NCBI RefSeq assembly: GCF_013364215.1
Contig: NZ_CP054923.1
Location: forward strand, 3,906,001 to 3,970,000
Direction: 5' to 3'
Origin: Verrucosispora sp. NA02020
GTDB lineage: Bacteria > Actinomycetota > Actinomycetes > Mycobacteriales > Micromonosporaceae
Length of the DNA stretch: 64,000 nt
In this document: one piece after another, positions 1 through 64,000 of the stretch
Layout: each line of letters opens with the position of its first letter
How positions within the stretch are numbered: position 1 is the first letter of the stretch
The notes under the pieces: generated by a model
What the model saw: the letters and a program-made list of their open reading frames with translations, nothing else
Database searches by the model: none
Told to the model about the DNA's origin: nothing
Program-made: the position numbers and the translations under genes

Positions 1-1370
1 CGGGGCGGTTCCGCCGGCAGGGTACGCCCGACCAGCGCGAAGCCGTCGCCGAGCAGATCGTCGAGCAGGCGGGGCGTCGGATCGCCGCCGACAGCCACCC
101 GGGGCTGCGGGAACATCGTCCCGACGGCACCGTCGCGCCGGCCGCCGGCGAACAGCCCACGCGCGTACGCGGGCAGCGGCTTGAACTCGAAGTGCCGCAC
201 GAAACGGCGTACCCGGGGCACGGTCTGCACGGCCCGCAGCACGCTGTCGCGTACCCACGCGGCCCGGCGACTACTGGCCAGGAACACCCGACCCAGGCGG
301 ACGCTCGTCTCCGCCATCGCCGCCGTGTGCGGCCGACGTTCCGTCTCGTACGTGTCGAGCAGCGCCGGGTCGGCCTCGCCGGCCAGCACCAGCGCCAGTT
401 TCCAGGTCAGGTTCGCCGCGTCCCGCAGTCCGCTGCACAGCCCCTGCCCGAGGAACGGCGGCATCTGGTGCGCGGCGTCGCCCAGCAGGAACACCCGTCC
501 CTCCCGCCACCGGGTGGCGATGAGATGGTGGAACGTGTACACCACGGCGCGGGTGACGGTGAAGCGGTCCGGGTCCACGTACGGCGACACCAGCTCGGCG
601 ATCTTCGCCGGTTGCCGCATGTCGTCCTCGGTCTCGCCCGGCTGGAGCATGAACTCCGCCCGGTAACTGCCCCGCGACCCGGGTGAGACGAACGCCGGAC
701 GCCGCCAGTCGCAGACGAAGGTGGTGTGCGGCGCCCGGATCCCGTCCGACGCCACGTCCCCGGAGACCGCCAGCCACGGCTCGGCGTAACTCGCGCCGGC
801 GAGCGGGATCCGCACCGCCGTGCGGGTGGTGCTCCGGGCACCGTCGCAGCCGAGCACGAACCGGGCCCGCACCGGGTACGACCGGTCGGCGACCACGTCC
901 CGCAACACCAGGTCGGCCCCGCCCTCGTCCTGCCGCAGGTCGACCAGTTCCGTGCCGAGACGCAGCGTCACGTGGTCGAACCGCTCCAGCCCGGTACGCA
1001 GAGCCTGCTCCAGCAACGGCTGGTCGAAGAAGTTCAGCGGCGCGTGCCCGAACCCGAAGTCCACCTCGTCGAAGGCGATGGTGGCGAACCGCCGGCCGGC
1101 GGCGTTGACGTAGTCGGCGCGTACCGGTTGGTGCAGGTCGCCGACGATCCGGTCGAGCAGACCGGCCTGCTGATAGATGCGCAGCGCCTCGTCGTCGCAG
1201 GAGAACGCGCGCGGCTGGCCGTGCGGTGCGGTGCTCCGCTCGACGACGAGCGTGCGGACGCCCCGCATCCCGAGCAGGTTCGCGGCCAGCGCACCGACCG
1301 GACCACACCCGACGATGACGACATCGACCTCCTGGACCTCGCCGGGCGACGACGACTGGGCCGGGTTCAT
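1..1370 (-). CDS. FAD-dependent aromatic monooxygenase (MhpA/PheA-TfdB type), C-terminus cut by window edge
   Basis: Seen: about 456 codons reading off the left edge without a stop. The N-terminus carries a Rossmann GxGxxG (GCGPVG, residues 21-26). A GDAAH motif that contacts FAD ribityl/phosphate lies near residue 295, followed by the GQGLCSGLRDAANLTWKL helix typical of this class. The ATG at 1370 is preceded by GAGGAACGAG, a good ribosome site. Known of the family: NAD(P)H- and FAD-dependent hydroxylation of phenolic rings in catabolism or in polyketide tailoring. Inference: cytoplasmic flavoprotein hydroxylase. It lies downstream of the SARP regulator on the same strand, about 320 bases away, so the regulator might control it. 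The substrate cannot be read from sequence. Confidence 0.85.
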   Translation of the reverse strand, partial: MNPAQSSSPGEVQEVDVVIVGCGPVGALAANLLGMRGVRTLVVERSTAPHGQPRAFSCDDEALRIYQQAGLLDRIVGDLHQPVRADYVNAAGRRFATIAFDEVDFGFGHAPLNFFDQPLLEQALRTGLERFDHVTLRLGTELVDLRQDEGGADLVLRDVVADRSYPVRARFVLGCDGARSTTRTAVRIPLAGASYAEPWLAVSGDVASDGIRAPHTTFVCDWRRPAFVSPGSRGSYRAEFMLQPGETEDDMRQPAKIAELVSPYVDPDRFTVTRAVVYTFHHLIATRWREGRVFLLGDAAHQMPPFLGQGLCSGLRDAANLTWKLALVLAGEADPALLDTYETERRPHTAAMAETSVRLGRVFLASSRRAAWVRDSVLRAVQTVPRVRRFVRHFEFKPLPAYARGLFAGGRRDGAVGTMFPQPRVAVGGDPTPRLLDDLLGDGFALVGRTLPAEPP

Positions 1371-1502
1371 CTCGTTCCTCCACACCTGGCCGCCCGGAAC
1401 GTTCGGGCGGGGACCGTTGTATGGGTCCAGCAGAGCGGGGGCGCGTGGAGGTTCTGTGGATTTCCGGTGGGGTTTTCGGCAGGTTCTGGTGCCGCGTGGG
1501 TG

Positions 1503-1576
1503 GGGTTTCCGGCAGGCCCGACCCGCTCCGGGCGGTCAGGCTTGATCCCTGCGCGGGTCGGGCCTGCCGGAAACCC
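1503..1576. terminator. 24-bp perfect inverted repeat downstream of the SARP gene
   Basis: Bases 1503-1526 and 1553-1576 are perfect reverse complements of 24 nt, separated by a 26-nt loop. The structure lies in the 319-base gap between the regulator stop (1690) and the monooxygenase start (1370). It could end regulator transcription without a U-tract, as is common in high-GC actinobacteria. It could also be an operator-like structure in front of the monooxygenase. Confidence 0.55.
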
Positions 1577-1598
1577 GACCTGGTTTGCCTGACTGGGT

Positions 1599-1671
1599 CG
1601 GGTTGGCCTGGTGGGGATCTGGCGTGGTGGTCTGGGTGGGGCGGGTTGGCCTGGTGGGGATCTGGCGTGGT
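1599..1671. repeat. 30-bp direct repeat, two perfect copies
   Basis: Bases 1599-1628 and 1642-1671 are identical, with a 43-base period. They sit in the G-rich gap between the SARP stop and the monooxygenase start. Apart from this repeat and the inverted repeat at 1503-1576, nothing else was recognised in the gap. Confidence 0.75.
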
Positions 1672-1689
1672 CGGAGTGGGTGGGGTGGG

Positions 1690-4600
1690 TCAGGGGTGGG
1701 GGAAGCGGGAGCGGAGGAGGGTGCTGCCCTGGGTGGTGGCCAGGTGGGCGCCGGTGGTGAGTGCGGTGGGGTCGCGGCGGGCGATGCCACGGATGCGGAG
1801 CAGCTCCGGCGCGAGGACCGACTCGCCCAGGCGGTCCGCCACCGACAGGCCCTCGTCGGCCAGCTCCGCCGCCGTCGACGCGTCACCCGCCGCCAGGTAC
1901 GCCTCGGCCATCGCGCTGTACGTGACGGTGCGGGTGGCCCGCAGTCCGGGCCGGTAGATGCCCTCCGCAGCGGCCCGCATCGCCGGCAGCCGGTCGTGTT
2001 CGCCGCCCCGCGCCGCCGCCCACTCCAGGAAGAAGCCGCCTGTGGTCACGAAGTGCGGCATCCCGTTGGCGGCACCGATCTCGCGGCACCGGTGCGCCGC
2101 CGCGCGGACCGTCGCCACGTCCCGTTCCTGCATGCCCATCCAGGCCGCGAAGAGTGCCGCGTTCGCCCGCCCGTACGGGTCGGCGAGCCGCTCGGCCAAC
2201 CGCTCCGCCTCGGCGATGTCCCGCCGGGCGTCCTCGGCCGCCCCGCGCAACGAGCGGACCAGAGCCCGGAAGTTGTACGCGGCCAACACCGGCAGCCGGC
2301 CGACCTGGCGGCCCAGCAGATCCGGGTCGACCGAGCACAGCCGATCGACGGCGGCGGTGAGTCGCCGGTCGGCCTCGACCAGCGCGCCGGTGAAGTAGCC
2401 GACCACCCCGCGCAGGTACTCGCCGGCAGCGGCGATCAGCCCCGTGCCGTCGTCGGCCCGGACCAGCCGCTCGGCCAGCTCGACGCAGCCGGGGTAGTCG
2501 GCCTGGTTGGCGGCCAGCTCGCCCAGCGCCCACAACGCCGGGCGCACGTCGGTCTCCGGATCGACCAGAGCCAGCAACTCCCGGGCGCGGGCACAGACCT
2601 CGTCGACGGCGTCGGCACCGACGCCGACCGTCATCTGCAACAGGGCGGCCCGGTGCAACTGGACGGCGAGTTCGGTGGCCGCCGCCGACGGCGAGGTGCC
2701 CGCGAGCGGCGACAGGCGCCGGGCCGCCCGGTCCAGGTGCCCCAGCGCGTCCTCGTACGCGAACCGCCGCGTCGCGTCGTCGGCCGCCGCCAGCGACCAG
2801 CGCAGATGGTCCTCGCCGTGCCCGAGTCCGATCGCCTGCCCGAAGTGGTGGGCCAGCTCGGCCGGGGCCACACCGCCGACCCGCTGGTACGCCAGGGCCA
2901 GCCGGGCGTGCAGGGCGGCACGTCGTGGCGGCGGCACCTGCGCGTACGCCACCTCGGCGAAGAGCGGATGCCTGAACCGCACCGCGCCCGGCCCCGCCTC
3001 GGCGACCAGCGCCGCCGCGTACGCCGCCGTCAGCCCCTCGGCGATCCGCGTCGCCGACACCTCCAGGACCGTCGCCATCGTCTGCGTGTCCAGGTCGTGC
3101 CCGGCCACGCCGAGCAGCTCCAGGCAGTCGCGGGCCGCGTCGGGCAGGTCACCGAGACGTAGTCGGACGGTGTCCCGGACACTCGGCGGCAGGTCCGCGT
3201 CGGTCGGGTCGGTGCCGGCGCGCAGCAGCTCGGTGATGAAGAACGGGTTGCCTCCGGTCCGGGTGGCCAGGCGCGCCGCCACCTGCCGGTGCGGGGGCGT
3301 GCCGGTGCGTCGGCGGACCAGGGTGGCCACGTCGGTGTCGGTCAGCCCGGCCAGCCGCAGGTGACGGAAGTCCGCGCCACGAGCCAGGTCGGCCACCGTC
3401 GCCACCAGCGCCGGGTGGTGCTCGTAGGGGCGCATCGTCGCCAGCACGAGGACCCGGGTGTCGGCCACGGTCGTGGCGAGGAACCGCAACAACAGCAGCG
3501 AGTCCGGGTCGGCGGCGTGCAGGTCGTCCAGCACCACCAGCAGTCCGGCCGCTGCGGCGACCGTCTGGACCAGGTCCGCCACCGCCTCGTACGCGCGAAA
3601 CCGCGCAGTCGGGTCGGGTGCCGCGTCGCCGGTCGACCCCTGCGCCGGTCCGGCCGCGAAGCCGTCCAGTCGGCGCGCCGACCCGGTCGCGCCCGCCTGC
3701 GGCATCGCGGCGAGTGTCCGCACCACCTGGTTCCACAGCCAGAACGGCGGTGCCTGCCCGACGTCGGGGCAGCGACCCCACACCACCGGTACGCCCCGCG
3801 CCCCGGCGTGCGCGTCGAGCGCGGCGGCGAGCGTGGTCTTGCCGATTCCCGGCTCACCCACCACGACGGCGACCCGGCCACCACCGCCGGTCGCGTCCGT
3901 CAGCGCCGCCAGCAGCCCGGTCAGCTCGACGTCCCGGCCGACCAGGGAGTCCGTCAGCGTCGCCGGAGCCGGGCCGCCCCCGCCGGTCACCGGGTGAGCC
4001 GGTCCGGGCCGGTCGGCCGGAGCGGACATGGTCGGGTCGGTCCCCACGGTCACTGGGCGGTCCTGCGCGACATTGGTGACCGGCGTGGCCGTCGGCGGCG
4101 GCACGGACTGGGTCAGGATCCGGCCGTGCAGCCCGCGTAGCTCCGCGCCAGGGTCGATCCCGTACTCGCCGGCCAGCACCCGGCGGCCCTCGTCGAAGGC
4201 GGCCAGCGCCTCGGTCTGCCGTCCGGACCGGTAGAGCGCGAGCATCAACTGGGCGCGGGCGGTCTCGCGGACCGGGTTCGCGGCCACGAAGTGTCGCAAC
4301 TCGGCGAGTACGGCGCCATGGCGTCCCGCCGCCACCGCGGCGGTGAACCGTCCCTCCTCGGCACCGAGGCGTGCCTCGGTCAGGCGGGCGGCCTCGGGAC
4401 GCACCGCCGTCAGCTCGGCCGCACCGGTCAACGGCTCACCCCGCCAGAGTGCCAGTGCCTCGGTGTAGCCCCGTTCGGCCGAGACGGCGTCGCCCGCCGC
4501 GAGCGCCTGCCCCGCGTACGCCGCCAGACGGTGGAACCGGACCGCGTCGATCTCCTCCGGCTCGACGCGCAGCTCGTACCCTCTGGGGTGGCTGCGCAGG

Positions 4601-4854
4601 ATGCGGGCCGGCTCGCGGTGGCTGCGCTGGGGCTCGACCGCACGGCGTAGCCCGGCCACATAGGTCCGGAGCGTCATCTCGCCGCTGGCCGGCGGTCGGC
4701 CGTCCCAGAGCGCGTCGACCAGCCAGTCGGCGGCGACGAACCGGTTCGGGCGCAGCAGGAAGAGCGCGAGCAGCGCCCGCTGCTTCGGCCCTCCGAGCGG
4801 CACGGTGTGCCCGTCCCGGACGGCCTCCAGCGGTCCCAACATGCGGAACTGCAC
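1690..4854 (-). CDS. SARP/AfsR-type transcriptional regulator with BTAD and AAA ATPase domains
   Basis: Seen: about 1054 residues starting VQFRMLGPLEAVRDG, the usual opening of the OmpR-like winged helix of SARP proteins (residues ~1-95). A bacterial transcriptional activation domain follows (~100-250). An ATPase has Walker A GEPGIGKTT near residue 333 and Walker B LLVVLDDLHAADP near 440. The C-terminal half is rich in Ala/Leu helices of TPR type. No C-terminal LuxR helix-turn-helix is visible. I chose the GTG at 4854 because family members begin here; an in-frame upstream start at 4953 would add 33 unlikely residues. Known: such proteins activate secondary-metabolite or catabolic genes. Inference: cytoplasmic activator, divergent from the SRPBCC gene across about 130 bases. 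Confidence 0.85.
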   Translation of the reverse strand: MQFRMLGPLEAVRDGHTVPLGGPKQRALLALFLLRPNRFVAADWLVDALWDGRPPASGEMTLRTYVAGLRRAVEPQRSHREPARILRSHPRGYELRVEPEEIDAVRFHRLAAYAGQALAAGDAVSAERGYTEALALWRGEPLTGAAELTAVRPEAARLTEARLGAEEGRFTAAVAAGRHGAVLAELRHFVAANPVRETARAQLMLALYRSGRQTEALAAFDEGRRVLAGEYGIDPGAELRGLHGRILTQSVPPPTATPVTNVAQDRPVTVGTDPTMSAPADRPGPAHPVTGGGGPAPATLTDSLVGRDVELTGLLAALTDATGGGGRVAVVVGEPGIGKTTLAAALDAHAGARGVPVVWGRCPDVGQAPPFWLWNQVVRTLAAMPQAGATGSARRLDGFAAGPAQGSTGDAAPDPTARFRAYEAVADLVQTVAAAAGLLVVLDDLHAADPDSLLLLRFLATTVADTRVLVLATMRPYEHHPALVATVADLARGADFRHLRLAGLTDTDVATLVRRRTGTPPHRQVAARLATRTGGNPFFITELLRAGTDPTDADLPPSVRDTVRLRLGDLPDAARDCLELLGVAGHDLDTQTMATVLEVSATRIAEGLTAAYAAALVAEAGPGAVRFRHPLFAEVAYAQVPPPRRAALHARLALAYQRVGGVAPAELAHHFGQAIGLGHGEDHLRWSLAAADDATRRFAYEDALGHLDRAARRLSPLAGTSPSAAATELAVQLHRAALLQMTVGVGADAVDEVCARARELLALVDPETDVRPALWALGELAANQADYPGCVELAERLVRADDGTGLIAAAGEYLRGVVGYFTGALVEADRRLTAAVDRLCSVDPDLLGRQVGRLPVLAAYNFRALVRSLRGAAEDARRDIAEAERLAERLADPYGRANAALFAAWMGMQERDVATVRAAAHRCREIGAANGMPHFVTTGGFFLEWAAARGGEHDRLPAMRAAAEGIYRPGLRATRTVTYSAMAEAYLAAGDASTAAELADEGLSVADRLGESVLAPELLRIRGIARRDPTALTTGAHLATTQGSTLLRSRFPHP

Positions 4855-4984
4855 CTGACCACCACACTGTCCGGTCCCCACCCTGGCCGGGTCGAGTATG
4901 CCAGTCGTCCGCACCTCGACCGGTCCGTGCTTCCCGACCGGATCCTGCGCCACGGCAGCCGGTGAGGACGTGGCAGGATGAGGC

Positions 4985-5461
4985 GTGCCCGGTGATCGGA
5001 CAGCGTCGATTGCGTTCGAGACGGTCGGCGTCGTCGCGTCGTCGCCGGACGAGGTCTACCGCCACCTGACCGACCCGCACAGCTATGTCGGCCTGTCGCC
5101 GCTGATCGTGGCGGTCACGGACGTGCGCACCGGCCAGGACGCCGACGGCCGCCCGGTCACCGACTACGTCGCCGTCGAACGGTTCCGGATGGTCGGTCCG
5201 CTGCGCTGGGACAACCCCATCCGGGTACGGATGGTGGCGACCCGTCCCGGACGCCAGATCATCAGCGACGTGCGGAGCCCGGGGTGGGTCCGCCTGCGCG
5301 CGGTGGTCGACCTGACGCCCGAGGCCGGCGGTACGCGGATCCGGGAGTCGGTCACCGCCGACGCCCCACTGCCGCTACGGCGTTTCGTGGCGGGGCAGGC
5401 ACGTCGGGTCGCGGCGTACCGGGCGGCCGAGCTGGCCCGCCGCATGGCGTCCCGGCCCTGA
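4985..5461 (+). CDS. SRPBCC (START-like) family protein
   Basis: Seen: 158 residues with the helix-grip fold pattern. An amphipathic first strand (ASIAFETVGVVASSPDEVYRHLTDP) leads to alternating strands and a long C-terminal helix (RRFVAGQARRVAAYRAAELARRM). The GTG start follows a GGATGAGG ribosome site. Known: SRPBCC proteins bind hydrophobic small molecules; subgroups are polyketide cyclases or lipid-binding proteins. Inference: a small cytoplasmic ligand-binding protein. It faces the SARP gene and runs convergently into the STM4011 gene, 34 bases past its stop. No catalytic residues can be assigned. Confidence 0.75.
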   Translation: MPGDRTASIAFETVGVVASSPDEVYRHLTDPHSYVGLSPLIVAVTDVRTGQDADGRPVTDYVAVERFRMVGPLRWDNPIRVRMVATRPGRQIISDVRSPGWVRLRAVVDLTPEAGGTRIRESVTADAPLPLRRFVAGQARRVAAYRAAELARRMASRP

Positions 5462-5495
5462 CCGCAGGTCCACCGCCGACCCGGGTCGCTCCTGG

Positions 5496-6365
5496 TCAGA
5501 GCGCCCCGACCCGCCTTCCCGGCCAGCCTGCCGGAATGCGTTCCAGCACCCCGCCCGCGAAGACGTCCCGCAACCCCAACGGCTTGAGGTGGACGTAGCC
5601 GATGTGGCAGTCGCAGATCGCGTTGCTGCACGGCCGGGGCGTCAACGCGGCCCGCCAGGATCCGTCGTACAGGTTGCCGATCGGCGTGTCGATGAAGTGG
5701 CAGCGGCGGACCGTGCCGTCGCCGAGCACGGAGACGGCGGTCTCCCCGGCGTGGCAGGGCCGGTCCAGGGACACGTGCGGGCGCACGCTGTAGCCGAAGT
5801 GCGGGTCCACCTCCGTCCACGTCGCCTCCTCGGCGGCGTCGTAGCGCCGCCCCTCGGCGGCGTTGACCCAGAGGTAGACCTCGTCGGGCAGCAGGGCCCG
5901 CAGCGCCCGCGCCTCGGCCAGGTGCTCGGGTAGGCCGACCACCCCGACCGAGTACCGGACACCCAGCTCGGCCAGGCGGGCACACCGTCTCAGGAACCGC
6001 TCCCGGGTGACCTGCCCGGGATGGTACGTGGTCCAGAGCGCGGCGGCGCGCGGATCGGCGTCGGCGAGCCAGTCCACCCGGGCCGCCAGGTTGGTCTGGA
6101 TGACCACCCGCTCCACGTGCGGCAGATGGGACAGCGACACCATCGCGTCCCGGTACCAGCGTCGGGTCAGCCCCTCGCCCCAGGGCGTGAACAGCACCGA
6201 CAGCCGTACGTCGGTGGTCGCGGTCACCCAGTCGGTGAACCGCGCCAACGCCTCCCGATCGGCGCGGAGCAGCTCCGGCGGGTCCCGACGCTTGGCGAAG
6301 GGGCAGTACGGACAGTCGTAGTTGCAGCTCGCCAGCGGGCCACGGTAGAGGATCGCCAGGTTCAT
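5496..6365 (-). CDS. STM4011-family radical SAM protein
   Basis: Seen: 289 residues. The radical-SAM cluster motif CX3CX2C is near the N-terminus (C14, C18, C21, in CNYDCPYC). Further cysteines occur late in the protein: RPCHAG, RRCHF and CSNAICDCH. These could hold an auxiliary Fe-S cluster of twitch/SPASM type. The start overlaps the previous gene by ATGA, so translation is coupled. Known: STM4011 is a family of unknown function named after a Salmonella locus, found beside STM4012-STM4015. Inference: a cytoplasmic enzyme cleaving S-adenosylmethionine to start a radical reaction on an unknown substrate. It is the last gene of a six-gene minus-strand operon. Confidence 0.88.
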   Translation of the reverse strand: MNLAILYRGPLASCNYDCPYCPFAKRRDPPELLRADREALARFTDWVTATTDVRLSVLFTPWGEGLTRRWYRDAMVSLSHLPHVERVVIQTNLAARVDWLADADPRAAALWTTYHPGQVTRERFLRRCARLAELGVRYSVGVVGLPEHLAEARALRALLPDEVYLWVNAAEGRRYDAAEEATWTEVDPHFGYSVRPHVSLDRPCHAGETAVSVLGDGTVRRCHFIDTPIGNLYDGSWRAALTPRPCSNAICDCHIGYVHLKPLGLRDVFAGGVLERIPAGWPGRRVGAL

Positions 6366-7690
6366 CGCGGCACGTACCCGGCCATCGCGTGCTGCACCTC
6401 GGCGGAGGTCAACCAGGGGCCGACGGCGTCCGACCGGGCCAGGCCCGAGGGGGTGAGCCAGAGCCCGCCGTCGGTGGCCCAGCCCCGCTCGACCAGCCGG
6501 TCGAGCTGCGGGAAGTCCTCGCCCGGCAGGCGACCGAACCGGGCCAGGTAGGCGTCCGGGTCGACCCCGTCGACCCGCAGCAGCGACTTCAGCAGCCACC
6601 GACGGCGCTGCTCGGTGCCGTCGAGGTGGTACCCGAACTCGGCGTACCGGAAGTCGTCGGCCGGTCGGGCCAGGTAGTCGTCGAGCACCGCACGCACCTG
6701 CGAGACGCTCACCGCGTAGTCGAAGGAGTAGTGCAACGCGGTGGTGTACGAGCGGGCACCGCAGCCCAGGCCGACCATCCCGTCGTCCTGGCAGCAGTAG
6801 TCGGGGCCGTCCGGAGCCGGCACGTCGGCCCGACGGAACTGGCGCATTGACTCCTGCCGGTAGCCGGCCGCGCCGAGCGTCTCCACGGCCTGCCGGTAGA
6901 GCGCGAGGCGCTGCGCGTCCCAGTCCGCGCGGGCGTGCGTGCGTCGGCCCAGCCCGGTGAGCGGCCGGACGTAGAGCGGGTAGAGGTACAACTCCTCGGG
7001 ACGCCACGCCAGCGCCGCGTCGAGGCTCTCCCGCCAGGTGTCGGCCGTCTGCCCGTCGATGCCGTAGATCAGGTCGATGTTGAGCACCGGGACGCGGGCG
7101 TCGCGGATCGCCGCCAGCGCCGCCTCCACCTCCTCGCGCCGCTGCGGTCGACCGGCGGCACGGGCCTCGACGTCGAGGAAGCTCTGCACCCCGATGCTGA
7201 CCCGGGTGGTGCCGAACGCGGCCAGCACCGCGAGCCGGTCCGGCGTCGCGGTGGCCGGCGAGGTCTCCACCGACAGCGGTACGCCGGGCAGCCGCGCCCC
7301 GAGGATCGTGGTGGCGATGCCGAACAGCTCGGTCAGCTCGTCGGCGGTCAGATAGGTGGGGGTCCCGCCGCCGAAGGCCGCACGGGCGTACCCGGTCGAG
7401 CCGCCGAGCGCCTCGGCGGTCTGCTCGGCCTGCCGACGAAGCTGCCGCAGGTAGGCGGTGACCTGCTCGGCGGGCGCGTTGGCCCGGGTGAACAGGTTGC
7501 AGAACCCGCAGCGCATCTCGCAGAACGGCACGTGCAGATAGAGGAAGAGGGCGTCGCGTGCCTGTTCCCGCCACACGTCGGTCAACGACGGACGGGGGCG
7601 CAACGCGCGGTACGAGGTCTTGTGCGGGTAGGCGTAGAGGTACTGCTGGTACGGCGAACCGTCCAGGCCCACGTCGGTGCTGGTCACCAT
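6362..7690 (-). CDS. STM4012-family radical SAM protein (HemN/HemW-like)
   Basis: Seen: 442 residues with LHVPFCEMRCGFC holding the 4Fe-4S cysteines C57, C61 and C64. A HemW-like barrel follows, with GGGTPTYL, a VSIGVQSF motif and NIDLIYGIDGQT, then a C-terminal wing. ATG at 7690 lies inside the end of the upstream gene (7-base overlap, ATGGTGA); the stop overlaps the next start by ATGA. Known: related to oxygen-independent coproporphyrinogen oxidase-like proteins, but STM4012 members have no assigned function and should not be called HemN. Inference: acts with the other radical-SAM enzyme and the ATP-grasp protein on one substrate. Confidence 0.9.
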   Translation of the reverse strand: MVTSTDVGLDGSPYQQYLYAYPHKTSYRALRPRPSLTDVWREQARDALFLYLHVPFCEMRCGFCNLFTRANAPAEQVTAYLRQLRRQAEQTAEALGGSTGYARAAFGGGTPTYLTADELTELFGIATTILGARLPGVPLSVETSPATATPDRLAVLAAFGTTRVSIGVQSFLDVEARAAGRPQRREEVEAALAAIRDARVPVLNIDLIYGIDGQTADTWRESLDAALAWRPEELYLYPLYVRPLTGLGRRTHARADWDAQRLALYRQAVETLGAAGYRQESMRQFRRADVPAPDGPDYCCQDDGMVGLGCGARSYTTALHYSFDYAVSVSQVRAVLDDYLARPADDFRYAEFGYHLDGTEQRRRWLLKSLLRVDGVDPDAYLARFGRLPGEDFPQLDRLVERGWATDGGLWLTPSGLARSDAVGPWLTSAEVQHAMAGYVPR

Positions 7691-8487
7691 TCTCCAGGGT
7701 GCAGGGTGAAGTGCGCGTACGGGACGGTCCACACCACGTCGTGGCCGAACCGGTGGCCGGTGTGCCCGTCCTCGCCGTACGCGGTGCCGTGGTCGGAGCA
7801 GATGATCGTGAAAACCGGCCGCCCTCGGCCGCTGACCAGGCCGAACAGCCGCTCCATCCGGCCGTCCACGTACTCCAGGGCGGCGGCGTGGCTGGACAGG
7901 TCGTCGTCCTGCGCGCCGGGCAGGTGGTGCCGGTTCGGCTGGTGCAGGGCGGCCACGTTGAGGAAGGTGAACAGCGGCCGGGTCGGCGGCACGTCGGCCA
8001 CCACCGCCGCCAGCCGGTCGAGTTGGGCGTCCACGCAGGTGGGCGACGTGACGCCGAACTCCGGCTCCCAGTGCGCCTCGCGGAACAACCCCGGCAGGAC
8101 CGCCCCGAGCGGGCTCCGCAGGTTGAAGAAGCCGACGCCGCCCAGGCAGAGTGTGTGGTAGCCGACGTCGGCGAGGGCGGTCGGCAGGTCCGGGGCGTCG
8201 AACACCCACGTGTCGGCACCGGAGGTCTCGCTGCCCGGGAAGGCCGCCGCGTACAGCCGTTCGTGTCGACCCGGGGGCACCGGCGTGGGCAGGAACCCGG
8301 CGAAGAAGGCGTGGTGCGCGGCGTAGGTGAAGCTGGCCGGGGAGTGCCGGCGTTCCCACCGGCCGCCCGGCAGCGCCCGCGTCAGGTGCGGTGTCCGGCC
8401 CGCCGCCGCCAGCTCGGACGCCACGTCGTAGCGCAGCGTGTCGAGGGTGACCAGCAGCAGGTCGTGGCTTCCGATCAGGCTCCGCAC
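7684..8487 (-). CDS. STM4013/SEN3800-family hydrolase (alkaline phosphatase/sulfatase fold)
   Basis: Seen: 267 residues. The metal-binding first strand is LLLVTLDTLRYD (D16). SPASFTYAAHHAFFAG offers T54 as nucleophile, and a second metal site is ICSDHGTAYGEDGHTGH. There is no CxPSR formylglycine motif, so it is not a classical sulfatase. I chose GTG 8487 because a strong GGAGGTGG lies 4 bases upstream; an upstream ATG at 8532 would lie deep inside the preceding gene. It overlaps STM4014 by 13 bases. No signal peptide, so it is probably cytoplasmic. Inference: a phospho- or sulfo-transfer/hydrolysis step in the same pathway as its neighbours. Confidence 0.85.
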   Translation of the reverse strand: MRSLIGSHDLLLVTLDTLRYDVASELAAAGRTPHLTRALPGGRWERRHSPASFTYAAHHAFFAGFLPTPVPPGRHERLYAAAFPGSETSGADTWVFDAPDLPTALADVGYHTLCLGGVGFFNLRSPLGAVLPGLFREAHWEPEFGVTSPTCVDAQLDRLAAVVADVPPTRPLFTFLNVAALHQPNRHHLPGAQDDDLSSHAAALEYVDGRMERLFGLVSGRGRPVFTIICSDHGTAYGEDGHTGHRFGHDVVWTVPYAHFTLHPGEW

Positions 8488-9569
8488 CCGACCACCTCCG
8501 GCGGGACCGTGCGTGTCTGCCCGGGACGCCATCCGCCCTCGGTCAGGGCGTGCACCTGGGCGGCGTAGCTGTCCCGCCCGTCGACCAGCACCCCGGGCAG
8601 CAGGTCACCGAAGGCGTTGACCTCGGCCACCGCGTGCCGCCGCCATCCCAGCAGGAACATCAGGTCCACGCCGACGTGCAGCGAGTCGGGGAAGCAGGCG
8701 GCGACCCGCTCGCACGTCTCCATCGCCGCCGACCACTGCCGGGCACCGGCCGCCCGCCGCACCTCGTCGAGATCACCGCGTGCGTTGCCGAGATGCAGGT
8801 TGGTCAGCGGCCCCCGCGCCGACCGCACCACCACCTGGTGTGGTCGACCGGCGATCACCAGCACCCGCAGGTCGACCACCCGGTCACCGATCCCGGTCTT
8901 GGGCAGCCACCGCTCCACGTGCAGACCCTCCGGCGCGAGCCGGTCGACGATGGCGGCGACCTCCGCCTCGTCGGTGTAGCGGCGCAGCCGCAACGAGTTG
9001 AACAGCGCCTCGGGCGTGTGCTCGATCGTGGTCACCGCCTGCACCCGACCGGTGCCGACCGCCAACGCGATGACCCCGGCGGCCGAGGAGCCGTGCGCCG
9101 GCTTGACGAACACCCGACCCCAACCGGCCTGCGCCATCGCCGACCGCAGCTCGGCGTAGCCGCCGACCTGCGGCAGCGCGTCCGGCACCGGCACACCGGC
9201 CGCCGCCAGGCGCGCGTGGCAGCGCCGCTTGTCACAGAGCACGGCGACGTCCTCCGGCGGGTTGAGCAGGGTCGCGCCACCGGCGGCCACCCGGGCCATG
9301 CCGTCCACCAGACCGGCGTACGCGTCGGCGAGGCCGACCAGTTCGCCGTGCCGGGCGACGGTGGCCGACCGGCGCAGCAACCGGTCGACCCGGGCGTCCT
9401 CCCCGGGCGAGTCCACCCGCACGAGCGTGCCGGCCGGTGGCGGTGCCGCCCCGGTCAGCACGTCGCACCAGGGCAGCACCTCGGGGCGGGGCAGGCCGGC
9501 GGCCAGCACCGCGTCGCTGAACATCGACACCCGACGGTTGCCGGGATTACCGACCACGGTCAACCGCAT
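8475..9569 (-). CDS. STM4014-family ATP-grasp-like protein
   Basis: Seen: 364 residues with ATP-grasp hallmarks. DKRRCHARLAAAGVPVPD opens the central domain, the lysine strand is VFVKPAHGSSAAGV, RVLVIAGRPHQVVVR follows, and VGVDLMF...AVAEVNAFGDLLPG supplies the acidic and Asn metal ligands. The N-terminus is a Rossmann-like pre-ATP domain. Known: ATP-grasp enzymes join a carboxylate to an amine or thiol through an acyl phosphate; STM4014 itself is uncharacterised. The start lies 1 base after the stop of the LRR gene. Inference: the ligase of this cluster. RimK-like similarity is by motif only. Confidence 0.85.
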   Translation of the reverse strand: MRLTVVGNPGNRRVSMFSDAVLAAGLPRPEVLPWCDVLTGAAPPPAGTLVRVDSPGEDARVDRLLRRSATVARHGELVGLADAYAGLVDGMARVAAGGATLLNPPEDVAVLCDKRRCHARLAAAGVPVPDALPQVGGYAELRSAMAQAGWGRVFVKPAHGSSAAGVIALAVGTGRVQAVTTIEHTPEALFNSLRLRRYTDEAEVAAIVDRLAPEGLHVERWLPKTGIGDRVVDLRVLVIAGRPHQVVVRSARGPLTNLHLGNARGDLDEVRRAAGARQWSAAMETCERVAACFPDSLHVGVDLMFLLGWRRHAVAEVNAFGDLLPGVLVDGRDSYAAQVHALTEGGWRPGQTRTVPPEVVGCGA

Positions 9570-9570
9570 G

Positions 9571-10518
9571 TCACTCCGCCACCGCGACGTAGCGGTAGCT
9601 CTCGCCGTCGTCCTCCTCCGCCTCCTGCACGTCGGAGATGTCCACCCGGACGTCCGGCAGAGCGGCTATCACGGAACCGGCGACCTCCTCGGAGAGGTAG
9701 TGGTGGTGCAGGTCCAGCACCGTCAGGTGGGTCAGGGGCTGACCGGCGAGCAGCGCCGCCGCCCCCTCGTCGCTCAGCGTGCCGTTGGACAGGTCCAGCA
9801 CCTCCAGGCGGCGCACCACGGGCGCGGTCGCCAGGGCCTTCGCGACGTCGTCGGTGATCATCGCGTTGCACAGACCCAGCCGGCGCAGCGCCGGAAAGAG
9901 CTCGCCGGCCAGAAGCGGGGCGAGGTCCCCCATCTCGGTGGTGCCGCCGTAGTCGTCGGTGCCGAGCCACAGTTCGAGGTCGGCCAGCTCGGGCAGGTCG
10001 GAGTCGAGCACGGCGCCGACGAACTCGCGGGACAGCCCGCCGCTCTGCACCACCAACTCGCGCAGGTTGGCGTGCTGGACGGGGGAGAAGTCGAACTCCT
10101 CGCCGCCGCGTACCCAGAGCACCTCCAACTCCGGGTACGCGGTCAGCAGCGGACTGACGTCACCGACCTTCATCCAGGAGACCTCGCACTCCTCGAAGGT
10201 CATGTCCCCGAGGAACAGGGCCCGCAGGGCTGGCAGTCGATCGGCTGCCGCGCAGATCTGTGCGATCGGCGCGGGGTTGAAGGCCGCGTACCCCCAGGCG
10301 CCGATGACCAGCGACTCCACCGTCTCGCCGAGCTGCGCGACGAACCGCTCGAAGGTGGCGGCGAACTCCTCGGAGAGCGCGTCTTCCTGGTCGTCGTCGA
10401 ACTCCGGACGGGTGACGCGCCACGAGACCGGGCCGGTCACGGTCGGCAGCGGCCCCTCCAGCGGAAACTCGACCACCGGACGGTCGGCGAACTCAGCGAG
10501 GTGCGAAGAGAACGTCAT
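9571..10518 (-). CDS. STM4015-family leucine-rich-repeat protein (second copy)
   Basis: Seen: 315 residues without signal peptide or membrane segment. The middle and C-terminal parts show ribonuclease-inhibitor-like repeats (LADLELWLG, LRRLGLCNA, LEVLDLSNG, LTVLDLHHHYLSEE). An acidic linker then leads to a tail ending YRYVAVAE. It is a paralogue of the gene just upstream. Six bases separate them, so they are co-translated or nearly so. Known: STM4015 is an uncharacterised family found with STM4011-4014. Inference: a protein scaffold or a modification substrate for the radical-SAM and ATP-grasp enzymes. Confidence 0.82.
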   Translation of the reverse strand: MTFSSHLAEFADRPVVEFPLEGPLPTVTGPVSWRVTRPEFDDDQEDALSEEFAATFERFVAQLGETVESLVIGAWGYAAFNPAPIAQICAAADRLPALRALFLGDMTFEECEVSWMKVGDVSPLLTAYPELEVLWVRGGEEFDFSPVQHANLRELVVQSGGLSREFVGAVLDSDLPELADLELWLGTDDYGGTTEMGDLAPLLAGELFPALRRLGLCNAMITDDVAKALATAPVVRRLEVLDLSNGTLSDEGAAALLAGQPLTHLTVLDLHHHYLSEEVAGSVIAALPDVRVDISDVQEAEEDDGESYRYVAVAE

Positions 10519-10524
10519 GCCCGA

Positions 10525-11463
10525 TCACTCCCCGACCGCGGTGAAGCGGTAGGTCCGGCCGCTGTACACGTCCGGGGTCCGCCCCTCGGACACGTCCACG
10601 CGCACGCCGGGCAGGGCCGCCACGGCACGTTGCTGTGCCTGCTCGGACAGATAGTGGTGGTGCAGGTCGAGCTCGGCCAGGTGGGTCAGCGACTGCCCGG
10701 CCAGGAGCGCCGCGAGCCCGTCGTCGGTGAGGTTGCCCATCGACAGGTCGAGCACCGAGAGCCGGGGCACCACCGGTGCGGTGGCGACCGCCCCGGCGAC
10801 CACGTCGGCGATGTCGGCGTTGCGCAGGCCGAGCCGTCGCAGTGCCGGCAGTCCGGCGCCGGCGAGCAGCGGGGCGAGGTCGTCGACGGTCGCGTCCCCG
10901 CCGTAGTCCGATCGACCCAGCCACATCTCCAGCAGCTCCAGATTCGGCAGGTCGCACTCACCGACCGCCCGCACCACCGTGCCGGGCAGGCCACCGGACT
11001 CGAACCGCAGCTCCCGCAGGCCGACGTGGCGAATGGCGTCGAGCCGCAGGCCCTCGCCGCCGCGCACCCACAGCGTCTCCAGCTGCGGGTAGGCCGTGAG
11101 CAGTGCGGTGATGTCGTCATGGGTCAGCCAGGAGAGCTCGCACTGCTCGGAGACCAGGTCGGCGAGGAAGATCGCCCGGAGCCCGGTCCACTGCGACGCC
11201 GCGTTCACCAGGAGGTCGACCGGAAGCGGCCGTTCGTACGCCATGCCCCACTCGCCGATCACGACGGCGCGGACCGAATCGGCCGGAACCTCCTTGAGCA
11301 TCGCCTCGACCAGCGCGACGAACTCCTCGGGCTCCGGCTCGTCGTCGAGATCCCCCACCTCGAGCCGCCAGGCCACCGCCGACGGATCGGCCGGCACCTC
11401 CATCCCCGGCGTGAACGGGATCACCGGAAGACCGGCGAACGACGACGCGTGCGTTCTGAACAC
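10525..11463 (-). CDS. STM4015-family leucine-rich-repeat protein (first copy)
   Basis: Seen: 312 residues, same architecture as its downstream neighbour. Shared blocks are LLTAYPxLExLWVRGGE, LWLGxxDYGG, LAPLLAG, LDLHHHYLSE and a tail YRFTAVGE. The copies differ enough that the duplication is not recent. The start GTG 11463 has GGAGG 7 bases upstream. It is the first gene of the six-gene operon; its promoter must lie in the 102 bases between the start and the terminator at 11566. Inference: same role as the second copy, possibly a heterodimer partner. Confidence 0.82.
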   Translation of the reverse strand: MFRTHASSFAGLPVIPFTPGMEVPADPSAVAWRLEVGDLDDEPEPEEFVALVEAMLKEVPADSVRAVVIGEWGMAYERPLPVDLLVNAASQWTGLRAIFLADLVSEQCELSWLTHDDITALLTAYPQLETLWVRGGEGLRLDAIRHVGLRELRFESGGLPGTVVRAVGECDLPNLELLEMWLGRSDYGGDATVDDLAPLLAGAGLPALRRLGLRNADIADVVAGAVATAPVVPRLSVLDLSMGNLTDDGLAALLAGQSLTHLAELDLHHHYLSEQAQQRAVAALPGVRVDVSEGRTPDVYSGRTYRFTAVGE

Positions 11464-11565
11464 TCTGAGACCTCCGACCTGACCGCGATAGCGGCGAGAC
11501 CGTAACAGGCCGCTCCGACAGCCACGTCCCGGCAGGTCACCCGACGTCCCCGGGGTGGGACGGGC

Positions 11566-11596
11566 TCCGGCCCGGCGGGGACCGCCGGGCCGGAGG
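11566..11596 (-). terminator. Terminator hairpin of the LVIVD gene
   Basis: Bases 11566-11579 pair perfectly with 11583-11596 (14-bp GC-rich stem, 3-base loop). The hairpin begins 26 bases after the minus-strand stop at 11622. It separates this gene from the STM4015-led operon. Confidence 0.75.
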
Positions 11597-11621
11597 TGGT
11601 GCTGTCTACGGGGTGTGCGGA

Positions 11622-13295
11622 TCAGCTCGTCCGCACCGACCCGTTGACCTTGGTGTCACGGATGGTCGCGCCGACGGCGTTCACCGAACCGTTGACCCGG
11701 CTCTCCACGATCGAGACCACCGAGGCGTTGTGCGCGTGGATCGCGCCGTTCAGGTTCGAGTTGAACACGATCAGACCGGCACCCGGGTTGACCTTGATGG
11801 CGCCGTTCTGGGTGACCCCGTCCATGCAGGTGATGCCGGAGGAGATGGTCATGCTGCCGTTGTGCCGACCGCGCAGGACGGTGGTGCACTCCGGGTAGCT
11901 GGGCTGGGTCTGCACGTTCAGCTCGTCGAAGGCCACGACCGCGCGGGCGTTGTTCGTCAGCGGGTCGTCCAGCTTGAGGACGTCGAGTCCCTTCTGGATG
12001 TCGTTGGAGTAGATGTAACCGTTGTGGTAATACGTCGACCAGGATCCGCCGAGGATCCGGCGGGTGTCCGACAGCGGGCCCCGCTCCCAGAAGGCGATCT
12101 CGACCGGGTTGGCCGAGTCGGTGAAGTCGATGACCGAGATGCCGCCCTGGTACCACGCCTGGACCATGATGTCGCGGCCCATCGCCGGGATCAGCGAGCC
12201 GTTGTGCGCCACGCAGTTCTCGAGGGCGCTGTTCTCCCTCGGGATCTTGAAGTAGCTCTTGAAGACCAGTCGACGGTCGGCGCCGGAGCCGACGATGTCG
12301 TACAGCGCGTTCGCACCCTGGTTGGCCCGGTAGGCCGGGGTGCAGATGGCGCCGCTGCCGCCGCCGAGCTCGTCGGTGAAGACGACCTTGGTGCCGGCGT
12401 TGTTGAACGTGGCCGAGTGCCAGAACGCGAAGTTGGTGTCGCGCACCTGGCTCAGGACCACCGGGTTCACCGGGTCGGAGATGTCCATCAGGACGCCGTC
12501 ACCCATGCAGGCGCCGGCGGCCAGGTCCAGGTCCGGGTAGGCGGTGATGTCGTGGCAGCCGCTGGTGTTGGTGTTGCCGCCGTCCGGGAAGAGGACCGGG
12601 GTGGCGACCACGGAGGCGCTGGTGGGGTTCGCCAGCGGCACGTCGATGATGGAGATCTTGTCGTGCGGCGGCTTGCAGTAGAACGCGTTGTTCGACGGGC
12701 TGTACGACTGGACGTACACGTAGACGCTCGTGTCGTCCTTGCTCGGCACCAGCGTCAGGGTGTGCGAACCGCAGTCGGTGCGGACCGACTTGATGTAGCG
12801 CGGGTTCGCCTTGTCGCTGATGTCGAAGATCCGGACGCCTTCCCAGGCGCTCTCCTGGGCCACCGAACCGGCGCTGCTGCTGCACGAGTCGTCGCTGCGG
12901 GGCGAGTCGACCGCAAGGAACAGCAGGTTCCCGTAGACCGACGGGTCACCCTGCGCTCCGACGCAGACGACCTGGCTGACCACCTGCGGTGAGGCCGGGT
13001 TGCTGACGTCGAAGATGCTGAACCCGTTGTAGTTGCCGGCGATGACGTGGTTGTCCTGGAACGCCAGGTCCGAGTTGTACGCGGCCTCGCTGGCGAACCC
13101 GCCGAACTTCGGGACGTTGGCGATCTGGGTGAGGTTGGGGCTGCTGACGATCTCGTCGACGGCCGGGATGGTGTTCGCGGCGGTCTCGGCGGCGCTGCTC
13201 GACGGCGCCACCGCGACACCCGCGACGAGAAGGGCACCTGTGGCGGCCAGGCTGATCGCCAGCCTCCGGTTCCCTCGTGGGGTCGGTTTGAACAT
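11622..13295 (-). CDS. Secreted LVIVD-repeat protein with a repetitive beta-solenoid-like tail
   Basis: Seen: 557 residues. A Sec signal peptide has RR near the start and a hydrophobic core ALLVAGVAVA, cleaving near SSSAAE (~residue 35). The main part holds LVIVD-type strands (NGFSIFDVSNPASPQVV, VRIFDISDKANPRY, LMDISDPVNPVVL, ISVIDFTDSANPVEI) that probably form a beta-propeller. From about residue 473 the sequence turns into short Asn/Gly-rich repeats (NGSMTI, NGAIKV, NGAIHA, NGSVNA, NGSVRT), as in a right-handed beta helix. Known: LVIVD repeats occur in secreted actinobacterial proteins of unclear function. Inference: extracellular, monocistronic, ended by the hairpin at 11566-11596. Confidence 0.8.
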   Translation of the reverse strand: MFKPTPRGNRRLAISLAATGALLVAGVAVAPSSSAAETAANTIPAVDEIVSSPNLTQIANVPKFGGFASEAAYNSDLAFQDNHVIAGNYNGFSIFDVSNPASPQVVSQVVCVGAQGDPSVYGNLLFLAVDSPRSDDSCSSSAGSVAQESAWEGVRIFDISDKANPRYIKSVRTDCGSHTLTLVPSKDDTSVYVYVQSYSPSNNAFYCKPPHDKISIIDVPLANPTSASVVATPVLFPDGGNTNTSGCHDITAYPDLDLAAGACMGDGVLMDISDPVNPVVLSQVRDTNFAFWHSATFNNAGTKVVFTDELGGGSGAICTPAYRANQGANALYDIVGSGADRRLVFKSYFKIPRENSALENCVAHNGSLIPAMGRDIMVQAWYQGGISVIDFTDSANPVEIAFWERGPLSDTRRILGGSWSTYYHNGYIYSNDIQKGLDVLKLDDPLTNNARAVVAFDELNVQTQPSYPECTTVLRGRHNGSMTISSGITCMDGVTQNGAIKVNPGAGLIVFNSNLNGAIHAHNASVVSIVESRVNGSVNAVGATIRDTKVNGSVRTS

Positions 13296-13322
13296 GTAGG
13301 AACACCCTTCGTCAAGGATGAG

Positions 13323-13346
13323 CAGGGTTAGCGGAGGTTAACCCTG
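13323..13346. promoter_or_regulatory. Operator-like palindrome upstream of the LVIVD gene
   Basis: CAGGGTTA (13323-13330) and TAACCCTG (13339-13346) form a perfect 8-bp inverted repeat with 8-base spacing, 28 bases upstream of the LVIVD start. The position and symmetry suit a dimeric repressor or activator site. No regulator gene is adjacent. Confidence 0.45.
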
Positions 13347-13520
13347 TGGTGGTGCTCGATCGTCGGCCATGTGGTCACGGTTTAGCAACACGACCGCCGA
13401 TGTCTCGACGCAAACTGGCGCAGGTGGGGCTAAACGATCGTTCTGTCGATCGTGGGCCTCCCGTCGCAGCTCAGGCCCGCGCTACCATCCCGGCCAACGG
13501 TGAACGGCGGGAGTCGAGTT

Positions 13521-14249
13521 GTGCTAGGTGTGCGGATTCGTGGGCTGCTGCGACAGTCCCGCAAGCTTGTGCTGATCGAGTTGGCCGTACTCGCGGTGCT
13601 GGCCGTCGGGATCGCGGTGGCGGTGTCGTGGCCGGACAGTGGGCCCGCGCCGACGGCGCAGACGAACGAGCCCGCGCCGCTCGACCTGCCCGGCATCCCG
13701 GACGCCACCGCTCCGGTGCTGATGCCGGGCGGACCCGGTGAACCGGCGAAGACCCTGGCGGCGAACGAGATGTCACCGATGGCCCGGCCGCCGCACAACA
13801 ACGCCGACACCCGCTTCGTCACGATGATGATCCCGCACCACGAGCAGGCCCTGGTGATGGCCAAACTGGTCGGTGACCGGGCCGAGAACCCGAACTTGAA
13901 GATCATCGCGGACCGGATCCTGGCCGCTCAAGACCCGGAGATCAAGACCCTGGAGAGCTGGTTGACCGACCGTGGCCTGGACCGCAACTCGGGCGACGGG
14001 CACCGGCACGAGATGGCCGGCATGCAGACGGCGGATGCGCTGAACCGCCTGACCGCGGCCCGGGGCGCCGACTTCGACCGGATGTTCGTGGCGATGATGA
14101 CCGACCATCACCAGGGCGCCATCGCGATGGCGAACGAGGTCCTCACACTCGGCACCGACATCATCATCAACGAGTTCGCCAGCGGCGTCGTCGTCGAACA
14201 GGGCGTCGAGATCAACCGGATGCGCGAGGTGTTGACCGGCAGCCGGTAG
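13521..14249 (+). CDS. DUF305 family protein, membrane-anchored or secreted
   Basis: Seen: 242 residues. One N-terminal membrane segment (LVLIELAVLAVLAVGIAVAVSW) is followed by a Pro/Ala-rich linker. A ferritin-like helical domain carries two HH motifs (MMIPHHEQALVMAK and MMTDHHQGAIAMANE) and an HRHEM stretch. GTG 13521 is chosen because GGCGGGAG lies about 8 bases upstream and the membrane segment then starts near residue 13. Known: DUF305 proteins are extracytoplasmic helical bundles, often linked to metal resistance or oxidation loci. Inference: faces outward and may bind metal through His/Met. Divergent from the LVIVD gene. Confidence 0.85.
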   Translation: MLGVRIRGLLRQSRKLVLIELAVLAVLAVGIAVAVSWPDSGPAPTAQTNEPAPLDLPGIPDATAPVLMPGGPGEPAKTLAANEMSPMARPPHNNADTRFVTMMIPHHEQALVMAKLVGDRAENPNLKIIADRILAAQDPEIKTLESWLTDRGLDRNSGDGHRHEMAGMQTADALNRLTAARGADFDRMFVAMMTDHHQGAIAMANEVLTLGTDIIINEFASGVVVEQGVEINRMREVLTGSR

Positions 14250-14336
14250 CCGGGTCGTGGTCCCGCCCGTGCGACGTCCCGGGAGTTGTCGGTGGTCACC
14301 GATAGCGTCGGGTGGACGCCGACGAAGGGACCAGCC

Positions 14337-14855
14337 ATGACCGAGAGCAGCCTGTCACCCGAGCGCGCGGATCTGCTGCAGGCGCTGCGTCAGCAACGCT
14401 TCTTCCTGCGCAGCGCCGCGCGGGAGTTGACCGACGAACAGGCGACGACGTGCAGCACGGTCAGCGCGCTCTGCGTCGGCGGTCTGATCAAGCACGTCGC
14501 GGAGGTCGAACGAGGCTGGGCCGACTTCATCGTCGACGGTCCGGCCGAGACACCGGACCACGACGACCCCGCCGCCCAGGAGCGCCACGCGCAGTCGTTC
14601 CGGCTGCTGCCGGGCGAGACCCTGGCCGGGGTGCTCAGCACGTACGACGAGGTCGCGGCCCGCACCGACGAGCTGATCCGGAGCCTGCCCGACCTGGATG
14701 CGAGCCAGCCGCTGCCCGAGGCGCCCTGGTTCGAGCCGGGTGCCCGCTGGTCGGCCCGACGGGTGCTGCTGCACGTCATCGCCGAGACGTCGCAGCACGC
14801 CGGGCACGCCGACATCATCCGGGAGGCGATCGACGGCGTGAAGTCCATGGCCTGA
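14337..14855 (+). CDS. DinB/DUF664 family protein
   Basis: Seen: 172 residues forming a four-helix bundle. The expected metal-site histidines are in LIKHVAEVERGW and in HVIAETSQHAGHADIIREA near the C-terminus. ATG 14337 follows GAAGGGA; an in-frame start at 14286 has no ribosome site. Known: the DinB superfamily includes bacillithiol/mycothiol-dependent transferases; DUF664 members in actinobacteria are thought to use mycothiol. Inference: a cytoplasmic thiol-transferase-like enzyme, substrate unknown. Confidence 0.8.
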   Translation: MTESSLSPERADLLQALRQQRFFLRSAARELTDEQATTCSTVSALCVGGLIKHVAEVERGWADFIVDGPAETPDHDDPAAQERHAQSFRLLPGETLAGVLSTYDEVAARTDELIRSLPDLDASQPLPEAPWFEPGARWSARRVLLHVIAETSQHAGHADIIREAIDGVKSMA

Positions 14856-14905
14856 CCCGGCGGCTCGACCTCAGCAGCGGTCTCCGCCCGCCACCCGTTC
14901 GCGCC

Positions 14906-15078
14906 CGGCCCGTCCAGGTCCGGCCCGTCGGCGTTTGGCCTGTCCGCGTTTGGCCTGTCCGCGTTTGGCCTGTCCGTGTCTCGCCCGTCCGCGTCTCGCC
15001 CGTCCGGCGGGCCGGTCCGCTCACGTTCGGCCCGTCTCCGCTCGGCCCCGGCGCGTCTCGCCCGTTCGCGTCCGGCCC
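14906..15078. repeat. Degenerate 15-bp minisatellite
   Basis: About ten imperfect copies of a 15-base unit (core ggCCtGTCCGcg) run in tandem, clearest at 14931-15005. The tract fills the gap after the DinB gene and enters the last codons of the convergent DUF2306 gene, where it encodes Thr/Gly/Arg-rich repeats. Confidence 0.7.
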
Positions 15079-15746
15079 TGGCGCGAGACGGTCGGCGCGG
15101 GTAACAGCGGTCCCGCCGCTCCGGCGCGGATGATCCGTTCGGCCACCGCCAGGTTGATCAACCAGCCGGCGGCGTGCAGCAACGCCCGGGTCAGCTCGCC
15201 CGGTGGTTCGGCGGCCACGAGCCACGGCAGGTGGGTCAGGAACTGGGTGCCGGCCCCCTGACCGATGGCGTACCCACGGATCATCCACGCCCGGTGCCGG
15301 CTGACGTCGCGCCGCAGGATCGCGCGGAGACCGAGGACGACGCACCCGGCCATCGCCCCGCCGAACAGGAGCCGCAGGCCGATGAGGAACGCACCGTCGA
15401 TGGGCAGGAGGGGATAGAACGCGGCCATCCACATGCCGGAGAGCGCGGCGAGGAGACCGGCCGGCACCAGCAGCCGACCCGCGACGCGGTGCCATCCCGG
15501 TCTCCGACGTCGGAAGCCGGGCATGAACTGGAAGGCGCCCAGCAGGCAGTACAGGCTCGCCGTGACGATGTGCACCAGCACCGGCGCGGGGTCGGCGACG
15601 AAGCGGGCGTTGGCCGGCGTCACGGTCGGATGGCTCGACAGCTCGACGGTCCGGACGACCCCGGCGACCACCGGGACGAGGGCGAGCAGGATCAGGCCGG
15701 TGGGTATCGCCCACTCGTGTCTGCGGAGGAAGCGGTTCGTGGACAT
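15021..15746 (-). CDS. DUF2306 integral membrane protein
   Basis: Seen: 241 residues with six or so hydrophobic segments (GLILLALVPVVAGVV, HIVTASLYCLLGAFQF, LLVPAGLLAALSGMWMAAFY, LRLLFGGAMAGCVVLGL and others). The DUF2306 signature RRDVSRHRAWMIRGYAIGQGAGTQ and the late INLAVAERIIR are present. The last ~20 residues (TRTGETRRGRAETG) are encoded by the 15-bp minisatellite, so the C-terminus is probably variable between strains. Known: function of DUF2306 is unknown. It lies 124 bases downstream of the response regulator on the same strand. Confidence 0.85.
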   Translation of the reverse strand: MSTNRFLRRHEWAIPTGLILLALVPVVAGVVRTVELSSHPTVTPANARFVADPAPVLVHIVTASLYCLLGAFQFMPGFRRRRPGWHRVAGRLLVPAGLLAALSGMWMAAFYPLLPIDGAFLIGLRLLFGGAMAGCVVLGLRAILRRDVSRHRAWMIRGYAIGQGAGTQFLTHLPWLVAAEPPGELTRALLHAAGWLINLAVAERIIRAGAAGPLLPAPTVSRQGRTRTGETRRGRAETGRT

Positions 15747-15870
15747 GACCCGATGCTCGGCGCGCGACGGTGTGCACTCATCGGTGCATGGGCTCGGGCC
15801 CCGTCGGTCCTCGGAGGGAGCCCCGGCTCGTCCTAACGGCGGTCGTGTGTCGGCGGGAGGAGCCAGGGAG

Positions 15871-16581
15871 CTACCGGCCGCGTACCCGGTGCGTCTCGTA
15901 CGCCCAGATGGCGATCTCGACCCGGTTCCGGGCGCCGAGCTTGGCCATCAGGCTCGCCACGTGCGTCTTCACCGTGCTGAGACTGACGTGGAACTCGCCC
16001 GCGATCTCGCTGTTGGTCCGTCCCCGGGCCACCGCCGTGAGGATCTGCTCCTCCCGTTCGGTGAGCCGGTCCACCGGTTGTCGGGGTGGCGCGGCCGGTC
16101 CGGCGTCGGCGAAGGCGCGCAACAGGCGGGTGGTGACGCTGGGCGCGATGAGCGCGTCACCGTCGGCCGCGGCGCGCACCGCCTGGGCCAGCAGCGCCGT
16201 GCCGGCGTCCTTGAGCAGGAAGCCCCGGGCTCCGGCGCGCAGCGCGGCGTAGACGTACTCGTCGAGGTCGAAGGTGGTGATGACGACGACGGCGAGTGGA
16301 TCTGCGACTCGGGGCCCGGCGAGCCGGCGGGTCGCCTCGATGCCGTCCACACCGGGCATCCGGATGTCGAACAGGCACACGTCGGGACGCATCCGCCGGG
16401 CCATCTCGACGGCGTGGTGACCGTCGGCGGCCGTGCCGACGACCTCGATGCCCGGCTGGGCGTCGAGGATCATCGTGAGTCCACTCCGGATGATCTCCTG
16501 ATCGTCGGCGACGACCACCCTGATCCGCCGGTGGCCGTCGGCGGCGGACGGGTCCGGTCCTCCGGCCGCCGGCCGGGTCAC
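15871..16581 (-). CDS. LuxR/NarL-family response regulator
   Basis: Seen: 236 residues. The receiver domain has acidic pocket VVVADDQEI, phosphoacceptor Asp in CLFDIRMPGVDG, a Thr in VVVITTFD and Lys in FLLKDAG. A C-terminal GerE helix-turn-helix follows (LTEREEQILTAVARGRTNSEIAGEFHVSLSTVKTHV). The GTG start overlaps the kinase stop as GTGA, so the pair is translationally coupled. Inference: phosphorylated by the kinase encoded at 16578-17714. Targets are unknown; the nearest genes are the DUF2306 gene downstream and the divergent MOSC gene. Confidence 0.93.
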   Translation of the reverse strand: MTRPAAGGPDPSAADGHRRIRVVVADDQEIIRSGLTMILDAQPGIEVVGTAADGHHAVEMARRMRPDVCLFDIRMPGVDGIEATRRLAGPRVADPLAVVVITTFDLDEYVYAALRAGARGFLLKDAGTALLAQAVRAAADGDALIAPSVTTRLLRAFADAGPAAPPRQPVDRLTEREEQILTAVARGRTNSEIAGEFHVSLSTVKTHVASLMAKLGARNRVEIAIWAYETHRVRGR

Positions 16582-17714
16582 GCGGGTACCCCGGCCCGAG
16601 GCAGGACCGCGTCGACGATCCACCCCTGCTCGGGACCGGGTCCGGCGGCACAACTGCCACCGAGCAGCGCCGCGCGTTCGACCATCCCGGCGAGCCCGTA
16701 CCCGGATCCGGACGGTGGTCCGGCGGGGCTCTCGCCGTCGTCGCTGACACGCAGTCGTACCGAGGCGTCGTCCACCTCGACGCGTACCCGGATGCGGGTC
16801 GCGTGCCGTGCGTGCCGGCGGGCGTTGGTGACCGACTCCTGGACGAGCCGGTAGACCGTGCGGTCCACGGACGGGGTGATGCCGTCGGCGTCTCCGACTA
16901 TCTGCACCTCCACCGCCGGGCCGTCCGGTGCCTCCGCTGCGAACCGGGCCAGGTCGGCGATGCGTGGCGCGGGCGACAGCGCGGCCGGTTCGTCGGTCCG
17001 CAGCACCCGGACGAGGCCGCGCATCTCGGCCAGTGCCCGCGACGCCTCGGCCTCGATGAGGTGCAACGCCTCGATCGCCGCCTGCGGACGGGTGGCCGCC
17101 ACGGCGAGCCCGGCCTGGGCCCGGATCGCCATCGCCGACACGTGGTGCGCGACGGTGTCGTGCAGGTCGCGGGCGAGTCGTTCCCGTTCGAGCAGCGTGA
17201 CCTGGTCCAGCTCGCGCTGCCGGGCCCGCGCCCGGTACCGTACGCTGCTGCCCAGCGTGGCGGCCGCGAACAGCACGACGAAGGCGGCGACCGTGTCCGC
17301 GGGACCGGCCTGACCGGCGGCAACCCACAGACCCAGCTTGCCGAGAACGATCACGCCGCCGATCACGGCCGCCCGTCCGGAACCCCATCGGAACAGCGCG
17401 TACACCAGCAGCAGGACGAAGACCAGGACATCCTGCTGAAGAGCCTGCCGGTCGGTCAGCAGGGGAATCACCGCGCAGGTGCCGAAGGCGAGCGCGACCA
17501 TCGGTAGCGGTCGGGTCCGGCGCCACAGCACCGTGGCCGTCAGCGCCACCGCCACGGCCACCGACAGCGGTCGCCAGGCCAGCTCGGGCCGGACGAGCCC
17601 CTCGACGAGCGCCACCGGCACGAGGACCGCGAGCAGCAGCCAGTCCCGCCACACGCGCCTCGGCGCGTCGGGCGGGGCGGGCTCCTCCCACACCGAACGC
17701 AACAGACCCGACAC
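16578..17714 (-). CDS. DesK-type sensor histidine kinase
   Basis: Seen: 378 residues. Several membrane segments fill the N-terminal half (WLLLAVLVPVALVEGLV, LSVAVAVALTATVLW, VLVFVLLLVYALF, VIGGVIVLGKLGLWVA, TVAAFVVLFAAATLG). HisKA_3 follows with ERERLARDLHDTVAHHVSAM, His being the phosphorylation site. HATPase has the N-box VQESVTNARRHA and a GYGLAGMVERA G-box. Start GTG 17714 is the earliest in frame and is supported only by a close GGAG. Inference: membrane sensor with a mostly intramembrane input domain, so the stimulus is probably the envelope. Confidence 0.9.
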   Translation of the reverse strand: MSGLLRSVWEEPAPPDAPRRVWRDWLLLAVLVPVALVEGLVRPELAWRPLSVAVAVALTATVLWRRTRPLPMVALAFGTCAVIPLLTDRQALQQDVLVFVLLLVYALFRWGSGRAAVIGGVIVLGKLGLWVAAGQAGPADTVAAFVVLFAAATLGSSVRYRARARQRELDQVTLLERERLARDLHDTVAHHVSAMAIRAQAGLAVAATRPQAAIEALHLIEAEASRALAEMRGLVRVLRTDEPAALSPAPRIADLARFAAEAPDGPAVEVQIVGDADGITPSVDRTVYRLVQESVTNARRHARHATRIRVRVEVDDASVRLRVSDDGESPAGPPSGSGYGLAGMVERAALLGGSCAAGPGPEQGWIVDAVLPRAGVPA

Positions 17715-17805
17715 GACTCCATCGTAGGAACGGGGCGGACCCGTCGGATCGGCCCAAAGTACGAGCGGCCGGAGCGGTCACGTCGCTCGCCCGTACAGTC
17801 GTGCC

Positions 17806-18276
17806 ATGCCGGAGATCGTCGAGCTGCTGGCCTCGCCCACGCACCGCTACGTGGGGCGGCCCTCGGACGGGCCGGCGCCCGCGCCCGGCGGCGAGTTGGT
17901 CGACGAGATCCGGATCCGCGCGGAGCTGGGCATCGTAGGCGACCGGTACTTCGGCAAGCCGGCGCACCGTGGGGCGAGCGTGACGGTCATCGCGGTCGAG
18001 TCGCTGCCGCCCGGCGCGGGGCTGGCGCAGGTCCGGCGCAACGTGCTGATCCGTGATGTCGACGTGGACGGCCTGGTCGGCTCGGTGCTGGTGCTGGACT
18101 CGGGGCAGGGGCCGGTGCGGCTGCGGGTCAACCGGCCGGCGCACCCGTGCGCCTGGATGGACGTGACGATCGGGCCCGGCGCGTGGCGCGGACTGCGCGG
18201 CAAGGGCGGTGTGCGCTGCACGCCGCTGACCGACGGGGTGCTGCGGGTCGGCCCCGTCGACGCGCGGGTCGAGTGA
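17806..18276 (+). CDS. MOSC-domain protein
   Basis: Seen: 156 residues with the MOSC pattern: LGIVGDRYFGKPAHRGASVTVI, QVRRNVLIRDVDVDGLVG, HPCAWMDVTIGPGAWRGLRGKGGVRC. The Cys in HPCAWMD is the residue conserved in molybdenum-cofactor sulfurase C-terminal domains. Known: stand-alone MOSC proteins bind or transfer sulfur or molybdenum cofactor; several (YiiM, YuaD) detoxify hydroxylated compounds. Inference: a small cytoplasmic cofactor-dependent protein. Divergent from the histidine kinase with 91 bases between starts. Confidence 0.85.
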   Translation: MPEIVELLASPTHRYVGRPSDGPAPAPGGELVDEIRIRAELGIVGDRYFGKPAHRGASVTVIAVESLPPGAGLAQVRRNVLIRDVDVDGLVGSVLVLDSGQGPVRLRVNRPAHPCAWMDVTIGPGAWRGLRGKGGVRCTPLTDGVLRVGPVDARVE

Positions 18277-18304
18277 GGGCTGCGTGCAGGCGCGGCGGCC
18301 TGTG

Positions 18305-18362
18305 TGAAAGGAAGGGCCCCCTGCTAACGCCTCCGGTATAGGAAGGGTCCCCTCCTTACATC
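18305..18362 (+). repeat. Dispersed palindromic repeat, copy A
   Basis: A ~57-bp element with AAGGAAGGG at the left, CTAACGCCTC in the centre and CCTCCTTACA at the right. It matches copy B (47739) in direct and copy C (48998) in reverse orientation. It lies in the gap between the MOSC and antiporter genes and can fold into an imperfect hairpin. Confidence 0.85.
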
Positions 18363-18434
18363 CGGGCGGGCGCGGTCGGGGGAGTCTTCGCCGCTTCGCC
18401 GCTCATGATCATTATTGCTGGCAGGATCCAGATC

Positions 18435-19532
18435 ATGCTCGCGTTGCGTCGCGCCATGACCACCTGGACCGTCTCGGTGCCCGTCGCCGCGCTGCTGGTG
18501 CTGGGGCTGACCTGGGACCGCAGGCTCACCGGCGTGATGGTCATCGTGGTGGCGCTCTTCCTGGCCGGCGCGGTGCTGGCGGCCGTGCACCACGCCGAGG
18601 TGGTCGCGCACAAGGTCGGTGAGCCGTACGGGTCGCTGGTGCTGGCGGTGGCGGTCACCGTCATCGAGGTGGCGCTGATCGTGACGCTGATGATCAGTGG
18701 CGGGGAGAAGACCGAGTCGCTGGCCCGGGACACCGTCTTCGCCGCCGTGATGATCACCTGCAACGGCATCCTCGGCCTGTCGCTGCTCATCGGCGCGTTG
18801 CGCCGTCGGCTGGCCGTGTTCAACCCGGAGGGGACCGGTGGTGCGCTGGCCACCGTGGCCACCCTCGCCACGCTGTGCCTGGTGGTGCCGACGTTCACCA
18901 TCGGTCGTCCCGGCCCACAGTTCAGCCCCGCCCAGCTCACCTTCGCGGCGGTCGTGTCGCTCGCGCTCTACGCGCTGTTCGTGATGGTGCAGACCGGTCG
19001 GCACCGGGACTACTTCCTGCCCGTCGGCAGCGAGGGGGAGGTGCTGCCGGAGGAGGCGCACGCCGATCCGCCGTCGACCCGGCAGGCCATGGTGAGCCTG
19101 GGGCTGCTGCTGGTCGCCCTGGTGGCCGTGGTCGGCGACGCCAAGTCGGTCTCGCCGGCGATCGAGGCCGGCGTGGCCGCGGTGAACCTGCCCCCGGCGT
19201 TCGTCGGCGTCATCATCGCGTTGCTGGTGCTGCTGCCGGAGACGCTCGCCGCCGCCCGCGCGGCCCGCAGGGACCGCGTACAGATCAGCCTGAACCTCGC
19301 GCTCGGCTCGGCGATGGCCAGCATCGGGCTGACCATCCCGGCGATCGCGATCGCCTCGATCTGGCTGGAGGGGCCGCTGCTGCTCGGCCTAGGCGGGACC
19401 CAGGTGACGCTGCTTGCGCTGACCGTGGTCACCGGCGTGCTGACCGTGGTGCCGGGACGGGCCACCCTGCTCCAGGGCGGGGTACACCTGGTGCTCCTGG
19501 CCGCCTTCGTCTTCCTCGCCGCGAGCCCCTGA
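18435..19532 (+). CDS. ChaA-type calcium(sodium)/proton antiporter
   Basis: Seen: 365 residues, about eleven hydrophobic segments. The two CaCA-superfamily alpha repeats are GSLVLAVAVTVIEVALIV (first) and FVGVIIALLVLLPETLAAARAA (second), each with the conserved acidic residue. ATG 18435 follows CAGGATCC; an in-frame ATG at 18405 lacks a ribosome site. Known: exchanges cytoplasmic Ca2+ or Na+ for external H+. Inference: inner-membrane cation efflux and alkaline tolerance. Stands alone; the upstream gap holds repeat A. Confidence 0.88.
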   Translation: MLALRRAMTTWTVSVPVAALLVLGLTWDRRLTGVMVIVVALFLAGAVLAAVHHAEVVAHKVGEPYGSLVLAVAVTVIEVALIVTLMISGGEKTESLARDTVFAAVMITCNGILGLSLLIGALRRRLAVFNPEGTGGALATVATLATLCLVVPTFTIGRPGPQFSPAQLTFAAVVSLALYALFVMVQTGRHRDYFLPVGSEGEVLPEEAHADPPSTRQAMVSLGLLLVALVAVVGDAKSVSPAIEAGVAAVNLPPAFVGVIIALLVLLPETLAAARAARRDRVQISLNLALGSAMASIGLTIPAIAIASIWLEGPLLLGLGGTQVTLLALTVVTGVLTVVPGRATLLQGGVHLVLLAAFVFLAASP

Positions 19533-19742
19533 GGCCACGCCGCCAACCCTGAGGCCACGCCGGCCGGCCCCTGCGGCCACGCGGCCACGCCGGCCGGTCC
19601 CGGGGTCTCGCCGCGCCCGGCACCGAAGCATCTGGACGGTGTGCCGGTGAACCGGACCGGCCGGTACGGCGTACCAGACGGTGACGGGCGTGACGGTCCT
19701 ACCGTCGGGGTACTGGTCCGGCGTCGAGGCGGGAGGCACAGG

Positions 19743-20480
19743 GTGCGGGTAGGTGCGGGGCAGCGTAGCCGGGGGAGGCTCGCCGGTCTGGCGGTGGCGC
19801 TGGTGGCGGCCACCGCGTGCATGGTGGAGCCGGTGGGCGCGCCGACCGGGCCCGCCGAGCCACCGGCCCCGGCGTCGCCGAGCACCGAGGTGACGCGCGC
19901 CGACGGCACCGACACCGTCGAGGAGTTCGAGCGGGACATGGCCGACGCCACGCGCCTGGCGGAACGGTACTGGGCCGAGTACTTCCGCGCCTCCGGCCGC
20001 TCGTTCCAGCCGATCCGGCGCATCATCCCGTACGAGCGGGACGGCGAGATCTCCTGCGGCGGGCAGGAGGTGCCCCGCAACAACGCGGTCTACTGCACCG
20101 TCAGCGACTACATCGCCTACGACGTCAACTGGTCGTTCCGGGCGTTCCGGCAGATCGGCGACGCGTTCGTGTTCTACCTGCTCGGGCACGAGTACGCGCA
20201 CGGCGTCCAGACCCGCCTCGGCATCCGCTACACCTTCACCATCCAGCAGGAGTTGCAGGCCGACTGCATGGCCGGGGCGTACCTCGGCGACTCGGTACGC
20301 GCCGGCACGCTGACTCTCGACGAGGGGGACCTCGACGAGTTCACCGAGGGCCTGCTGGCCGTCGGCGACGATCCCGGCCAGCCGTGGTTCGCCGAGGGGT
20401 CGCACGGCACCCCGGAGCAGCGCTCCGAGATGTTCTTCCGGGGGTACGAACGCTCCCTGGCCGCCTGCGACATCGGTTGA
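19743..20480 (+). CDS. Neutral zinc metallopeptidase (YpfJ-like), possible lipoprotein
   Basis: Seen: 245 residues. A short signal sequence (LAGLAVALVAATAC) ends in a possible weak lipobox with Cys, then a Pro/Ser linker. The zincin motif HEYAH is at residues 149-153, and QQELQADCMAGAY supplies the third ligand region. CGGQEVPRNNAVYC is typical of the putative neutral zinc metallopeptidase family. GTG 19743 is chosen because GGGAGG lies 6 bases upstream; the longer frame from 19641 would hide the signal peptide. Inference: secreted or membrane-tethered protease, substrate unknown. The 210-base gap upstream has only short GC-rich direct repeats (CACGCCGGCC). Confidence 0.88.
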   Translation: MRVGAGQRSRGRLAGLAVALVAATACMVEPVGAPTGPAEPPAPASPSTEVTRADGTDTVEEFERDMADATRLAERYWAEYFRASGRSFQPIRRIIPYERDGEISCGGQEVPRNNAVYCTVSDYIAYDVNWSFRAFRQIGDAFVFYLLGHEYAHGVQTRLGIRYTFTIQQELQADCMAGAYLGDSVRAGTLTLDEGDLDEFTEGLLAVGDDPGQPWFAEGSHGTPEQRSEMFFRGYERSLAACDIG

Positions 20481-20566
20481 CGAAGGTCACCGTGCCGGGC
20501 GGCGCGCGGCAGACGGCTCCGGCGGGCTGGAAGGATCGACCGGGTACCCGACCCGAGGAGGATCCG

Positions 20567-21253
20567 GTGAGTAGCGCCCGACCGGCCGCAGTGCTCTTCG
20601 ACATGGACGGCACGCTGGTCGACAGCGAGCGGTTGTGGGACGTCGCCCTGCAGGAGCTCGCGGAGAGCTACGGAGGCACCCTCTCCGCCGACGCCCGTCG
20701 CGCGATCGTCGGCACCGGGATGGCCGACTCGATGCGTATCCTGCACGACGACCTGCGCCAGCCGCACCGGGATCCGCAGGCGAGCGCCGAGTGGATCAAC
20801 ACCCGCATCCTGGAGCTGTTCCGCACCGGCCTGCAGTGGCGCCCCGGCGCGCTGGCGCTGCTCGGGGCCGTCCGGGAGGCCCGGATCCCGACCGCGCTGG
20901 TCACCTCCAGTGGCCGGGCCCTGGTCGAGATCGCCCTGGACACCCTCGGCCGGGACAGCTTCGACGTGGTGGTCTGCGGTGACGAGGTCGACTCCACCAA
21001 GCCGCATCCGGAGCCGTACCTGACGGCGGCGCGGCTGCTCGGCGTACCGATCGACGAGTGTGTGGCGATCGAGGACTCGGCGACCGGAGTGGCCAGCGCG
21101 GTCGCCGCCGGGGCGGCGGTGCTGGCCGTGCCGGCGGAGGTGCCCCTGAGCCCTCGCGACGGCGTACACCAACTGGAGAGCCTGGTCGCTGCGGACCTGG
21201 ACCTGCTCGCCGCGCTGCTGAGGCGGGTGCCGCAAGGGCCGTCGCGGGCCTGA
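20567..21253 (+). CDS. HAD-superfamily phosphatase (beta-phosphoglucomutase-like)
   Basis: Seen: 228 residues. Motif I is VLFDMDGTLVDSE with nucleophile D12 and acid D14. Motif II Ser/Thr is in ALVTSSGRA, motif III Lys in DSTKPHPEPY, and motif IV in CVAIEDSATGVASA. The GTG start has a strong GAGGAGGATCC before it. Known: this subgroup dephosphorylates small sugar phosphates or nucleotides. Inference: cytoplasmic; the physiological substrate cannot be deduced. Convergent with the ABC permease across the terminator at 21273-21314. Confidence 0.92.
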   Translation: MSSARPAAVLFDMDGTLVDSERLWDVALQELAESYGGTLSADARRAIVGTGMADSMRILHDDLRQPHRDPQASAEWINTRILELFRTGLQWRPGALALLGAVREARIPTALVTSSGRALVEIALDTLGRDSFDVVVCGDEVDSTKPHPEPYLTAARLLGVPIDECVAIEDSATGVASAVAAGAAVLAVPAEVPLSPRDGVHQLESLVAADLDLLAALLRRVPQGPSRA

Positions 21254-21272
21254 CGCCCCGGACCACGGACGA

Positions 21273-21314
21273 ACGACCGGGCCCCGGCACCATGTGGTGC
21301 CGGGGCCCGGTCGT
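21273..21314. terminator. Bidirectional terminator hairpin
   Basis: Bases 21273-21292 and 21295-21314 are perfect 20-nt reverse complements with a 2-base centre. The hairpin sits exactly between the convergent HAD phosphatase and ABC permease stops and can serve both strands. Confidence 0.85.
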
Positions 21315-21319
21315 CGTGC

Positions 21320-23875
21320 TCAGTCGTGGGCGATCGCACCCAGGACGTTGATCCGGGCGGCCCGGATCGCCGGCAGCACGGCGGCGATCACGCCGATGAT
21401 CGCGGCCAGGCCGAGGAAGAGTCCCATCTGGCCCCAGGGCAGCACCAGCTTGTTGATCCCCTCGCTGCGCAGCGCCTCGACCACCGCGGCACCGAGACCG
21501 GCGCCGACCACCACCCCGAGCAGCGCGCCGAAGACCGAGATCACCACTGCCTCGACGGTGATCATGCCCATGGTCTGCGAACGCCGCAGGCCGATGGCAC
21601 GCAGCAGGCCCAGCTCTCGGGTCCGCTCCAGCACCGACAGGGCCAGGGTGTTGATGATGCCGAGTACGGCGATCACGATGGCCAGCGCCAGCAGGATCTG
21701 GATCATCGTGAGCAACGTGTCGAGCTGACCGGCCTGCTGCTCCACGAAGGCGTTCAGGTCGACCACCGACACCTCGGGGCTGTCCGCCAGCAGCGTCTCG
21801 ATGCGCGGCTGGACGTCGGCGACCGACGTGCCCGGTTCGAGCTGGATGAAGCCCTGGCTCGGCTGCGGCACGGTGAAGTTGCGGGCGACCTCCGTCGGCA
21901 GCACCATCTGCACGCCGGTGAACAGGGGAGTGTCCTCGAAGATGCCCGTCACGGTGTACGTGGCCGGCTCGCCCCGGGCAAGCTGCACCGTCGTCGTCGA
22001 CCCGACCGACAGGTTGCGCGCCTTCGCGGTCTCCTCGCTGACCAGCATCTGCCCCGCGTCGATCCGGTCGATGTCACCGGCGGCGGCGGTGAGGCTGTAG
22101 ACCTGGCGCAGCGCGGCCGGCTCGGTCACCGCGCCGACGAAGGTGCGCTCGTCACCGACCAGGGCCAGGTCGCCGTAGAGACCGTCGGCGACGCGTACGC
22201 CGGGGATCGTCTTGGCCTCTTCCAGCACCGCCGGGTCGAAGGTGGGCGGACGGGGACCGCTCTGCACCCCGGCGATCACCAGCTCGGCCTTGATGCTGTC
22301 CCGGGCCAGACCGCTGATGCTGCTCTTGGCCGAGTCCAGGATCACCGTGATGCCGGTGACCAGGGCGATGCCGACCATCAGCGCGGCGGCCGTGATCGCG
22401 GTGCGGCGCGGGTTGCGACCCGAGTTGAGCCGGCCCAGCTTGCCCGGCACCCAGCCGGCGAAGACCGAGCCGAGTGCCGATACCACCGGCTTGCTGATCA
22501 GCGGCGTCAGCAGGGCCACTCCGATGAACGTGAACAGCACGCCGCCGAGGATGGTGGCCAGGGTGTTGCCGCCCGCGTGACCACCCAGCCCGAGGAAGAG
22601 CAGGACGGCACCGATCGCGGTCACCAGCGCCCCGGCAACGGTGATCTTGGTAAGCGGACGGTCCGGGGTGGCCACGTCCTGCATCGCCGCGATCGGCGGG
22701 ATCCGGGCGGCCCGCAGCGCCGGCAACAACGCCGCCAGCACCGTGATCACCAGACCGACCGAGAAGGCGCCGATCACCGCCGACGCGGGCATGCTCAACC
22801 CGGTCAGCTCCAGGCCGCCGGAGATGGAGCTGAACACGTACGCCAGCAACGCGCCGACACCGAAGCCGGCCGCCAGGCCGAGCACCGAGGCGATCAGGCC
22901 CACGGCGATCGCCTCCAGCACCACCGAGCCGATGATCTGCTTACCGCTGGCGCCCACGGCCCGCAGCAACGCCAACTCGCGGGTGCGCTGCGCCACGATG
23001 ATCGAGAACGTGTTCAGGATGAGGAACGTACCGACCAGCAGCGCCACCGCGGCGAAGCCGAGCAGGATCCGGTTGAAGAAGGTCAGTCCCTCCTTCAGCC
23101 CGGCGGCGGCGTCGGCGGAGAGCTGCTCCCCGGTCTTGACCACGTAGTCGTCGCCGAGCGCCGCGGCCACGCTGTCGCGCAGCGCGTCGTCGGAGACGCC
23201 CGACGAGGCGGTGACCGTGATGTTGTTGAACACGTCCGGCTCGCCGAGCATCAGTCGCTGGGCCGTCGGGGTGGTGAACATGACCTCGTTGACGCCGCCG
23301 AGGGAGTCCCGGTCACCGCTGTAACCGAAGATGCCGACGATGGTGAAGTCCTGTCGGGGGCTGAGCGTGAGCACGCCCACCCGGTCGCCGACGGCGACCT
23401 TGCCCGCGTTCGCCAACGACTTGTTGATCACGATCTCGTCGTCGGCCCGGGGCTCGCGTCCCTCGCGCAACTGCACCAGATCGCTCTCGCCGACCCAGTT
23501 GCCACCGAGCTGCGGTGGCCCGAACGAGGCGACGACCTTGCCGTCGCCGCCGATCATCCGCGCGCCGTCGGAGACCACCACACCGGTGGCGTCGGCCACG
23601 CCCGGCACCGCCCGCACGGTCTCCACCGTGTCGGCCGGGAAGGGCGCCTGGACCTGTTCGCCCTCCATCTCGTTGACCGCGAGCTTCGGCTTCGCCGACA
23701 CGCTGACGTCGACCTCCTCGTACGCCTCGGCGAAGAGTTGGTCGAAGGTGCGGCCGAGCGTGTCGGTGAGCACGAAGGCACCGGAGACGAACATGACGCC
23801 GAGCACCACGGCCAGGCCGGACAGGACCAGCCGGACCTTCCGCGCAAGGAGGCTCTTCAGAGTCGCCCGGAACAT
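21320..23875 (-). CDS. MacB/FtsX-type ABC transporter permease
   Basis: Seen: 851 residues. An N-terminal membrane segment (VRLVLSGLAVVLGVMFVSGAFVL) is followed by an extracytoplasmic MacB-like domain. Two FtsX-type blocks have four further hydrophobic segments each (VALLVGTFLILNTFSIIVAQRTRELALLRAVG and ALAIVIAVLGIINTLALSVLERTRELGLLRAIG). The repeated RTRELxLLRAxG helix is the coupling helix to the ATPase. Start ATG shares one base with the ATPase stop (TGATG). Known: such transporters use mechanotransmission to expel peptides, antibiotics or lipoproteins. Inference: an export or detoxification system controlled by the neighbouring two-component pair. Confidence 0.92.
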   Translation of the reverse strand: MFRATLKSLLARKVRLVLSGLAVVLGVMFVSGAFVLTDTLGRTFDQLFAEAYEEVDVSVSAKPKLAVNEMEGEQVQAPFPADTVETVRAVPGVADATGVVVSDGARMIGGDGKVVASFGPPQLGGNWVGESDLVQLREGREPRADDEIVINKSLANAGKVAVGDRVGVLTLSPRQDFTIVGIFGYSGDRDSLGGVNEVMFTTPTAQRLMLGEPDVFNNITVTASSGVSDDALRDSVAAALGDDYVVKTGEQLSADAAAGLKEGLTFFNRILLGFAAVALLVGTFLILNTFSIIVAQRTRELALLRAVGASGKQIIGSVVLEAIAVGLIASVLGLAAGFGVGALLAYVFSSISGGLELTGLSMPASAVIGAFSVGLVITVLAALLPALRAARIPPIAAMQDVATPDRPLTKITVAGALVTAIGAVLLFLGLGGHAGGNTLATILGGVLFTFIGVALLTPLISKPVVSALGSVFAGWVPGKLGRLNSGRNPRRTAITAAALMVGIALVTGITVILDSAKSSISGLARDSIKAELVIAGVQSGPRPPTFDPAVLEEAKTIPGVRVADGLYGDLALVGDERTFVGAVTEPAALRQVYSLTAAAGDIDRIDAGQMLVSEETAKARNLSVGSTTTVQLARGEPATYTVTGIFEDTPLFTGVQMVLPTEVARNFTVPQPSQGFIQLEPGTSVADVQPRIETLLADSPEVSVVDLNAFVEQQAGQLDTLLTMIQILLALAIVIAVLGIINTLALSVLERTRELGLLRAIGLRRSQTMGMITVEAVVISVFGALLGVVVGAGLGAAVVEALRSEGINKLVLPWGQMGLFLGLAAIIGVIAAVLPAIRAARINVLGAIAHD

Positions 23876-24642
23876 CAGCCGGCCACCTCGGCGGGCGTGT
23901 CCAGCTTCTTCATCGTGTCCAGCACCGTGTCGGCCGTGGGCTCGATCAGCTCGGAGACGATCTGGCCGTCGGCGAGGAACACCACCCGGTCGGCGTACGC
24001 GGCGGCGGTCGGGTCGTGGGTCACCATGACGATGGTCTGGCCGTGCTCACGCACCGAGTTCCGGAGGAAGTTGAGCACCTCCGCCCCGGCCCGCGAGTCG
24101 AGGTTGCCGGTCGGCTCGTCCGCGAAGATCACCTCGGGGCGGGCCACCAGCGCCCGGGCGCACGCCACCCGCTGCTGCTGACCGCCGGAGAGCTGTGCCG
24201 GCCGGTGGTCCAGCCGGTCCCGCAGACCGACCGTGTCGATCACGACGTCATACCACGCCGTGTCCGGCTTGCGGCCGGCGATCGACAACGGCAGCAGGAT
24301 GTTCTCCTTGGCGGTCAACGTGGGCAGCAGGTTGAACTGCTGGAAGATGAAGCCGATCTTGTCTCGGCGCAGCTTCGTCAGGCCCGCGTCACCGAGACCG
24401 GTGACCGTCGTGTCGCCGACGTGCACCGTGCCCCTGGTCACCGTGTCCAGCCCCGCGAGGCAGTGCATCAGCGTCGACTTGCCGGACCCGGACGGGCCCA
24501 TGATGGCCGTGAACCGGCCACGCTCGAAATCGGCGCTGACCCCCCGTAGCGCGACGACCTGGGCCTCGCCGCTGCCGTACACCTTCCACACATCGCTCGC
24601 CCGCGCTGCGGCCGGTGCCGACTGGCCTGTCGTAGCGGTCAC
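23875..24642 (-). CDS. ABC transporter ATP-binding protein (MacB/LolD type)
   Basis: Seen: 255 residues with Walker A GPSGSGKST, Q-loop FIFQQFNLLP, signature LSGGQQQR, Walker B VIFADEPTGNLD and H-loop VTHD. Known: LolD/MacB ATPases dimerise and drive FtsX-type permeases. Inference: cytoplasmic motor of the exporter encoded with the overlapping permease gene. The 282-base gap to the response regulator should hold its promoter; nothing else was recognised there. Confidence 0.95.
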   Translation of the reverse strand: MTATTGQSAPAAARASDVWKVYGSGEAQVVALRGVSADFERGRFTAIMGPSGSGKSTLMHCLAGLDTVTRGTVHVGDTTVTGLGDAGLTKLRRDKIGFIFQQFNLLPTLTAKENILLPLSIAGRKPDTAWYDVVIDTVGLRDRLDHRPAQLSGGQQQRVACARALVARPEVIFADEPTGNLDSRAGAEVLNFLRNSVREHGQTIVMVTHDPTAAAYADRVVFLADGQIVSELIEPTADTVLDTMKKLDTPAEVAG

Positions 24643-24924
24643 GTCTCGTACCTCTCCGTCGGTGTCGAATCGCGCCGCCCCCGCTGGTCCGGCACGAGTC
24701 CATCTTCTGTGCTGCCCGACGCGGTTCCGTCCGACTCCGGGCGGAGACGAGGCGGATTTCCGGGTGCGGGTACCCCCTAAGCGCCGTCAGGGTTGCCCCC
24801 GATCCCGCGCCGGTCGGCCTCCCCCTCACGACCGGACGGGATCATCGTGCACCGTGCCGTCACGTGAGGGTCAACCGGTTTCCGTCACCGGCGGTCACTG
24901 TAGGTGACCAATGCAACGCGGACG

Positions 24925-25611
24925 TTACGCCCCGGGCCGGACCAGGCCCGACTCGTACGCCAGCACCACCGCCTGCACCCGGTCGCGCAGCCCGAGCTTG
25001 GTCAACACGTGCCCGACGTGGGTCTTGACGGTGGTCTCGCTCACCGACAGCGCGCGGGCGATCTCGGCGTTGGACAGCCCCCGGGCGACCTGCACCAGCA
25101 CCTCCCGCTCCCGTTCGGTCAGCGTGCTGAGGCCCTTCGGGGGCGACGCCGCCGGATCGGGCAGGGACTCGGCGAAGCGGTCCAGCAGCCGACGCAGGAT
25201 GCGCGGGGCCACCACCGCGTCGCCCGCGGCGACCGTGCGGATCGCGGTGACCAGGTCCTCGGCCGGTACGTCCTTGGCCAGGAAGCCGCTCGCCCCCGCC
25301 CGCAGCGAGCCCACCACGTACTCGTCGAGGTCGAAGGTGGTCAGGATCAGCACCCGGACCGGCAGCCGCGCGTCGACGATGGCCCGGGTCGCGGTCACCC
25401 CGTCCATCCGGGGCATCCGGATGTCCATCAGCACCACGTCGGGCAGCAGCCGGCGGGACAGATCCACCGCCTCGGCGCCGTCACCGGCCTCGGCCACGAT
25501 GTCCAGGTCGGTCTCCGCGCCGAGCACCATCCGGAAGCCGGTACGCAGCAGCGGCTGGTCGTCGGCGAGCAGGATCCGGATCGGTCGGCGCGACGGCGTC
25601 GCTTCGGTCAT
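24925..25611 (-). CDS. LuxR/NarL-family response regulator
   Basis: Seen: 228 residues. Receiver domain: ILLADDQPLL, phospho-Asp in VVLMDIRMPRMDG, LILTTFD and FLAKDVP. GerE helix-turn-helix: LTEREREVLVQVARGLSNAEIARALSVSETTVKTHV. ATG 25611 is chosen for its GGAGG 5 bases upstream; an in-frame GTG at 25635 overlapping the kinase stop as GTGA is an alternative that would add 8 residues. Inference: partner of the kinase at 25632; probable target is the adjacent ABC exporter. Confidence 0.93.
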   Translation of the reverse strand: MTEATPSRRPIRILLADDQPLLRTGFRMVLGAETDLDIVAEAGDGAEAVDLSRRLLPDVVLMDIRMPRMDGVTATRAIVDARLPVRVLILTTFDLDEYVVGSLRAGASGFLAKDVPAEDLVTAIRTVAAGDAVVAPRILRRLLDRFAESLPDPAASPPKGLSTLTEREREVLVQVARGLSNAEIARALSVSETTVKTHVGHVLTKLGLRDRVQAVVLAYESGLVRPGA

Positions 25612-25631
25612 GTCGTCCTCCACGTCAGCCG

Positions 25632-26831
25632 TCACCCGGACGCCCCGGCGTCCAGCAGGGTCTCCACCGGGATCCTCGCGTGCACCCGGTAGCCGCCGCC
25701 GGGCCGCGCGCCGGTGCGCAGGACACCACCGTAGAGGGCGACCCGCTCCCGCATCCCGACCAGTCCGTGCCCGACCCGGTCGGTGTCCGGGGACGGTCCC
25801 CGACCGGTGTCGGTGACCTCGACCTCCACCGCGTCGTCGGCGAAGCTGACCCGGACCTGCGCGGTGGCCGTGCCGGCGTGCTTGAGCGCGTTCGTCAGCG
25901 CCTCCTGCACGATCCGGTACACGGTCAGCGCCTCGCCCTCGGCCAGCGCGGCGGGTGCTCCCCGCACCGTCAGCGTCACCGGCAGCCCGGCCTCGCGCAC
26001 CTGCTCGGCCAGCGCCTCGATGCCGGCGATGCCCGGTTGCGGGGCCAGGTCGGCCGCCGGCTCCGCCTCGGTACGCAGCACGTCGAGGAGCCGGCGCAGC
26101 TCCCGCAGGGTGGCCCGGCTGGTCTCCTCGATGGTGCCGATCGCCTCCTCGGCGGCGTTCGGGTCCCGCCGCAGCACCCGCCGGACCCCGGTCGCCAGCA
26201 CCCCCATCACGCTGACATGGTGGGCCACCACGTCGTGCAGTTCCCGGGCGATGCGTCGTCGCTCGTCGGCGACCGCCTGTTCGGCCAGGGCGCGCTGGGT
26301 GGCCTCGGCGATCCGGGCCCGCTCCCGCAACGCCTGGGTGCTGGCCCGCCGGGCGTGCACCGCCCGGCCCACCGAGAACGACACGACGCCGATCAGGAGG
26401 TTGTTCGCCACCAGGTAGGCGGGATTGACCTGCGGCATGGTCTCGAAGGGCGTGACCGTGGTGACCAGCGCGACCGGCACCCAGAGCACCACCGCCGCCA
26501 CCACCGCCGGACGCAGCGGCCGGTACGCGGCCATCGTGTAGGTGAGCACCACGAAGGCGAAGCCCTGTGTCGCGGGGGAGATCTCCAGCGTCAGCGGTAG
26601 GGCCAGGATCGCCAGCGAGGCCACCACCGCCGGCCACGGTGCCGTCCGGCGCACCACCACCGGTGCGGCGCACACCAGGCTCCACCCCAGCGCGGCGAAG
26701 AGCGGCCGGGGCCAGAAGTCCCGTGGCGTCAGCAGGGTGAGCACGACCTCCGCGACCACCAGCCCGACAGCCAGCAGCCCGTCACCGGCCAGCGGGTGCC
26801 GCCGCAGCCACTCCCTCGGATCCGTACCCAC
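25632..26831 (-). CDS. DesK-type sensor histidine kinase
   Basis: Seen: 399 residues. The N-terminal half holds about five membrane segments (LLAVGLVVAEVVLTLL, LFAALGWSLVCAAPVVV, VVASLAILALPLTLEI, AFVVLTYTMAAY, VVAAVVLWVPVALVTTV). A short coiled stretch precedes HisKA_3 with RRRIARELHDVVAHHVSVMGV, and HATPase has IVQEALTNALKHAGTA and GHGLVGMRERVALYGG. Start GTG 26831. Known: kinases of this class often sense cell-envelope stress. Inference: regulates the MacB-type exporter through its cognate regulator. Confidence 0.92.
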   Translation of the reverse strand: MGTDPREWLRRHPLAGDGLLAVGLVVAEVVLTLLTPRDFWPRPLFAALGWSLVCAAPVVVRRTAPWPAVVASLAILALPLTLEISPATQGFAFVVLTYTMAAYRPLRPAVVAAVVLWVPVALVTTVTPFETMPQVNPAYLVANNLLIGVVSFSVGRAVHARRASTQALRERARIAEATQRALAEQAVADERRRIARELHDVVAHHVSVMGVLATGVRRVLRRDPNAAEEAIGTIEETSRATLRELRRLLDVLRTEAEPAADLAPQPGIAGIEALAEQVREAGLPVTLTVRGAPAALAEGEALTVYRIVQEALTNALKHAGTATAQVRVSFADDAVEVEVTDTGRGPSPDTDRVGHGLVGMRERVALYGGVLRTGARPGGGYRVHARIPVETLLDAGASG

Positions 26832-26884
26832 GCTCCGACGCTATCCGCCCGTTCGGGCGAAAGATCGTCTCCTGCGGTGACCTG

Positions 26885-26906
26885 CTCTCCTCCCTGGGGA
26901 GGAGAG
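26885..26906 (-). terminator. Terminator hairpin of the RecB-like gene
   Basis: CTCTCCTCC (26885-26893) pairs with GGAGGAGAG (26898-26906) over a CTGG loop. It lies 4 bases past the minus-strand stop at 26911 and just before the kinase start region. Confidence 0.65.
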
Positions 26907-26910
26907 GTCC

Positions 26911-27825
26911 CTAGTCGTCGGCGCCCGGAGGGGCCGGACGGGACCGGGCGTCGCGCAGCGGATCCGCCGTCGCCACCTGCTCGGGGAAGGGCGGCGGGGT
27001 GCCGCCGAAGGTGGGACACCGGGCCTGGTGGCTGCACCAGTCGCAGAGCCGGCTCGGCCGGGGCCGGAAGTCCTGGTTGACGGTGGCCTGCTCGATCGCC
27101 CGCCACAACGCGACCACGGTGCGCTCGAAGCGCACCAGCTCCTCGGCGTCGGGGGCGTAGTCGCACACCTCGGCGTCCTTGAGGTAGAGCAGCCGCAGCA
27201 CCTTGGGCACCACACCCCGGGTCCGCCAGAGCACCAGGGCGTAGAACTTGAGCTGGAACAGGGCGCGCGCCTCGAACGCCTCGCGCGGAGCGCCGCCGGT
27301 CTTGTAGTCGACCACCCGCAGCGCGCCGTCCGGTGCCACGTCGAGCCGGTCCAGATAGCCCCGGATCAACAGCTCGTCGTCGACCACCGCCGAGATCAGA
27401 CTCTCCCGCTCGGCCGGCTCCAGGCGGCGCGGGTCCTCCACGGTGAAGTAGCCCTCCAGCAGCGCCGCCGCCGAGGTCAGGAACTGCGTCACGGCGGCCG
27501 GGTCGTCGCCCTCGAAGATCCCGGACAGCTCCGGCTGCTCGGTGACCAGCCGGTCCCACTGTGGTGCCACGAGGTCACCGGCCGCCTCCGGGGTGCGCCC
27601 GGCCGACGGCAGGTCGAAGAGGCGCTCCAGCACCGCGTGCACCAGTGTGCCCCGGGCCTGCTCCAGAGTGGTCCGCTCGGGCAGGCGGTCGATGCTGCGG
27701 AACCGGTAGAGCAGTGGGCAGGTCTTGAAGTCGGCCGCCCGCGACGGTGAGAGTGAGGCGCGCACCGTCGCCGGCAACTGCGTCGGAGTCGGGGCCTGTT
27801 GGGTGATCACCGGATCCGCCGTCAT
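26911..27825 (-). CDS. PD-(D/E)XK exonuclease, RecB/Cas4-like with Fe-S cysteines
   Basis: Seen: 304 residues. The nuclease core has GTLVHAVLERLF (His ligand), YLDRLDV (Asp) and LRVVDYKTGG (the D...xK pair). One cysteine near the N-terminus (FKTCPLLYRF) and three near the C-terminus (CDWCSHQARCPTF) match the four-Cys 4Fe-4S latch of AddB/Cas4-type nucleases. ATG 27825 is the last good start before the domain. Known: the syntenic Mycobacterium tuberculosis gene Rv2119, next to trmI and the proteasome genes, is a RecB-family exonuclease. Inference: DNA end-processing nuclease; no helicase partner is nearby. Confidence 0.88.
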   Translation of the reverse strand: MTADPVITQQAPTPTQLPATVRASLSPSRAADFKTCPLLYRFRSIDRLPERTTLEQARGTLVHAVLERLFDLPSAGRTPEAAGDLVAPQWDRLVTEQPELSGIFEGDDPAAVTQFLTSAAALLEGYFTVEDPRRLEPAERESLISAVVDDELLIRGYLDRLDVAPDGALRVVDYKTGGAPREAFEARALFQLKFYALVLWRTRGVVPKVLRLLYLKDAEVCDYAPDAEELVRFERTVVALWRAIEQATVNQDFRPRPSRLCDWCSHQARCPTFGGTPPPFPEQVATADPLRDARSRPAPPGADD

Positions 27826-27897
27826 GTCCCGAAGGTTAGGGCACGAGTGTGACAGGACCACCGGCACCGCACCGGGAGGTGATCTCCCGCCGCGTAG

Positions 27898-30066
<2,169 letters not shown>

Positions 30067-30164
30067 CGGCGGATTGGGGCGGCGCGGAGTGAACGGGCTG
30101 ATCCTCGACGCGGGTCGACGGGGGCCGATGCTGCCGGCCCGGGCCGGCGGGGTGGGGTGACGGC

Positions 30165-30737
30165 ATGAGCCGTCCCGGTTTCGGCGGTGGCGACCTGCCG
30201 GCGGTCTTCCCGGACTGGTCCCCCTACACCGACCTCGAGTCGGCGGCCCGCGCCTACCTGCGGGACCCCGACGTCGCCCTGGAGGCGCTCGGCGGCGTGC
30301 TGCGCGGCGCCTCGGTGCTCGGCTTCACGCTGGAACGCTTCGTCAACGAGGTCAACGGGGTGTGGCAGGAGGTCGTCGTCTGCGACGGCAGCCGGCTGGT
30401 GCTCTGGCACGGCGAGGACGTGCCGCCGGGGGAGGGCCCGCCCGGCTCGATGACCTCGTCGCTGCGGGTCGTCCCGGTCTCCTCGGTCACCGAGGTGGGA
30501 TGCCGGCGCCGGCTGTTCCGTCACGACAACGGCGAGATCCGGGTCGACAGCATCGACGTCTATCTGCTGCTGACCTCGCTGGACGAGTCACCGCCCAGCG
30601 AGGAGGCCGCCGGTGGGCCCCGACACGACGCGCTGCGGTTCGGCAAGACGCTCGACGACGGCGGTGCCGGGCAGATCGCCCGACTGGAGGAGTTCGCCCG
30701 GCTGGTCGCCTCGGTGGTCGGCCGCCCGTTGCTGTAG
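30165..30737 (+). CDS. Unrecognised conserved-looking protein between trmI and mpa
   Basis: I do not recognise this 190-residue protein. Seen: Gly-rich start (MSRPGFGGGDLPAVFPDW), no signal peptide or membrane segment, mixed alpha/beta composition. An acidic middle (EDVPPGEGPPG) and a C-terminal helix (QIARLEEFARLVASVVGRPLL) follow. Codon use is like its neighbours, with GC-rich third positions, so it is a real gene. It stands in the position where mycobacteria carry Rv2117, but I cannot claim homology. Ends at a convergent terminator with the ferredoxin gene. Confidence 0.75.
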   Translation: MSRPGFGGGDLPAVFPDWSPYTDLESAARAYLRDPDVALEALGGVLRGASVLGFTLERFVNEVNGVWQEVVVCDGSRLVLWHGEDVPPGEGPPGSMTSSLRVVPVSSVTEVGCRRRLFRHDNGEIRVDSIDVYLLLTSLDESPPSEEAAGGPRHDALRFGKTLDDGGAGQIARLEEFARLVASVVGRPLL

Positions 30738-30812
30738 CGGCGGACCGATCGGCGGTTTCCGTGACAGTCGGATGACCGACCGTAATCGCCGTGCTCGGGC
30801 GGCCACCGTCGA

Positions 30813-30855
30813 CCCGCGTACCCCCGGGCGGTCGATCGGGCCCGGCGTACGCGGG
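30813..30855. terminator. Convergent terminator between the 190-aa gene and ferredoxin
   Basis: CCCGCGTAC (30813-30821) pairs with GTACGCGGG (30847-30855), with an inner GC-rich stem (CCCGGGC/GGGCCCGG). It lies between the plus-strand stop at 30737 and the minus-strand stop at 30860. Confidence 0.6.
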
Positions 30856-30859
30856 CCGG

Positions 30860-31168
30860 TCAGTCCTCGGCCTCCGGGCCGGCCACCTCGACGCCGTCGC
30901 TGCCGCGTACGACGTGGATGCACTCGCCCGGGCACTCCTTCGCCGAGTCGATCACCTCGAGGCGCAGGTGCTCCGGCACGTCCACCCGGGCGCCCGGGGC
31001 CTGCTGGAGCTCGCCGTCGGGGCCCTTGACGTAGGCCAGACCGTCGACGTCGAACTCGAAGACGTCCGGCGCGTACTGCACGCACAGCCCGTCACCCGTA
31101 CACAGGTCCTGGTCCACCCAGACCTGCAGTTGGTCGGTCGCGACCTCGACCATCGGTGCACCCCCCAT
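30860..31168 (-). CDS. Small [3Fe-4S]-type ferredoxin
   Basis: Seen: 102 residues with CTGDGLC (C23, C29) and CPGEC (C79, C83). The middle Cys of the usual CxxCxxC is replaced by Asp, which in this family gives a [3Fe-4S] cluster. The region between is acidic. ATG 31168 follows GGGAG; an in-frame ATG at 31153 is nearly as good. Known: such ferredoxins pass electrons to cytochromes P450 and other oxygenases. Inference: soluble redox carrier; no P450 lies in the window. Divergent from mpa. Confidence 0.88.
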
Positions 31169-31331
31169 GTTCTCCCGTCCCACGCCACGACGGTACCCGA
31201 ATGCCCGTACCCGCCCAGCCACCCACCCTTGGCGATCAAGCTTCGGTGACGAGCGCGTTGCGGAGGACCGAATCGGGCTCATAGCGGCTAGTGTTAGGGC
31301 AGAACGTTCGAGCCCCCCGGGGAGGTGGGAC

Positions 31332-33113
31332 GTGGCACGCAGCGACGACGCGGACTCGCGCGCCGCACGGTGGGAGAAGGAGGCCCACGATCTCTCCACG
31401 CAGGTCGCGTTCCTGCAAGAGGAACTCGCTCTCGTGCGGCGCAAGTTGACCGAAAGCCCCCGACACGTCCGGCAGCTCGAAGAGCGGCTGGCGGCCACCC
31501 AGGCGCAGTTGGCGCGGCTGACCGAGAACAACGAACGGCTCGTGGGCACCTTGAAAGAGGCTCGCGCGCAGATCGTGACGCTCAAAGAGGAGATCGACCG
31601 TCTCGCCCAGCCCCCCAGTGGCTACGGCGTCTTCCTGGCCCGACACGAGGACGGCACGGTCGACGTCTTCACCGGCGGGCGCAAGCTCCGCGTGGCCGTC
31701 TCACCCTCGCTCGACGTGGGTGAGCTGCGGCGCGGCCAGGAGGTCCTGCTCAACGACGCACTCAACATCGTCGACGCGTTCGGGTTCGAGCGGGTCGGCG
31801 AGGTGGTCATGCTCAAGGAGGTGCTGGCGGGCCCCGACGGCGTACCGGGTGACCGGGCGTTGGTGGTCTCGCACTCCGACGAGGAGCGGATCGTGCACCT
31901 GGCCGAGACCCTGATCGGCAGCGCGATCCGGGCCGGCGACTCGCTCATGATCGAACCCCGCTCGGCGTACGCGTACGAGCGGATCCCCAAGAGCGAGGTC
32001 GAGGAACTGGTCCTGGAGGAGGTGCCGGACGTCGACTACACCGACATCGGCGGCCTGCACTCCCAGATCGAGCAGATCAGGGACGCGGTGGAACTCCCGT
32101 TCCTGCACGCCGACCTGTTCCGCGAGCACCAGCTCCGGCCGCCGAAGGGCATCCTGCTCTACGGTCCGCCCGGCTGTGGCAAGACGCTCATCGCGAAGGC
32201 GGTCGCCAACTCGCTGGCGAAGAAGATCGCCGAGCGGCGGGGTGAGGAGAAGCACACCAGTTTCTTCCTCAACATCAAGGGTCCTGAGCTGCTCAACAAG
32301 TACGTCGGCGAGACCGAGCGGCACATCCGGCTGATCTTCCAGCGGGCGCGGGAGAAGGCCGGCGAGGGCACTCCGGTGATCGTCTTCTTCGACGAGATGG
32401 ACTCGATCTTCCGGACCCGAGGCTCGGGTGTCTCCTCCGACGTGGAGAACACCATCGTCCCGCAGCTCCTCAGCGAGATCGACGGTGTCGAGGGCCTGGA
32501 GAACGTCATCGTCATCGGTGCCTCCAACCGGGAGGACATGATCGACCCGGCGATCCTGCGGCCGGGTCGGCTCGACGTGAAGATCAAGATCGAGCGTCCA
32601 GACGCCGAGGCGGCCAAGGACATCTTCTCCAAGTACATCCTCTCCGGCCTGCCGCTCTCCGCGGACGACCTGGCCGAGCACGGTCAGGACGCCAAGGCCA
32701 CCGTCGCGGCGATGATCGACGCGGTGGTCCTGCGGATGTACTCGGAGACCGAGGAGAACCGCTTCCTCGAGGTCACCTACGCCAACGGCGACAAGGAAGT
32801 CCTGTACTTCAAGGACTTCAACTCCGGTGCCATGATCCAGAACATCGTGGATCGCGGCAAGAAGATGGCCATCAAGGAGTTCCTCACCTCCGGTCGCAAG
32901 GGACTCCGCCTGCAGCACCTGCTCGACGCCTGCGTCGACGAGTTCCGCGAGAACGAGGACCTGCCCAACACCACCAACCCCGACGACTGGGCCCGCATCT
33001 CCGGCAAGAAGGGCGAACGGATCGTCTACATCCGTACGCTCGTCTCCGGCGGCAAGGGCGCCGAAGCCGGCCGTTCCATCGAGACCGCGAGCAACACCGG
33101 CCAGTACCTCTGA
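31332..33113 (+). CDS. mpa: Proteasome-associated AAA ATPase (Mpa/ARC)
   Basis: Seen: 593 residues. The N-terminal coiled coil (residues ~5-90, [29 protein letters not shown]) binds Pup. Tandem OB domains follow, then the AAA module with Walker A GPPGCGKT (278-285), Walker B VFFDEMD (DE at 354-355) and arginine-finger region [17 protein letters not shown]. The end QYL is the Tyr-containing tail that docks on and opens the 20S pore. GTG 31332 follows GGGGAGGTGG. A -10-like TAGTGT lies at 31289-31294. Known: a hexameric unfoldase that feeds pupylated proteins to PrcAB. It leads the proteasome block, with a terminator just after it. Confidence 0.97.
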
Positions 33114-33127
33114 CCGGTCGCGCCACC

Positions 33128-33158
33128 GGGGCCCGTGACGCGACGCGTCACGGGCCCC
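33128..33158 (+). terminator. Terminator after mpa
   Basis: Bases 33128-33142 and 33144-33158 form a perfect 15-nt inverted repeat around a single central base (working loop GCGACGC), 15 bases past the mpa stop. mpa is therefore probably transcribed apart from dop-pup-prcBA. Confidence 0.85.
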
Positions 33159-33261
33159 GCCGCGTATCCGGGGATGGCGGTGGACACACCGGCCCGAGGT
33201 GTGCCGGCCGGGATGTGTCGCTAGACTGTTGATCTTTCCCTTCCATCCCTATTGGTGAAGG

Positions 33262-35235
33262 ATGCGCGTGTCCATCGACCAGAGCGCGCTCGCCCCACCG
33301 GTCGCCCCGACCGCGAGCTCCGCGTCGCCGTACCGGCGGCGGTTCCTCCTCGCCCTCGTCGCCCTCGCCACGGCCTGGCTCCTGCCGCTCGCCGTGGCCG
33401 CTGTCGACGCCTCCTGGCTCCTGCCCCCGGTGGTGCTGCTCACCACCGCGAGCCTGCTGCGCGGCGGGCGTACCCTGCTCGACCGGCTGCTGCTCGCCAC
33501 CGTCCTGCTGGTCTGCCTCACCACCGTCGCGGGCCTGTTCTTCACCACCTGGCCCTGGGGGATGGCGCCGGTGCCGTTGGCCGGCACCGCCCTGACCGTC
33601 CTCGTGCTGGCCGCGCTGGCCAGCGGCCGACGCCCCACCCTGCCGCGTCCCGCCTGGGCCGACCTGTTCCCGGTCGTCGGCACCGCCGCGATCGTCTGGT
33701 ACCTCGCCCAGCCACTGCTGCGCGCCGGAGACCTCGTCGGCCGGCTCACCGTCTTCACCCGGGGCGAGGACTACCTGCGTCACCTCACCCTGGTCGACGT
33801 TATCGGCCGGCACGGCGGGTACGCCTTCACCGACGCGGACGCGATCCGCGACCACCTGGTCAGCCTGCTGGTCTACTACCCGCAGGGGTGGCACCTGATC
33901 GTCGCCCTGCTCAACGGCCATCTCGTGCCGCCCGGCAGCACCGCCGACGCCGCCGCGCTGGCGGAGCCCTTCCTGTGGTGGAACGTCGCCGGATTCGGCC
34001 TGCTGGTGCTCACCATGCTCTGGGCCGCCCAGCGGCTGCCCGGTCCACTGCACCCGCTGACCCGGGGACTGCTCACCGTCGTCGTCGGCGCCCTCGTCCT
34101 CGGCAGCCAACTACCCCGGATGCTGTGGTCCGGCTACCCCACCGAGACGCTCGGGCTGACCCTCGCCGTCGTGCTGGCCGTCCTCGTCGCCCGGCCGCTC
34201 ACCGCCTCCCGCGAGCACCTGCTGCTGCTCGGCGCCCTGGTCGTCGGCATCGGGTACGTCTACTACCTGTTCCTGCCTCCGGCCGTGCTGCTCGTGGTCG
34301 GTTCGCTGCTCGTACGTCGCCGCGAGGTGCTCCGGGTCCGCCACACCGCCCGGGTGGTGGGTCTGGCCACCTTCGTGCTGGCCCCGATACCGATCCTGCT
34401 CGGCGTGCTCCGGGCCAACCAGACCGAGTCGCTCACCGCCACCGTCGGGCCGGACCTCACCGAGACCTGGCTGGCCTTCGGCATCCTCGGGGCCATCGTC
34501 GTGCCGGCCCTGCTCGGTCTCGCCCTGCATGTCGAACGCACCGACCCCACCTGGCGGCGCTGGCTGTTCGTGCTGCTGGCCAGCACCCTCTTCACGGCGG
34601 GGATCGGGCTGGTCAGCCTCGTTCTCGGCGGCGAGATCGGCTACTACTTCAACAAGGCCGCCCACCTCACGACCGCCTTCCTCATCGTCGGCACGGCCGC
34701 CGCGATCCGTCTGCTGCCCGTGCCGCGTCGGGGGCGTCCGGCACGTACCGCCGTCGCCGGGGTCACCGCCGTCGCGGTCGCCGCCACCGTCGTGTTGTTC
34801 GGCGGTGTCACCGGCTGGCAGCGGAGCCTGCTCGTGGTCGAGCCGCAGACGTGGGCGCAGCGCTGGGTGCACATGGAGGTCACTGCGCCGGCACGGGCGG
34901 CGGTGGTCTGCGACGAGGTGGTCCGCCGCTATCCGGCCGTCGACGGAGTGACCACGCTCGTGCTCGACCGTGGCACGTACGACTCCTATCTGGAGAACAT
35001 CTGCGTCTCGACGCTGCAGGGCACCACTGCGCAGACCGAGGACGCCACCTACAGCCTGCTCTTCATCGAGCCGGGTCGGACCTGGCAGATGCTGCACGCG
35101 ACGCCGGGCGAGATCCGGCTGGTCGCCACCGACACCGGTGCCGAGTCCCGGGCCAGGAGACTGCTGCGTTCGCTGCCCGAGATACGCGAGCGGGTCACCA
35201 TCGAGTCCATGATCGTCGAGCGGCCCGGGGACTGA
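33262..35235 (+). CDS. Large polytopic membrane protein, possible GT-C-type glycosyltransferase
   Basis: Seen: 657 residues with about a dozen membrane segments through residue ~520 (for instance FLLALVALATAWLLPLAVAAV, LLLLGALVVGIGYVYYLFL, GIGLVSLVLGGEIGYYFNKA), then a soluble C-terminal domain of ~130 residues. A loop after the third segments has RGEDYLRHLTLVDVIGRHGGYAF, with acidic/His residues like the first loop of GT-C enzymes. I cannot assign a family with certainty. It sits between mpa and dop, where these two genes are usually neighbours or nearly so, and has its own terminator upstream and ribosome site GGTGAAGG. Confidence 0.75.
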   Translation: MRVSIDQSALAPPVAPTASSASPYRRRFLLALVALATAWLLPLAVAAVDASWLLPPVVLLTTASLLRGGRTLLDRLLLATVLLVCLTTVAGLFFTTWPWGMAPVPLAGTALTVLVLAALASGRRPTLPRPAWADLFPVVGTAAIVWYLAQPLLRAGDLVGRLTVFTRGEDYLRHLTLVDVIGRHGGYAFTDADAIRDHLVSLLVYYPQGWHLIVALLNGHLVPPGSTADAAALAEPFLWWNVAGFGLLVLTMLWAAQRLPGPLHPLTRGLLTVVVGALVLGSQLPRMLWSGYPTETLGLTLAVVLAVLVARPLTASREHLLLLGALVVGIGYVYYLFLPPAVLLVVGSLLVRRREVLRVRHTARVVGLATFVLAPIPILLGVLRANQTESLTATVGPDLTETWLAFGILGAIVVPALLGLALHVERTDPTWRRWLFVLLASTLFTAGIGLVSLVLGGEIGYYFNKAAHLTTAFLIVGTAAAIRLLPVPRRGRPARTAVAGVTAVAVAATVVLFGGVTGWQRSLLVVEPQTWAQRWVHMEVTAPARAAVVCDEVVRRYPAVDGVTTLVLDRGTYDSYLENICVSTLQGTTAQTEDATYSLLFIEPGRTWQMLHATPGEIRLVATDTGAESRARRLLRSLPEIRERVTIESMIVERPGD

Positions 35236-35345
35236 CCGGTGCGACCCGCGACGTTCCGAGCACCCCGGCAGGCCCCCGCCTGCCCGAGCGGCGACTACGC
35301 TCGACGTGACGGGGGACCGGTCGGGCAAGCGAAGCGGGTAGGTCG

Positions 35346-36863
35346 ATGAGCGTAAGACGGATCATGGGCACCGAGGTCGAGTACGGCATCTCCGTGCCCG
35401 GTCAGGCCGGGGCCAACCCGATGGTCACCTCCTCCCAGGTGGTGAACGCGTACGGCGCCCGCCCGGAACTCAACCGGGGCGGTCGGGCCCGGTGGGACTA
35501 CGAGGAGGAGTCGCCGCTGCGGGACGCCCGCGGCTTCACCTACTCCGGAGCCGCGTACGACCCGGCCGAGGCGCTCGCCGACGACGACCTCGGGCTGGCG
35601 AACGTCATACTCACCAACGGGGCCCGGCTCTACGTCGACCACGCCCACCCGGAGTACTCCACCCCCGAGGTGACCAACCCCCGGGACCTGGTGCGCTGGG
35701 ACAAGGCGGGGGAGCGGGTGATGGCGGAGGCGGCCCGCCGCGCGGCCACCATCCCGGGCAGCGCGCCGATCCACCTCTACAAGAACAACACCGACAACAA
35801 GGGTGCCAGCTACGGCGCGCACGAGAACTACCTCATGCGCCGGCAGACCGCCTTCGCCGACATCGTGGCGTACCTGACCCCGTTCTTCGTGACCCGGCAG
35901 ATCGTCTGCGGCGCCGGTCGCGTCGGCATCGGCCAGGACGGCGGGCAGAGCGGCTTCCAGATCTCGCAGCGGGCCGACTTCTTCGAGGTCGAGGTGGGGC
36001 TGGAGACCACGCTCAAGCGTCCGATCATCAACACCCGGGACGAGCCGCACGCCGACGCCGACAAGTACCGCCGCCTGCACGTCATCATCGGCGACGCCAA
36101 CCTGTCGGAGATCTCCACCTACCTCAAGGTGGGCACCGCCGCGCTGATCCTCACCATGATCGAGGAGAAGGCGCTCGGTCCGGACCTCGGCATCGCCGAC
36201 CCGGTCGGTGAACTCCGCGCGGTCAGTCACGACCCGTCGCTGACCCACCGGATGCGCATGCGCGACGGCCGACGGCTGACCGCGTTGGACGTCCAGTGGG
36301 CGTACCTGGAGCGGGTACGCGCCTTCGTGGAGGACCGGTACGGCAGCGACGTCGACGAGCAGACCACCGACGTGCTGGACCGGTGGGAGAACGTGCTGGA
36401 CCGGCTCGGCCGCGACGTCATGCTCTGCGCCGACGAGCTGGACTGGGTGGCGAAGCTGCGGTTGCTGGAGGGCTACCGGGACCGGGAGAAGCTCGGGTGG
36501 GGTTCGCACAAGCTCCAACTGGTCGACCTGCAGTACTCCGACGTCCGCCCGGAGAAGGGGCTCTACCACCGCCTGGTCTCCCGGGGGGCGATGAAGACGC
36601 TGCTGCCCGATGCCGAGACGCAGGCCGCGATGACCGAGCCGCCGGAGGACACCCGTGCCTACTTCCGGGGCCGCTGCCTGGCGCAGTACGCCTCCGAGGT
36701 GGTCGCCGCCAGTTGGGACTCGGTGATATTCGACGTCGGGCGGGAGTCGCTGGTCCGGGTGCCGATGATGGAGCCGGAGCGCGGCACCAGGCGGCACGTC
36801 GGCGCACTCTTCGACCGCTGCGCCAGCGCGAAGGATCTGCTGGAGACCCTGACCGGAGGCTGA
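35346..36863 (+). CDS. dop: Deamidase/depupylase Dop
   Basis: Seen: 505 residues of the PafA/Dop carboxylate-amine ligase fold. ATP/Mg motif GTEVEYG starts at residue 8, and [13 protein letters not shown] carries the catalytic Asp. [21 protein letters not shown] and [13 protein letters not shown] build the active site. The acidic loop [16 protein letters not shown] (residues ~49-64) is the Dop-loop absent from PafA, which settles the assignment against the second paralogue at 46134. Known: removes Pup from substrates and deamidates Pup-Gln where needed. A TACGCT -10 lies at 35296-35301, about 45 bases before the ATG. Operon head for pup-prcB-prcA. Confidence 0.96.
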
Positions 36864-36941
36864 GTACCTACCGGCGCGCGACGGGCGTTTCGTCGCTCCC
36901 GCGAGGTAAGTTCATCGCAGGCGATCGTGGAGGAGGCAACA

Positions 36942-37157
36942 GTGGCCACTCGTGACAGCGGCGGTCAGTCGCAGACGGGCAAGTCCCGTCAGGGTGAAGA
37001 GGTCGAGGACGTCACCACCGAGGCGAACCCGGAGGTCGCCGAGCGACACGCCGAGATCACCGAGGACGTCGACGACCTGCTCGACGAGATCGACTCCGTC
37101 CTGGAGGAGAACGCCGAGGAATTCGTCCGAGGTTACGTGCAGAAGGGCGGAGAATAG
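36942..37157 (+). CDS. pup: Prokaryotic ubiquitin-like protein Pup
   Basis: Seen: 71 residues, disordered acidic protein. The coiled-coil-forming segment is EVAERHAEITEDVDDLLDEIDSVLEENAEEFVRGYVQKGGE. The C-terminus is Gly-Gly-Glu, already the ligatable form, so Dop deamidation is not required here (mycobacterial Pup ends in Gln). GTG 36942 with GGAGGAGG upstream is chosen over ATG-like starts at 36927. Known: attached to substrate lysines by PafA and recognised by Mpa. Confidence 0.97.
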   Translation: MATRDSGGQSQTGKSRQGEEVEDVTTEANPEVAERHAEITEDVDDLLDEIDSVLEENAEEFVRGYVQKGGE

Positions 37158-37436
37158 GGCTTATGCCCTTTTCTCCGGCTGTGCCGCGACGGCGGCGCGG
37201 TCCGTGGTGAACCCGATCCGGAACTTGTGGACCACGATCATCGCACCGGGTGGGTGCGCGGGATAATCTGCTTCAACTGCAACGGTGGTCCTGGCCAGTT
37301 CCGTGACAGTCCTACGAGGCTGGCCAGGGCCATCACGTACCTGAGAGGAACCACGTGGCAGCGGGCTTTGATCCATCCGGGCGTCTACCAGATGTGTTCA
37401 CCAACGCGGGGACGTCCTCCTTCACCACGTTCCTGA
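37158..37436 (+). pseudogene. Decayed endonuclease VII (HNH) relic between pup and prcB
   Basis: Seen: directly after the pup stop, in the same frame, the translation contains DHDHRTGWVRGIICFNCNGG and then [18 protein letters not shown], matching the C-terminal half of recombination endonuclease VII proteins (DHDH, CxxC, GQF). No ATG or ribosome site precedes it; only GTG 37224 immediately before the motif. The usual first zinc CxxC and N-terminal half are missing; a fragment SGCAATAA in another frame may be its remains. The 3' end runs into prcB. Known to me: Streptomyces carries an extra gene at this place. Inference: relic of that gene. Confidence 0.6.
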
Positions 37437-38194
37437 GCAAGGTGGCACCCGAGTTGCTGCCCGGCCGCCGGCCGCTGCCGCCGGGCATGGCCGCCGACCT
37501 GGCCCCGCACGCCACCACGATCGTCGCCATCGTCGCCGACGGCGGTGTGGTGATGGCCGGCGACCGGCGGGCCACCATGGGCAACCTGATCGCGCAGCGC
37601 GACATCGAGAAGGTGCACCCCGCCGACGCGTACTCGCTGGTGGGGATCGCCGGGACCGCCGGCATCGGCATCGAGCTGATGCGGCTGTTCCAGGTCGAGC
37701 TGGAGCACTACGAGAAGATCGAGGGCGCGATGCTCTCGCTCGACGGCAAGGCCAACCGGCTCGCCGCGATGATCCGGGGCAACCTCGGTGCGGCGATGCA
37801 GGGGCTGGCCGTGATCCCGCTGTTCGCCGGCTTCGACCTCGCGGCGAAGGACCCGGCGCGGGCCGGGCGGATCTTCAGCTTCGACGTGACCGGTGGCCCC
37901 TACGAGGAGACCGGCTACGACGCGATCGGCTCGGGTTCGCTGTTCGCCCGGTCGGCGTTGAAGAAGCGGTTCCGGCCCGGGATCTCCGTCGACGACGCGG
38001 TCCGGCTGGCGGTGGAGGCGCTCTACGACGCCGCCGACGACGACACCGCGACCGGTGGCCCCGACCTGACCCGGCGGATCTTCCCGGTGGTGATGACCGC
38101 GACGGCGGAGGGGACGTACCGGCTGACCGACGCGGAGACGGCGGCGCTCGGCGAGAGTGTGGTCGCCGGTCGGATGGAGAATCCGGGCGGCTGA
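37355..38194 (+). CDS. prcB: 20S proteasome beta subunit
   Basis: Seen: 279 residues. A 53-residue propeptide ends ...DLAPHA before the catalytic Thr54 ([23 protein letters not shown]). This is the Ntn-hydrolase nucleophile; D/K partners lie in GDRRAT and [13 protein letters not shown] 37355 follows AGAGGAA. Known: self-processed subunit forming the inner rings of the alpha7-beta7-beta7-alpha7 barrel. Its start overlaps the endonuclease relic. 64 bases separate it from prcA. Confidence 0.97.
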
Positions 38195-38258
38195 GCCGGT
38201 CCCCGCCCCCACCTGAACGCAGTTCCCCCAGCACAGCGCCCGAAGGAGAGCCGCCGCC

Positions 38259-39089
38259 GTGGCCATGCAGTTCTACGCCTCGCCCGAACAGATCATGCGC
38301 GACCGTTCCGAGCTGGCCCGCAAGGGCATCGCCCGGGGACGCAGCGCGGTGGTCCTGAGCTACGCCGGTGGGGTGCTCTTCGTCGCGGAGAACCTCTCCA
38401 GCACCCTGCACAAGGTCGGCGAGATCTACGACCGGATCGGCTTCGCGGCTGTCGGTCGCTACAACGAGTTCGAGAACCTGCGCCGGGCCGGGGTGCGGAT
38501 GGCCGACCTCAACGGGTTGAGCTACGACCGGCGTGACGTCACCGGCCTGGCACTGGCCAACACGTTCGCGCAGATCCTGGGCACGATCTTCACCGAGCAG
38601 TCAAAGCCGTTCGAGGTGGAGATCTGCGTCGCCGAGGTGGGTGCCACCCCGGAGGACGACTCGCTCTACCGCCTCACCTACGACGGTTCGGTGACCGACG
38701 AGCCGGGCCGGATGGCGATGGGCGGGCAGTCCGACGCCATCTCCGGGGTGCTCAAGTCGAACCACCGGCCGGACATGTCGCTCGGCGAGGCGGTCAAGGT
38801 GGCGGTGCAGGCGCTGGGCAGCGTCGGTGGCGAGGGCGGTGCCGCCCGGACGATCGCCGCCGACCAGCTGGAGGTGGCGGTCCTGGACCGCAACCGGGTG
38901 GGGCGTACCTTCCGGCGGATCACCGGTGCGGCGCTGACCGGGCTGCTCGACGGCGGCGTGGAGGGCGAGGCGGCGGAGGGCGACCGGGCGGAGACCCCGA
39001 CCACGCCGACCGAGGAGGCGCACAAGCCGACCACCTCGGCCGGCTCGGCGGACCTGGAGGACAAGCCGGGCGACAAGCCCGACGCCTGA
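38259..39089 (+). CDS. prcA: 20S proteasome alpha subunit
   Basis: Seen: 276 residues. N-terminal gate region [33 protein letters not shown]; alpha-type fold without an active-site Thr. [33 protein letters not shown] is conserved. The last ~45 residues ([23 protein letters not shown]...) are acidic, Pro/Thr-rich and disordered. Start GTG 38259 with CGAAGGAGAG upstream. Known: outer rings control entry and bind Mpa's Tyr tail. Ends at the hairpin 39117-39146. Confidence 0.97.
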
Positions 39090-39116
39090 CGCCCCGTACC
39101 CGAATCAGGAGTTCCC

Positions 39117-39146
39117 GGCGCCCGACAGTTCCGACTGTCGGGCGCC
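39117..39146. terminator. Bidirectional terminator after prcA
   Basis: Perfect 13-bp stem 39117-39129 / 39134-39146 with TCCG loop. It lies between the prcA stop (39089) and the stop of the convergent glycosyltransferase gene (39193). Confidence 0.85.
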
Positions 39147-39192
39147 GTGCCGTTTCCGGAGTCCCCGACCGCGACCGTCGTCGGGCGGGGGC

Positions 39193-40221
39193 TCAGCGAC
39201 GCGCGAGCAACGGCCGCACCAGCGCCCACCAGGCGGCGGCGAGGGCGTTGAAGACACCCATCCCGGGGGGAGCGGCCACGTTCGAGGGGGCCACCCGGGC
39301 GGTCATCAGGTCGGCGATCGCCCCGTCCCCGACGGTGCGTTCCGACTGCAACCGGCGTCGGCGGGCGCGTACCCAGTCGCGGTGGCGCCACAGCCAGCCC
39401 CAGCCGCGCGTCTTCTGCCGGGACCAGCCACCGGCGAGCGCGGCGGCCAGCATGGCGACCTCGGTGAGCAGCAGCATCGGCGCCAGTAGCGCCAGGGTGC
39501 GGCCCTGGTAGGCGGTGAGCAGGGTCAACAGCCGGTTGCGTTCGACCAGGTAGAGCTTGAGGTCGTTGCGGGAGAACTCGTAGTGGTGCCGCACCACGGC
39601 GTCCGGCACGTACTCCAACCGCAGGCCGCGCTGCCACAGTCGCAGGCTGAGTTCGGTGTCCTCGTGGTAGGCGAAGTACTCGGTGGGGAAGCCGCCCAGC
39701 TCGCTCCAGCGGGACCGGCCGATCACGAAACAGCAGCCGCTCAGCGACGGCACGACCGTGCGCCGGGCGTGCGCGCTCGCGGGTTCGCCGTTGCCGCCTG
39801 CCCAGGACAGGCCGGTGAAGTGCAGCGGATTGCCGGAGGTGTTGATCAGATCGGGGTCGTGGGCGAGCCGGATGGAGGCCATCGCCGCGCCGACACCCGG
39901 TTCGGCGGCCACCGCGACCACCTTTCCCAGCGCGTCGGGGGCGACGACGGCGTCGGAGTTGACGAAGGCGAGCCAGTCGCCGGTGGCCTCGGCCGCGCCG
40001 ACGTTGCACCCGCCGGAGTAGCCGGTGTTCTCGTCCGGCCGGACCACCCGGACTCCGGCCAGACCCTTGACCACGTCGATGCCGTCGCCGGTGCAGCCGT
40101 TGTCCACCACGACCAGGTCGATGTCGACGCCGGTGCTGGCCAGCACGGCCTCGGCGGCCTCGACCAGCCAGGGCTCGGGGCCGTAGGCGAGCATCACCGC
40201 GGTCACGCGGGGTGGGCTCAT
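39193..40221 (-). CDS. GT2-family glycosyltransferase (rhamnosyltransferase-like)
   Basis: Seen: 342 residues. GT-A core: VTAVMLAYGPEPWLVEAAEAVLA, LVVVDNGCTGD, TGYSGGCNVGAAEATGDWLAFVNSDAVV (donor-binding SDA in place of DXD) and the later GGFPTEYFAYHEDTELSLRLWQRG. An amphipathic/hydrophobic C-terminal part (TLALLAPMLLLTEVAMLAAALAGG) probably sits on the membrane. Known: homologues add rhamnose or galactofuranose to lipid-linked glycans. ATGA overlap with the flippase gene. Inference: uses dTDP-rhamnose from the rml genes upstream. Confidence 0.88.
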   Translation of the reverse strand: MSPPRVTAVMLAYGPEPWLVEAAEAVLASTGVDIDLVVVDNGCTGDGIDVVKGLAGVRVVRPDENTGYSGGCNVGAAEATGDWLAFVNSDAVVAPDALGKVVAVAAEPGVGAAMASIRLAHDPDLINTSGNPLHFTGLSWAGGNGEPASAHARRTVVPSLSGCCFVIGRSRWSELGGFPTEYFAYHEDTELSLRLWQRGLRLEYVPDAVVRHHYEFSRNDLKLYLVERNRLLTLLTAYQGRTLALLAPMLLLTEVAMLAAALAGGWSRQKTRGWGWLWRHRDWVRARRRRLQSERTVGDGAIADLMTARVAPSNVAAPPGMGVFNALAAAWWALVRPLLARR

Positions 40222-41519
40222 CGGACGCCTCCGGGGGTGCTCGCGGACACCGGGACCGCGACGGGCGGGGTGAGGGTGGCGGTGCCCCGACGCAGCCGGG
40301 TGAGCATCACCGCGACGACGACCAGGGAACCCACCGCGTAACCGAGCTCGACGCGCAACGCGACGCTCAGCGGGGCGAGGGTGGCGACGGCCAGCGCGGC
40401 GACCCCGGCGACCCACGCGACGGCCTGCGCCTGGTGCTGGTCGCGGGCGAGCAGCGCCTGGCCGAGGACCATCGCCCACAGGTAGGCCAGGGTGGCCAGG
40501 CCGAGCCAGGCGAAGTCGCCGTGCCCGAGGACGTCCGGGGCGTCGAAGAGCACCTGGACCAGCCACGGGCCGAGCAGCGCGGTCAGGACGCCGCCGAGCA
40601 CGCCCAGCGCGGTGACGACGCCCAGGGCCCGCCGCAGCAGCGTGCCGAAGGCCGCCTGGTCGCCGGTGGCGGCGGCGGTGGAGAGGCCGGGCAGCAGCGC
40701 GGCCTGCATCGAGCCGAACACGAACAACGGGATGCGGACCAGCACCAGCGCGGAGAGCAGCGCGCCGGCCGTCGCCACGTCGGCCGGGGCGAGCAGCCGT
40801 ACGTTGATCACGCCGACGTTCACCACGACCTGTGCGAGCAGGCTGGAGACGGTGAGCAGTGCCAGCCCGCGCAGCAGGGCCGGCCAGGGCAGGGCCGCGC
40901 CGCCGCCGGCCGCCCGGAGCACCGGTGCCACGGTCGACGCCACGCCCACCAGCGGCGCCACGACCAGCACCAGCGCGTACGCCATCGGCGAGTCGACCCC
41001 GGCCAGGCCGAGGAGGGCCACCAGCCCGATGCGCAGTCCGCCGTCGATCCCGAGCTGGGTGCCGTACCAGCCGAACTGCCGCAGCCCGGAGAGCACGCCC
41101 CGGGTGGTGTGCGCCACGGCTAGCGCGGCGAGCGCGCCGCAGAGCGCCCACACCAGCCCGGTGTCACCGGCGAAGAGGCGGTCGCCGAGCACGTCGGCGG
41201 CGGCGACGCAGGCCAGCACCAGCAGACCCAGCGTGACGGCGGCGACGGCGGCACCGCGCGCCAGGACCGGGCCGGGCGGCAACCCCCGGGTACGGCGGGC
41301 CGCGACCAGCCGGGCCACCTCCTGCTCGACCGGCAGGAACACGCCGAGGCCGACGGTGAACACGAAGGACCAGAGCACCGAGAGCGACGAGTAGTCCCCG
41401 GCGGTGAGGTTGTGCCCGGCCACCGCGAGGTGCACGTACGAGGCCAGGCCGACGATGGCCAGACCCGCGCCGACCGGGACGGTGCCGGGCGGTACGAGAC
41501 GGAGCAGGCGACCGATCAC
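40218..41519 (-). CDS. Polysaccharide-biosynthesis flippase-like membrane protein (Wzx/MATE fold)
   Basis: Seen: 433 residues with 12-14 hydrophobic segments evenly spaced (for example GAGLAIVGLASYVHLAVAG, SVLWSFVFTVGLGVFLPVEQEVARL, GALLSALVLVRIPLFVFGSMQAALLPGL). The VEQEVARLVAARR and PLFVFGSMQAALLPGLS stretches are typical of lipopolysaccharide/teichoic-acid flippases. GTG 41519 overlaps the upstream glycosyltransferase stop (GTGA). Inference: moves a lipid-linked oligosaccharide across the membrane for the glycan made by this operon. Confidence 0.82.
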   Translation of the reverse strand: MIGRLLRLVPPGTVPVGAGLAIVGLASYVHLAVAGHNLTAGDYSSLSVLWSFVFTVGLGVFLPVEQEVARLVAARRTRGLPPGPVLARGAAVAAVTLGLLVLACVAAADVLGDRLFAGDTGLVWALCGALAALAVAHTTRGVLSGLRQFGWYGTQLGIDGGLRIGLVALLGLAGVDSPMAYALVLVVAPLVGVASTVAPVLRAAGGGAALPWPALLRGLALLTVSSLLAQVVVNVGVINVRLLAPADVATAGALLSALVLVRIPLFVFGSMQAALLPGLSTAAATGDQAAFGTLLRRALGVVTALGVLGGVLTALLGPWLVQVLFDAPDVLGHGDFAWLGLATLAYLWAMVLGQALLARDQHQAQAVAWVAGVAALAVATLAPLSVALRVELGYAVGSLVVVAVMLTRLRRGTATLTPPVAVPVSASTPGGVR

Positions 41520-42217
41520 CGGCGGATGAGGGCCAGCGTGAGCACGGCCAGGGCCCGCCCGAGATAGATCATCGCCTTCGCGGGGGAGTGGCTCGGGGTG
41601 CCGGCCATCCGCCGCCGCATCGCCACCGGCACCTGCTGGATGCGGTAGCCCCGACGGGCGGTGTGCACCAGCGTCTCGACGGTGTCGCCGAGGTACTCGG
41701 CGGGGTACCACTGGGCGAACATCTCGATCATCCGTCGGTTGGCGGCACGGAAGCCCGAGGTGGTGTCGGTCAGGGTGGTGCCGGACAGGGCAGAGAGCAC
41801 CATCGACAGCATCCCCATCGCCCAGCGCCGGGGTCCCCGCACGGTGTACTCGCCCTCACCGGCGAACCGGGCACCGATCACCAGGTCGTGGTCGTCGAGC
41901 AGGTCGACCAGCTTCGGTACGTACCGGGGGTCGTGCTGGCCGTCGGCGTCGATCTGGACCGCCACGTCGTAGTCGTGGTCGTAGGCGTACCGGTAGCCGA
42001 GGCGCATGGCGCCGCCGACACCGAGGTTGTACGGCAGCCGGGCGACCCGGGCACCGGCGGCGGCGGCGACTGCCGAGGTGCGGTCGGTGGAGCCGTCGTC
42101 CACCACGAGGACGTCGACGCCGGGCAGCTCGCCCCGGACCTCGCGGACCACGTCGGCGATGGACCCGGCCTCGTTGAGCGCCGGGATGATGACCAGGAGC
42201 CGCTTGCCGTTAACCAT
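41516..42217 (-). CDS. DPM1-like GT2 glycosyltransferase
   Basis: Seen: 233 residues: LLVIIPALNEAGSIADVV, VLVVDDGSTDRTS, NLGVGGAMRLGYRYA, VAVQIDADGQHDP (DXD) and DTTSGFRAANRRM. It lacks long hydrophobic segments, unlike DPM synthases fused to GtrA. Known: transfers a sugar from a nucleotide donor to polyprenyl phosphate. It overlaps the DUF2304 gene by 8 bases. Such pairing with DUF2304 is common and suggests DUF2304 is its membrane partner. Confidence 0.9.
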   Translation of the reverse strand: MVNGKRLLVIIPALNEAGSIADVVREVRGELPGVDVLVVDDGSTDRTSAVAAAAGARVARLPYNLGVGGAMRLGYRYAYDHDYDVAVQIDADGQHDPRYVPKLVDLLDDHDLVIGARFAGEGEYTVRGPRRWAMGMLSMVLSALSGTTLTDTTSGFRAANRRMIEMFAQWYPAEYLGDTVETLVHTARRGYRIQQVPVAMRRRMAGTPSHSPAKAMIYLGRALAVLTLALIRR

Positions 42218-42581
42218 CGCGGGACACCAGCTCTTCTCGTGCGGCCCGGTCGGCCTCGAACTCGGCGCGGATCAGCGCGATCTCCTCGGCCAGCGTGCGG
42301 GTCTCCTCCTCCAGCGCGCTGACCTCCCAGCTCAGGTGGATGCAGACGAGCAGCAGGAAGACGATGCCGAGGAAGAGCACGAGGCTGACGCCGGAGGCGA
42401 CACCGAGCAGGTCGGCGACGCCGTCGAGCAGCCGGGGGAACAGCGACAGGGGGATGACCACGAACAGCAGCCCGAGCCAGAGCATGCCGTACTTCTCACG
42501 TAGCTGTCGGCGGCGCAGCAACTCGACGATCGTGGCCAGCAGGACCAGACCGGTCAAGCCGGTGACCAGGGTGAGCTTCAT
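42210..42581 (-). CDS. DUF2304 small membrane protein
   Basis: Seen: 123 residues. Three hydrophobic segments (LVTGLTGLVLLATIVELL, GMLWLGLLFVVIPLSLF, LVLFLGIVFLLLVCIHL) precede a cytoplasmic coiled coil (EVSALEEETRTLAEEIALIRAEFEADRAAREEL). ATG 42581 has GGAAGG upstream and overlaps the rmlD stop by ATGA. Known: DUF2304 has no assigned activity but accompanies GT2 enzymes. Inference: anchors the following glycosyltransferase to the membrane. Confidence 0.85.
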   Translation of the reverse strand: MKLTLVTGLTGLVLLATIVELLRRRQLREKYGMLWLGLLFVVIPLSLFPRLLDGVADLLGVASGVSLVLFLGIVFLLLVCIHLSWEVSALEEETRTLAEEIALIRAEFEADRAAREELVSRDG

Positions 42582-43456
42582 GCGACCTTCCACGGGGAGG
42601 GTGGAGCGGCGGGAGCGAGAGCGTCGCTCAGTGTGGCGTGCCAGTCCGGTAGGGGTGACAGCCCGGCGGCGGCCCATCGGTCGTGCCCTAGCACACTGTA
42701 CGCCGGTCGGGCGGCGGGACGCGGAAAGCGGTCGCTGGTGATCGGCCGGATCCGGTCCGGATCGAGCCCGTGCAGGGCGAACGCCGCGCGGGCCAGGCCG
42801 TACCAGGTGGTCTCCCCGGCGCAGGTGCCGTGGTAGACGCCGGGGGCCGCCCGACCGGCCAGCGCCGCCCCGGCCAGGGCCACCAGCTGCCGCGCCAGCG
42901 CGTACGACCAGGTGGGCTGGCCCCGCTGGTCGTCCACGACGTCGAGGAACTCGCGCTGGTCCGCGAGGCCGAGCATGGTGCTGACGAAGTTGCGGCCGTG
43001 GGTGCCGTACAACCAGGCGGTGCGGACCACGTAGCCGGTGTCGGGCAGGTGCCGGGTCACGGCCAGTTCCCCGGCGAGCTTGCTCCGGCCGTACGCGTTG
43101 ATCGGCGCGGTGGGGGTGTCCTCCGGGTACGGGGTGTCGGCGTCGCCGGGGAAGACGTAGTCGGTGGAGAGCTGGATCAGGCGGGCGTCGTGCGCGGCGC
43201 AGGCCGTGGCGAGGTGGGCCACCGCCTCACCGTTGACGCGGGTGGCCGCCGCCTCGTCCGACTCGGCGCCGTCGACGTCGGTCCACGCGGCGGTGTTGAT
43301 CACCACGTCGTGTCCGGCCACCGCGGCGTGCACCGCGGCGGCGTCGGTGATGTCGAGCTCGGCCCGGGTGGCGGGGGTCACCGTGTGCGTGGTGGCGAGC
43401 ACCTCCACCAGGTCCCGCCCGAGCATCCCGCCGGCGCCCGTCACCAGCGCCCTCAC
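42578..43456 (-). CDS. rmlD: dTDP-4-dehydrorhamnose reductase
   Basis: Seen: 292 residues, short-chain dehydrogenase fold: NADPH motif VTGAGGMLGRDLVEVL, NTAAWTDVDGAE, STDYVFPGD, YGRSKLAGE (catalytic YxxxK). RTAWLYGTHGRNFVSTML and the sugar-binding SDRFPRPAARPAYSVL are characteristic of RmlD. Known: last step to dTDP-L-rhamnose. GTG start overlaps rmlB stop by GTGA. Confidence 0.94.
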   Translation of the reverse strand: MRALVTGAGGMLGRDLVEVLATTHTVTPATRAELDITDAAAVHAAVAGHDVVINTAAWTDVDGAESDEAAATRVNGEAVAHLATACAAHDARLIQLSTDYVFPGDADTPYPEDTPTAPINAYGRSKLAGELAVTRHLPDTGYVVRTAWLYGTHGRNFVSTMLGLADQREFLDVVDDQRGQPTWSYALARQLVALAGAALAGRAAPGVYHGTCAGETTWYGLARAAFALHGLDPDRIRPITSDRFPRPAARPAYSVLGHDRWAAAGLSPLPDWHATLSDALAPAAPPSPWKVA

Positions 43457-44454
43457 GCGGACTGCGCCCGGGTCAGCGGTTCCCACCAGGAGCGGTTGTC
43501 CCGGTACCACCGGACGGTGTCGGCGAGGCCGGTCTCCAGCGGGATGCTGGGGGCGTACCCCAGCTCCGTGTTGATCTTTGAGATGTCCAGCGAGTAGCGG
43601 CGGTCGTGGCCCTTGCGGTCGGGCACCGCCACCACCCGGTCCCAGTCGGCGCCGCACGCGTCGAGCAGCAGCGCGGTCAGCTCCTTGTTGGTCAGCTCGG
43701 TGCCGCCGCCGATGTGGTAGACCTCGCCGGCGCGGCCCTTCTGCTGCACCAGCGCGATGCCCCGGCAGTGGTCGTGCACGTGCAGCCAGTCCCGCACGTT
43801 GCCGCCGTCGCCGTAGAGCGGCACGGTCCGCCCGTCGAGCAGGTTGGTCACGAACAGCGGGATGACCTTCTCCGGGAACTGGTACGGCCCGTAGTTGTTG
43901 GAGCAGCGGGTGACCACCACGTCCAGGCCGTGCGTGCGGTGGTACGCCAGCGCCAGCAGGTCGGAGCCGGCCTTCGACGCCGAGTACGGCGAGTTGGGCG
44001 CCAGCGGCCAGTCCTCGGTCCACGAGCCGTCCGCGATCGAGCCGTACACCTCGTCGGTGGAGACGTGCACGAACCGGCCGGTGCCGTGCCGCAGCGCGGC
44101 GTCGAGCAGCGTCTGGGTGCCCAGCACGTTGGTGGTGACGAACGGCGCGGCCCCGGCGATCGAGCGGTCGACGTGCGACTCGGCGGCGAAGTGCACGATC
44201 ACGTCGTGCCCCGGGACGACCTCGTCCACCACCTCGGCGTGGCGGATGTCACCCTGCACGAAGCGCAGTCGCGGGTCGTCGCGGACCGGGTCGAGGTTGG
44301 CCCGGTTGCCGGAGTACGTCAGGGCGTCCAGCACGGTGATGCCCGTGGGCTCCACCGGAGACTCCCCCTGCGCGCTGCCGCCGGGTGCCCCCAGCAGCAT
44401 TCGGACGTATTCCGAACCGATGAAGCCGGCGCCGCCGGTGACCAGGATCCTCAC
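43453..44454 (-). CDS. rmlB: dTDP-glucose 4,6-dehydratase
   Basis: Seen: 333 residues. NAD motif [42 protein letters not shown] (YxxxK) and the [17 protein letters not shown] block define RmlB. GTG start is preceded by a TAGACT hexamer 9 bases upstream, so it may be nearly leaderless. Known: makes dTDP-4-keto-6-deoxyglucose. First gene of the six-gene minus-strand glycan operon, divergent from rmlA. Confidence 0.95.
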
Positions 44455-44538
44455 GGATCCGGAAGTCTACGCGAATCCCCCGCAAAGCAGCGGTTGCGCC
44501 GCGTGGCCTGCGCCGGTTGCTCCCGGTACGCTCCCCGG
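44455..44538. promoter_or_regulatory. Divergent rmlB/rmlA promoter region
   Basis: The 84-base gap between the two start codons carries TACGCT at 44527-44532, 6 bases before the rmlA GTG. On the other strand, TAGACT lies 9 bases before the rmlB GTG. Both fit the actinobacterial -10 TANNNT. Neither gene has a clear ribosome site, so leaderless starts are likely. Confidence 0.6.
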
Positions 44539-45450
44539 GTGCGTGGAATCCTGCTCGCCGGCGGCACCGGTAGCCGACTGTGGCCGATCACTCGGGCGGT
44601 GTCGAAGCAGCTGATGCCGGTCTTCGACAAACCGATGATCTACTATCCGCTCTCCACCCTGGTGATGGCCGGGGTGCGGGAGATCCTGGTGATCACCACC
44701 CCCGAGGAGCAGGGTCAGTTCCAGCGCCTGCTCGGCGACGGCAGCCAGTTCGGGCTGCGCCTGGAGTACGTCGCGCAACCCCGCCCGGACGGCATCGCCC
44801 AGGCGTTCGTGCTCGGCGCGGACTTCATCGGTGACGAGGCGGTCGCGCTGATCCTGGGCGACAACATCTTCCACGGCGTCGGCCTGGGCGGCCAGCTCGC
44901 CGCCGCGGGCGACCCCGTCGGCGGGCGGATCTTCGCCTACCCCGTGGCCAACCCGCAGGCGTACGGCGTCGTGCACTTCGACGACGACGGCCGGGTGCTG
45001 TCGATCGAGGAGAAGCCGGCCCGGCCCAAGTCCCGGTACGCCGTACCCGGGCTGTACTTCTACGACAACCGGGTGGTGGAGATCGCCCGTGGCCTGACCC
45101 CGAGCGCCCGGGGCGAGCTGGAGATCACCGCCGTGAACGAGGCGTACCGGCGGGCCGGGGAGCTGTCGGTGACCGTGCTGGACCGGGGCACCGCCTGGCT
45201 GGACACCGGCACCTTCACCTCGCTGATGCAGGCCGCCGAGTTCGTCCGGGTCATCGAGGAACGACAGGGCATGAAGATCGGCTGTGTCGAGGAGGTGGCC
45301 TGGCGGGCCGGCCTGATCGACGACGCGCGGCTGCGGACGCTGGCCGAGCCGCTGACCAAGAGCGGCTACGGCGACTACCTGCTCGACCTGCTCGCCCGGG
45401 AGCGCGGCGACCTGGTCGACCGGACCGTACCGGTGCAGGTGACCCCGTGA
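44539..45450 (+). CDS. rmlA: Glucose-1-phosphate thymidylyltransferase
   Basis: Seen: 303 residues starting [39 protein letters not shown], the signature nucleotidyltransferase loop with [28 protein letters not shown] and [10 protein letters not shown] follow. Known: glucose-1-phosphate plus dTTP to dTDP-glucose. GTG 44539 is chosen because the family starts here and a -10 lies 6 bases upstream. Overlaps rmlC by GTGA. Confidence 0.96.
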
Positions 45451-46064
45451 AGATCCGTCCGCTGAGCATCGAGGGCGCCTGGGAGGTCGTCCCGCAGCAG
45501 CACGGCGACGCGCGCGGGCTGTTCCTGGAGTGGTACCGCTTCGACCGGCTCGCCGAGGCGGTCGGGCACCCGCTGCGGCTGGCGCAGGGCAACCTTTCCG
45601 TGTCGGCCCGCGACGTGGTGCGGGGCATCCACTTCGCCGACGTGCCCCCCGGGCAGGCCAAGTACGTCACCTGCGTACGCGGCGCGGTGCTCGACGTGGT
45701 GGTGGACCTGCGGGTCGGTTCGCCGACCTTCGGCCGCTGGGAGGGCGTACGCCTGGACGACGTGGACCGGCGCGCGGTCTACCTGGCCGAAGGGCTCGGC
45801 CACGGCTTCTGCGCGTTGACCGACGACGCGACGCTCAGCTACGTCTGCTCGACCACCTACAACCCCTCCGGTGAGCACGCGGTGCACCCGCTCGACGAGG
45901 AGCTGGGCATCGAGTGGCCGACCGGGTCTCCGCAGCTCTCCGACCGCGACGCCGTCGCGCCGAGCCTCTCCGAGGCGCGCCGCCGGGGGCTGCTGCCGGA
46001 CTACGACACGTGCCGGGCGTACACGGCGGGACTGGCCGGGGCGGGGCTTCCCGGGGCGTCCTGA
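45447..46064 (+). CDS. rmlC: dTDP-4-dehydrorhamnose 3,5-epimerase
   Basis: Seen: 205 residues, cupin fold. [30 protein letters not shown] (catalytic His), [35 protein letters not shown] (second His) and [16 protein letters not shown] are all RmlC marks. A close alternative would be a dTDP-sugar 3- or 5-epimerase of an antibiotic pathway, but the rmlABD context favours rhamnose. Start overlaps rmlA stop. Confidence 0.93.
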
Positions 46065-46121
46065 CCGGGCCTCATCGACGCGTACGGGCCGCGACAGTGA
46101 CGAAGTCGGCCTCGGTACGGC

Positions 46122-46127
46122 TAATGT
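46122..46127 (+). promoter_or_regulatory. -10 box of leaderless pafA
   Basis: TAATGT ends 6 bases before the ATG at 46134. No purine-rich ribosome site lies between, so transcription probably begins at or next to the start codon. Confidence 0.6.
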
Positions 46128-46133
46128 CTCATC

Positions 46134-47492
46134 ATGGAGCGGCGAATCTTCGGTCTGGAGACCGAGTACGGCGTCACCTGCACCTACCGTGGGCAGCGGC
46201 GGCTGTCCCCTGACGAGGTAGCCAGATACCTGTTCCGCCGAGTGGTGTCCTGGGGCCGGTCGAGCAACGTCTTCCTCCGCAACGGCGCACGTCTCTATCT
46301 CGACGTCGGCTCACACCCGGAGTACGCCACCCCGGAGTGCGACTCGGTGGTCGACCTGGTCGCCCACGACCGGGCCGGTGAGCGGATCCTGGAGGGTCTG
46401 CTCATCGACGCGGAGAAGCGGCTGCACGACGAGGGCATCGCCGGTGAGATCTACCTGTTCAAGAACAACACCGACTCGGCCGGCAACTCCTACGGGTGCC
46501 ACGAGAACTACCTGGTGTCCCGGCACGGGGAGTTCGGCCGGCTCGCCGACGTCCTGATCCCGTTCCTGGTCACCCGGCAGTTGATCTGTGGCGCCGGCAA
46601 GGTGCTGCAGACCCCTCGCGGTGCCGTCTACTGCCTGTCCCAGCGGGCCGAACACATCTGGGAGGGCGTCTCCTCGGCGACCACCCGCAGCCGCCCGATC
46701 ATCAACACCCGGGACGAGCCGCACGCCGACGCCGAGCGGTACCGCCGCCTGCACGTCATCGTCGGCGACTCCAACATGAACGAGGTCACCACGCTGCTCA
46801 AGGTCGGCACCGCCGACATCGTGCTGCGGATGATCGAGGCCGGGGTGGTGATGCGCGACCTCACCCTGGAGAACCCGATCCGGGCCATCCGCGAGGTGTC
46901 GCACGACATCACCGGTCGCCGCAAGGTGCGGCTGGCCTCCGGCAAGGAGATCAGCGCGCTGGAGATCCAGCAGGAGTACCTCTCCAAGGCGATCGAGTTC
47001 GTCGAGCGGCGCGGCGGCGACCAGACCGCCAAGCGGGTCGTCGAGCTGTGGGGGCGGGTCCTCAGCGCGGTGGAGAGCGGTGACCTGGAGCCGGTCTCCC
47101 GCGAGATCGACTGGGTCACCAAGCTCCGGCTGATCGAGCGCTACCAGCGCAAGCACGACCTGCCGCTGTCGCACCCCCGGGTGGCGCAGATGGACCTCGC
47201 CTACCACGACCTGCGCCGGGGACGTGGGCTCTACGCCCTGCTGGAGCGGCGTGGCGACGTGGACCGGGTGGCCACCGACCCGGAGATCTTCGAGGCGAAG
47301 GAGACGCCGCCGCAGACCACCCGGGCCCGACTGCGCGGCGAGTTCATCCGGCACGCCCAGGAGAAGCGGCGGGACTTCACCGTCGACTGGGTGCACCTCA
47401 AGCTCAACGACCAGGCGCAGCGCACCGTGCTGTGCAAGGACCCGTTCCGGGCGTACGACGAGCGGGTGGAGCGGTTGATCGCCAGCATGTGA
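46134..47492 (+). CDS. pafA: Pup-protein ligase PafA
   Basis: Seen: 452 residues. Same fold as Dop but without the Dop-loop: [29 protein letters not shown] (catalytic Asp), [66 protein letters not shown]. Known: phosphorylates the Pup C-terminal Glu and joins it to substrate lysines. Probably leaderless; ends at the hairpin 47499-47537. Separated from prcA by the 7-kb rhamnose block. Confidence 0.97.
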
Positions 47493-47498
47493 CCTGGT

Positions 47499-47537
47499 CT
47501 ACCCGGGTCCGTCCGCACGCCGGACGGGCCCGGGTAG
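47499..47537 (+). terminator. Terminator after pafA
   Basis: A 17-bp stem (47499-47515 with 47521-47537, one G-U pair) over a 5-base loop starts 6 bases past the pafA stop. Its 3' end includes the TAG of the TAGGCT -10 of the next small gene. Confidence 0.8.
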
Positions 47538-47549
47538 GCTGGTCGGGCC

Positions 47550-47735
47550 ATGCTTCCTCCCGAACCCCCCACCCCAGGCACCGAGCGGCAGAGCTGGATC
47601 GAACGCCGCCGCGAGAAGGTGCGCGCCGAGGTCGAGCGCAACCGCCGAGGCGAGTACACCGTGCCGACCTGGGTGCTGGCGCTGGCCCTGGCCGCAATGG
47701 TCGGCGGCTGGATAGCCCTGATCATCTTCGCCTGA
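47550..47735 (+). CDS. Small single-span membrane protein
   Basis: Seen: 61 residues. A charged N-terminus (RQSWIERRREKVRAEVERNRRGEYTVP) precedes one C-terminal membrane segment (WVLALALAAMVGGWIALIIFA), so a tail-anchored topology with the basic part inside is likely. TAGGCT lies 9 bases before the ATG. No family is recognised. The position after pafA suggests but does not prove a link to the proteasome. Confidence 0.7.
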   Translation: MLPPEPPTPGTERQSWIERRREKVRAEVERNRRGEYTVPTWVLALALAAMVGGWIALIIFA

Positions 47736-47738
47736 GGC

Positions 47739-47794
47739 GTAAGGAAGGGCACCTTATTAACGCCTGCGGTAGAGCAGGGGACCCCTACTAACAC
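47739..47794 (+). repeat. Dispersed palindromic repeat, copy B
   Basis: Starts AAGGAAGGGC, centre TTAACGCCTG, end CCCCTACTAACAC. Most diverged of the three copies. It lies between the small membrane gene and the end of the convergent DUF3866 gene. Confidence 0.75.
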
Positions 47795-47835
47795 GATTCC
47801 TCAGGGTGCGCCGGACGGTGGTGGCGTCACGTGAC

Positions 47836-48948
47836 TCAGAACGCAGCGGGCGGCGGGGATGTCGTCGACGTGAGGCGGGCCGCGTACCGGCCGGCTGCCG
47901 CAGCGGCCAGGAAGTAGGCGTGGTCGGCGTCCAGGCCGCGTCCCATCGTCGACAGCGGCACCGGGCTGCGCCGCAGCGCCGCGTCCAGGCCCGCGTCGTC
48001 CACCCGTACCACCGTGTGCCGGTCGGCCAGCGGTGCCAGCGCCGCGTCGACCTCGGCCGCCAGGGTCGGGTCCAGGCCGTCGGGCACCACCAGGTCCGCG
48101 CGGGCCAGCGCCACCCGCCCGTACGAGGTCAGGCTGTGGTGCGACACGCCCCGGTGCCGGGGGCGGGGGTCGGCGTCGGAGATGCGGAGCGAGCCGACCG
48201 GCCGCCCGCCCAGCGCGGCGACCGCGTTGACCGCCTCGCCCACGGCCACCCCGGAGAAACCCCAGCGGGTGCCGGTGCCCAGGTTGCCCGGACCCTGCGC
48301 CACCACGGCGACGTCGGCGTCCAGGACGTACCGGGCGGCGAGCAGCCCGCTGTGCAGGGTGGACGCCTCCAGATCGCCGCCGAACGCCTGCCCGACGCTG
48401 ATCGTGCCGACCAACTCGTCGCGGAGCCCGGCCAGGGTCCGGGAGAACCAGGCGGGCAGCGCCCCACCGTCGGTGAGCAGGTACGCCACCCTCGCCTGCG
48501 GCGCCTCGGCCCGGATGCCGGCCAGGATCGCCGGCAGCGCCGAGTGCAGGTCGGCCGTCACCACCGGCAGTCCACCCAGGTCCTCGGCGGCGGCCAGCAC
48601 CTCGCGGTGCGGTGATGCCTCCTCGTCCACCCCGAGCAGGATCGGCTGCAACGGGGTGTAGCGCGCCTTGACCAGGTGGCCCGCGTCGCGGGAGTCGAGG
48701 GCCTGCGGCGGGTCCGGCGGCAGCCGGTCGGGCACCGCCACCACCATGGCGTACCCGCCGGTACCCAGGCCCATCAGCAGCGCGCCGGCGTTGAGCAGCA
48801 CCCGGTCGCCGGGCTCGGGCTCACCCACCAGTTCCGGGTACGCGAGCGCCCGCATCGACGTGCCGTCGGTCAGCTCGACGTCGAGCTCGACTGCTCCGGT
48901 CCACCGCCGCCGCAGCGCCGCCACCACGCCTGCCCGCCATCGCACCAT
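47836..48948 (-). CDS. DUF3866 family protein
   Basis: Seen: 370 residues, no signal peptide. N-terminal small beta domain (AVELDVELTDGTSMRALAYPELVGEPEPGDRVLLNAGAL). Larger alpha/beta part has ARYTPLQPILLGVDEE, VVTADLHSALPAILAGIR, VAVVAQGPGNLGTGTRWGFSGVAVGEAVNAVAALGG and a SHHSLTSYGRVALARADLVVP block. Known: DUF3866 has no function but is typically found near pafA/pafB in actinobacteria. Divergent from pafB, with repeat C between. Confidence 0.85.
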   Translation of the reverse strand: MVRWRAGVVAALRRRWTGAVELDVELTDGTSMRALAYPELVGEPEPGDRVLLNAGALLMGLGTGGYAMVVAVPDRLPPDPPQALDSRDAGHLVKARYTPLQPILLGVDEEASPHREVLAAAEDLGGLPVVTADLHSALPAILAGIRAEAPQARVAYLLTDGGALPAWFSRTLAGLRDELVGTISVGQAFGGDLEASTLHSGLLAARYVLDADVAVVAQGPGNLGTGTRWGFSGVAVGEAVNAVAALGGRPVGSLRISDADPRPRHRGVSHHSLTSYGRVALARADLVVPDGLDPTLAAEVDAALAPLADRHTVVRVDDAGLDAALRRSPVPLSTMGRGLDADHAYFLAAAAAGRYAARLTSTTSPPPAAF

Positions 48949-48997
48949 GCCCGCACGCTAGCTCCACCCCGCCGTCCACTCACGCCCGGGTACAGAT

Positions 48998-49054
48998 GTA
49001 AGGAAGGGACCCTTCCTATACACGAGGCGTTAGTAGGGGGCCCTTCCTTACATC
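48998..49054 (-). repeat. Dispersed palindromic repeat, copy C (reverse)
   Basis: Its reverse complement aligns with copy A (18305) at nearly every position, including AAGGAAGGGCCCCCT, CTAACGCCTC and TATAGGAAGGGTCCC. It lies just upstream of the pafB promoter. Confidence 0.85.
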
Positions 49055-49094
49055 CGGGGGCGGCGCGGGTGCGTGCCGGGAGCGGTACGGCTGC

Positions 49095-49100
49095 TAGCGT
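49095..49100 (+). promoter_or_regulatory. -10 box of leaderless pafB
   Basis: TAGCGT followed by exactly 7 bases and then the GTG start, with no ribosome site: the spacing expected if the message begins at the start codon. Confidence 0.6.
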
Positions 49101-49107
49101 CTACGCC

Positions 49108-50097
49108 GTGTCGCGAAGTCGCACCGAACGCCTGGTCAACCTGGTGATCTGCCTACTGTCCACGCGGCGGTTCCTGACCGCTGCGCAGATCGCCGCGACC
49201 GTGCCCGGCTACGAGCACCATCCCGACGACGCCCGGGAGCACGAGGCGTTCCAGCGCAAGTTCGAGCGGGACAAGGCCGAACTGAGGGAGTTGGGCGTAC
49301 CGCTGGAGACCGGGACGGCGAGCGCCTTCGATACCGAGCCGGGTTACCGGATCGCCCAGCGTGAGTACGCCCTGCCCGACATTCCCCTGAAACCGGACGA
49401 GGCCGCTGCGGTCGGCATCGCCGCGCGGCTGTGGCAGCACGCCGGCCTGGCCGCCGCCGCCTCCTCCGGGTTGGCGAAGCTGCGCGCCGCCGGGGTGGAC
49501 GTGGACCCGCAGGCCACGCTCGGCCTGGAACCCATGGTGACGGTCGATCCGGCGTTCGCCCCGCTGACCGCCGCCGCGCGGGACCGGCGCGAGGTCCGCT
49601 TCGACTACCGGGTACCCGACCAGGACGCACCCACCCGCCGCCGCCTGCAACCGTGGGGAGTGGTCTGCTGGCGTGGCCGGTGGTACGTGGTCGGCCACGA
49701 CCTGGACCGCGACGCCACCCGCTGCTTCCGGCTGTCCCGGGTCGCCGGTCCGGTCCGGGCGACCGGCGCGTCGGGCGCCTACCAGCCACCGGCCGACGTC
49801 GACCTGATCAGCCACGTGGCCCGCTGGTTCGGGCCGACCGAACGGCCCGGTCGGGCCACCGTGCTGGTGGCCTCGGGGCGGGCCGCCGGGCTGCGCCGCT
49901 GGGCCGTGGAGGCAACCGTCGGGCCGGAGGGCGACCGGCTGGTCCTGCCCTACGCCGACGCCGACTCCCTGGCTGGGCATCTGGTCGGCTACGGGCCCGA
50001 CGTGCGCGTGCTGGACCCACCGGAGGTACGCGAGGCGGTCATCCAGCGTCTCAAGGAGATCGCCGTCCGGCACGACGAGATGGCGGTGTCGCGGTGA
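49108..50097 (+). CDS. pafB: PafB, WYL-domain transcriptional regulator
   Basis: Seen: 329 residues. N-terminal winged helix (SRTERLVNLVICLLSTRRFLTAAQIAATVPGY), a middle linker and a WYL domain with RRRLQPWGVVCWRGRWYVVGHDLDRDATRCFRLSRV, then a WCX extension. Known: PafB and PafC act together as an activator of the LexA-independent DNA-damage response in mycobacteria. Probably leaderless. Its stop overlaps the GTG of the first mini-ORF in the 56-bp repeat. Confidence 0.95.
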   Translation: MSRSRTERLVNLVICLLSTRRFLTAAQIAATVPGYEHHPDDAREHEAFQRKFERDKAELRELGVPLETGTASAFDTEPGYRIAQREYALPDIPLKPDEAAAVGIAARLWQHAGLAAAASSGLAKLRAAGVDVDPQATLGLEPMVTVDPAFAPLTAAARDRREVRFDYRVPDQDAPTRRRLQPWGVVCWRGRWYVVGHDLDRDATRCFRLSRVAGPVRATGASGAYQPPADVDLISHVARWFGPTERPGRATVLVASGRAAGLRRWAVEATVGPEGDRLVLPYADADSLAGHLVGYGPDVRVLDPPEVREAVIQRLKEIAVRHDEMAVSR

Positions 50098-50207
50098 GTG
50101 AGCTTGCGAGCCCCGCAGTCGCGAACGGAAGGTCGGCTCGGTGAGCGCGAGGAGTGAGCTTGTGAGCCCCGCAGTCGCGAACGGAAGGCCAGCCCGGTGA
50201 GCGCGAA
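50094..50207 (+). repeat. 56-bp tandem repeat with two GTGA-chained mini-ORFs linking pafB to pafC
   Basis: Copy 1 (50096-50151) and copy 2 (50152-50207) differ at a few positions. They encode mini-ORF 1 (50094-50144, VSELASPAVANGRSAR) and mini-ORF 2 (50141-50200, VSARSELVSPAVANGRPAR). The pafB stop overlaps GTG of mini-ORF 1, its stop overlaps GTG of mini-ORF 2, and that stop overlaps GTG of pafC, each time as GTGA. AACGGAAGG lies 7-9 bases before the second and third GTG. Confidence 0.85.
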
Positions 50208-51201
50208 GACCTCCTCCCGCACCTCGGCCGACCGGCTGGCCCGGTTGCTCAACCTGGTGCCGTACCTGCTCGCCCGGCCCGGCATCGAGATCTCCGAGGC
50301 GGCCGGCGACCTGGGTGTCACCGAGCGTCAGCTCCGCGAGGACCTGGAGCTGTTGTGGGTCTGCGGGCTGCCCGGGTACGGGCCGGGTGACCTGATCGAC
50401 ATGGCTTTCGACGGCGACCGGGTGACGATCACCTACGACGCCGGGATCGACCGGCCGCTGCGGCTCACGCCCGACGAGGCGCTGGCCCTGGTGGTGGCGC
50501 TGCGGATGCTGGCCGAGACGCCCGGGGTGGCCAACCGGGAGGCGGTGGAACGGGCCCTCGCCAAGATCGAGGACGCGGCCGGTGACCAGGTCGCGGCGCC
50601 GGTGGAGGTGCGGCTGCCCGGCGACACCGGCCGGGTGGAGCAGCTCCGTGCCGCCGTGGAGGGCGGCCGGGCGCTGCGCATCACGTATTACACGGCGGCG
50701 CGGGACGAGACCACCGAGCGCGTCATCGACCCGCTGCGGGTGCTGATGGTCGGTGGCCGCACGTACGTCGAGGCGTGGTGCCGCCGGGCCGAGGCGGTCC
50801 GGTTGTTCCGGGCCGACCGGATCGACGCGGTCACCGAGCTGAGCGAGGCGGCCGTGGTGCCGCCGCAGGCCCGCCCGCAGGACCTCAGCGAGGGCGTGTT
50901 CCGGCCCTCGTCGGAGCTGCCGCTGATCACGCTGCGGATCGGCCGGGGGGAGCGGTGGATCACCGAGTACTACCCCTGTGAGCGGATCGAGTCCGACGGC
51001 GAGCGGTGGGAGGTCTCGCTGCGGGTCACCGACCTGGGCTGGGCCCGTCGATTCGTGCTCGGCCTCGGTCCGGACGTCACCGTCGTCGCCCCGGCCGAGT
51101 TGGCCGAGCAGGTCCGGGACGCGGCCGTGGCGGCGCTCGAGGCGTACGCGACGCCGGTGTCGCCGGGTGCGGACCCGGCGGCGCAGGCGGCCAGGCAGTA
51201 G
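50197..51201 (+). CDS. pafC: PafC, WYL-domain transcriptional regulator
   Basis: Seen: 334 residues. Winged helix (TSADRLARLLNLVPYLLARPGIEISEAAGDLGVTERQLREDLELL), WYL domain (LRITYYTAARDETTERVIDPLRVLMVGGRTYVEAWCRRAEAVRLFRADRI) and C-terminal extension. Known: heterodimerises with PafB. GTG 50197 starts inside the second 56-bp repeat copy and takes its ribosome site from it. The TAG stop is part of the -10 box of the next gene. Confidence 0.95.
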   Translation: MSAKTSSRTSADRLARLLNLVPYLLARPGIEISEAAGDLGVTERQLREDLELLWVCGLPGYGPGDLIDMAFDGDRVTITYDAGIDRPLRLTPDEALALVVALRMLAETPGVANREAVERALAKIEDAAGDQVAAPVEVRLPGDTGRVEQLRAAVEGGRALRITYYTAARDETTERVIDPLRVLMVGGRTYVEAWCRRAEAVRLFRADRIDAVTELSEAAVVPPQARPQDLSEGVFRPSSELPLITLRIGRGERWITEYYPCERIESDGERWEVSLRVTDLGWARRFVLGLGPDVTVVAPAELAEQVRDAAVAALEAYATPVSPGADPAAQAARQ

Positions 51202-51204
51202 GCT
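51199..51204 (+). promoter_or_regulatory. -10 box embedded in the pafC stop codon
   Basis: TAGGCT, whose first three bases are the pafC stop, lies 6 bases before the GTG at 51211. It is consistent with a leaderless transcript for the small gene. Confidence 0.5.
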
Positions 51205-51210
51205 GACGCC

Positions 51211-51459
51211 GTGCTGAAGTGGATCGTGCTCGCGCTGGTGCTGGTGCCGTTGGTCGTCCTCGCGCTGGCGGTTCGTCCGGTGATGGCCCGGTTGCCGCAT
51301 CTGCGTCGTGCGGTCCTGCGGTTGCAGCGGCGGGCCGACGAGGCCGCCGCGCTGAGCGCCGCCGCGGAGAGCCTCCAGCAGCGCGCCGAGAGCATCCAGA
51401 GCCGGTTGGAGACGACCGAACAGCGGCTGACCCTGATCCGCGCCAGCCGGGGCGACTGA
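51211..51459 (+). CDS. Small membrane protein with coiled coil
   Basis: Seen: 82 residues. An N-terminal membrane segment (WIVLALVLVPLVVLALAV) is followed by an uninterrupted coiled coil (RRAVLRLQRRADEAAALSAAAESLQQRAESIQSRLETTEQRLTLI). The layout resembles TatB-like or cell-division accessory proteins, but no TatB signature is present. It lies between pafC and tatA, 180 bases before tatA. Function not recognised. Confidence 0.75.
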   Translation: MLKWIVLALVLVPLVVLALAVRPVMARLPHLRRAVLRLQRRADEAAALSAAAESLQQRAESIQSRLETTEQRLTLIRASRGD

Positions 51460-51638
51460 GCGCCGACCTGCCCCGATCCGACCCCGCATGATCGATTCGG
51501 TGGTTGACGGGATGCTCGTACGTGGTCGAGACTTCACCCACCGGGACGCCCCTTCGCCCGGCGGGTGGCAACAGCCGATGACGCACGTACGATGGGCTGC
51601 GGTACACCCTCATCGACACAGAGCGACTGGAGTTTTCC

Positions 51639-51935
51639 ATGGGTGCCCTCAGGCCCTGGCACATCGCCGTACTCGTGGTCGTGATGATCCTGCTCTTCGG
51701 TGCGAAGCGGCTTCCCGACGCGGCGCGCTCCCTGGGCCGCTCGCTGCGGATCATCAAGGCGGAGACCAAGAGCCTCGCCGACGACGACCGCGACCTCGCC
51801 GGCAAGGCCGACGCGCAGGCCGGCTACCAGCCGTACCCGCCGCAGCAGCCCCAGCAGGCCCCGCAGCAGCCGCCGTACCAGGGTTCCGTGCAGCAGCCGG
51901 TCGCCGACCCGGTGCAGCGCGTCCGCGAGAACTGA
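51639..51935 (+). CDS. tatA: Sec-independent translocase subunit TatA
   Basis: Seen: 98 residues. Short membrane helix (WHIAVLVVVMILLFGAKRLPD), then the amphipathic helix AARSLGRSLRIIKAETKSL and a Gln/Pro-rich tail. The FGAKRLPD hinge is diagnostic. Known: oligomerises to pass folded proteins recruited by TatC. It precedes tatC by 18 bases. The secreted proteins with RR signals in this window (63841, and the cut gene at 55853) are likely clients. Confidence 0.95.
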   Translation: MGALRPWHIAVLVVVMILLFGAKRLPDAARSLGRSLRIIKAETKSLADDDRDLAGKADAQAGYQPYPPQQPQQAPQQPPYQGSVQQPVADPVQRVREN

Positions 51936-51953
51936 TTCCGGAGGCCGATCACC

Positions 51954-52904
51954 GTGGCCTTCGGACTCCGCAAACGCGGGCCGAGCAACTTCGAGCGGGC
52001 TTCCGACGGCTCGATGACCCTGATCGAGCACTTCCGTGAGCTGCGTAGCCGGCTGTTCAAGGCGTCGCTGGCCATCCTGGTCGGCTTCGGCATCGGCATC
52101 TGGCTGGCTGGTCCGGTCCGTCATCTGTTGTCGCAGCCGTACTGCCAGCTTCCCGGCAGCACGACGCCTGACGGACGGTGCAACTTCGTCCAGCTCGGTC
52201 CGGCGGACCTGTTCCTGCTCAACCTGAAGATCGGGCTCTGGGTCGGGTTGATCATTGCCGCGCCGATCTGGCTCTACCAGCTCTGGGCGTTCATCGCTCC
52301 CGGCCTGCACCGCAACGAGCGGCGGTACGCGTACGTCTTCACCGCCCTGGCGGCGCCGCTGTTCGCGGCCGGCGCGGTGCTGGCGTACTTCGTGACCTCC
52401 AAGGGCCTGGAGTTCCTGCTCCAGGTCTCCGGCGACGACATCAACACGACGCTGGACATCACCCGCTACATATCGTTCGTCACCAACCTGATCCTGCTGT
52501 TCGGGGTGGCGTTCGAGTTCCCGCTGATCGTGCTGATGCTCAACTTCGTCGGTATCGCCAGCGCGAAGAAGCTGCTCGGCTGGTGGCGGATCGCCGTCTT
52601 CCTGTTCTTCGCCTTCGCCGCGGTGGTCACCCCGACGCCCGACCCGTTCGGCATGACCGCGCTGGCACTGTGTCTCTGCGCGCTCTACTTCGCCGCCGTC
52701 GGGGTCGCGTTCCTCAACGACAAACGGCGCGGGCGCGGCAAGGAGGTCTACGCCGGTCTCGACGACGACGAGGTCTCCCCGCTGGAGCCCGATCCGGAGC
52801 CGGTGCAGGCGGGTGCGCGGGTGGAGGCGTCCAGCCCGATCGAGGCCCCCGAGCCGGTCACCGCACCCCGGCCGATCGAGCGTCGCTTCGACGACGTGAC
52901 CTGA
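51954..52904 (+). CDS. tatC: Twin-arginine translocase subunit TatC
   Basis: Seen: 316 residues, six membrane segments. The N-terminal MTLIEHFRELRSRLFKA motif and LGPADLFLLNLKIGLWVGLIIAAPIWLYQLWAFIAPGLHRNERR are TatC hallmarks. The C-terminal ~65 residues are acidic and disordered (DDDEVSPLEPDPEPVQAG). GTG start. Known: recognises twin-arginine signals. Followed by a terminator hairpin. Confidence 0.97.
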   Translation: MAFGLRKRGPSNFERASDGSMTLIEHFRELRSRLFKASLAILVGFGIGIWLAGPVRHLLSQPYCQLPGSTTPDGRCNFVQLGPADLFLLNLKIGLWVGLIIAAPIWLYQLWAFIAPGLHRNERRYAYVFTALAAPLFAAGAVLAYFVTSKGLEFLLQVSGDDINTTLDITRYISFVTNLILLFGVAFEFPLIVLMLNFVGIASAKKLLGWWRIAVFLFFAFAAVVTPTPDPFGMTALALCLCALYFAAVGVAFLNDKRRGRGKEVYAGLDDDEVSPLEPDPEPVQAGARVEASSPIEAPEPVTAPRPIERRFDDVT

Positions 52905-52917
52905 CCGGACCGATCAC

Positions 52918-52952
52918 CACGAACGCCGCTCCCGTCGGGGGCGGCGTTCGTG
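52918..52952 (+). terminator. Terminator after tatC
   Basis: CACGAACGCCGC (52918-52929) pairs with GCGGCGTTCGTG (52941-52952), with further CCC/GGG pairing inside. It lies 13 bases past the tatC stop. Confidence 0.85.
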
Positions 52953-53009
52953 CTGGGCGGGCCGGGGAATTCGGCCCGTTCACCGCTGACCCCGGGACCG
53001 GATGGCGGG

Positions 53010-53015
53010 TACGGT
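53010..53015 (+). promoter_or_regulatory. -10 box of leaderless lipid-kinase gene
   Basis: TACGGT followed by 7 bases and the GTG at 53023, the same geometry as at pafB. It is the reason for preferring this start over the upstream in-frame ATG-like codon at 53002. Confidence 0.5.
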
Positions 53016-53022
53016 GCACGCC

Positions 53023-53946
53023 GTGACCGCAGACGATCACCTCCCGAATCCCGACGGGCCTGTCGCCGTACTGGCGAATCCGACCGCCGGGCGCGGCCGG
53101 CACCGGGGCCTGTTGCCGGACCTGGTGGACCGGCTCTCGACCGCCGGACGTCCGGTCCGGCTGCTGCGCGCGGGCAGCGCGATCGAGGCGGAGGCGGCCT
53201 GCCGGGCGGCGGTCGCCGAGGGCGCGTCCGCGCTGGTCGCGGTGGGCGGCGACGGCACGGTCCACCGGGCGATGCAGGCGGTGGCCGGCACCACGGTGCC
53301 GTTCGCCCCGGTACCCGCCGGCACCGGCAACGACTTCGCGATCGAGACCGGATTCCCGAGCGATCCGCGCGCGGCGGCGGACGTGATCGCGGCGGCGCTG
53401 CGCGCGGGCCGCAGCCGTCCCGTCGACCTGGCCAGGATGACCGGGTACGACGACACGGTGCGCTGGTACGGAGCTGTGCTCGCGGCCGGTTTCGACGCGA
53501 TCGTCAACGAGCGGGCCAACCGGATGCGCCGGCCGAAGGGCGCACGCCGCTACGATCTGGCGATCCTGGTGGAGTTGGCCCGGCTGCGCCCACGCCGGTA
53601 CACGCTCACCCTCGACGGTGAGCGGGTCGACGTCGACGCGGTGCTGGTGGCGGTCGGCAACAGTGCCAGCTACGGCGGCGGGATGCGGATCTGCCCGGAC
53701 GCGGACCCGACCGACGGGCTGCTCGACGTGGTGGTCGGTGGCCGGTTCGACCGTCGTACGCTGATCCGCGTCAAGCCGCGCATCTACGCCGGCACGCACG
53801 TGGACCACCCGCTGGTGCGCACCTACCGCGCCCGCACGGTCACGGTGGCCGCCGAGGGCATCACCACGTACGCCGACGGCGAGCGTTCGCTACCCCTCCC
53901 GGTCACCGTCACCGCCGTCCCCGCCGCCCTCCACCTCCTCCACTGA
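53023..53946 (+). CDS. Diacylglycerol kinase-family lipid kinase
   Basis: Seen: 307 residues. DAGK catalytic domain: VAVLANPTAGRGRHRGLLPDLV, the nucleotide loop VAVGGDGTVHRAMQAV and PAGTGNDFAIETGFP. The C-terminal lobe has NSASYGGGMRICPDADPTDGLLDVVVGGRFDR and ITTYADGE. Known: phosphorylates diacylglycerol or related lipids (YegS/DgkB type). Inference: cytoplasmic, membrane-associated. No operon partner; a start at 53002 remains possible. Confidence 0.92.
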   Translation: MTADDHLPNPDGPVAVLANPTAGRGRHRGLLPDLVDRLSTAGRPVRLLRAGSAIEAEAACRAAVAEGASALVAVGGDGTVHRAMQAVAGTTVPFAPVPAGTGNDFAIETGFPSDPRAAADVIAAALRAGRSRPVDLARMTGYDDTVRWYGAVLAAGFDAIVNERANRMRRPKGARRYDLAILVELARLRPRRYTLTLDGERVDVDAVLVAVGNSASYGGGMRICPDADPTDGLLDVVVGGRFDRRTLIRVKPRIYAGTHVDHPLVRTYRARTVTVAAEGITTYADGERSLPLPVTVTAVPAALHLLH

Positions 53947-54096
53947 CCCGCTCCCACCCCGCCTGCACTCCCCTGCACCCCCGCACTGCCCGCGTCACCC
54001 ACCCCGCATCACCCTCCGCCCTCGCCAGCACACCCTCCCCGGCGCAAGCCAGCCCCCACACCCGCCCCGACGTTCCGCACCTCACGCTGACCCCGC

Positions 54097-54166
54097 CGAT
54101 CATGGAGTCGCGGCGGCCGAGAATGCTGGCAAAAGCCGCGAACCAGCGACCACGACTCCATGATCG
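54097..54166. repeat. Inverted repeat with GATCATGGAGTCG arms
   Basis: In the 350-base C- and G-rich gap after the lipid kinase, 54097-54110 and 54153-54166 are perfect 14-nt reverse complements with a 42-base loop. No gene was recognised in 53947-54296. Confidence 0.75.
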
Positions 54167-54192
54167 CGTGAGCCGCCCACGCCCGCCTCGTC

Positions 54193-54246
54193 GATCAAGA
54201 AGTTTGATCGCGCCCGGGGGCGGCGGGTGACGCAAACTCCTTGATC
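54193..54246. repeat. Inverted repeat with GATCAAGAAGTTTG arms
   Basis: 54193-54206 and 54233-54246 are 14-nt reverse complements with one mismatch. It lies directly after the repeat at 54097 and 50 bases before the insertion sequence. Same style as the first, suggesting a family of mobile or regulatory hairpins. Confidence 0.7.
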
Positions 54247-54296
54247 AACCGGACGGGGGGAGGCGGGGGGAGGGCGGGTGGGGGTGGGGGGTTAGG

Positions 54297-55793
54297 GGCA
54301 ATGCCGCTCAGTTAGGGCGGTGTGGTGGATGTCAAGCGGGGTGTAGACGTGGACGGCGGGGTCTCGGTATAGAGGTTTGTCACTCCAAGACAGCCTCTGG
54401 ACCGGGAGCCCCGCCGTTGGAACAGTCTGCCATCACGTCCACGATCAGGGTGGCTGCGGGGCGGTTCGCGCCGGGCCATCTGGGTGAGTTGACGCAGCAG
54501 GTGCCGTTCGAGATGGTCGATGCCGTTCTGGCTGAGGCCGGTGGTGTGCAGTCGCGGGTGCGGGATCTGCCGTCGCGGGTGGTGGTGTATCTGCTGCTCG
54601 CGGCGGGGCTGTTCGCTGAGGTCGGTTACCGGCAGGTGTGGGCTCGGTTGGTCGCTGGGCTGGACGGGTTGACGGTGGCGCTGCCGACGTCTTCGGCGTT
54701 GTCGCAGGCTCGCCGTCGGGTCGGGGACAAGCCGCTGGTGGCGTTGTTCCGGTTGCTGTCGGGTCCGCCGGCGGGGGCCGCCCGGTGGCGGGGTCTGCTG
54801 GTGTGCGCGATCGACGGCACCAGCATGTTCGTGCCCGATACGGCGGCTAACCTGACGGTCTATCCGCGTCAGGCGGGCAGCCACGGTGGGTCGGGGTATC
54901 CGATGCTGCGGCTGGTCGCCGTCGTGGCGTGCGGCACCCGCGCTGTCATCGACGCGGTGTTCACCCCCATCAGCACTGGCGAACTCACGTGTGCGGGGCG
55001 TCTGTTGGGCTGCCTGCGCCCAGGCATGCTGCTGCTGGCCGACCGTGGGTTCGCCGCCCGTCAGATGATCGAACAGTTCGCCAGCACCGGCGCTGACCTG
55101 CTCATCCGCGACAAGGACGACCGGCGGCTGCCCGTCATCCGCCGCCATCGCGACGGGTCCTGGCTGTCTGTCATCGGCACGATGACGGTCCGGGTCGTTG
55201 ACGCCGAGATCGTCGTGAGCATGAACGGTAAACGCCACGTCGGCCGGTACCGGCTGATCACCACCCTCACCGACCAGCGCCGCTTCCCGGCCATGGACCT
55301 GGTCACCCTCTACCACCACCGCTGGGAGATCGAGACGACATATCTGGAGTTGAAGTCCACCCTGCGGGGCGGACGGGTCCTACGAGCCCGAACCCCGAAC
55401 GGGATCAGTCAAGAGGTCCACGCCCTGCTCACCACCTACCAAGCGGTCCGGCTGGCAATGGCTGACGCCACCGCCAGCCGGCCCACGACCAACCCCGACC
55501 GGGCCAGCTTCACCATCGCCGTCCACGCCGCCCGAGACCAGATCACCCAAGCCGCTGGTGTCATCGCCGGCACCGTCATCGACCTCGTCGGCACCATCGG
55601 CCGCGCAATCCTGGCCGACCTGCTACCCCCACGCCGCACCCGAATCAGCCCCCGCGTGGTCAAACGCGCGATCTCCAAACACCGCGCCAAAGGCACCATC
55701 GACCGCACCAACTACCACGCCACCATCAACATCAACATCCTCGAAACAGCAGCATTGACAACCCGCCCACCGCCCTAACTGAGCGGCATTGCC
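54297..55793 (+). mobile_element. IS4-family insertion sequence, 1497 bp, complete
   Basis: Perfect 26-bp terminal inverted repeats (54297-54322 and 55768-55793) enclose a single intact transposase. The bases flanking the two ends (GGTTAGG left, GACCAGC right) do not form a target-site duplication. The right end abuts the signal-peptide codons of a cut gene. Transposase codon use is less GC-extreme than that of the host genes, consistent with recent arrival. Confidence 0.92.
54417..55778 (+). CDS. IS4-family transposase
   Basis: Seen: 453 residues with an N-terminal IS4 domain (AGRFAPGHLGELTQQVPFEMVDAVLAE). DDE catalytic core: D133 in CAIDGTSM, D209 in LLADRGFA and E304 in the Y-R-E-K motif YHHRWEIETTYLELK. 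The TTG start has GGGAG upstream. Known: cut-and-paste transposition. No frameshift or stop, so it is probably active. Confidence 0.92.
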   Translation: MEQSAITSTIRVAAGRFAPGHLGELTQQVPFEMVDAVLAEAGGVQSRVRDLPSRVVVYLLLAAGLFAEVGYRQVWARLVAGLDGLTVALPTSSALSQARRRVGDKPLVALFRLLSGPPAGAARWRGLLVCAIDGTSMFVPDTAANLTVYPRQAGSHGGSGYPMLRLVAVVACGTRAVIDAVFTPISTGELTCAGRLLGCLRPGMLLLADRGFAARQMIEQFASTGADLLIRDKDDRRLPVIRRHRDGSWLSVIGTMTVRVVDAEIVVSMNGKRHVGRYRLITTLTDQRRFPAMDLVTLYHHRWEIETTYLELKSTLRGGRVLRARTPNGISQEVHALLTTYQAVRLAMADATASRPTTNPDRASFTIAVHAARDQITQAAGVIAGTVIDLVGTIGRAILADLLPPRRTRISPRVVKRAISKHRAKGTIDRTNYHATININILETAALTTRPPP

Positions 55794-55853
55794 GACCAGC
55801 AGGGCCCCGGCGGCACCCGCCGCCAACAGCCGCCTGCGATTGTCCGTTCTCAT
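55794..55853 (-). pseudogene. 5' remnant of a secreted-protein gene cut by the insertion sequence
   Basis: Seen: ATG 55853 with GGAG 6 bases upstream encodes MRTDNRRRLLAAGAAGALLVG, a Tat-like or Sec signal peptide, and then runs into the inverted repeat of the IS. The continuation is not found beyond the left end of the IS (53947-54296), where no secreted domain can be read. Inference: the body of the gene, probably another secreted glycosidase given the neighbours, was deleted. Confidence 0.7.
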
Positions 55854-55896
55854 CTGCATCTCCGCGTCACTCGTGATCGACAGTGGGTAGGGATGA

Positions 55897-58302
55897 TCAG
55901 CAGGTGGCAGCGGGGTGCTCGACGGTGCGTACCGTCGTCACGTCCCTGCCGTCGATCGACCCGGTCACCCGGACGGTCGCCGTGCCTGCCTGCGTCGCCG
56001 CCGTCCGGCTGTTGAACTGCTGGAACGCGCTCGCGCCCGGCGCCACGGCCGACACCGACCGCTGCCCGTACGCGCTCTCCAGCACCACGTCCACCGCAGC
56101 GTCGTGGTCGTTGCGCGCCTGCACCGCCACGTACGCCTTACCGCCGACACACCGCGTCTGCGCGCTGACCGTCACCGGCAGGTCGGCGGTGGCCGCCTCG
56201 AACGCCCAGGTGTCGATCTCGAACAGGTCGCCACCCGCCGGTCCGGCGTAGGTGAAGTACACGTCGTGCACGCCGGCCACGCCGTCGAGCTCGGTGCTGA
56301 GCTCCGTCCACTCGCCGATCGGCCCGTCGACCGGGATGGTCGCCACCACCGGGGCGGTCACGTCACCGAGCCGCAGTTGGATCGATCCGCCGGCCACCAG
56401 CGGCCGGACCTTGGCGGTCAGGCTCCTGGCCCCGGCCCCGAAGTCGACCGAGGAGAGCGCGGTCCAGTCGCCGTTGTCGATGTCACGGACGACCAGGTTG
56501 GGTGCCTCGTCGCCGAACTGGGCGGACCCGCCGTCGATCTTCACGGTCGCGATGCCCTTGCTCCAGCCGAAGGTCTCCGCCTCGAACACCCGGTACGGGT
56601 CGAAGTTCCGGACCTGGTCGACACCGGCGTAGTCGCCCACCACCTGCCGGATGGTGCCGTCCTCGTTGAAGCTGAGTTCCTGGATGTGCGGGCTGCGGTA
56701 GCCCTGGGTGGTGTTGCCGTTGATGCGCTTGTTCAGCGTCGGGCCGTGGTACGTGAAGTAGTACTTGCCCTCGTACTCGAAGGCGGACTGGTGGTTGTTG
56801 CCGCCGGTGCCGGTGCCGAAGAACTGCGACTGGTTCGGGAACAGCACGCCCGCGTAGGTCTCCTTCGGCCAGACCATCGGGTCGTCGGAGATCATGTAGC
56901 CGATCTGACCGCCGCCGGGGTACCCGGGCAGCGGCGTCTGGTTGCCACCGAAGTCGTTGCCGCCGAAGTGCGACGAGTACGACAGGTAGTACTTGCCGTC
57001 GCGCTTGAACACCTGGGCCGCCTCGAAGGCCACCGGGGCGTCCACGACCGCCGCCGTGCCCTCGGTCGACACCATGTCGTCACCGAGCTTGATCGACCGC
57101 AGGTTCTTCGGGTTGTTGAACCGCTCGGCCGCCGGCATGCTGGTCGCCGCCGGACCGCCGCCGAAGTAGAGGTACGCCTCGCCGTCGTCGTCCACGAACG
57201 GCGCCGGGTCGAACTTCCAGGCGACCGCCTCGGCACCCGGGGTGCGGCCGTCGATCAGCGTGCTGGTGCGCTCGCTGGTCCACGGGCCCACCGGCGACGC
57301 ACCGGTGATCACGTTGCTGGAGCCGCCGCCGTTGGCGTAGTACAGGAAGAACTTCTCCTGCCCGTCGACGATCTTCTTGGCCATGCCCGGCGCCCACGAG
57401 TTGTTCGTGAACGGTGCCACGCCGTTCGGCCCGGCGACCTGGATCTCACCGTGGTCCGTCCAGTTGACCATGTCGGTCGTGGAGATCACCGTGATCTGGT
57501 TGATGTCGCCGTAGTTGATGCCCGGCGAGACACCGGTGGTCGGGTTCGGGGCGTACCCCTGGGTGTCGTTGGTCATGTACATGTAGACCCGGCCGTCGTG
57601 GACGAAGCCGTACCCGTCGGCGCCGAACTTGTGGCCGATCAACGGGTTGTGCTCACCGGGCAGCTTGCCGACCACCTCGATGGTCTTGGACGCGGGCGGC
57701 GGCGGCGCGGCGCCGACCACCGATACGTCGTCGAGCGTGAAGTCCATGAGGTGCAGGTTCGCATCGGCGCCCGGGTCACTCGTCCACGGGGTCTCGAAGA
57801 ACAGGCGCGCGGTGCCGACGCCCTGGCTCGCCGGGATGGTGAACTGCCCGTTGACGTGCGCCCACTGTCCCCGGGTCGCCGTCACGCTCACCAGGTTGGT
57901 GTAGGTGGAGCCGCCGTAGTGCATGGTGGCGAAGAACTGCTTCGTCGCGGGCGAGGCCGCGTTCTCGTACTTGAGTCGGGCGCTCAACGTGTACGTCTGC
58001 CCGGCCTGGACCTTGCCGGAGAGGTCCTGCATCGGACCGGACCCGGTGGTCGTCCGGTTGGTGACCCGCACCGCGCTCGACCCGGAGTAGGCGTCGGTGG
58101 TGAGGGAGAGGGTCGCGCTGTCGGTGGCGTTGCCGTTGTTGACGAACCAGTTCGCCAGGCCGTTCTCGAACCCGCCGTTGACGACGAGATTCGTGTCGGC
58201 GGCCTGGACCGGTGCCGCCGCGACGAATCCGGCGAGCATCACGCCGGCCGTCGCGATGGCGGCGACCCGTCGGCGGGCCCCCGTTCGTGGACGCGGTGTC
58301 AC
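55897..58302 (-). CDS. Secreted GH43-type glycosidase with carbohydrate-binding modules
   Basis: Seen: 801 residues. Signal peptide to ~residue 34 (AGFVAAAPVQAAD). A CBM4/9-like module follows (LVVNGGFENGLANWFVNN, ~36-200). A GH43 five-blade propeller spans ~220-560 (HNPLIGHKFGADGYGFVHDGRVYMYMTND, FDPAPFVDDDGEAYLYFGG, FEAAQVFKRDGKYYLSYSSHFG), then a CBM6-like module (~575-715). The last ~85 residues form a Cys-containing domain shared with the next gene. GTG 58302 has AAGGAGG. Known: GH43 includes arabinofuranosidases and xylosidases. Inference: extracellular arabinan/arabinoxylan degradation. Confidence 0.88.
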   Translation of the reverse strand: MTPRPRTGARRRVAAIATAGVMLAGFVAAAPVQAADTNLVVNGGFENGLANWFVNNGNATDSATLSLTTDAYSGSSAVRVTNRTTTGSGPMQDLSGKVQAGQTYTLSARLKYENAASPATKQFFATMHYGGSTYTNLVSVTATRGQWAHVNGQFTIPASQGVGTARLFFETPWTSDPGADANLHLMDFTLDDVSVVGAAPPPPASKTIEVVGKLPGEHNPLIGHKFGADGYGFVHDGRVYMYMTNDTQGYAPNPTTGVSPGINYGDINQITVISTTDMVNWTDHGEIQVAGPNGVAPFTNNSWAPGMAKKIVDGQEKFFLYYANGGGSSNVITGASPVGPWTSERTSTLIDGRTPGAEAVAWKFDPAPFVDDDGEAYLYFGGGPAATSMPAAERFNNPKNLRSIKLGDDMVSTEGTAAVVDAPVAFEAAQVFKRDGKYYLSYSSHFGGNDFGGNQTPLPGYPGGGQIGYMISDDPMVWPKETYAGVLFPNQSQFFGTGTGGNNHQSAFEYEGKYYFTYHGPTLNKRINGNTTQGYRSPHIQELSFNEDGTIRQVVGDYAGVDQVRNFDPYRVFEAETFGWSKGIATVKIDGGSAQFGDEAPNLVVRDIDNGDWTALSSVDFGAGARSLTAKVRPLVAGGSIQLRLGDVTAPVVATIPVDGPIGEWTELSTELDGVAGVHDVYFTYAGPAGGDLFEIDTWAFEAATADLPVTVSAQTRCVGGKAYVAVQARNDHDAAVDVVLESAYGQRSVSAVAPGASAFQQFNSRTAATQAGTATVRVTGSIDGRDVTTVRTVEHPAATC

Positions 58303-58397
58303 GAGATGTCCTCCTTGAAGTGGAACGGGCAGGGGAGTTCATCGGCACCCCGGAACCGGCGTGGAACCGGCTCCGGGGCAGATCGGATGGGTGGGGA

Positions 58398-60902
58398 TCA
58401 GCCGCCGCAGGTGGTGGCCGGGTACGCCGCGGTGCGGACGGTGGTCACGTCCCTGCCGTCGACCGTCCCGGTCACCCGGACGGTCGCCGTACCCGCCGGG
58501 GCGGCGGCGCCGCGGGCGGCGAACTGCTGGAACGCGTGGGCACCCGGTGCCACGTCCGGAACCGACCGCCGGCCGTACGCGCTCTCCAGCACCACGTCCA
58601 CCGGAGCGTCGTGGTCGTTGCGGGCCTGCACCGCCACGTACGCCTTACCGCCGACGCACCGCGTCTGGGCGGTCACCGTGACCGGGAGTGTGGCACTGCG
58701 CAGCACCCCGAGCCGGGCCAACTGGTAGCTCAGCGCCCGTTCCGGCGCGTCGATCTGGTTCTGGGTGCCGAACGTGCCGGCCCGGGCCGTCGTGGCGGCG
58801 GCGAGCGTGGCACGCATGGCGGCCCAGGCGTCGGCCGGGTACGCCGACTCGTCGAGCGTGGCCGCGTACGCGATGGCCGCGTCCAGCGCGCCGGTGTCCA
58901 ACGGCCGGTTCTGCGCGGTGAGCGTGTCGCTGAGCAGGTAGTGGTCGAAGTCGACCTGACCACCGGTCTGCTGGGTGGCGTAGTTGAACAGGCCGACCCG
59001 GTGCCCCATGAAGTGGGCCAGACTGCCGTCCAGCGTCTGCGGACCCACCCGGTTGCCCATCTGCGTCCAGGTCACCCCGTCCAGGCTGTAGTGGAACGTG
59101 GTCCAGAGCTGCCCGGTGGGCGAGGCGAAGTCGAGGTCCGCCTTCACGTGCACCTCGGTCGCGTCGCCGAGCGGCACCGTCGTGCCGGGCAGGAAGTTCT
59201 CCAGCGTCGCCTGGTCGAGGTCGACGGCGAAGGGCTGCCCCCGGTTGACCACGCCGAGCGTGTTCACCCCACCGGCACGCTTGACCGCCACGTACGAGAA
59301 GCCCCGGTTGTAGGCGGCCAGACCCGCGACGTCGCCGTCGGTCATCCGGGAGATGTCCATCCTGGTCTCGACGGACTGTCGGGGCCCGAAGGTCCGCTGC
59401 GACAGCGTGTTGCGGGCCTCCTCGAACCAGGCCAGCTCGGCGCGGTTGGAGAGCTTGGTGTAGACGTAGCCGCCGGTGACCACCTTGCCGGTGGTCAGCC
59501 GCAGCCAGCCCGCCCGGTCGGTCAGCGACCAGTGGCGGTTGTCCGGCGCGTGGTTCCACTCCCAGGCCATGTCCAGCCGCGATCCGTTGGGCCTGATCTC
59601 CTCCTCGATCTCCGGCGTCGGGGCGGTCCACTCCTCGTCCATGTACGCCCTGTGCGGTGCGTCGTTGGCGAAGTCGTCCGAGACCACGATGGACTTCTGC
59701 CGCTCGAACCGCTCCTGCTCCGGGCTGAGCGCGATCGGCTTGGCGAACGCGCCCTCCACCGGCACCACACCGTTGGTGCCGAAGGTCGGCCAGCCGTCCT
59801 CGGACCAGGTCGCGGGGATGAGCGCCGGGATGCGGCCGATCGGGAAGGTGTCCCGGAAGAACATGCCGTGCCAGTCGGTCTGACCACCCTCTCGGGCGAT
59901 CGGCACGAGGCTGCCCTGCGCGAAGCCGTTGGAGTTGAGCACGCCGCGCGCCTCGTAGGTGTTGACCCCGCCCTCGGAGGTGTGGCGCCCGAGCAGCTCC
60001 GGCGAACGGAGCATGACGACCTGACGTCCCTGGCCGGAGGGCCAGGTGATGATGACGGCGTAGTAGTAGCCGTTGATGTGGTAGAACTGGGCGCCCTCGA
60101 AGAGTCCGCCGATGAAGGGCCGGCCGGCGTAGTCGTTGGCGGTGAAGACGTTCGGGTAGTCCTGCACGACGGCGGTCAGTGCGGAGTTGAGCCGCACCGC
60201 GCTGATGTTTCCGTTGCCGTAGAAGATGTACGCCGTACCGTCGTGGTCGAAGAAGAGGGACGGGTCGTGCAGGCCGCGACCGAGGGCCGTGCGCTGCCAC
60301 GCGCCGTTCTCGATGTCGTCGGTGCGATAGATGTAGGCGCCGCCGAGGTTGTTGGTGTTGAAGGCGACGTAGAACATGCCGTCGTGGTAGCGCAGAGACG
60401 ACGCCCACTGGCCCTGGCCGTACGAGTTCTGGCCGTTGCGCAGCGAGAACGAGTCGCCGATGCTCGCCCGGTCGAAGACGTAGTTGACGATCTCCCAGTT
60501 CACCAGGTCGTACGACTTCATGATCGGCGCACCCGGGCTCAGGTGCATGGTGGTGCTGATCATGTAGTAGATGTCCCGGCCCTCGGCGTTCTCCGCGGCC
60601 GGCACCCGTTCGACGCCGATGTCCGGCACGTCTGCCCGGAGCAGTGGCACGGTGTAGGTGCCGTCACCCCGGTCGGTCGAGGTGTACGACGATCGGGGCG
60701 ACCAGGGCTCGGCGGCCTGCGCGGTGCCGCCGGTGGTGACCAGTCCGGCGCCGAGCAGCGCGGCGGTCGCGGTGAGGGCGGTGGCCCGCCGACGCCGGAT
60801 CGCGGCGCGGGACCGCTGGGCCGGGGCGCGACGGCCGACGGTGAGCATCCGTCTGAGGAGGGGCCGGAGGCGGGGCGTGCGAGAGCCGACGAACACCTGC
60901 AT
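58398..60902 (-). CDS. Second secreted GH43-type glycosidase
   Basis: Seen: 834 residues. Long basic N-region then a signal core (ALTATAALLGAGLVTTGGTAQAAEPW). GH43 propeller: DIGVERVPAAENAEGRDIYYMISTTMHLSPGAPIMKSYDLVNWEIV, GLHDPSLFFDHDGTAYIFYGNG and EGAQFYHINGYYYAVII. A GH43_C2-like beta-sandwich (MDEEWTAPTPEIEEEIRPNGSRLDMAWEWNH ... GYVYTKLSNRAEL) and a FIVAR-like helical segment (LDAAIAYAATLDESAYPADAWAAMRATL) lead to the shared C-terminal domain. ATG 60902 has TGGAG. LacI-type operator in its promoter. 95 bases separate it from the first GH43 gene, so they probably form an operon. Confidence 0.87.
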   Translation of the reverse strand: MQVFVGSRTPRLRPLLRRMLTVGRRAPAQRSRAAIRRRRATALTATAALLGAGLVTTGGTAQAAEPWSPRSSYTSTDRGDGTYTVPLLRADVPDIGVERVPAAENAEGRDIYYMISTTMHLSPGAPIMKSYDLVNWEIVNYVFDRASIGDSFSLRNGQNSYGQGQWASSLRYHDGMFYVAFNTNNLGGAYIYRTDDIENGAWQRTALGRGLHDPSLFFDHDGTAYIFYGNGNISAVRLNSALTAVVQDYPNVFTANDYAGRPFIGGLFEGAQFYHINGYYYAVIITWPSGQGRQVVMLRSPELLGRHTSEGGVNTYEARGVLNSNGFAQGSLVPIAREGGQTDWHGMFFRDTFPIGRIPALIPATWSEDGWPTFGTNGVVPVEGAFAKPIALSPEQERFERQKSIVVSDDFANDAPHRAYMDEEWTAPTPEIEEEIRPNGSRLDMAWEWNHAPDNRHWSLTDRAGWLRLTTGKVVTGGYVYTKLSNRAELAWFEEARNTLSQRTFGPRQSVETRMDISRMTDGDVAGLAAYNRGFSYVAVKRAGGVNTLGVVNRGQPFAVDLDQATLENFLPGTTVPLGDATEVHVKADLDFASPTGQLWTTFHYSLDGVTWTQMGNRVGPQTLDGSLAHFMGHRVGLFNYATQQTGGQVDFDHYLLSDTLTAQNRPLDTGALDAAIAYAATLDESAYPADAWAAMRATLAAATTARAGTFGTQNQIDAPERALSYQLARLGVLRSATLPVTVTAQTRCVGGKAYVAVQARNDHDAPVDVVLESAYGRRSVPDVAPGAHAFQQFAARGAAAPAGTATVRVTGTVDGRDVTTVRTAAYPATTCGG

Positions 60903-60932
60903 ACGAGCTCCAGAGGCGAGGTGACGGGCCCC

Positions 60933-60962
60933 TAGCTTGTTAGCGCTAACATGGATCGTCAA
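60933..60962 (-). promoter_or_regulatory. Promoter with LacI-type operator TGTTAGCGCTAACA
   Basis: On the minus strand TTGACG (60957-60962) and AAGCTA (60933-60938) are spaced by 18 bases. The perfect 14-bp palindrome (60938-60951) fills the spacer. The central CG symmetry is the hallmark of LacI-family operators. A repressor bound here would block the polymerase of the GH43 operon until a sugar releases it. No lacI gene lies in the window. Confidence 0.8.
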
Positions 60963-61045
60963 GAGTTTCCGCGATACTCGTCTGAAATGTCCGCGTAACA
61001 CCGTCGTCGATGCGTACTGGGCGCGCTCCCATGGGCCGGGCCGTC

Positions 61046-61093
61046 CGGTGCGGGTGTCGAGGGTGGCTCTGACGCGCCTCGACACCCGCACCG
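61046..61093 (-). terminator. Terminator after the GH127 gene
   Basis: Perfect 17-bp stem 61046-61062 / 61077-61093 with a 14-base loop, starting 7 bases after the minus-strand stop at 61100. It isolates the GH127 transcript from the operator-controlled GH43 operon. Confidence 0.82.
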
Positions 61094-61099
61094 TCCTGG

Positions 61100-63841
61100 C
61101 TAGACGAACCGCCAGAGGTTGGCGTTGCCGCCGGTGTCGTCGGCGAGCACGATCTGGGCCCCCTGGGCGGACGAGGAACCGCTGACGCCGAGAACGCGAC
61201 CGCCGGTGCCGGACTGGATCCGGAAGGCGCCGGCGGAGCCGTACCGCAGCCGCCATCGGTTGGCTCCCGCGCCGTTGTCGGCCCACTGCACCACCCGCGT
61301 GCCGGCCCCGGTGCCGCTGTTCTCCAGCCCCAGCACCTTGCCGCTGTGCGAGTTGCGGAACCGCAGGTAGCCGTTGCTGTCCACGAGCGCGGTCCAGAGG
61401 TGGTCGGCGGTGCCGGTGTCGCCCCACTGGATCACCAGACCACCGTCGGCCGTGGACATGTTCTGCACGCCCAACACCTGGCCGCTGCCCACGTTCTGGA
61501 TCCGTCGCGCACCGTTGGGGAGGAACCGCCACTGGTTGTCCGGCGTGCCGTTGTCCGGGTCCTGCACCACCCGGGCGCCCTGGGCCGTCGAGCCGTTGAG
61601 GACGGCGAGCAGCTTGCCGGTGTGCCCGTTGCGGATCTTGTGGGAGCCGTCGCCTACGTCCACCACCGTCCACCGGTGGTCGGCGGTGCCGGTGTCGCCC
61701 CACTGCAGGACCTGGGCGTTGTCGGCGGTGGACATGTCCTGCACGCCGAGGACCTTGCCGCTGTGGGCGTTGCGGAACCGCACCGCCGCGCCGTCGACCA
61801 CGAGCTGCCAGTCGTGGTCGGCGGTGCCGGTGTCGCCCCACTGCAGCGCGGGGGCGCCGTCGGCGGTGGACATGTTCTCGACCCCGAGGACCAGTCCGCT
61901 GGCGACGTTGACCAGCCGGAACGTCGCACTACCGGTGCCGCCCTGGCCGCCGGCGCTCCAGTAGACGGTGTAGTTGTGGCCGTGCGCGTCATAGAACGGG
62001 ATCAGGTTGACGGTGGCGCCGTTCGCGGTCGCGGTGAAGGTGAGCGCCGTGCTGCTGGTGCGGGTCACCGAGGCGGTCACCAGGGCGGGCAGCGCCGACA
62101 GCGCGGTGTTGCCGTAGTTGCCGGAGAGCACCGCCGGGCCGTACCGCAGCGCCACCACGGTCGAGTTGTCGTTGGTCGGCTCCGCGACCACCCGCATCGG
62201 CAGGCGGACGGTCACCGTGTCGCCCGAGGACCAGTTGCGGGTCAGCGCGGCGTACGTGCCCGGTGCGGTGGCGATGTTCTGCGCCGTGCCGTTGACGCTG
62301 ACCGTCGCGCCCTGCGTCCAGGCCGGGATGCGGATCCGCATCGTCCACGATCCGCCGACGCTGCCGGTGACGGTCAGCGTGGTGGTGTCGCCGGCCGGGA
62401 AGCTGGTGGACTGGGTGACGGTGATGCCGCGCTGCGACCAGGTCAGCACCGACGGCATGAACAGGTTCACCGTCAGCGTGCTGCCGTTGTGGAAGTAGAT
62501 CGCGTCCATCAGCGTGGTGTTGCTCTCCAGGCCGGTGCCCTGGCAGCACCAGAAGGAGTTGTAGTCGGTGCTCCAGGTGCCGCCGCCCCAGGCCGGACCC
62601 ACGCCGCGACGGCCACCCGGTTGCAGCGGCGTGAAGTAGGTGACGTGGCCGTGGGCGTCGGCCGGGTTCTGCGCCCCGATCAGGTGGTTGAGCAGCGCCC
62701 GCTCGTAGAAGTCGAAGTACGCGACCCGGTTCGGGTCGAGCAGCCACAGCTCCCGGGTCAGCTTGAGCATGTTGTACGTGTTGCAGTGCTCGCAGGTGTC
62801 GTTGCGCAGGTACCCGGCGATGGCGTTCGGTGCCCGGAAGTGTTCGGCCTGGCTGTTGCCGCCGATCGCGTAGGTGCGGGTGTTGACGGTGAGGTTCCAG
62901 GCGTTGCCGGCGATGTCGCGGTACCGGGTGGTGCCGGTCGCCTTGAACTCCCGGGCCGCACCGATCCACTTCGGGATCTGGGTGTTGGCGTGCAACCCGT
63001 TGAGCTGGTCGGAGTTGGCGGCGAGCGGGTTGAACACGGCGGCGTGGTCGAAGCGCTGGGCAGCGGCCAGCCAGCGCGCGTCGCCGGTCTGCTGGTACAG
63101 GTCGGTCAGCACCGCGTTCATGCCACCGAACTCGGTGCCCAGCATGGCCTGCATCTGCGCGGAGCTGAGCCGCCCGGTACGCCAGTCCACCCAGCCGGCG
63201 AGCGCCAGCAGCACCTCGCGGGCCTGGGTGTTGCCGATGTGCCGCCACACGTCGAGCAGCCCGGCCATGGTCTTGTGGATCGTGTAGTACGGCACGTTGC
63301 CGTTGCTGAGCGTGCGGTTCTCCACGGCGGTGAAGTCGGACTCGGGATAGCCGCAGAGGTATCCGGTGTTGAACCCGGCCGCCGCGTTGTTGGCCTGGCA
63401 CTTGGCCAGCTCGGCCACCATCAGGTTGGCCTTGTCGCGGCACGTCGTGTCGCCCAGCACGGCCCACATCTGTGCCCAGGCGGTCAGGAAGTGCCCCTGG
63501 GAGTGGGTCCGGAAGGGGAAGGACGGCGCCTCCCACCCGCCGAGCGCCGCAGCGCCGCCGGTGGAGAGGCGGTGGTTGGCGCGGAAGTTGTAGAGCAGCC
63601 GGTTGACGTCGACGAAACGCAGGTAGGTCAGCGTCCGGTTCTGGTTGTCCAGCCACCGGCTCGCGGTCAGCCGGACCTGACCCGGGTCGAAGGCGTACGC
63701 GGAGACGCCGATGTCGGGCCGGGCCGGAGGGATCGCCGCACCTGCGGCCTGGCCGCCCAGCACGGGGCCGACGGTGCCGGCGACGGCCGCCACGCCGGCG
63801 GCCTGGAGCAGGTGACGACGGTTCAGGGACGGGTGGGGCAT
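61100..63841 (-). CDS. Tat-exported GH127 (beta-L-arabinofuranosidase-type) protein with ricin-type repeats
   Basis: Seen: 913 residues. Tat signal LNRRHLLQAAGVAAVAGTV. The GH127 (alpha/alpha)6 domain spans ~45-620, with the active-site CEHCNTYNM and the adjacent-Cys FWCCQGTG motif that binds zinc and supplies the Cys nucleophile in characterised members. From ~residue 636 six repeats of about 45 residues follow (VLGVENMSTADGAPALQWGDTGTADHDWQLV type), i.e. two ricin-B-like trefoils. Known: GH127 releases L-arabinofuranose. Inference: extracellular enzyme with lectin domains for plant or arabinan substrates. Confidence 0.9.
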   Translation of the reverse strand: MPHPSLNRRHLLQAAGVAAVAGTVGPVLGGQAAGAAIPPARPDIGVSAYAFDPGQVRLTASRWLDNQNRTLTYLRFVDVNRLLYNFRANHRLSTGGAAALGGWEAPSFPFRTHSQGHFLTAWAQMWAVLGDTTCRDKANLMVAELAKCQANNAAAGFNTGYLCGYPESDFTAVENRTLSNGNVPYYTIHKTMAGLLDVWRHIGNTQAREVLLALAGWVDWRTGRLSSAQMQAMLGTEFGGMNAVLTDLYQQTGDARWLAAAQRFDHAAVFNPLAANSDQLNGLHANTQIPKWIGAAREFKATGTTRYRDIAGNAWNLTVNTRTYAIGGNSQAEHFRAPNAIAGYLRNDTCEHCNTYNMLKLTRELWLLDPNRVAYFDFYERALLNHLIGAQNPADAHGHVTYFTPLQPGGRRGVGPAWGGGTWSTDYNSFWCCQGTGLESNTTLMDAIYFHNGSTLTVNLFMPSVLTWSQRGITVTQSTSFPAGDTTTLTVTGSVGGSWTMRIRIPAWTQGATVSVNGTAQNIATAPGTYAALTRNWSSGDTVTVRLPMRVVAEPTNDNSTVVALRYGPAVLSGNYGNTALSALPALVTASVTRTSSTALTFTATANGATVNLIPFYDAHGHNYTVYWSAGGQGGTGSATFRLVNVASGLVLGVENMSTADGAPALQWGDTGTADHDWQLVVDGAAVRFRNAHSGKVLGVQDMSTADNAQVLQWGDTGTADHRWTVVDVGDGSHKIRNGHTGKLLAVLNGSTAQGARVVQDPDNGTPDNQWRFLPNGARRIQNVGSGQVLGVQNMSTADGGLVIQWGDTGTADHLWTALVDSNGYLRFRNSHSGKVLGLENSGTGAGTRVVQWADNGAGANRWRLRYGSAGAFRIQSGTGGRVLGVSGSSSAQGAQIVLADDTGGNANLWRFV

Positions 63842-64000
63842 CAGGACCTCCGGAGTCGGGACGGGCGTCGGTCGGGCTCGTCCGGGGGCGGGGTGGCGGC
63901 CGGTCGAGCCGTACGGGAGGCCATGTCCGGGCGGGGGGTGCCGGTGTCGAACCCCCGGCGGCGGGCCACGGGCGGACCCGTCACGGGGGCGGCGTCGTGT
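63842..64000. other. Upstream region of the GH127 gene
   Basis: 159 GC-rich bases to the window end. On the minus strand CCGGAGGTCCTG just before the ATG gives a usable ribosome site. No operator palindrome like the one at 60938 and no gene were seen. Confidence 0.5.

Follow-up and report, generated by a model that had tools for sequence, protein, structure and literature searches.

A conserved STM4011-STM4015 operon in Verrucosispora sp. NA02020 and the invariant C-terminal glutamate of its leucine-rich-repeat proteins, a candidate site of enzymatic modification

The window, that is the whole stretch of 64,000 nucleotides of Verrucosispora sp. NA02020 that was analysed, carries a tightly packed operon of six genes on its minus strand, at positions 5496-11463, as confirmed by a reading-frame check. 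In a profile search, all six products score above the curated NCBIfam cut-offs of STM4011, STM4012, STM4013, STM4014 and, twice, STM4015. With the genes collinear, the locus is an STM4011-STM4015 operon in the NCBIfam sense. Its features are the following:

10525..11463, minus strand: STM4015a, leucine-rich-repeat (LRR) protein, 312 aa, GTG start; NF038076, 344.4 bits (cut-off 275)
10525..10548, minus strand: tail codons R-F-T-A-V-G-E and stop of STM4015a, which ends ...YRFTAVGE
9571..10518, minus strand: STM4015b, LRR protein, 315 aa; NF038076, 352.3 bits (cut-off 275)
9571..9594, minus strand: tail codons R-Y-V-A-V-A-E and stop of STM4015b, which ends ...YRYVAVAE
8475..9569, minus strand: STM4014, ATP-grasp ligase of the LysX/ArgX/RimK type, 364 aa; NCBIfam, 424 bits (cut-off 175)
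7684..8487, minus strand: STM4013, alkaline-phosphatase-fold hydrolase, 267 aa; NF038075, 395 bits (cut-off 250)
6362..7690, minus strand: STM4012, HemN-like radical SAM enzyme, 442 aa; NF006067, 613.5 bits (cut-off 380)
5496..6365, minus strand: STM4011, radical SAM enzyme with a C-terminal twitch/SPASM-like region, 289 aa; NF038073, 399.3 bits (cut-off 200)

A first-pass annotation of this DNA had described six minus-strand genes encoding two radical SAM enzymes, an alkaline-phosphatase-fold protein, an ATP-grasp protein and two LRR proteins, and the profile search upholds every one of these identities. The frame coordinates also bear out the spacing it gave: overlaps of 4 (STM4011/STM4012), 7 (STM4012/STM4013) and 13 bases (STM4013/STM4014), and gaps of 1 (STM4014/STM4015b) and 6 bases (STM4015b/STM4015a). 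The overlap of 13 corresponds to the GTG start of STM4013, giving 7684-8487, while an alternative in-frame ATG at 8532 would bring it to 58. The families had been said to be known by Salmonella locus names only, which is true of the literature searched: NCBIfam lists them under locus-tag names and names no reaction, and that literature yielded no published function, only one of the names, which two papers give once each in a table. Searching it for radical SAM, ATP-grasp and leucine-rich repeat combined with C-terminal, or for DUF6745, gave nothing.

Relatives are spread over at least seven bacterial phyla. From an STM4011 scan, in which at least 458 relatives were found, 80 genome-contig loci were kept. 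The one-strand order 4015(-4015)-4014-4013-4012-4011 is conserved in 76 of these 80 kept loci, and the operon layout is therefore not due to chance. The four others show STM4012 split over two frames within the usual order (L101), 4014 and 4015 on the other strand, facing the remaining genes (L121), truncation by the contig start (L099), or a partial STM4013 with no 4014 or 4015 match in the preceding 3.7 kb (L095). Across 121 genomes of this bacterial family, STM4015 exceeds its cut-off in 51 and STM4011 in 50: the two occur together in 50 genomes, STM4015 occurs alone in 1, and 70 have neither. Distribution within the genus is patchy, with STM4011 above its cut-off in 39 of 151 genomes. The operon is also found on plasmid records, and a megablast search with the Salmonella operon found no near match in the E. 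coli genome collection.

The operon in the window includes no transporter or regulator, as had been stated, and this part stands; elsewhere other genes adjoin it, and at one locus, in S. cadmiisoli, TauE/SafE follows STM4011. Adjoining genes in other genomes encode an HAD phosphatase, an APS-kinase-like protein, or DUF6745 together with a protein of ~100 aa. The search for recurrent neighbours across groups was swamped by core-gene shadow frames, and only hand-checked genes are used here. Of 51 Paenibacillaceae loci, 18 have an APS-kinase-like gene next after STM4011, two of these genes being confirmed by Pfam and NCBIfam. No APS kinase was seen directly downstream in the remaining loci of that comparison, which is why a sulfur-metabolite theme is kept as a mere lead; at a Streptomyces locus (L098), an APS-kinase-like frame lies ~7 kb away. 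DUF6745 has no match in the genome of NA02020, the same family search having matched in relatives. To note, CalU2 is the name that one source gives for P0014.

Both radical SAM enzymes have conserved cysteine motifs. In STM4011, the strict pattern SC[ND]YxCxYCPF is present in 96 of 99 sequences, and Cx4CxC followed by H, Y or F in all 99. By its sequence, this protein belongs with the SPASM/twitch enzymes, combining a Cx3Cx2C motif with C-terminal cysteines for a predicted auxiliary cluster. Its C-terminal region matches SkfB (E 3e-4), a sactisynthase that, in the part of the source consulted, is described with a C-terminal twitch region (PMC6231123), as is predicted for STM4011. STM4011 is the shorter of the two (289 aa against a 412-residue chain), and the scored match is confined to the C-terminal region. 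STM4012 has Cx3Cx2C in all 98 sequences whose alignment begins near the N-terminus; it matches PF04055 with 72.8 bits and HemN_C weakly, with 20.1 bits, below the cut-off of 24.

STM4013 matches the Pfam Sulfatase fold model PF00884 (29.9 bits, cut-off 25). In sulfatases, the Cys or Ser of the motif [CS]xPxR gives rise to formylglycine. This motif was found in just 1 of 97 STM4013 sequences, while all 97 contain a Thr motif, the Thr standing without exception where the nucleophile is presumed to be. A sulfatase assignment was rejected on these counts, and of the phospho/sulfo-transfer proposed in the first-pass annotation the sulfo part is unsupported.

The best structural matches of STM4014 are ArgX, LysX and RimK, and its best PDB sequence match is LysX. 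It thus resembles ligases acting on the C-terminal Glu of a protein. PsnB with its precursor peptide also ranks high among its Foldseek neighbours, a likeness of structure that does not establish the reaction.

The LRR proteins have a feature that the earlier annotation missed: a conserved C-terminal tail. STM4015 ends freely in the consensus R-[YF]-x-[AS]-[VIL]-x-E-COOH, preceded by a linker that is 44% acidic. The final residue is Glu in all 258 distinct STM4015 sequences, none of which has a C-terminal extension. The R and Y/F are nearly invariant across this set, Ser or Thr occupies position -2 in 173 of the 258, and position -3 is never Trp (0/258). Both copies retain the tail in the two-paralogue loci read, this window included, and the tail heptads of the two proteins in the window are devoid of Cys. 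Across the whole genome, the pattern R-[YF]-x-A-[VL]-x-E-stop matches STM4015a and STM4015b only (reversed control, 0); it reveals no other tail-bearing candidate substrate in this genome, though divergent tails would escape it. The AlphaFold2 model of STM4015b (pLDDT 96.5) predicts the tail to be ordered and folded onto the LRR domain (pLDDT 92), a prediction that counts against the tail being modified. The structural genomics entry 2ra8 (Bacteroides fragilis Q64V53) aligns to STM4015 out to the tail region; its N-terminus is longer by ~50 residues (chain residue 75 aligns to profile position 26), the extra part being presumably WGR-like. No mention of 2RA8 or Q64V53 turned up in the literature searched.

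The combination of such a tail with a ligase of this type is reminiscent of the LysW/LysX and ArgW/ArgX amino-group carrier protein (AmCP) pathways, whose ATP-grasp ligases STM4014 resembles in sequence and structure matches and in which an amine is attached to the gamma-carboxyl of the carrier's C-terminal Glu. The portions consulted of two papers describe AmCP carriers as a globular domain with a charged C-terminal extension ending in Glu, (PMC9303977, PMC10433800); in STM4015, likewise, an acidic extension leads to the final Glu. Here too, the genes for candidate carrier and ligase are adjacent. The AmCP carrier is, however, a small Zn protein ending in EDWGE, whereas STM4015, with its ~315 aa and leucine-rich repeats, falls outside that class, and in place of the later lysine or arginine enzymes the operon has a pair of radical SAM enzymes and one enzyme of the alkaline-phosphatase fold. 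RimK performs the C-terminal glutamylation of ribosomal protein S6; its substrate is a ribosomal protein rather than a dedicated partner, and that system is not known to involve radical enzymes. Pearlin (PEARL) pathways, such as that of 3-thiaglutamate, append a residue by an amide to an encoded carrier peptide and then alter it, one of the enzymes being a radical SAM methyltransferase, according to the part of the source consulted (PMC9303977). Pearlin carriers are short peptides, in contrast to the LRR protein STM4015. Pearlin ligases are aminoacyl-tRNA-dependent and not of the ATP-grasp type.

The conserved Glu tail of STM4015 could be the substrate of STM4014. That the operon is a self-contained system which chemically modifies its own LRR proteins at their C-terminal tail is a proposal we consider evenly poised between right and wrong. 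Its observed basis lies in the families, the conservation of the tail, the co-occurrence of the genes and the kinship of STM4014 in sequence and structure; from these we infer the tail as substrate and a ligation upon it. STM4015 would consist of a folded LRR domain, serving as carrier and docking platform, an acidic linker and the invariant Glu. STM4014 would activate this Glu and join to it the amino group of an amino acid or other amine, forming an amide, as LysX and ArgX do on LysW and RimK on S6. In the order envisaged, the twitch-type STM4011, the HemN-type STM4012 and STM4013, a putative phosphohydrolase or phosphotransferase with a Thr nucleophile, would next process either the group just attached or the adjacent residues Arg-Tyr-x-x-Val, and the product may remain protein-bound, as a prosthetic modification, or be released. 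More tentatively, and with doubts prevailing, this may be a new carrier architecture, in which LRR amide-tethering carriers are loaded by a LysX/RimK-type ligase, remodelled by radical SAM enzymes while tethered, and finished or freed by the phosphohydrolase.

The conserved C-terminus might instead be a structural cap, an intramolecular LRR ligand or an enzyme-docking peptide, the LRR protein acting as scaffold or regulator while a free small molecule would be the product of STM4014 and the radical enzymes. The predicted order of the tail, the reach of the 2ra8 alignment and the conserved ends also seen in DUF6745 and the ~100-aa neighbour protein all agree with such a role. Yet 258 sequences of 258 without an extension or a change of the last residue seem unusual for a cap, a judgement whose sole yardstick is the ends of those two neighbours; the ligase type of STM4014 fits a C-terminal Glu as acceptor, and both paralogues keep the tail. 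We regard this alternative as rather unlikely, though of real weight. A RiPP-like route, in which the radical enzymes cross-link or alter the tail Arg-Tyr-x-Ala-Val, STM4014 makes a graspetide-like internal amide or ester and the peptide is cut off, would suit the SkfB-like, twitch-type STM4011, the ranking of PsnB and the near-invariance of R and Y/F. It is improbable, as none of the six genes encodes a protease or exporter, the tail offers no strictly conserved ring partner (the Ser/Thr at -2 being far from universal), and the sole candidate substrate, a protein of ~315 aa predicted to be folded, differs from the short, cleaved leader-core peptide of RiPPs, a folded 315-aa leader being very unusual. 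An anti-phage or stress defence cassette would accord with the patchy distribution, the occurrence on plasmids and the HipA- or RES-type toxin-antitoxin genes within ~9 kb in plasmid loci L035, L037 and L124; no such genes are annotated in view at the other operon-bearing plasmid loci, and PADLOC returned one weak match among the six proteins (STM4012 to PDC-M51A, 25 bits), making this explanation highly implausible.

The first-pass view of a peptide- or protein-modifying or small-molecule pathway fits these results and is narrowed by the LysX/ArgX/RimK-type ligase, the Glu tail and the twitch/SPASM-like cysteines. With the tail and the type of ligase taken together, a set of domains becomes an idea of the family's function that can be put to direct test, and its prediction is specific: STM4015 should be covalently altered at its final residue. 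If tail modification is right, LRR proteins would be added to the few amide-tethering carriers known, and the operon would point to a cofactor or metabolite common to gut, soil and plant bacteria. Should the carrier reading be true, bacteria of at least seven phyla, ranging from Salmonella and Bacteroides to Micromonospora, would produce a metabolite or protein-bound cofactor in this way.

The six minus-strand frames at window positions 5496-11463, described in the first-pass annotation as tightly packed, are confirmed in that arrangement, and their proposed family identities hold: all six proteins exceed the curated cut-off of their own NCBIfam family. They encode two leucine-rich-repeat proteins (STM4015a and STM4015b), a LysX/ArgX/RimK-type ATP-grasp ligase (STM4014), an alkaline-phosphatase-fold protein (STM4013) and two radical SAM enzymes (STM4012 and STM4011). 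The genome measures 7.28 Mb. In a homologue search, STM4015b was found to share 98% identity with a protein of Micromonospora sp. NPDC047793. The operon is flanked by the following genes:

1690-4953, minus strand: AfsR/SARP-like regulator, carrying BTAD and AAA domains and encoded downstream of the operon in the same orientation
4985-5461, plus strand: polyketide-cyclase-like protein
11622-13295, minus strand: LVIVD/choice-of-anchor-B-like protein

These three genes are absent from the annotated genes of the operon-bearing plasmid loci, the loci checked for them. Further along the window, positions 13452-14249 encode a DUF305/CopM-like protein of metallochaperone type.

The operon is real, widespread and uncharacterised, and is already catalogued as families. 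Identical gene order is observed on plasmid records of Streptomyces, Methylobacterium, Deinococcus, Paenibacillus and Salmonella, the latter with typA and glnA beside the operon. A genome_contigs scan with STM4011, which is not a census, returned at least 458 relatives; the best 80 loci comprise 51 from Paenibacillaceae (L044-L094), the remainder being mainly Streptomyces and Nocardia, along with Undibacterium, one unclassified bacterium and MAGs of Acaryochloris, Blastocatellia and Armatimonadetes. The plain gene order is found in 76 of these 80 loci. Of the remaining four, L101 shows it with STM4012 split into two frames, L121 has 4014 and 4015 on the opposite strand, L099 is truncated where its contig begins, and in L095 STM4013 is partial, with no 4014 or 4015 match in the preceding 3.7 kb. 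Among 121 genomes of the same bacterial family, STM4015 is over cut-off in 51, STM4011 in 50 and both in 50 (Fisher p 1.6e-33, shared ancestry being ignored). The sole genome with STM4015 and without STM4011, G472, carries a decayed operon (L161) in which STM4013 is whole, STM4015 is kept, STM4012 and STM4014 are remnants, and no STM4011 was found. As in the window, two or more STM4015 over cut-off occur in 12 of the 51 positive genomes. The operon is accessory, since STM4011 is over cut-off in 39 of 151 genomes of the genus and STM4014 in 6 of 396 across the phylum.

The STM4015 proteins share a common C-terminal end. The best 120 of 2395 homologues and 151 locus matches were pooled, giving 271 proteins, 258 of them distinct, although a few entries may represent one gene with differently trimmed starts; the unlinked relatives L155-L157 were excluded. 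The final residue is Glu in 258/258. It closes a heptad with Arg at position -7 (249/258), Tyr/Phe at -6 (251), Ala/Ser at -4 (241), Val/Leu/Ile at -3 (255) and Ser/Gly/Thr/Ala at -2 (257). Asp and Glu account for 44% of the 16 residues before the heptad, an acidic stretch, as compared to 17% of the protein overall, and the end lies 35-47 residues beyond the last LRR mark in all sequences except one (62). Salmonella (YMNAMYTE) and Bacteroides (WYYPMITE) diverge in the middle and retain the Glu. In the NA02020 genome, R-[YF]-x-A-[VL]-x-E-stop matches exactly the two STM4015 genes, and the reversed control matches none. Information at the last residue reaches 4.32 bits, as compared to 0.84, 1.46, 1.54 and 1.51 for STM4014, STM4013, STM4012 and STM4011, respectively.

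We propose that STM4014 would modify this invariant Glu and that the radical enzymes would act afterwards. Of four STM4015 relatives (>90 bits) located away from the operon within the 121-genome set, L159 retains the tail, while L155 (43% identical, aligned up to residue 301, with a different end), L156 (partial, aligned over 8-171) and L157 (aligned over 94-281) are without it. Their lack of a tail fits a requirement for it only alongside the operon enzymes, in a small sample where two of the three tail-less relatives are partial. Invariance by itself is no proof of chemistry, because neighbours from other genomes also have fixed ends: Asp in 31/31 for a ~100-residue protein and Thr/Ala in 32/32 for DUF6745. 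The predicted fold argues against a free end. The STM4015b model has a mean confidence of 96.5, high nearly throughout; its acidic linker folds into two short strands, and confidence over the final five residues is 92 on average. It aligns from residues 8 to 314 with residues 7 to 356 of 2ra8, the crystal structure of a Bacteroides fragilis homologue, and the C-terminal end of the latter is thus probably visible. In the resting state the tail is therefore probably docked onto the LRR, from where it could serve as a substrate if swung out. Mainly for this reason, we consider modification of the Glu, our best explanation, to have an even chance of being correct.

STM4012 is HemN-like, with Cx3Cx2C in 98/98 sequences; outside its own family, HutW, HemW and HemN come closest, each scoring far under its cut-off. 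STM4013 displays L-D-[TS]-L-R-x-D in 95/97 sequences, and a Thr-containing motif and D-H-G in 97/97 each; from its superfamily, we take it to be a Thr-nucleophile phosphohydrolase or phosphotransferase. STM4011 possesses Cx3Cx2C and five more invariant cysteines (C208, C226, C250, C255 and C257, numbered on the first sequence of a nine-row alignment). Its C-terminal part matches the sactisynthase SkfB, whose twitch region, in the available text of PMC6231123, likewise harbors five conserved cysteines.

Several accessory genes accompany the operon. DUF6745 and the ~100-residue GEVTGHxH/HEEH protein, which may be a metal-binding partner, occur together in the same 32 loci (L033-L038, 22 of L096-L122, L158, L160, L165 and L168). 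The strong DUF6745 subtype (>290 bits) is found in 28 of the 121 genomes, all 28 operon-positive; in 22 of the 27 cases where it shares a contig with STM4011, the two are no more than 3 kb apart. Taken as a whole, the DUF6745 family is over cut-off in 58/121, some operon-negative, and has no match in the NA02020 genome. A HAD-IIB phosphatase gene follows STM4011 in Salmonella. In Bacteroides finegoldii, the two are fused (L124:9932-11890) and the operon is interrupted between STM4013 and STM4012; of these two genes, one was found just by its start and the other just by its end. A HAD hydrolase follows STM4011 in L163, a relative in the same family, and an APS-kinase-like frame lies directly downstream in 18 of the 51 Paenibacillaceae loci (L057, L068-L070, L073-L076, L080-L086 and L091-L093). 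These phosphatase and kinase-like genes beside or fused to STM4011 may hint at phosphorylated intermediates in the pathway.

Single family members also occur in other settings. On a Rhizobium tropici plasmid (L043:7950-10267), cbb3 oxidase genes lie close to an STM4012-like radical SAM gene and a class I methyltransferase, which represents another use of the STM4012 family. On a Streptomyces albidoflavus plasmid (L041:7726-9889), an STM4013-like gene is accompanied by NUDIX and lasso-peptide-B2-like genes, with no other operon genes among the annotated genes in view.

The open-access literature yields no function for STM4011-STM4015; one may have been published in subscription papers, most of which lie outside this coverage. 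In the available text, STM4015 is named once, in a table, in a study of positive selection (PMC2784778), and STM4013 once, in a table, in one of RpoN sites (PMC3844500). The families themselves are already known; what is new is a specific, testable mechanism, in which STM4015 would be modified at its C-terminal Glu.
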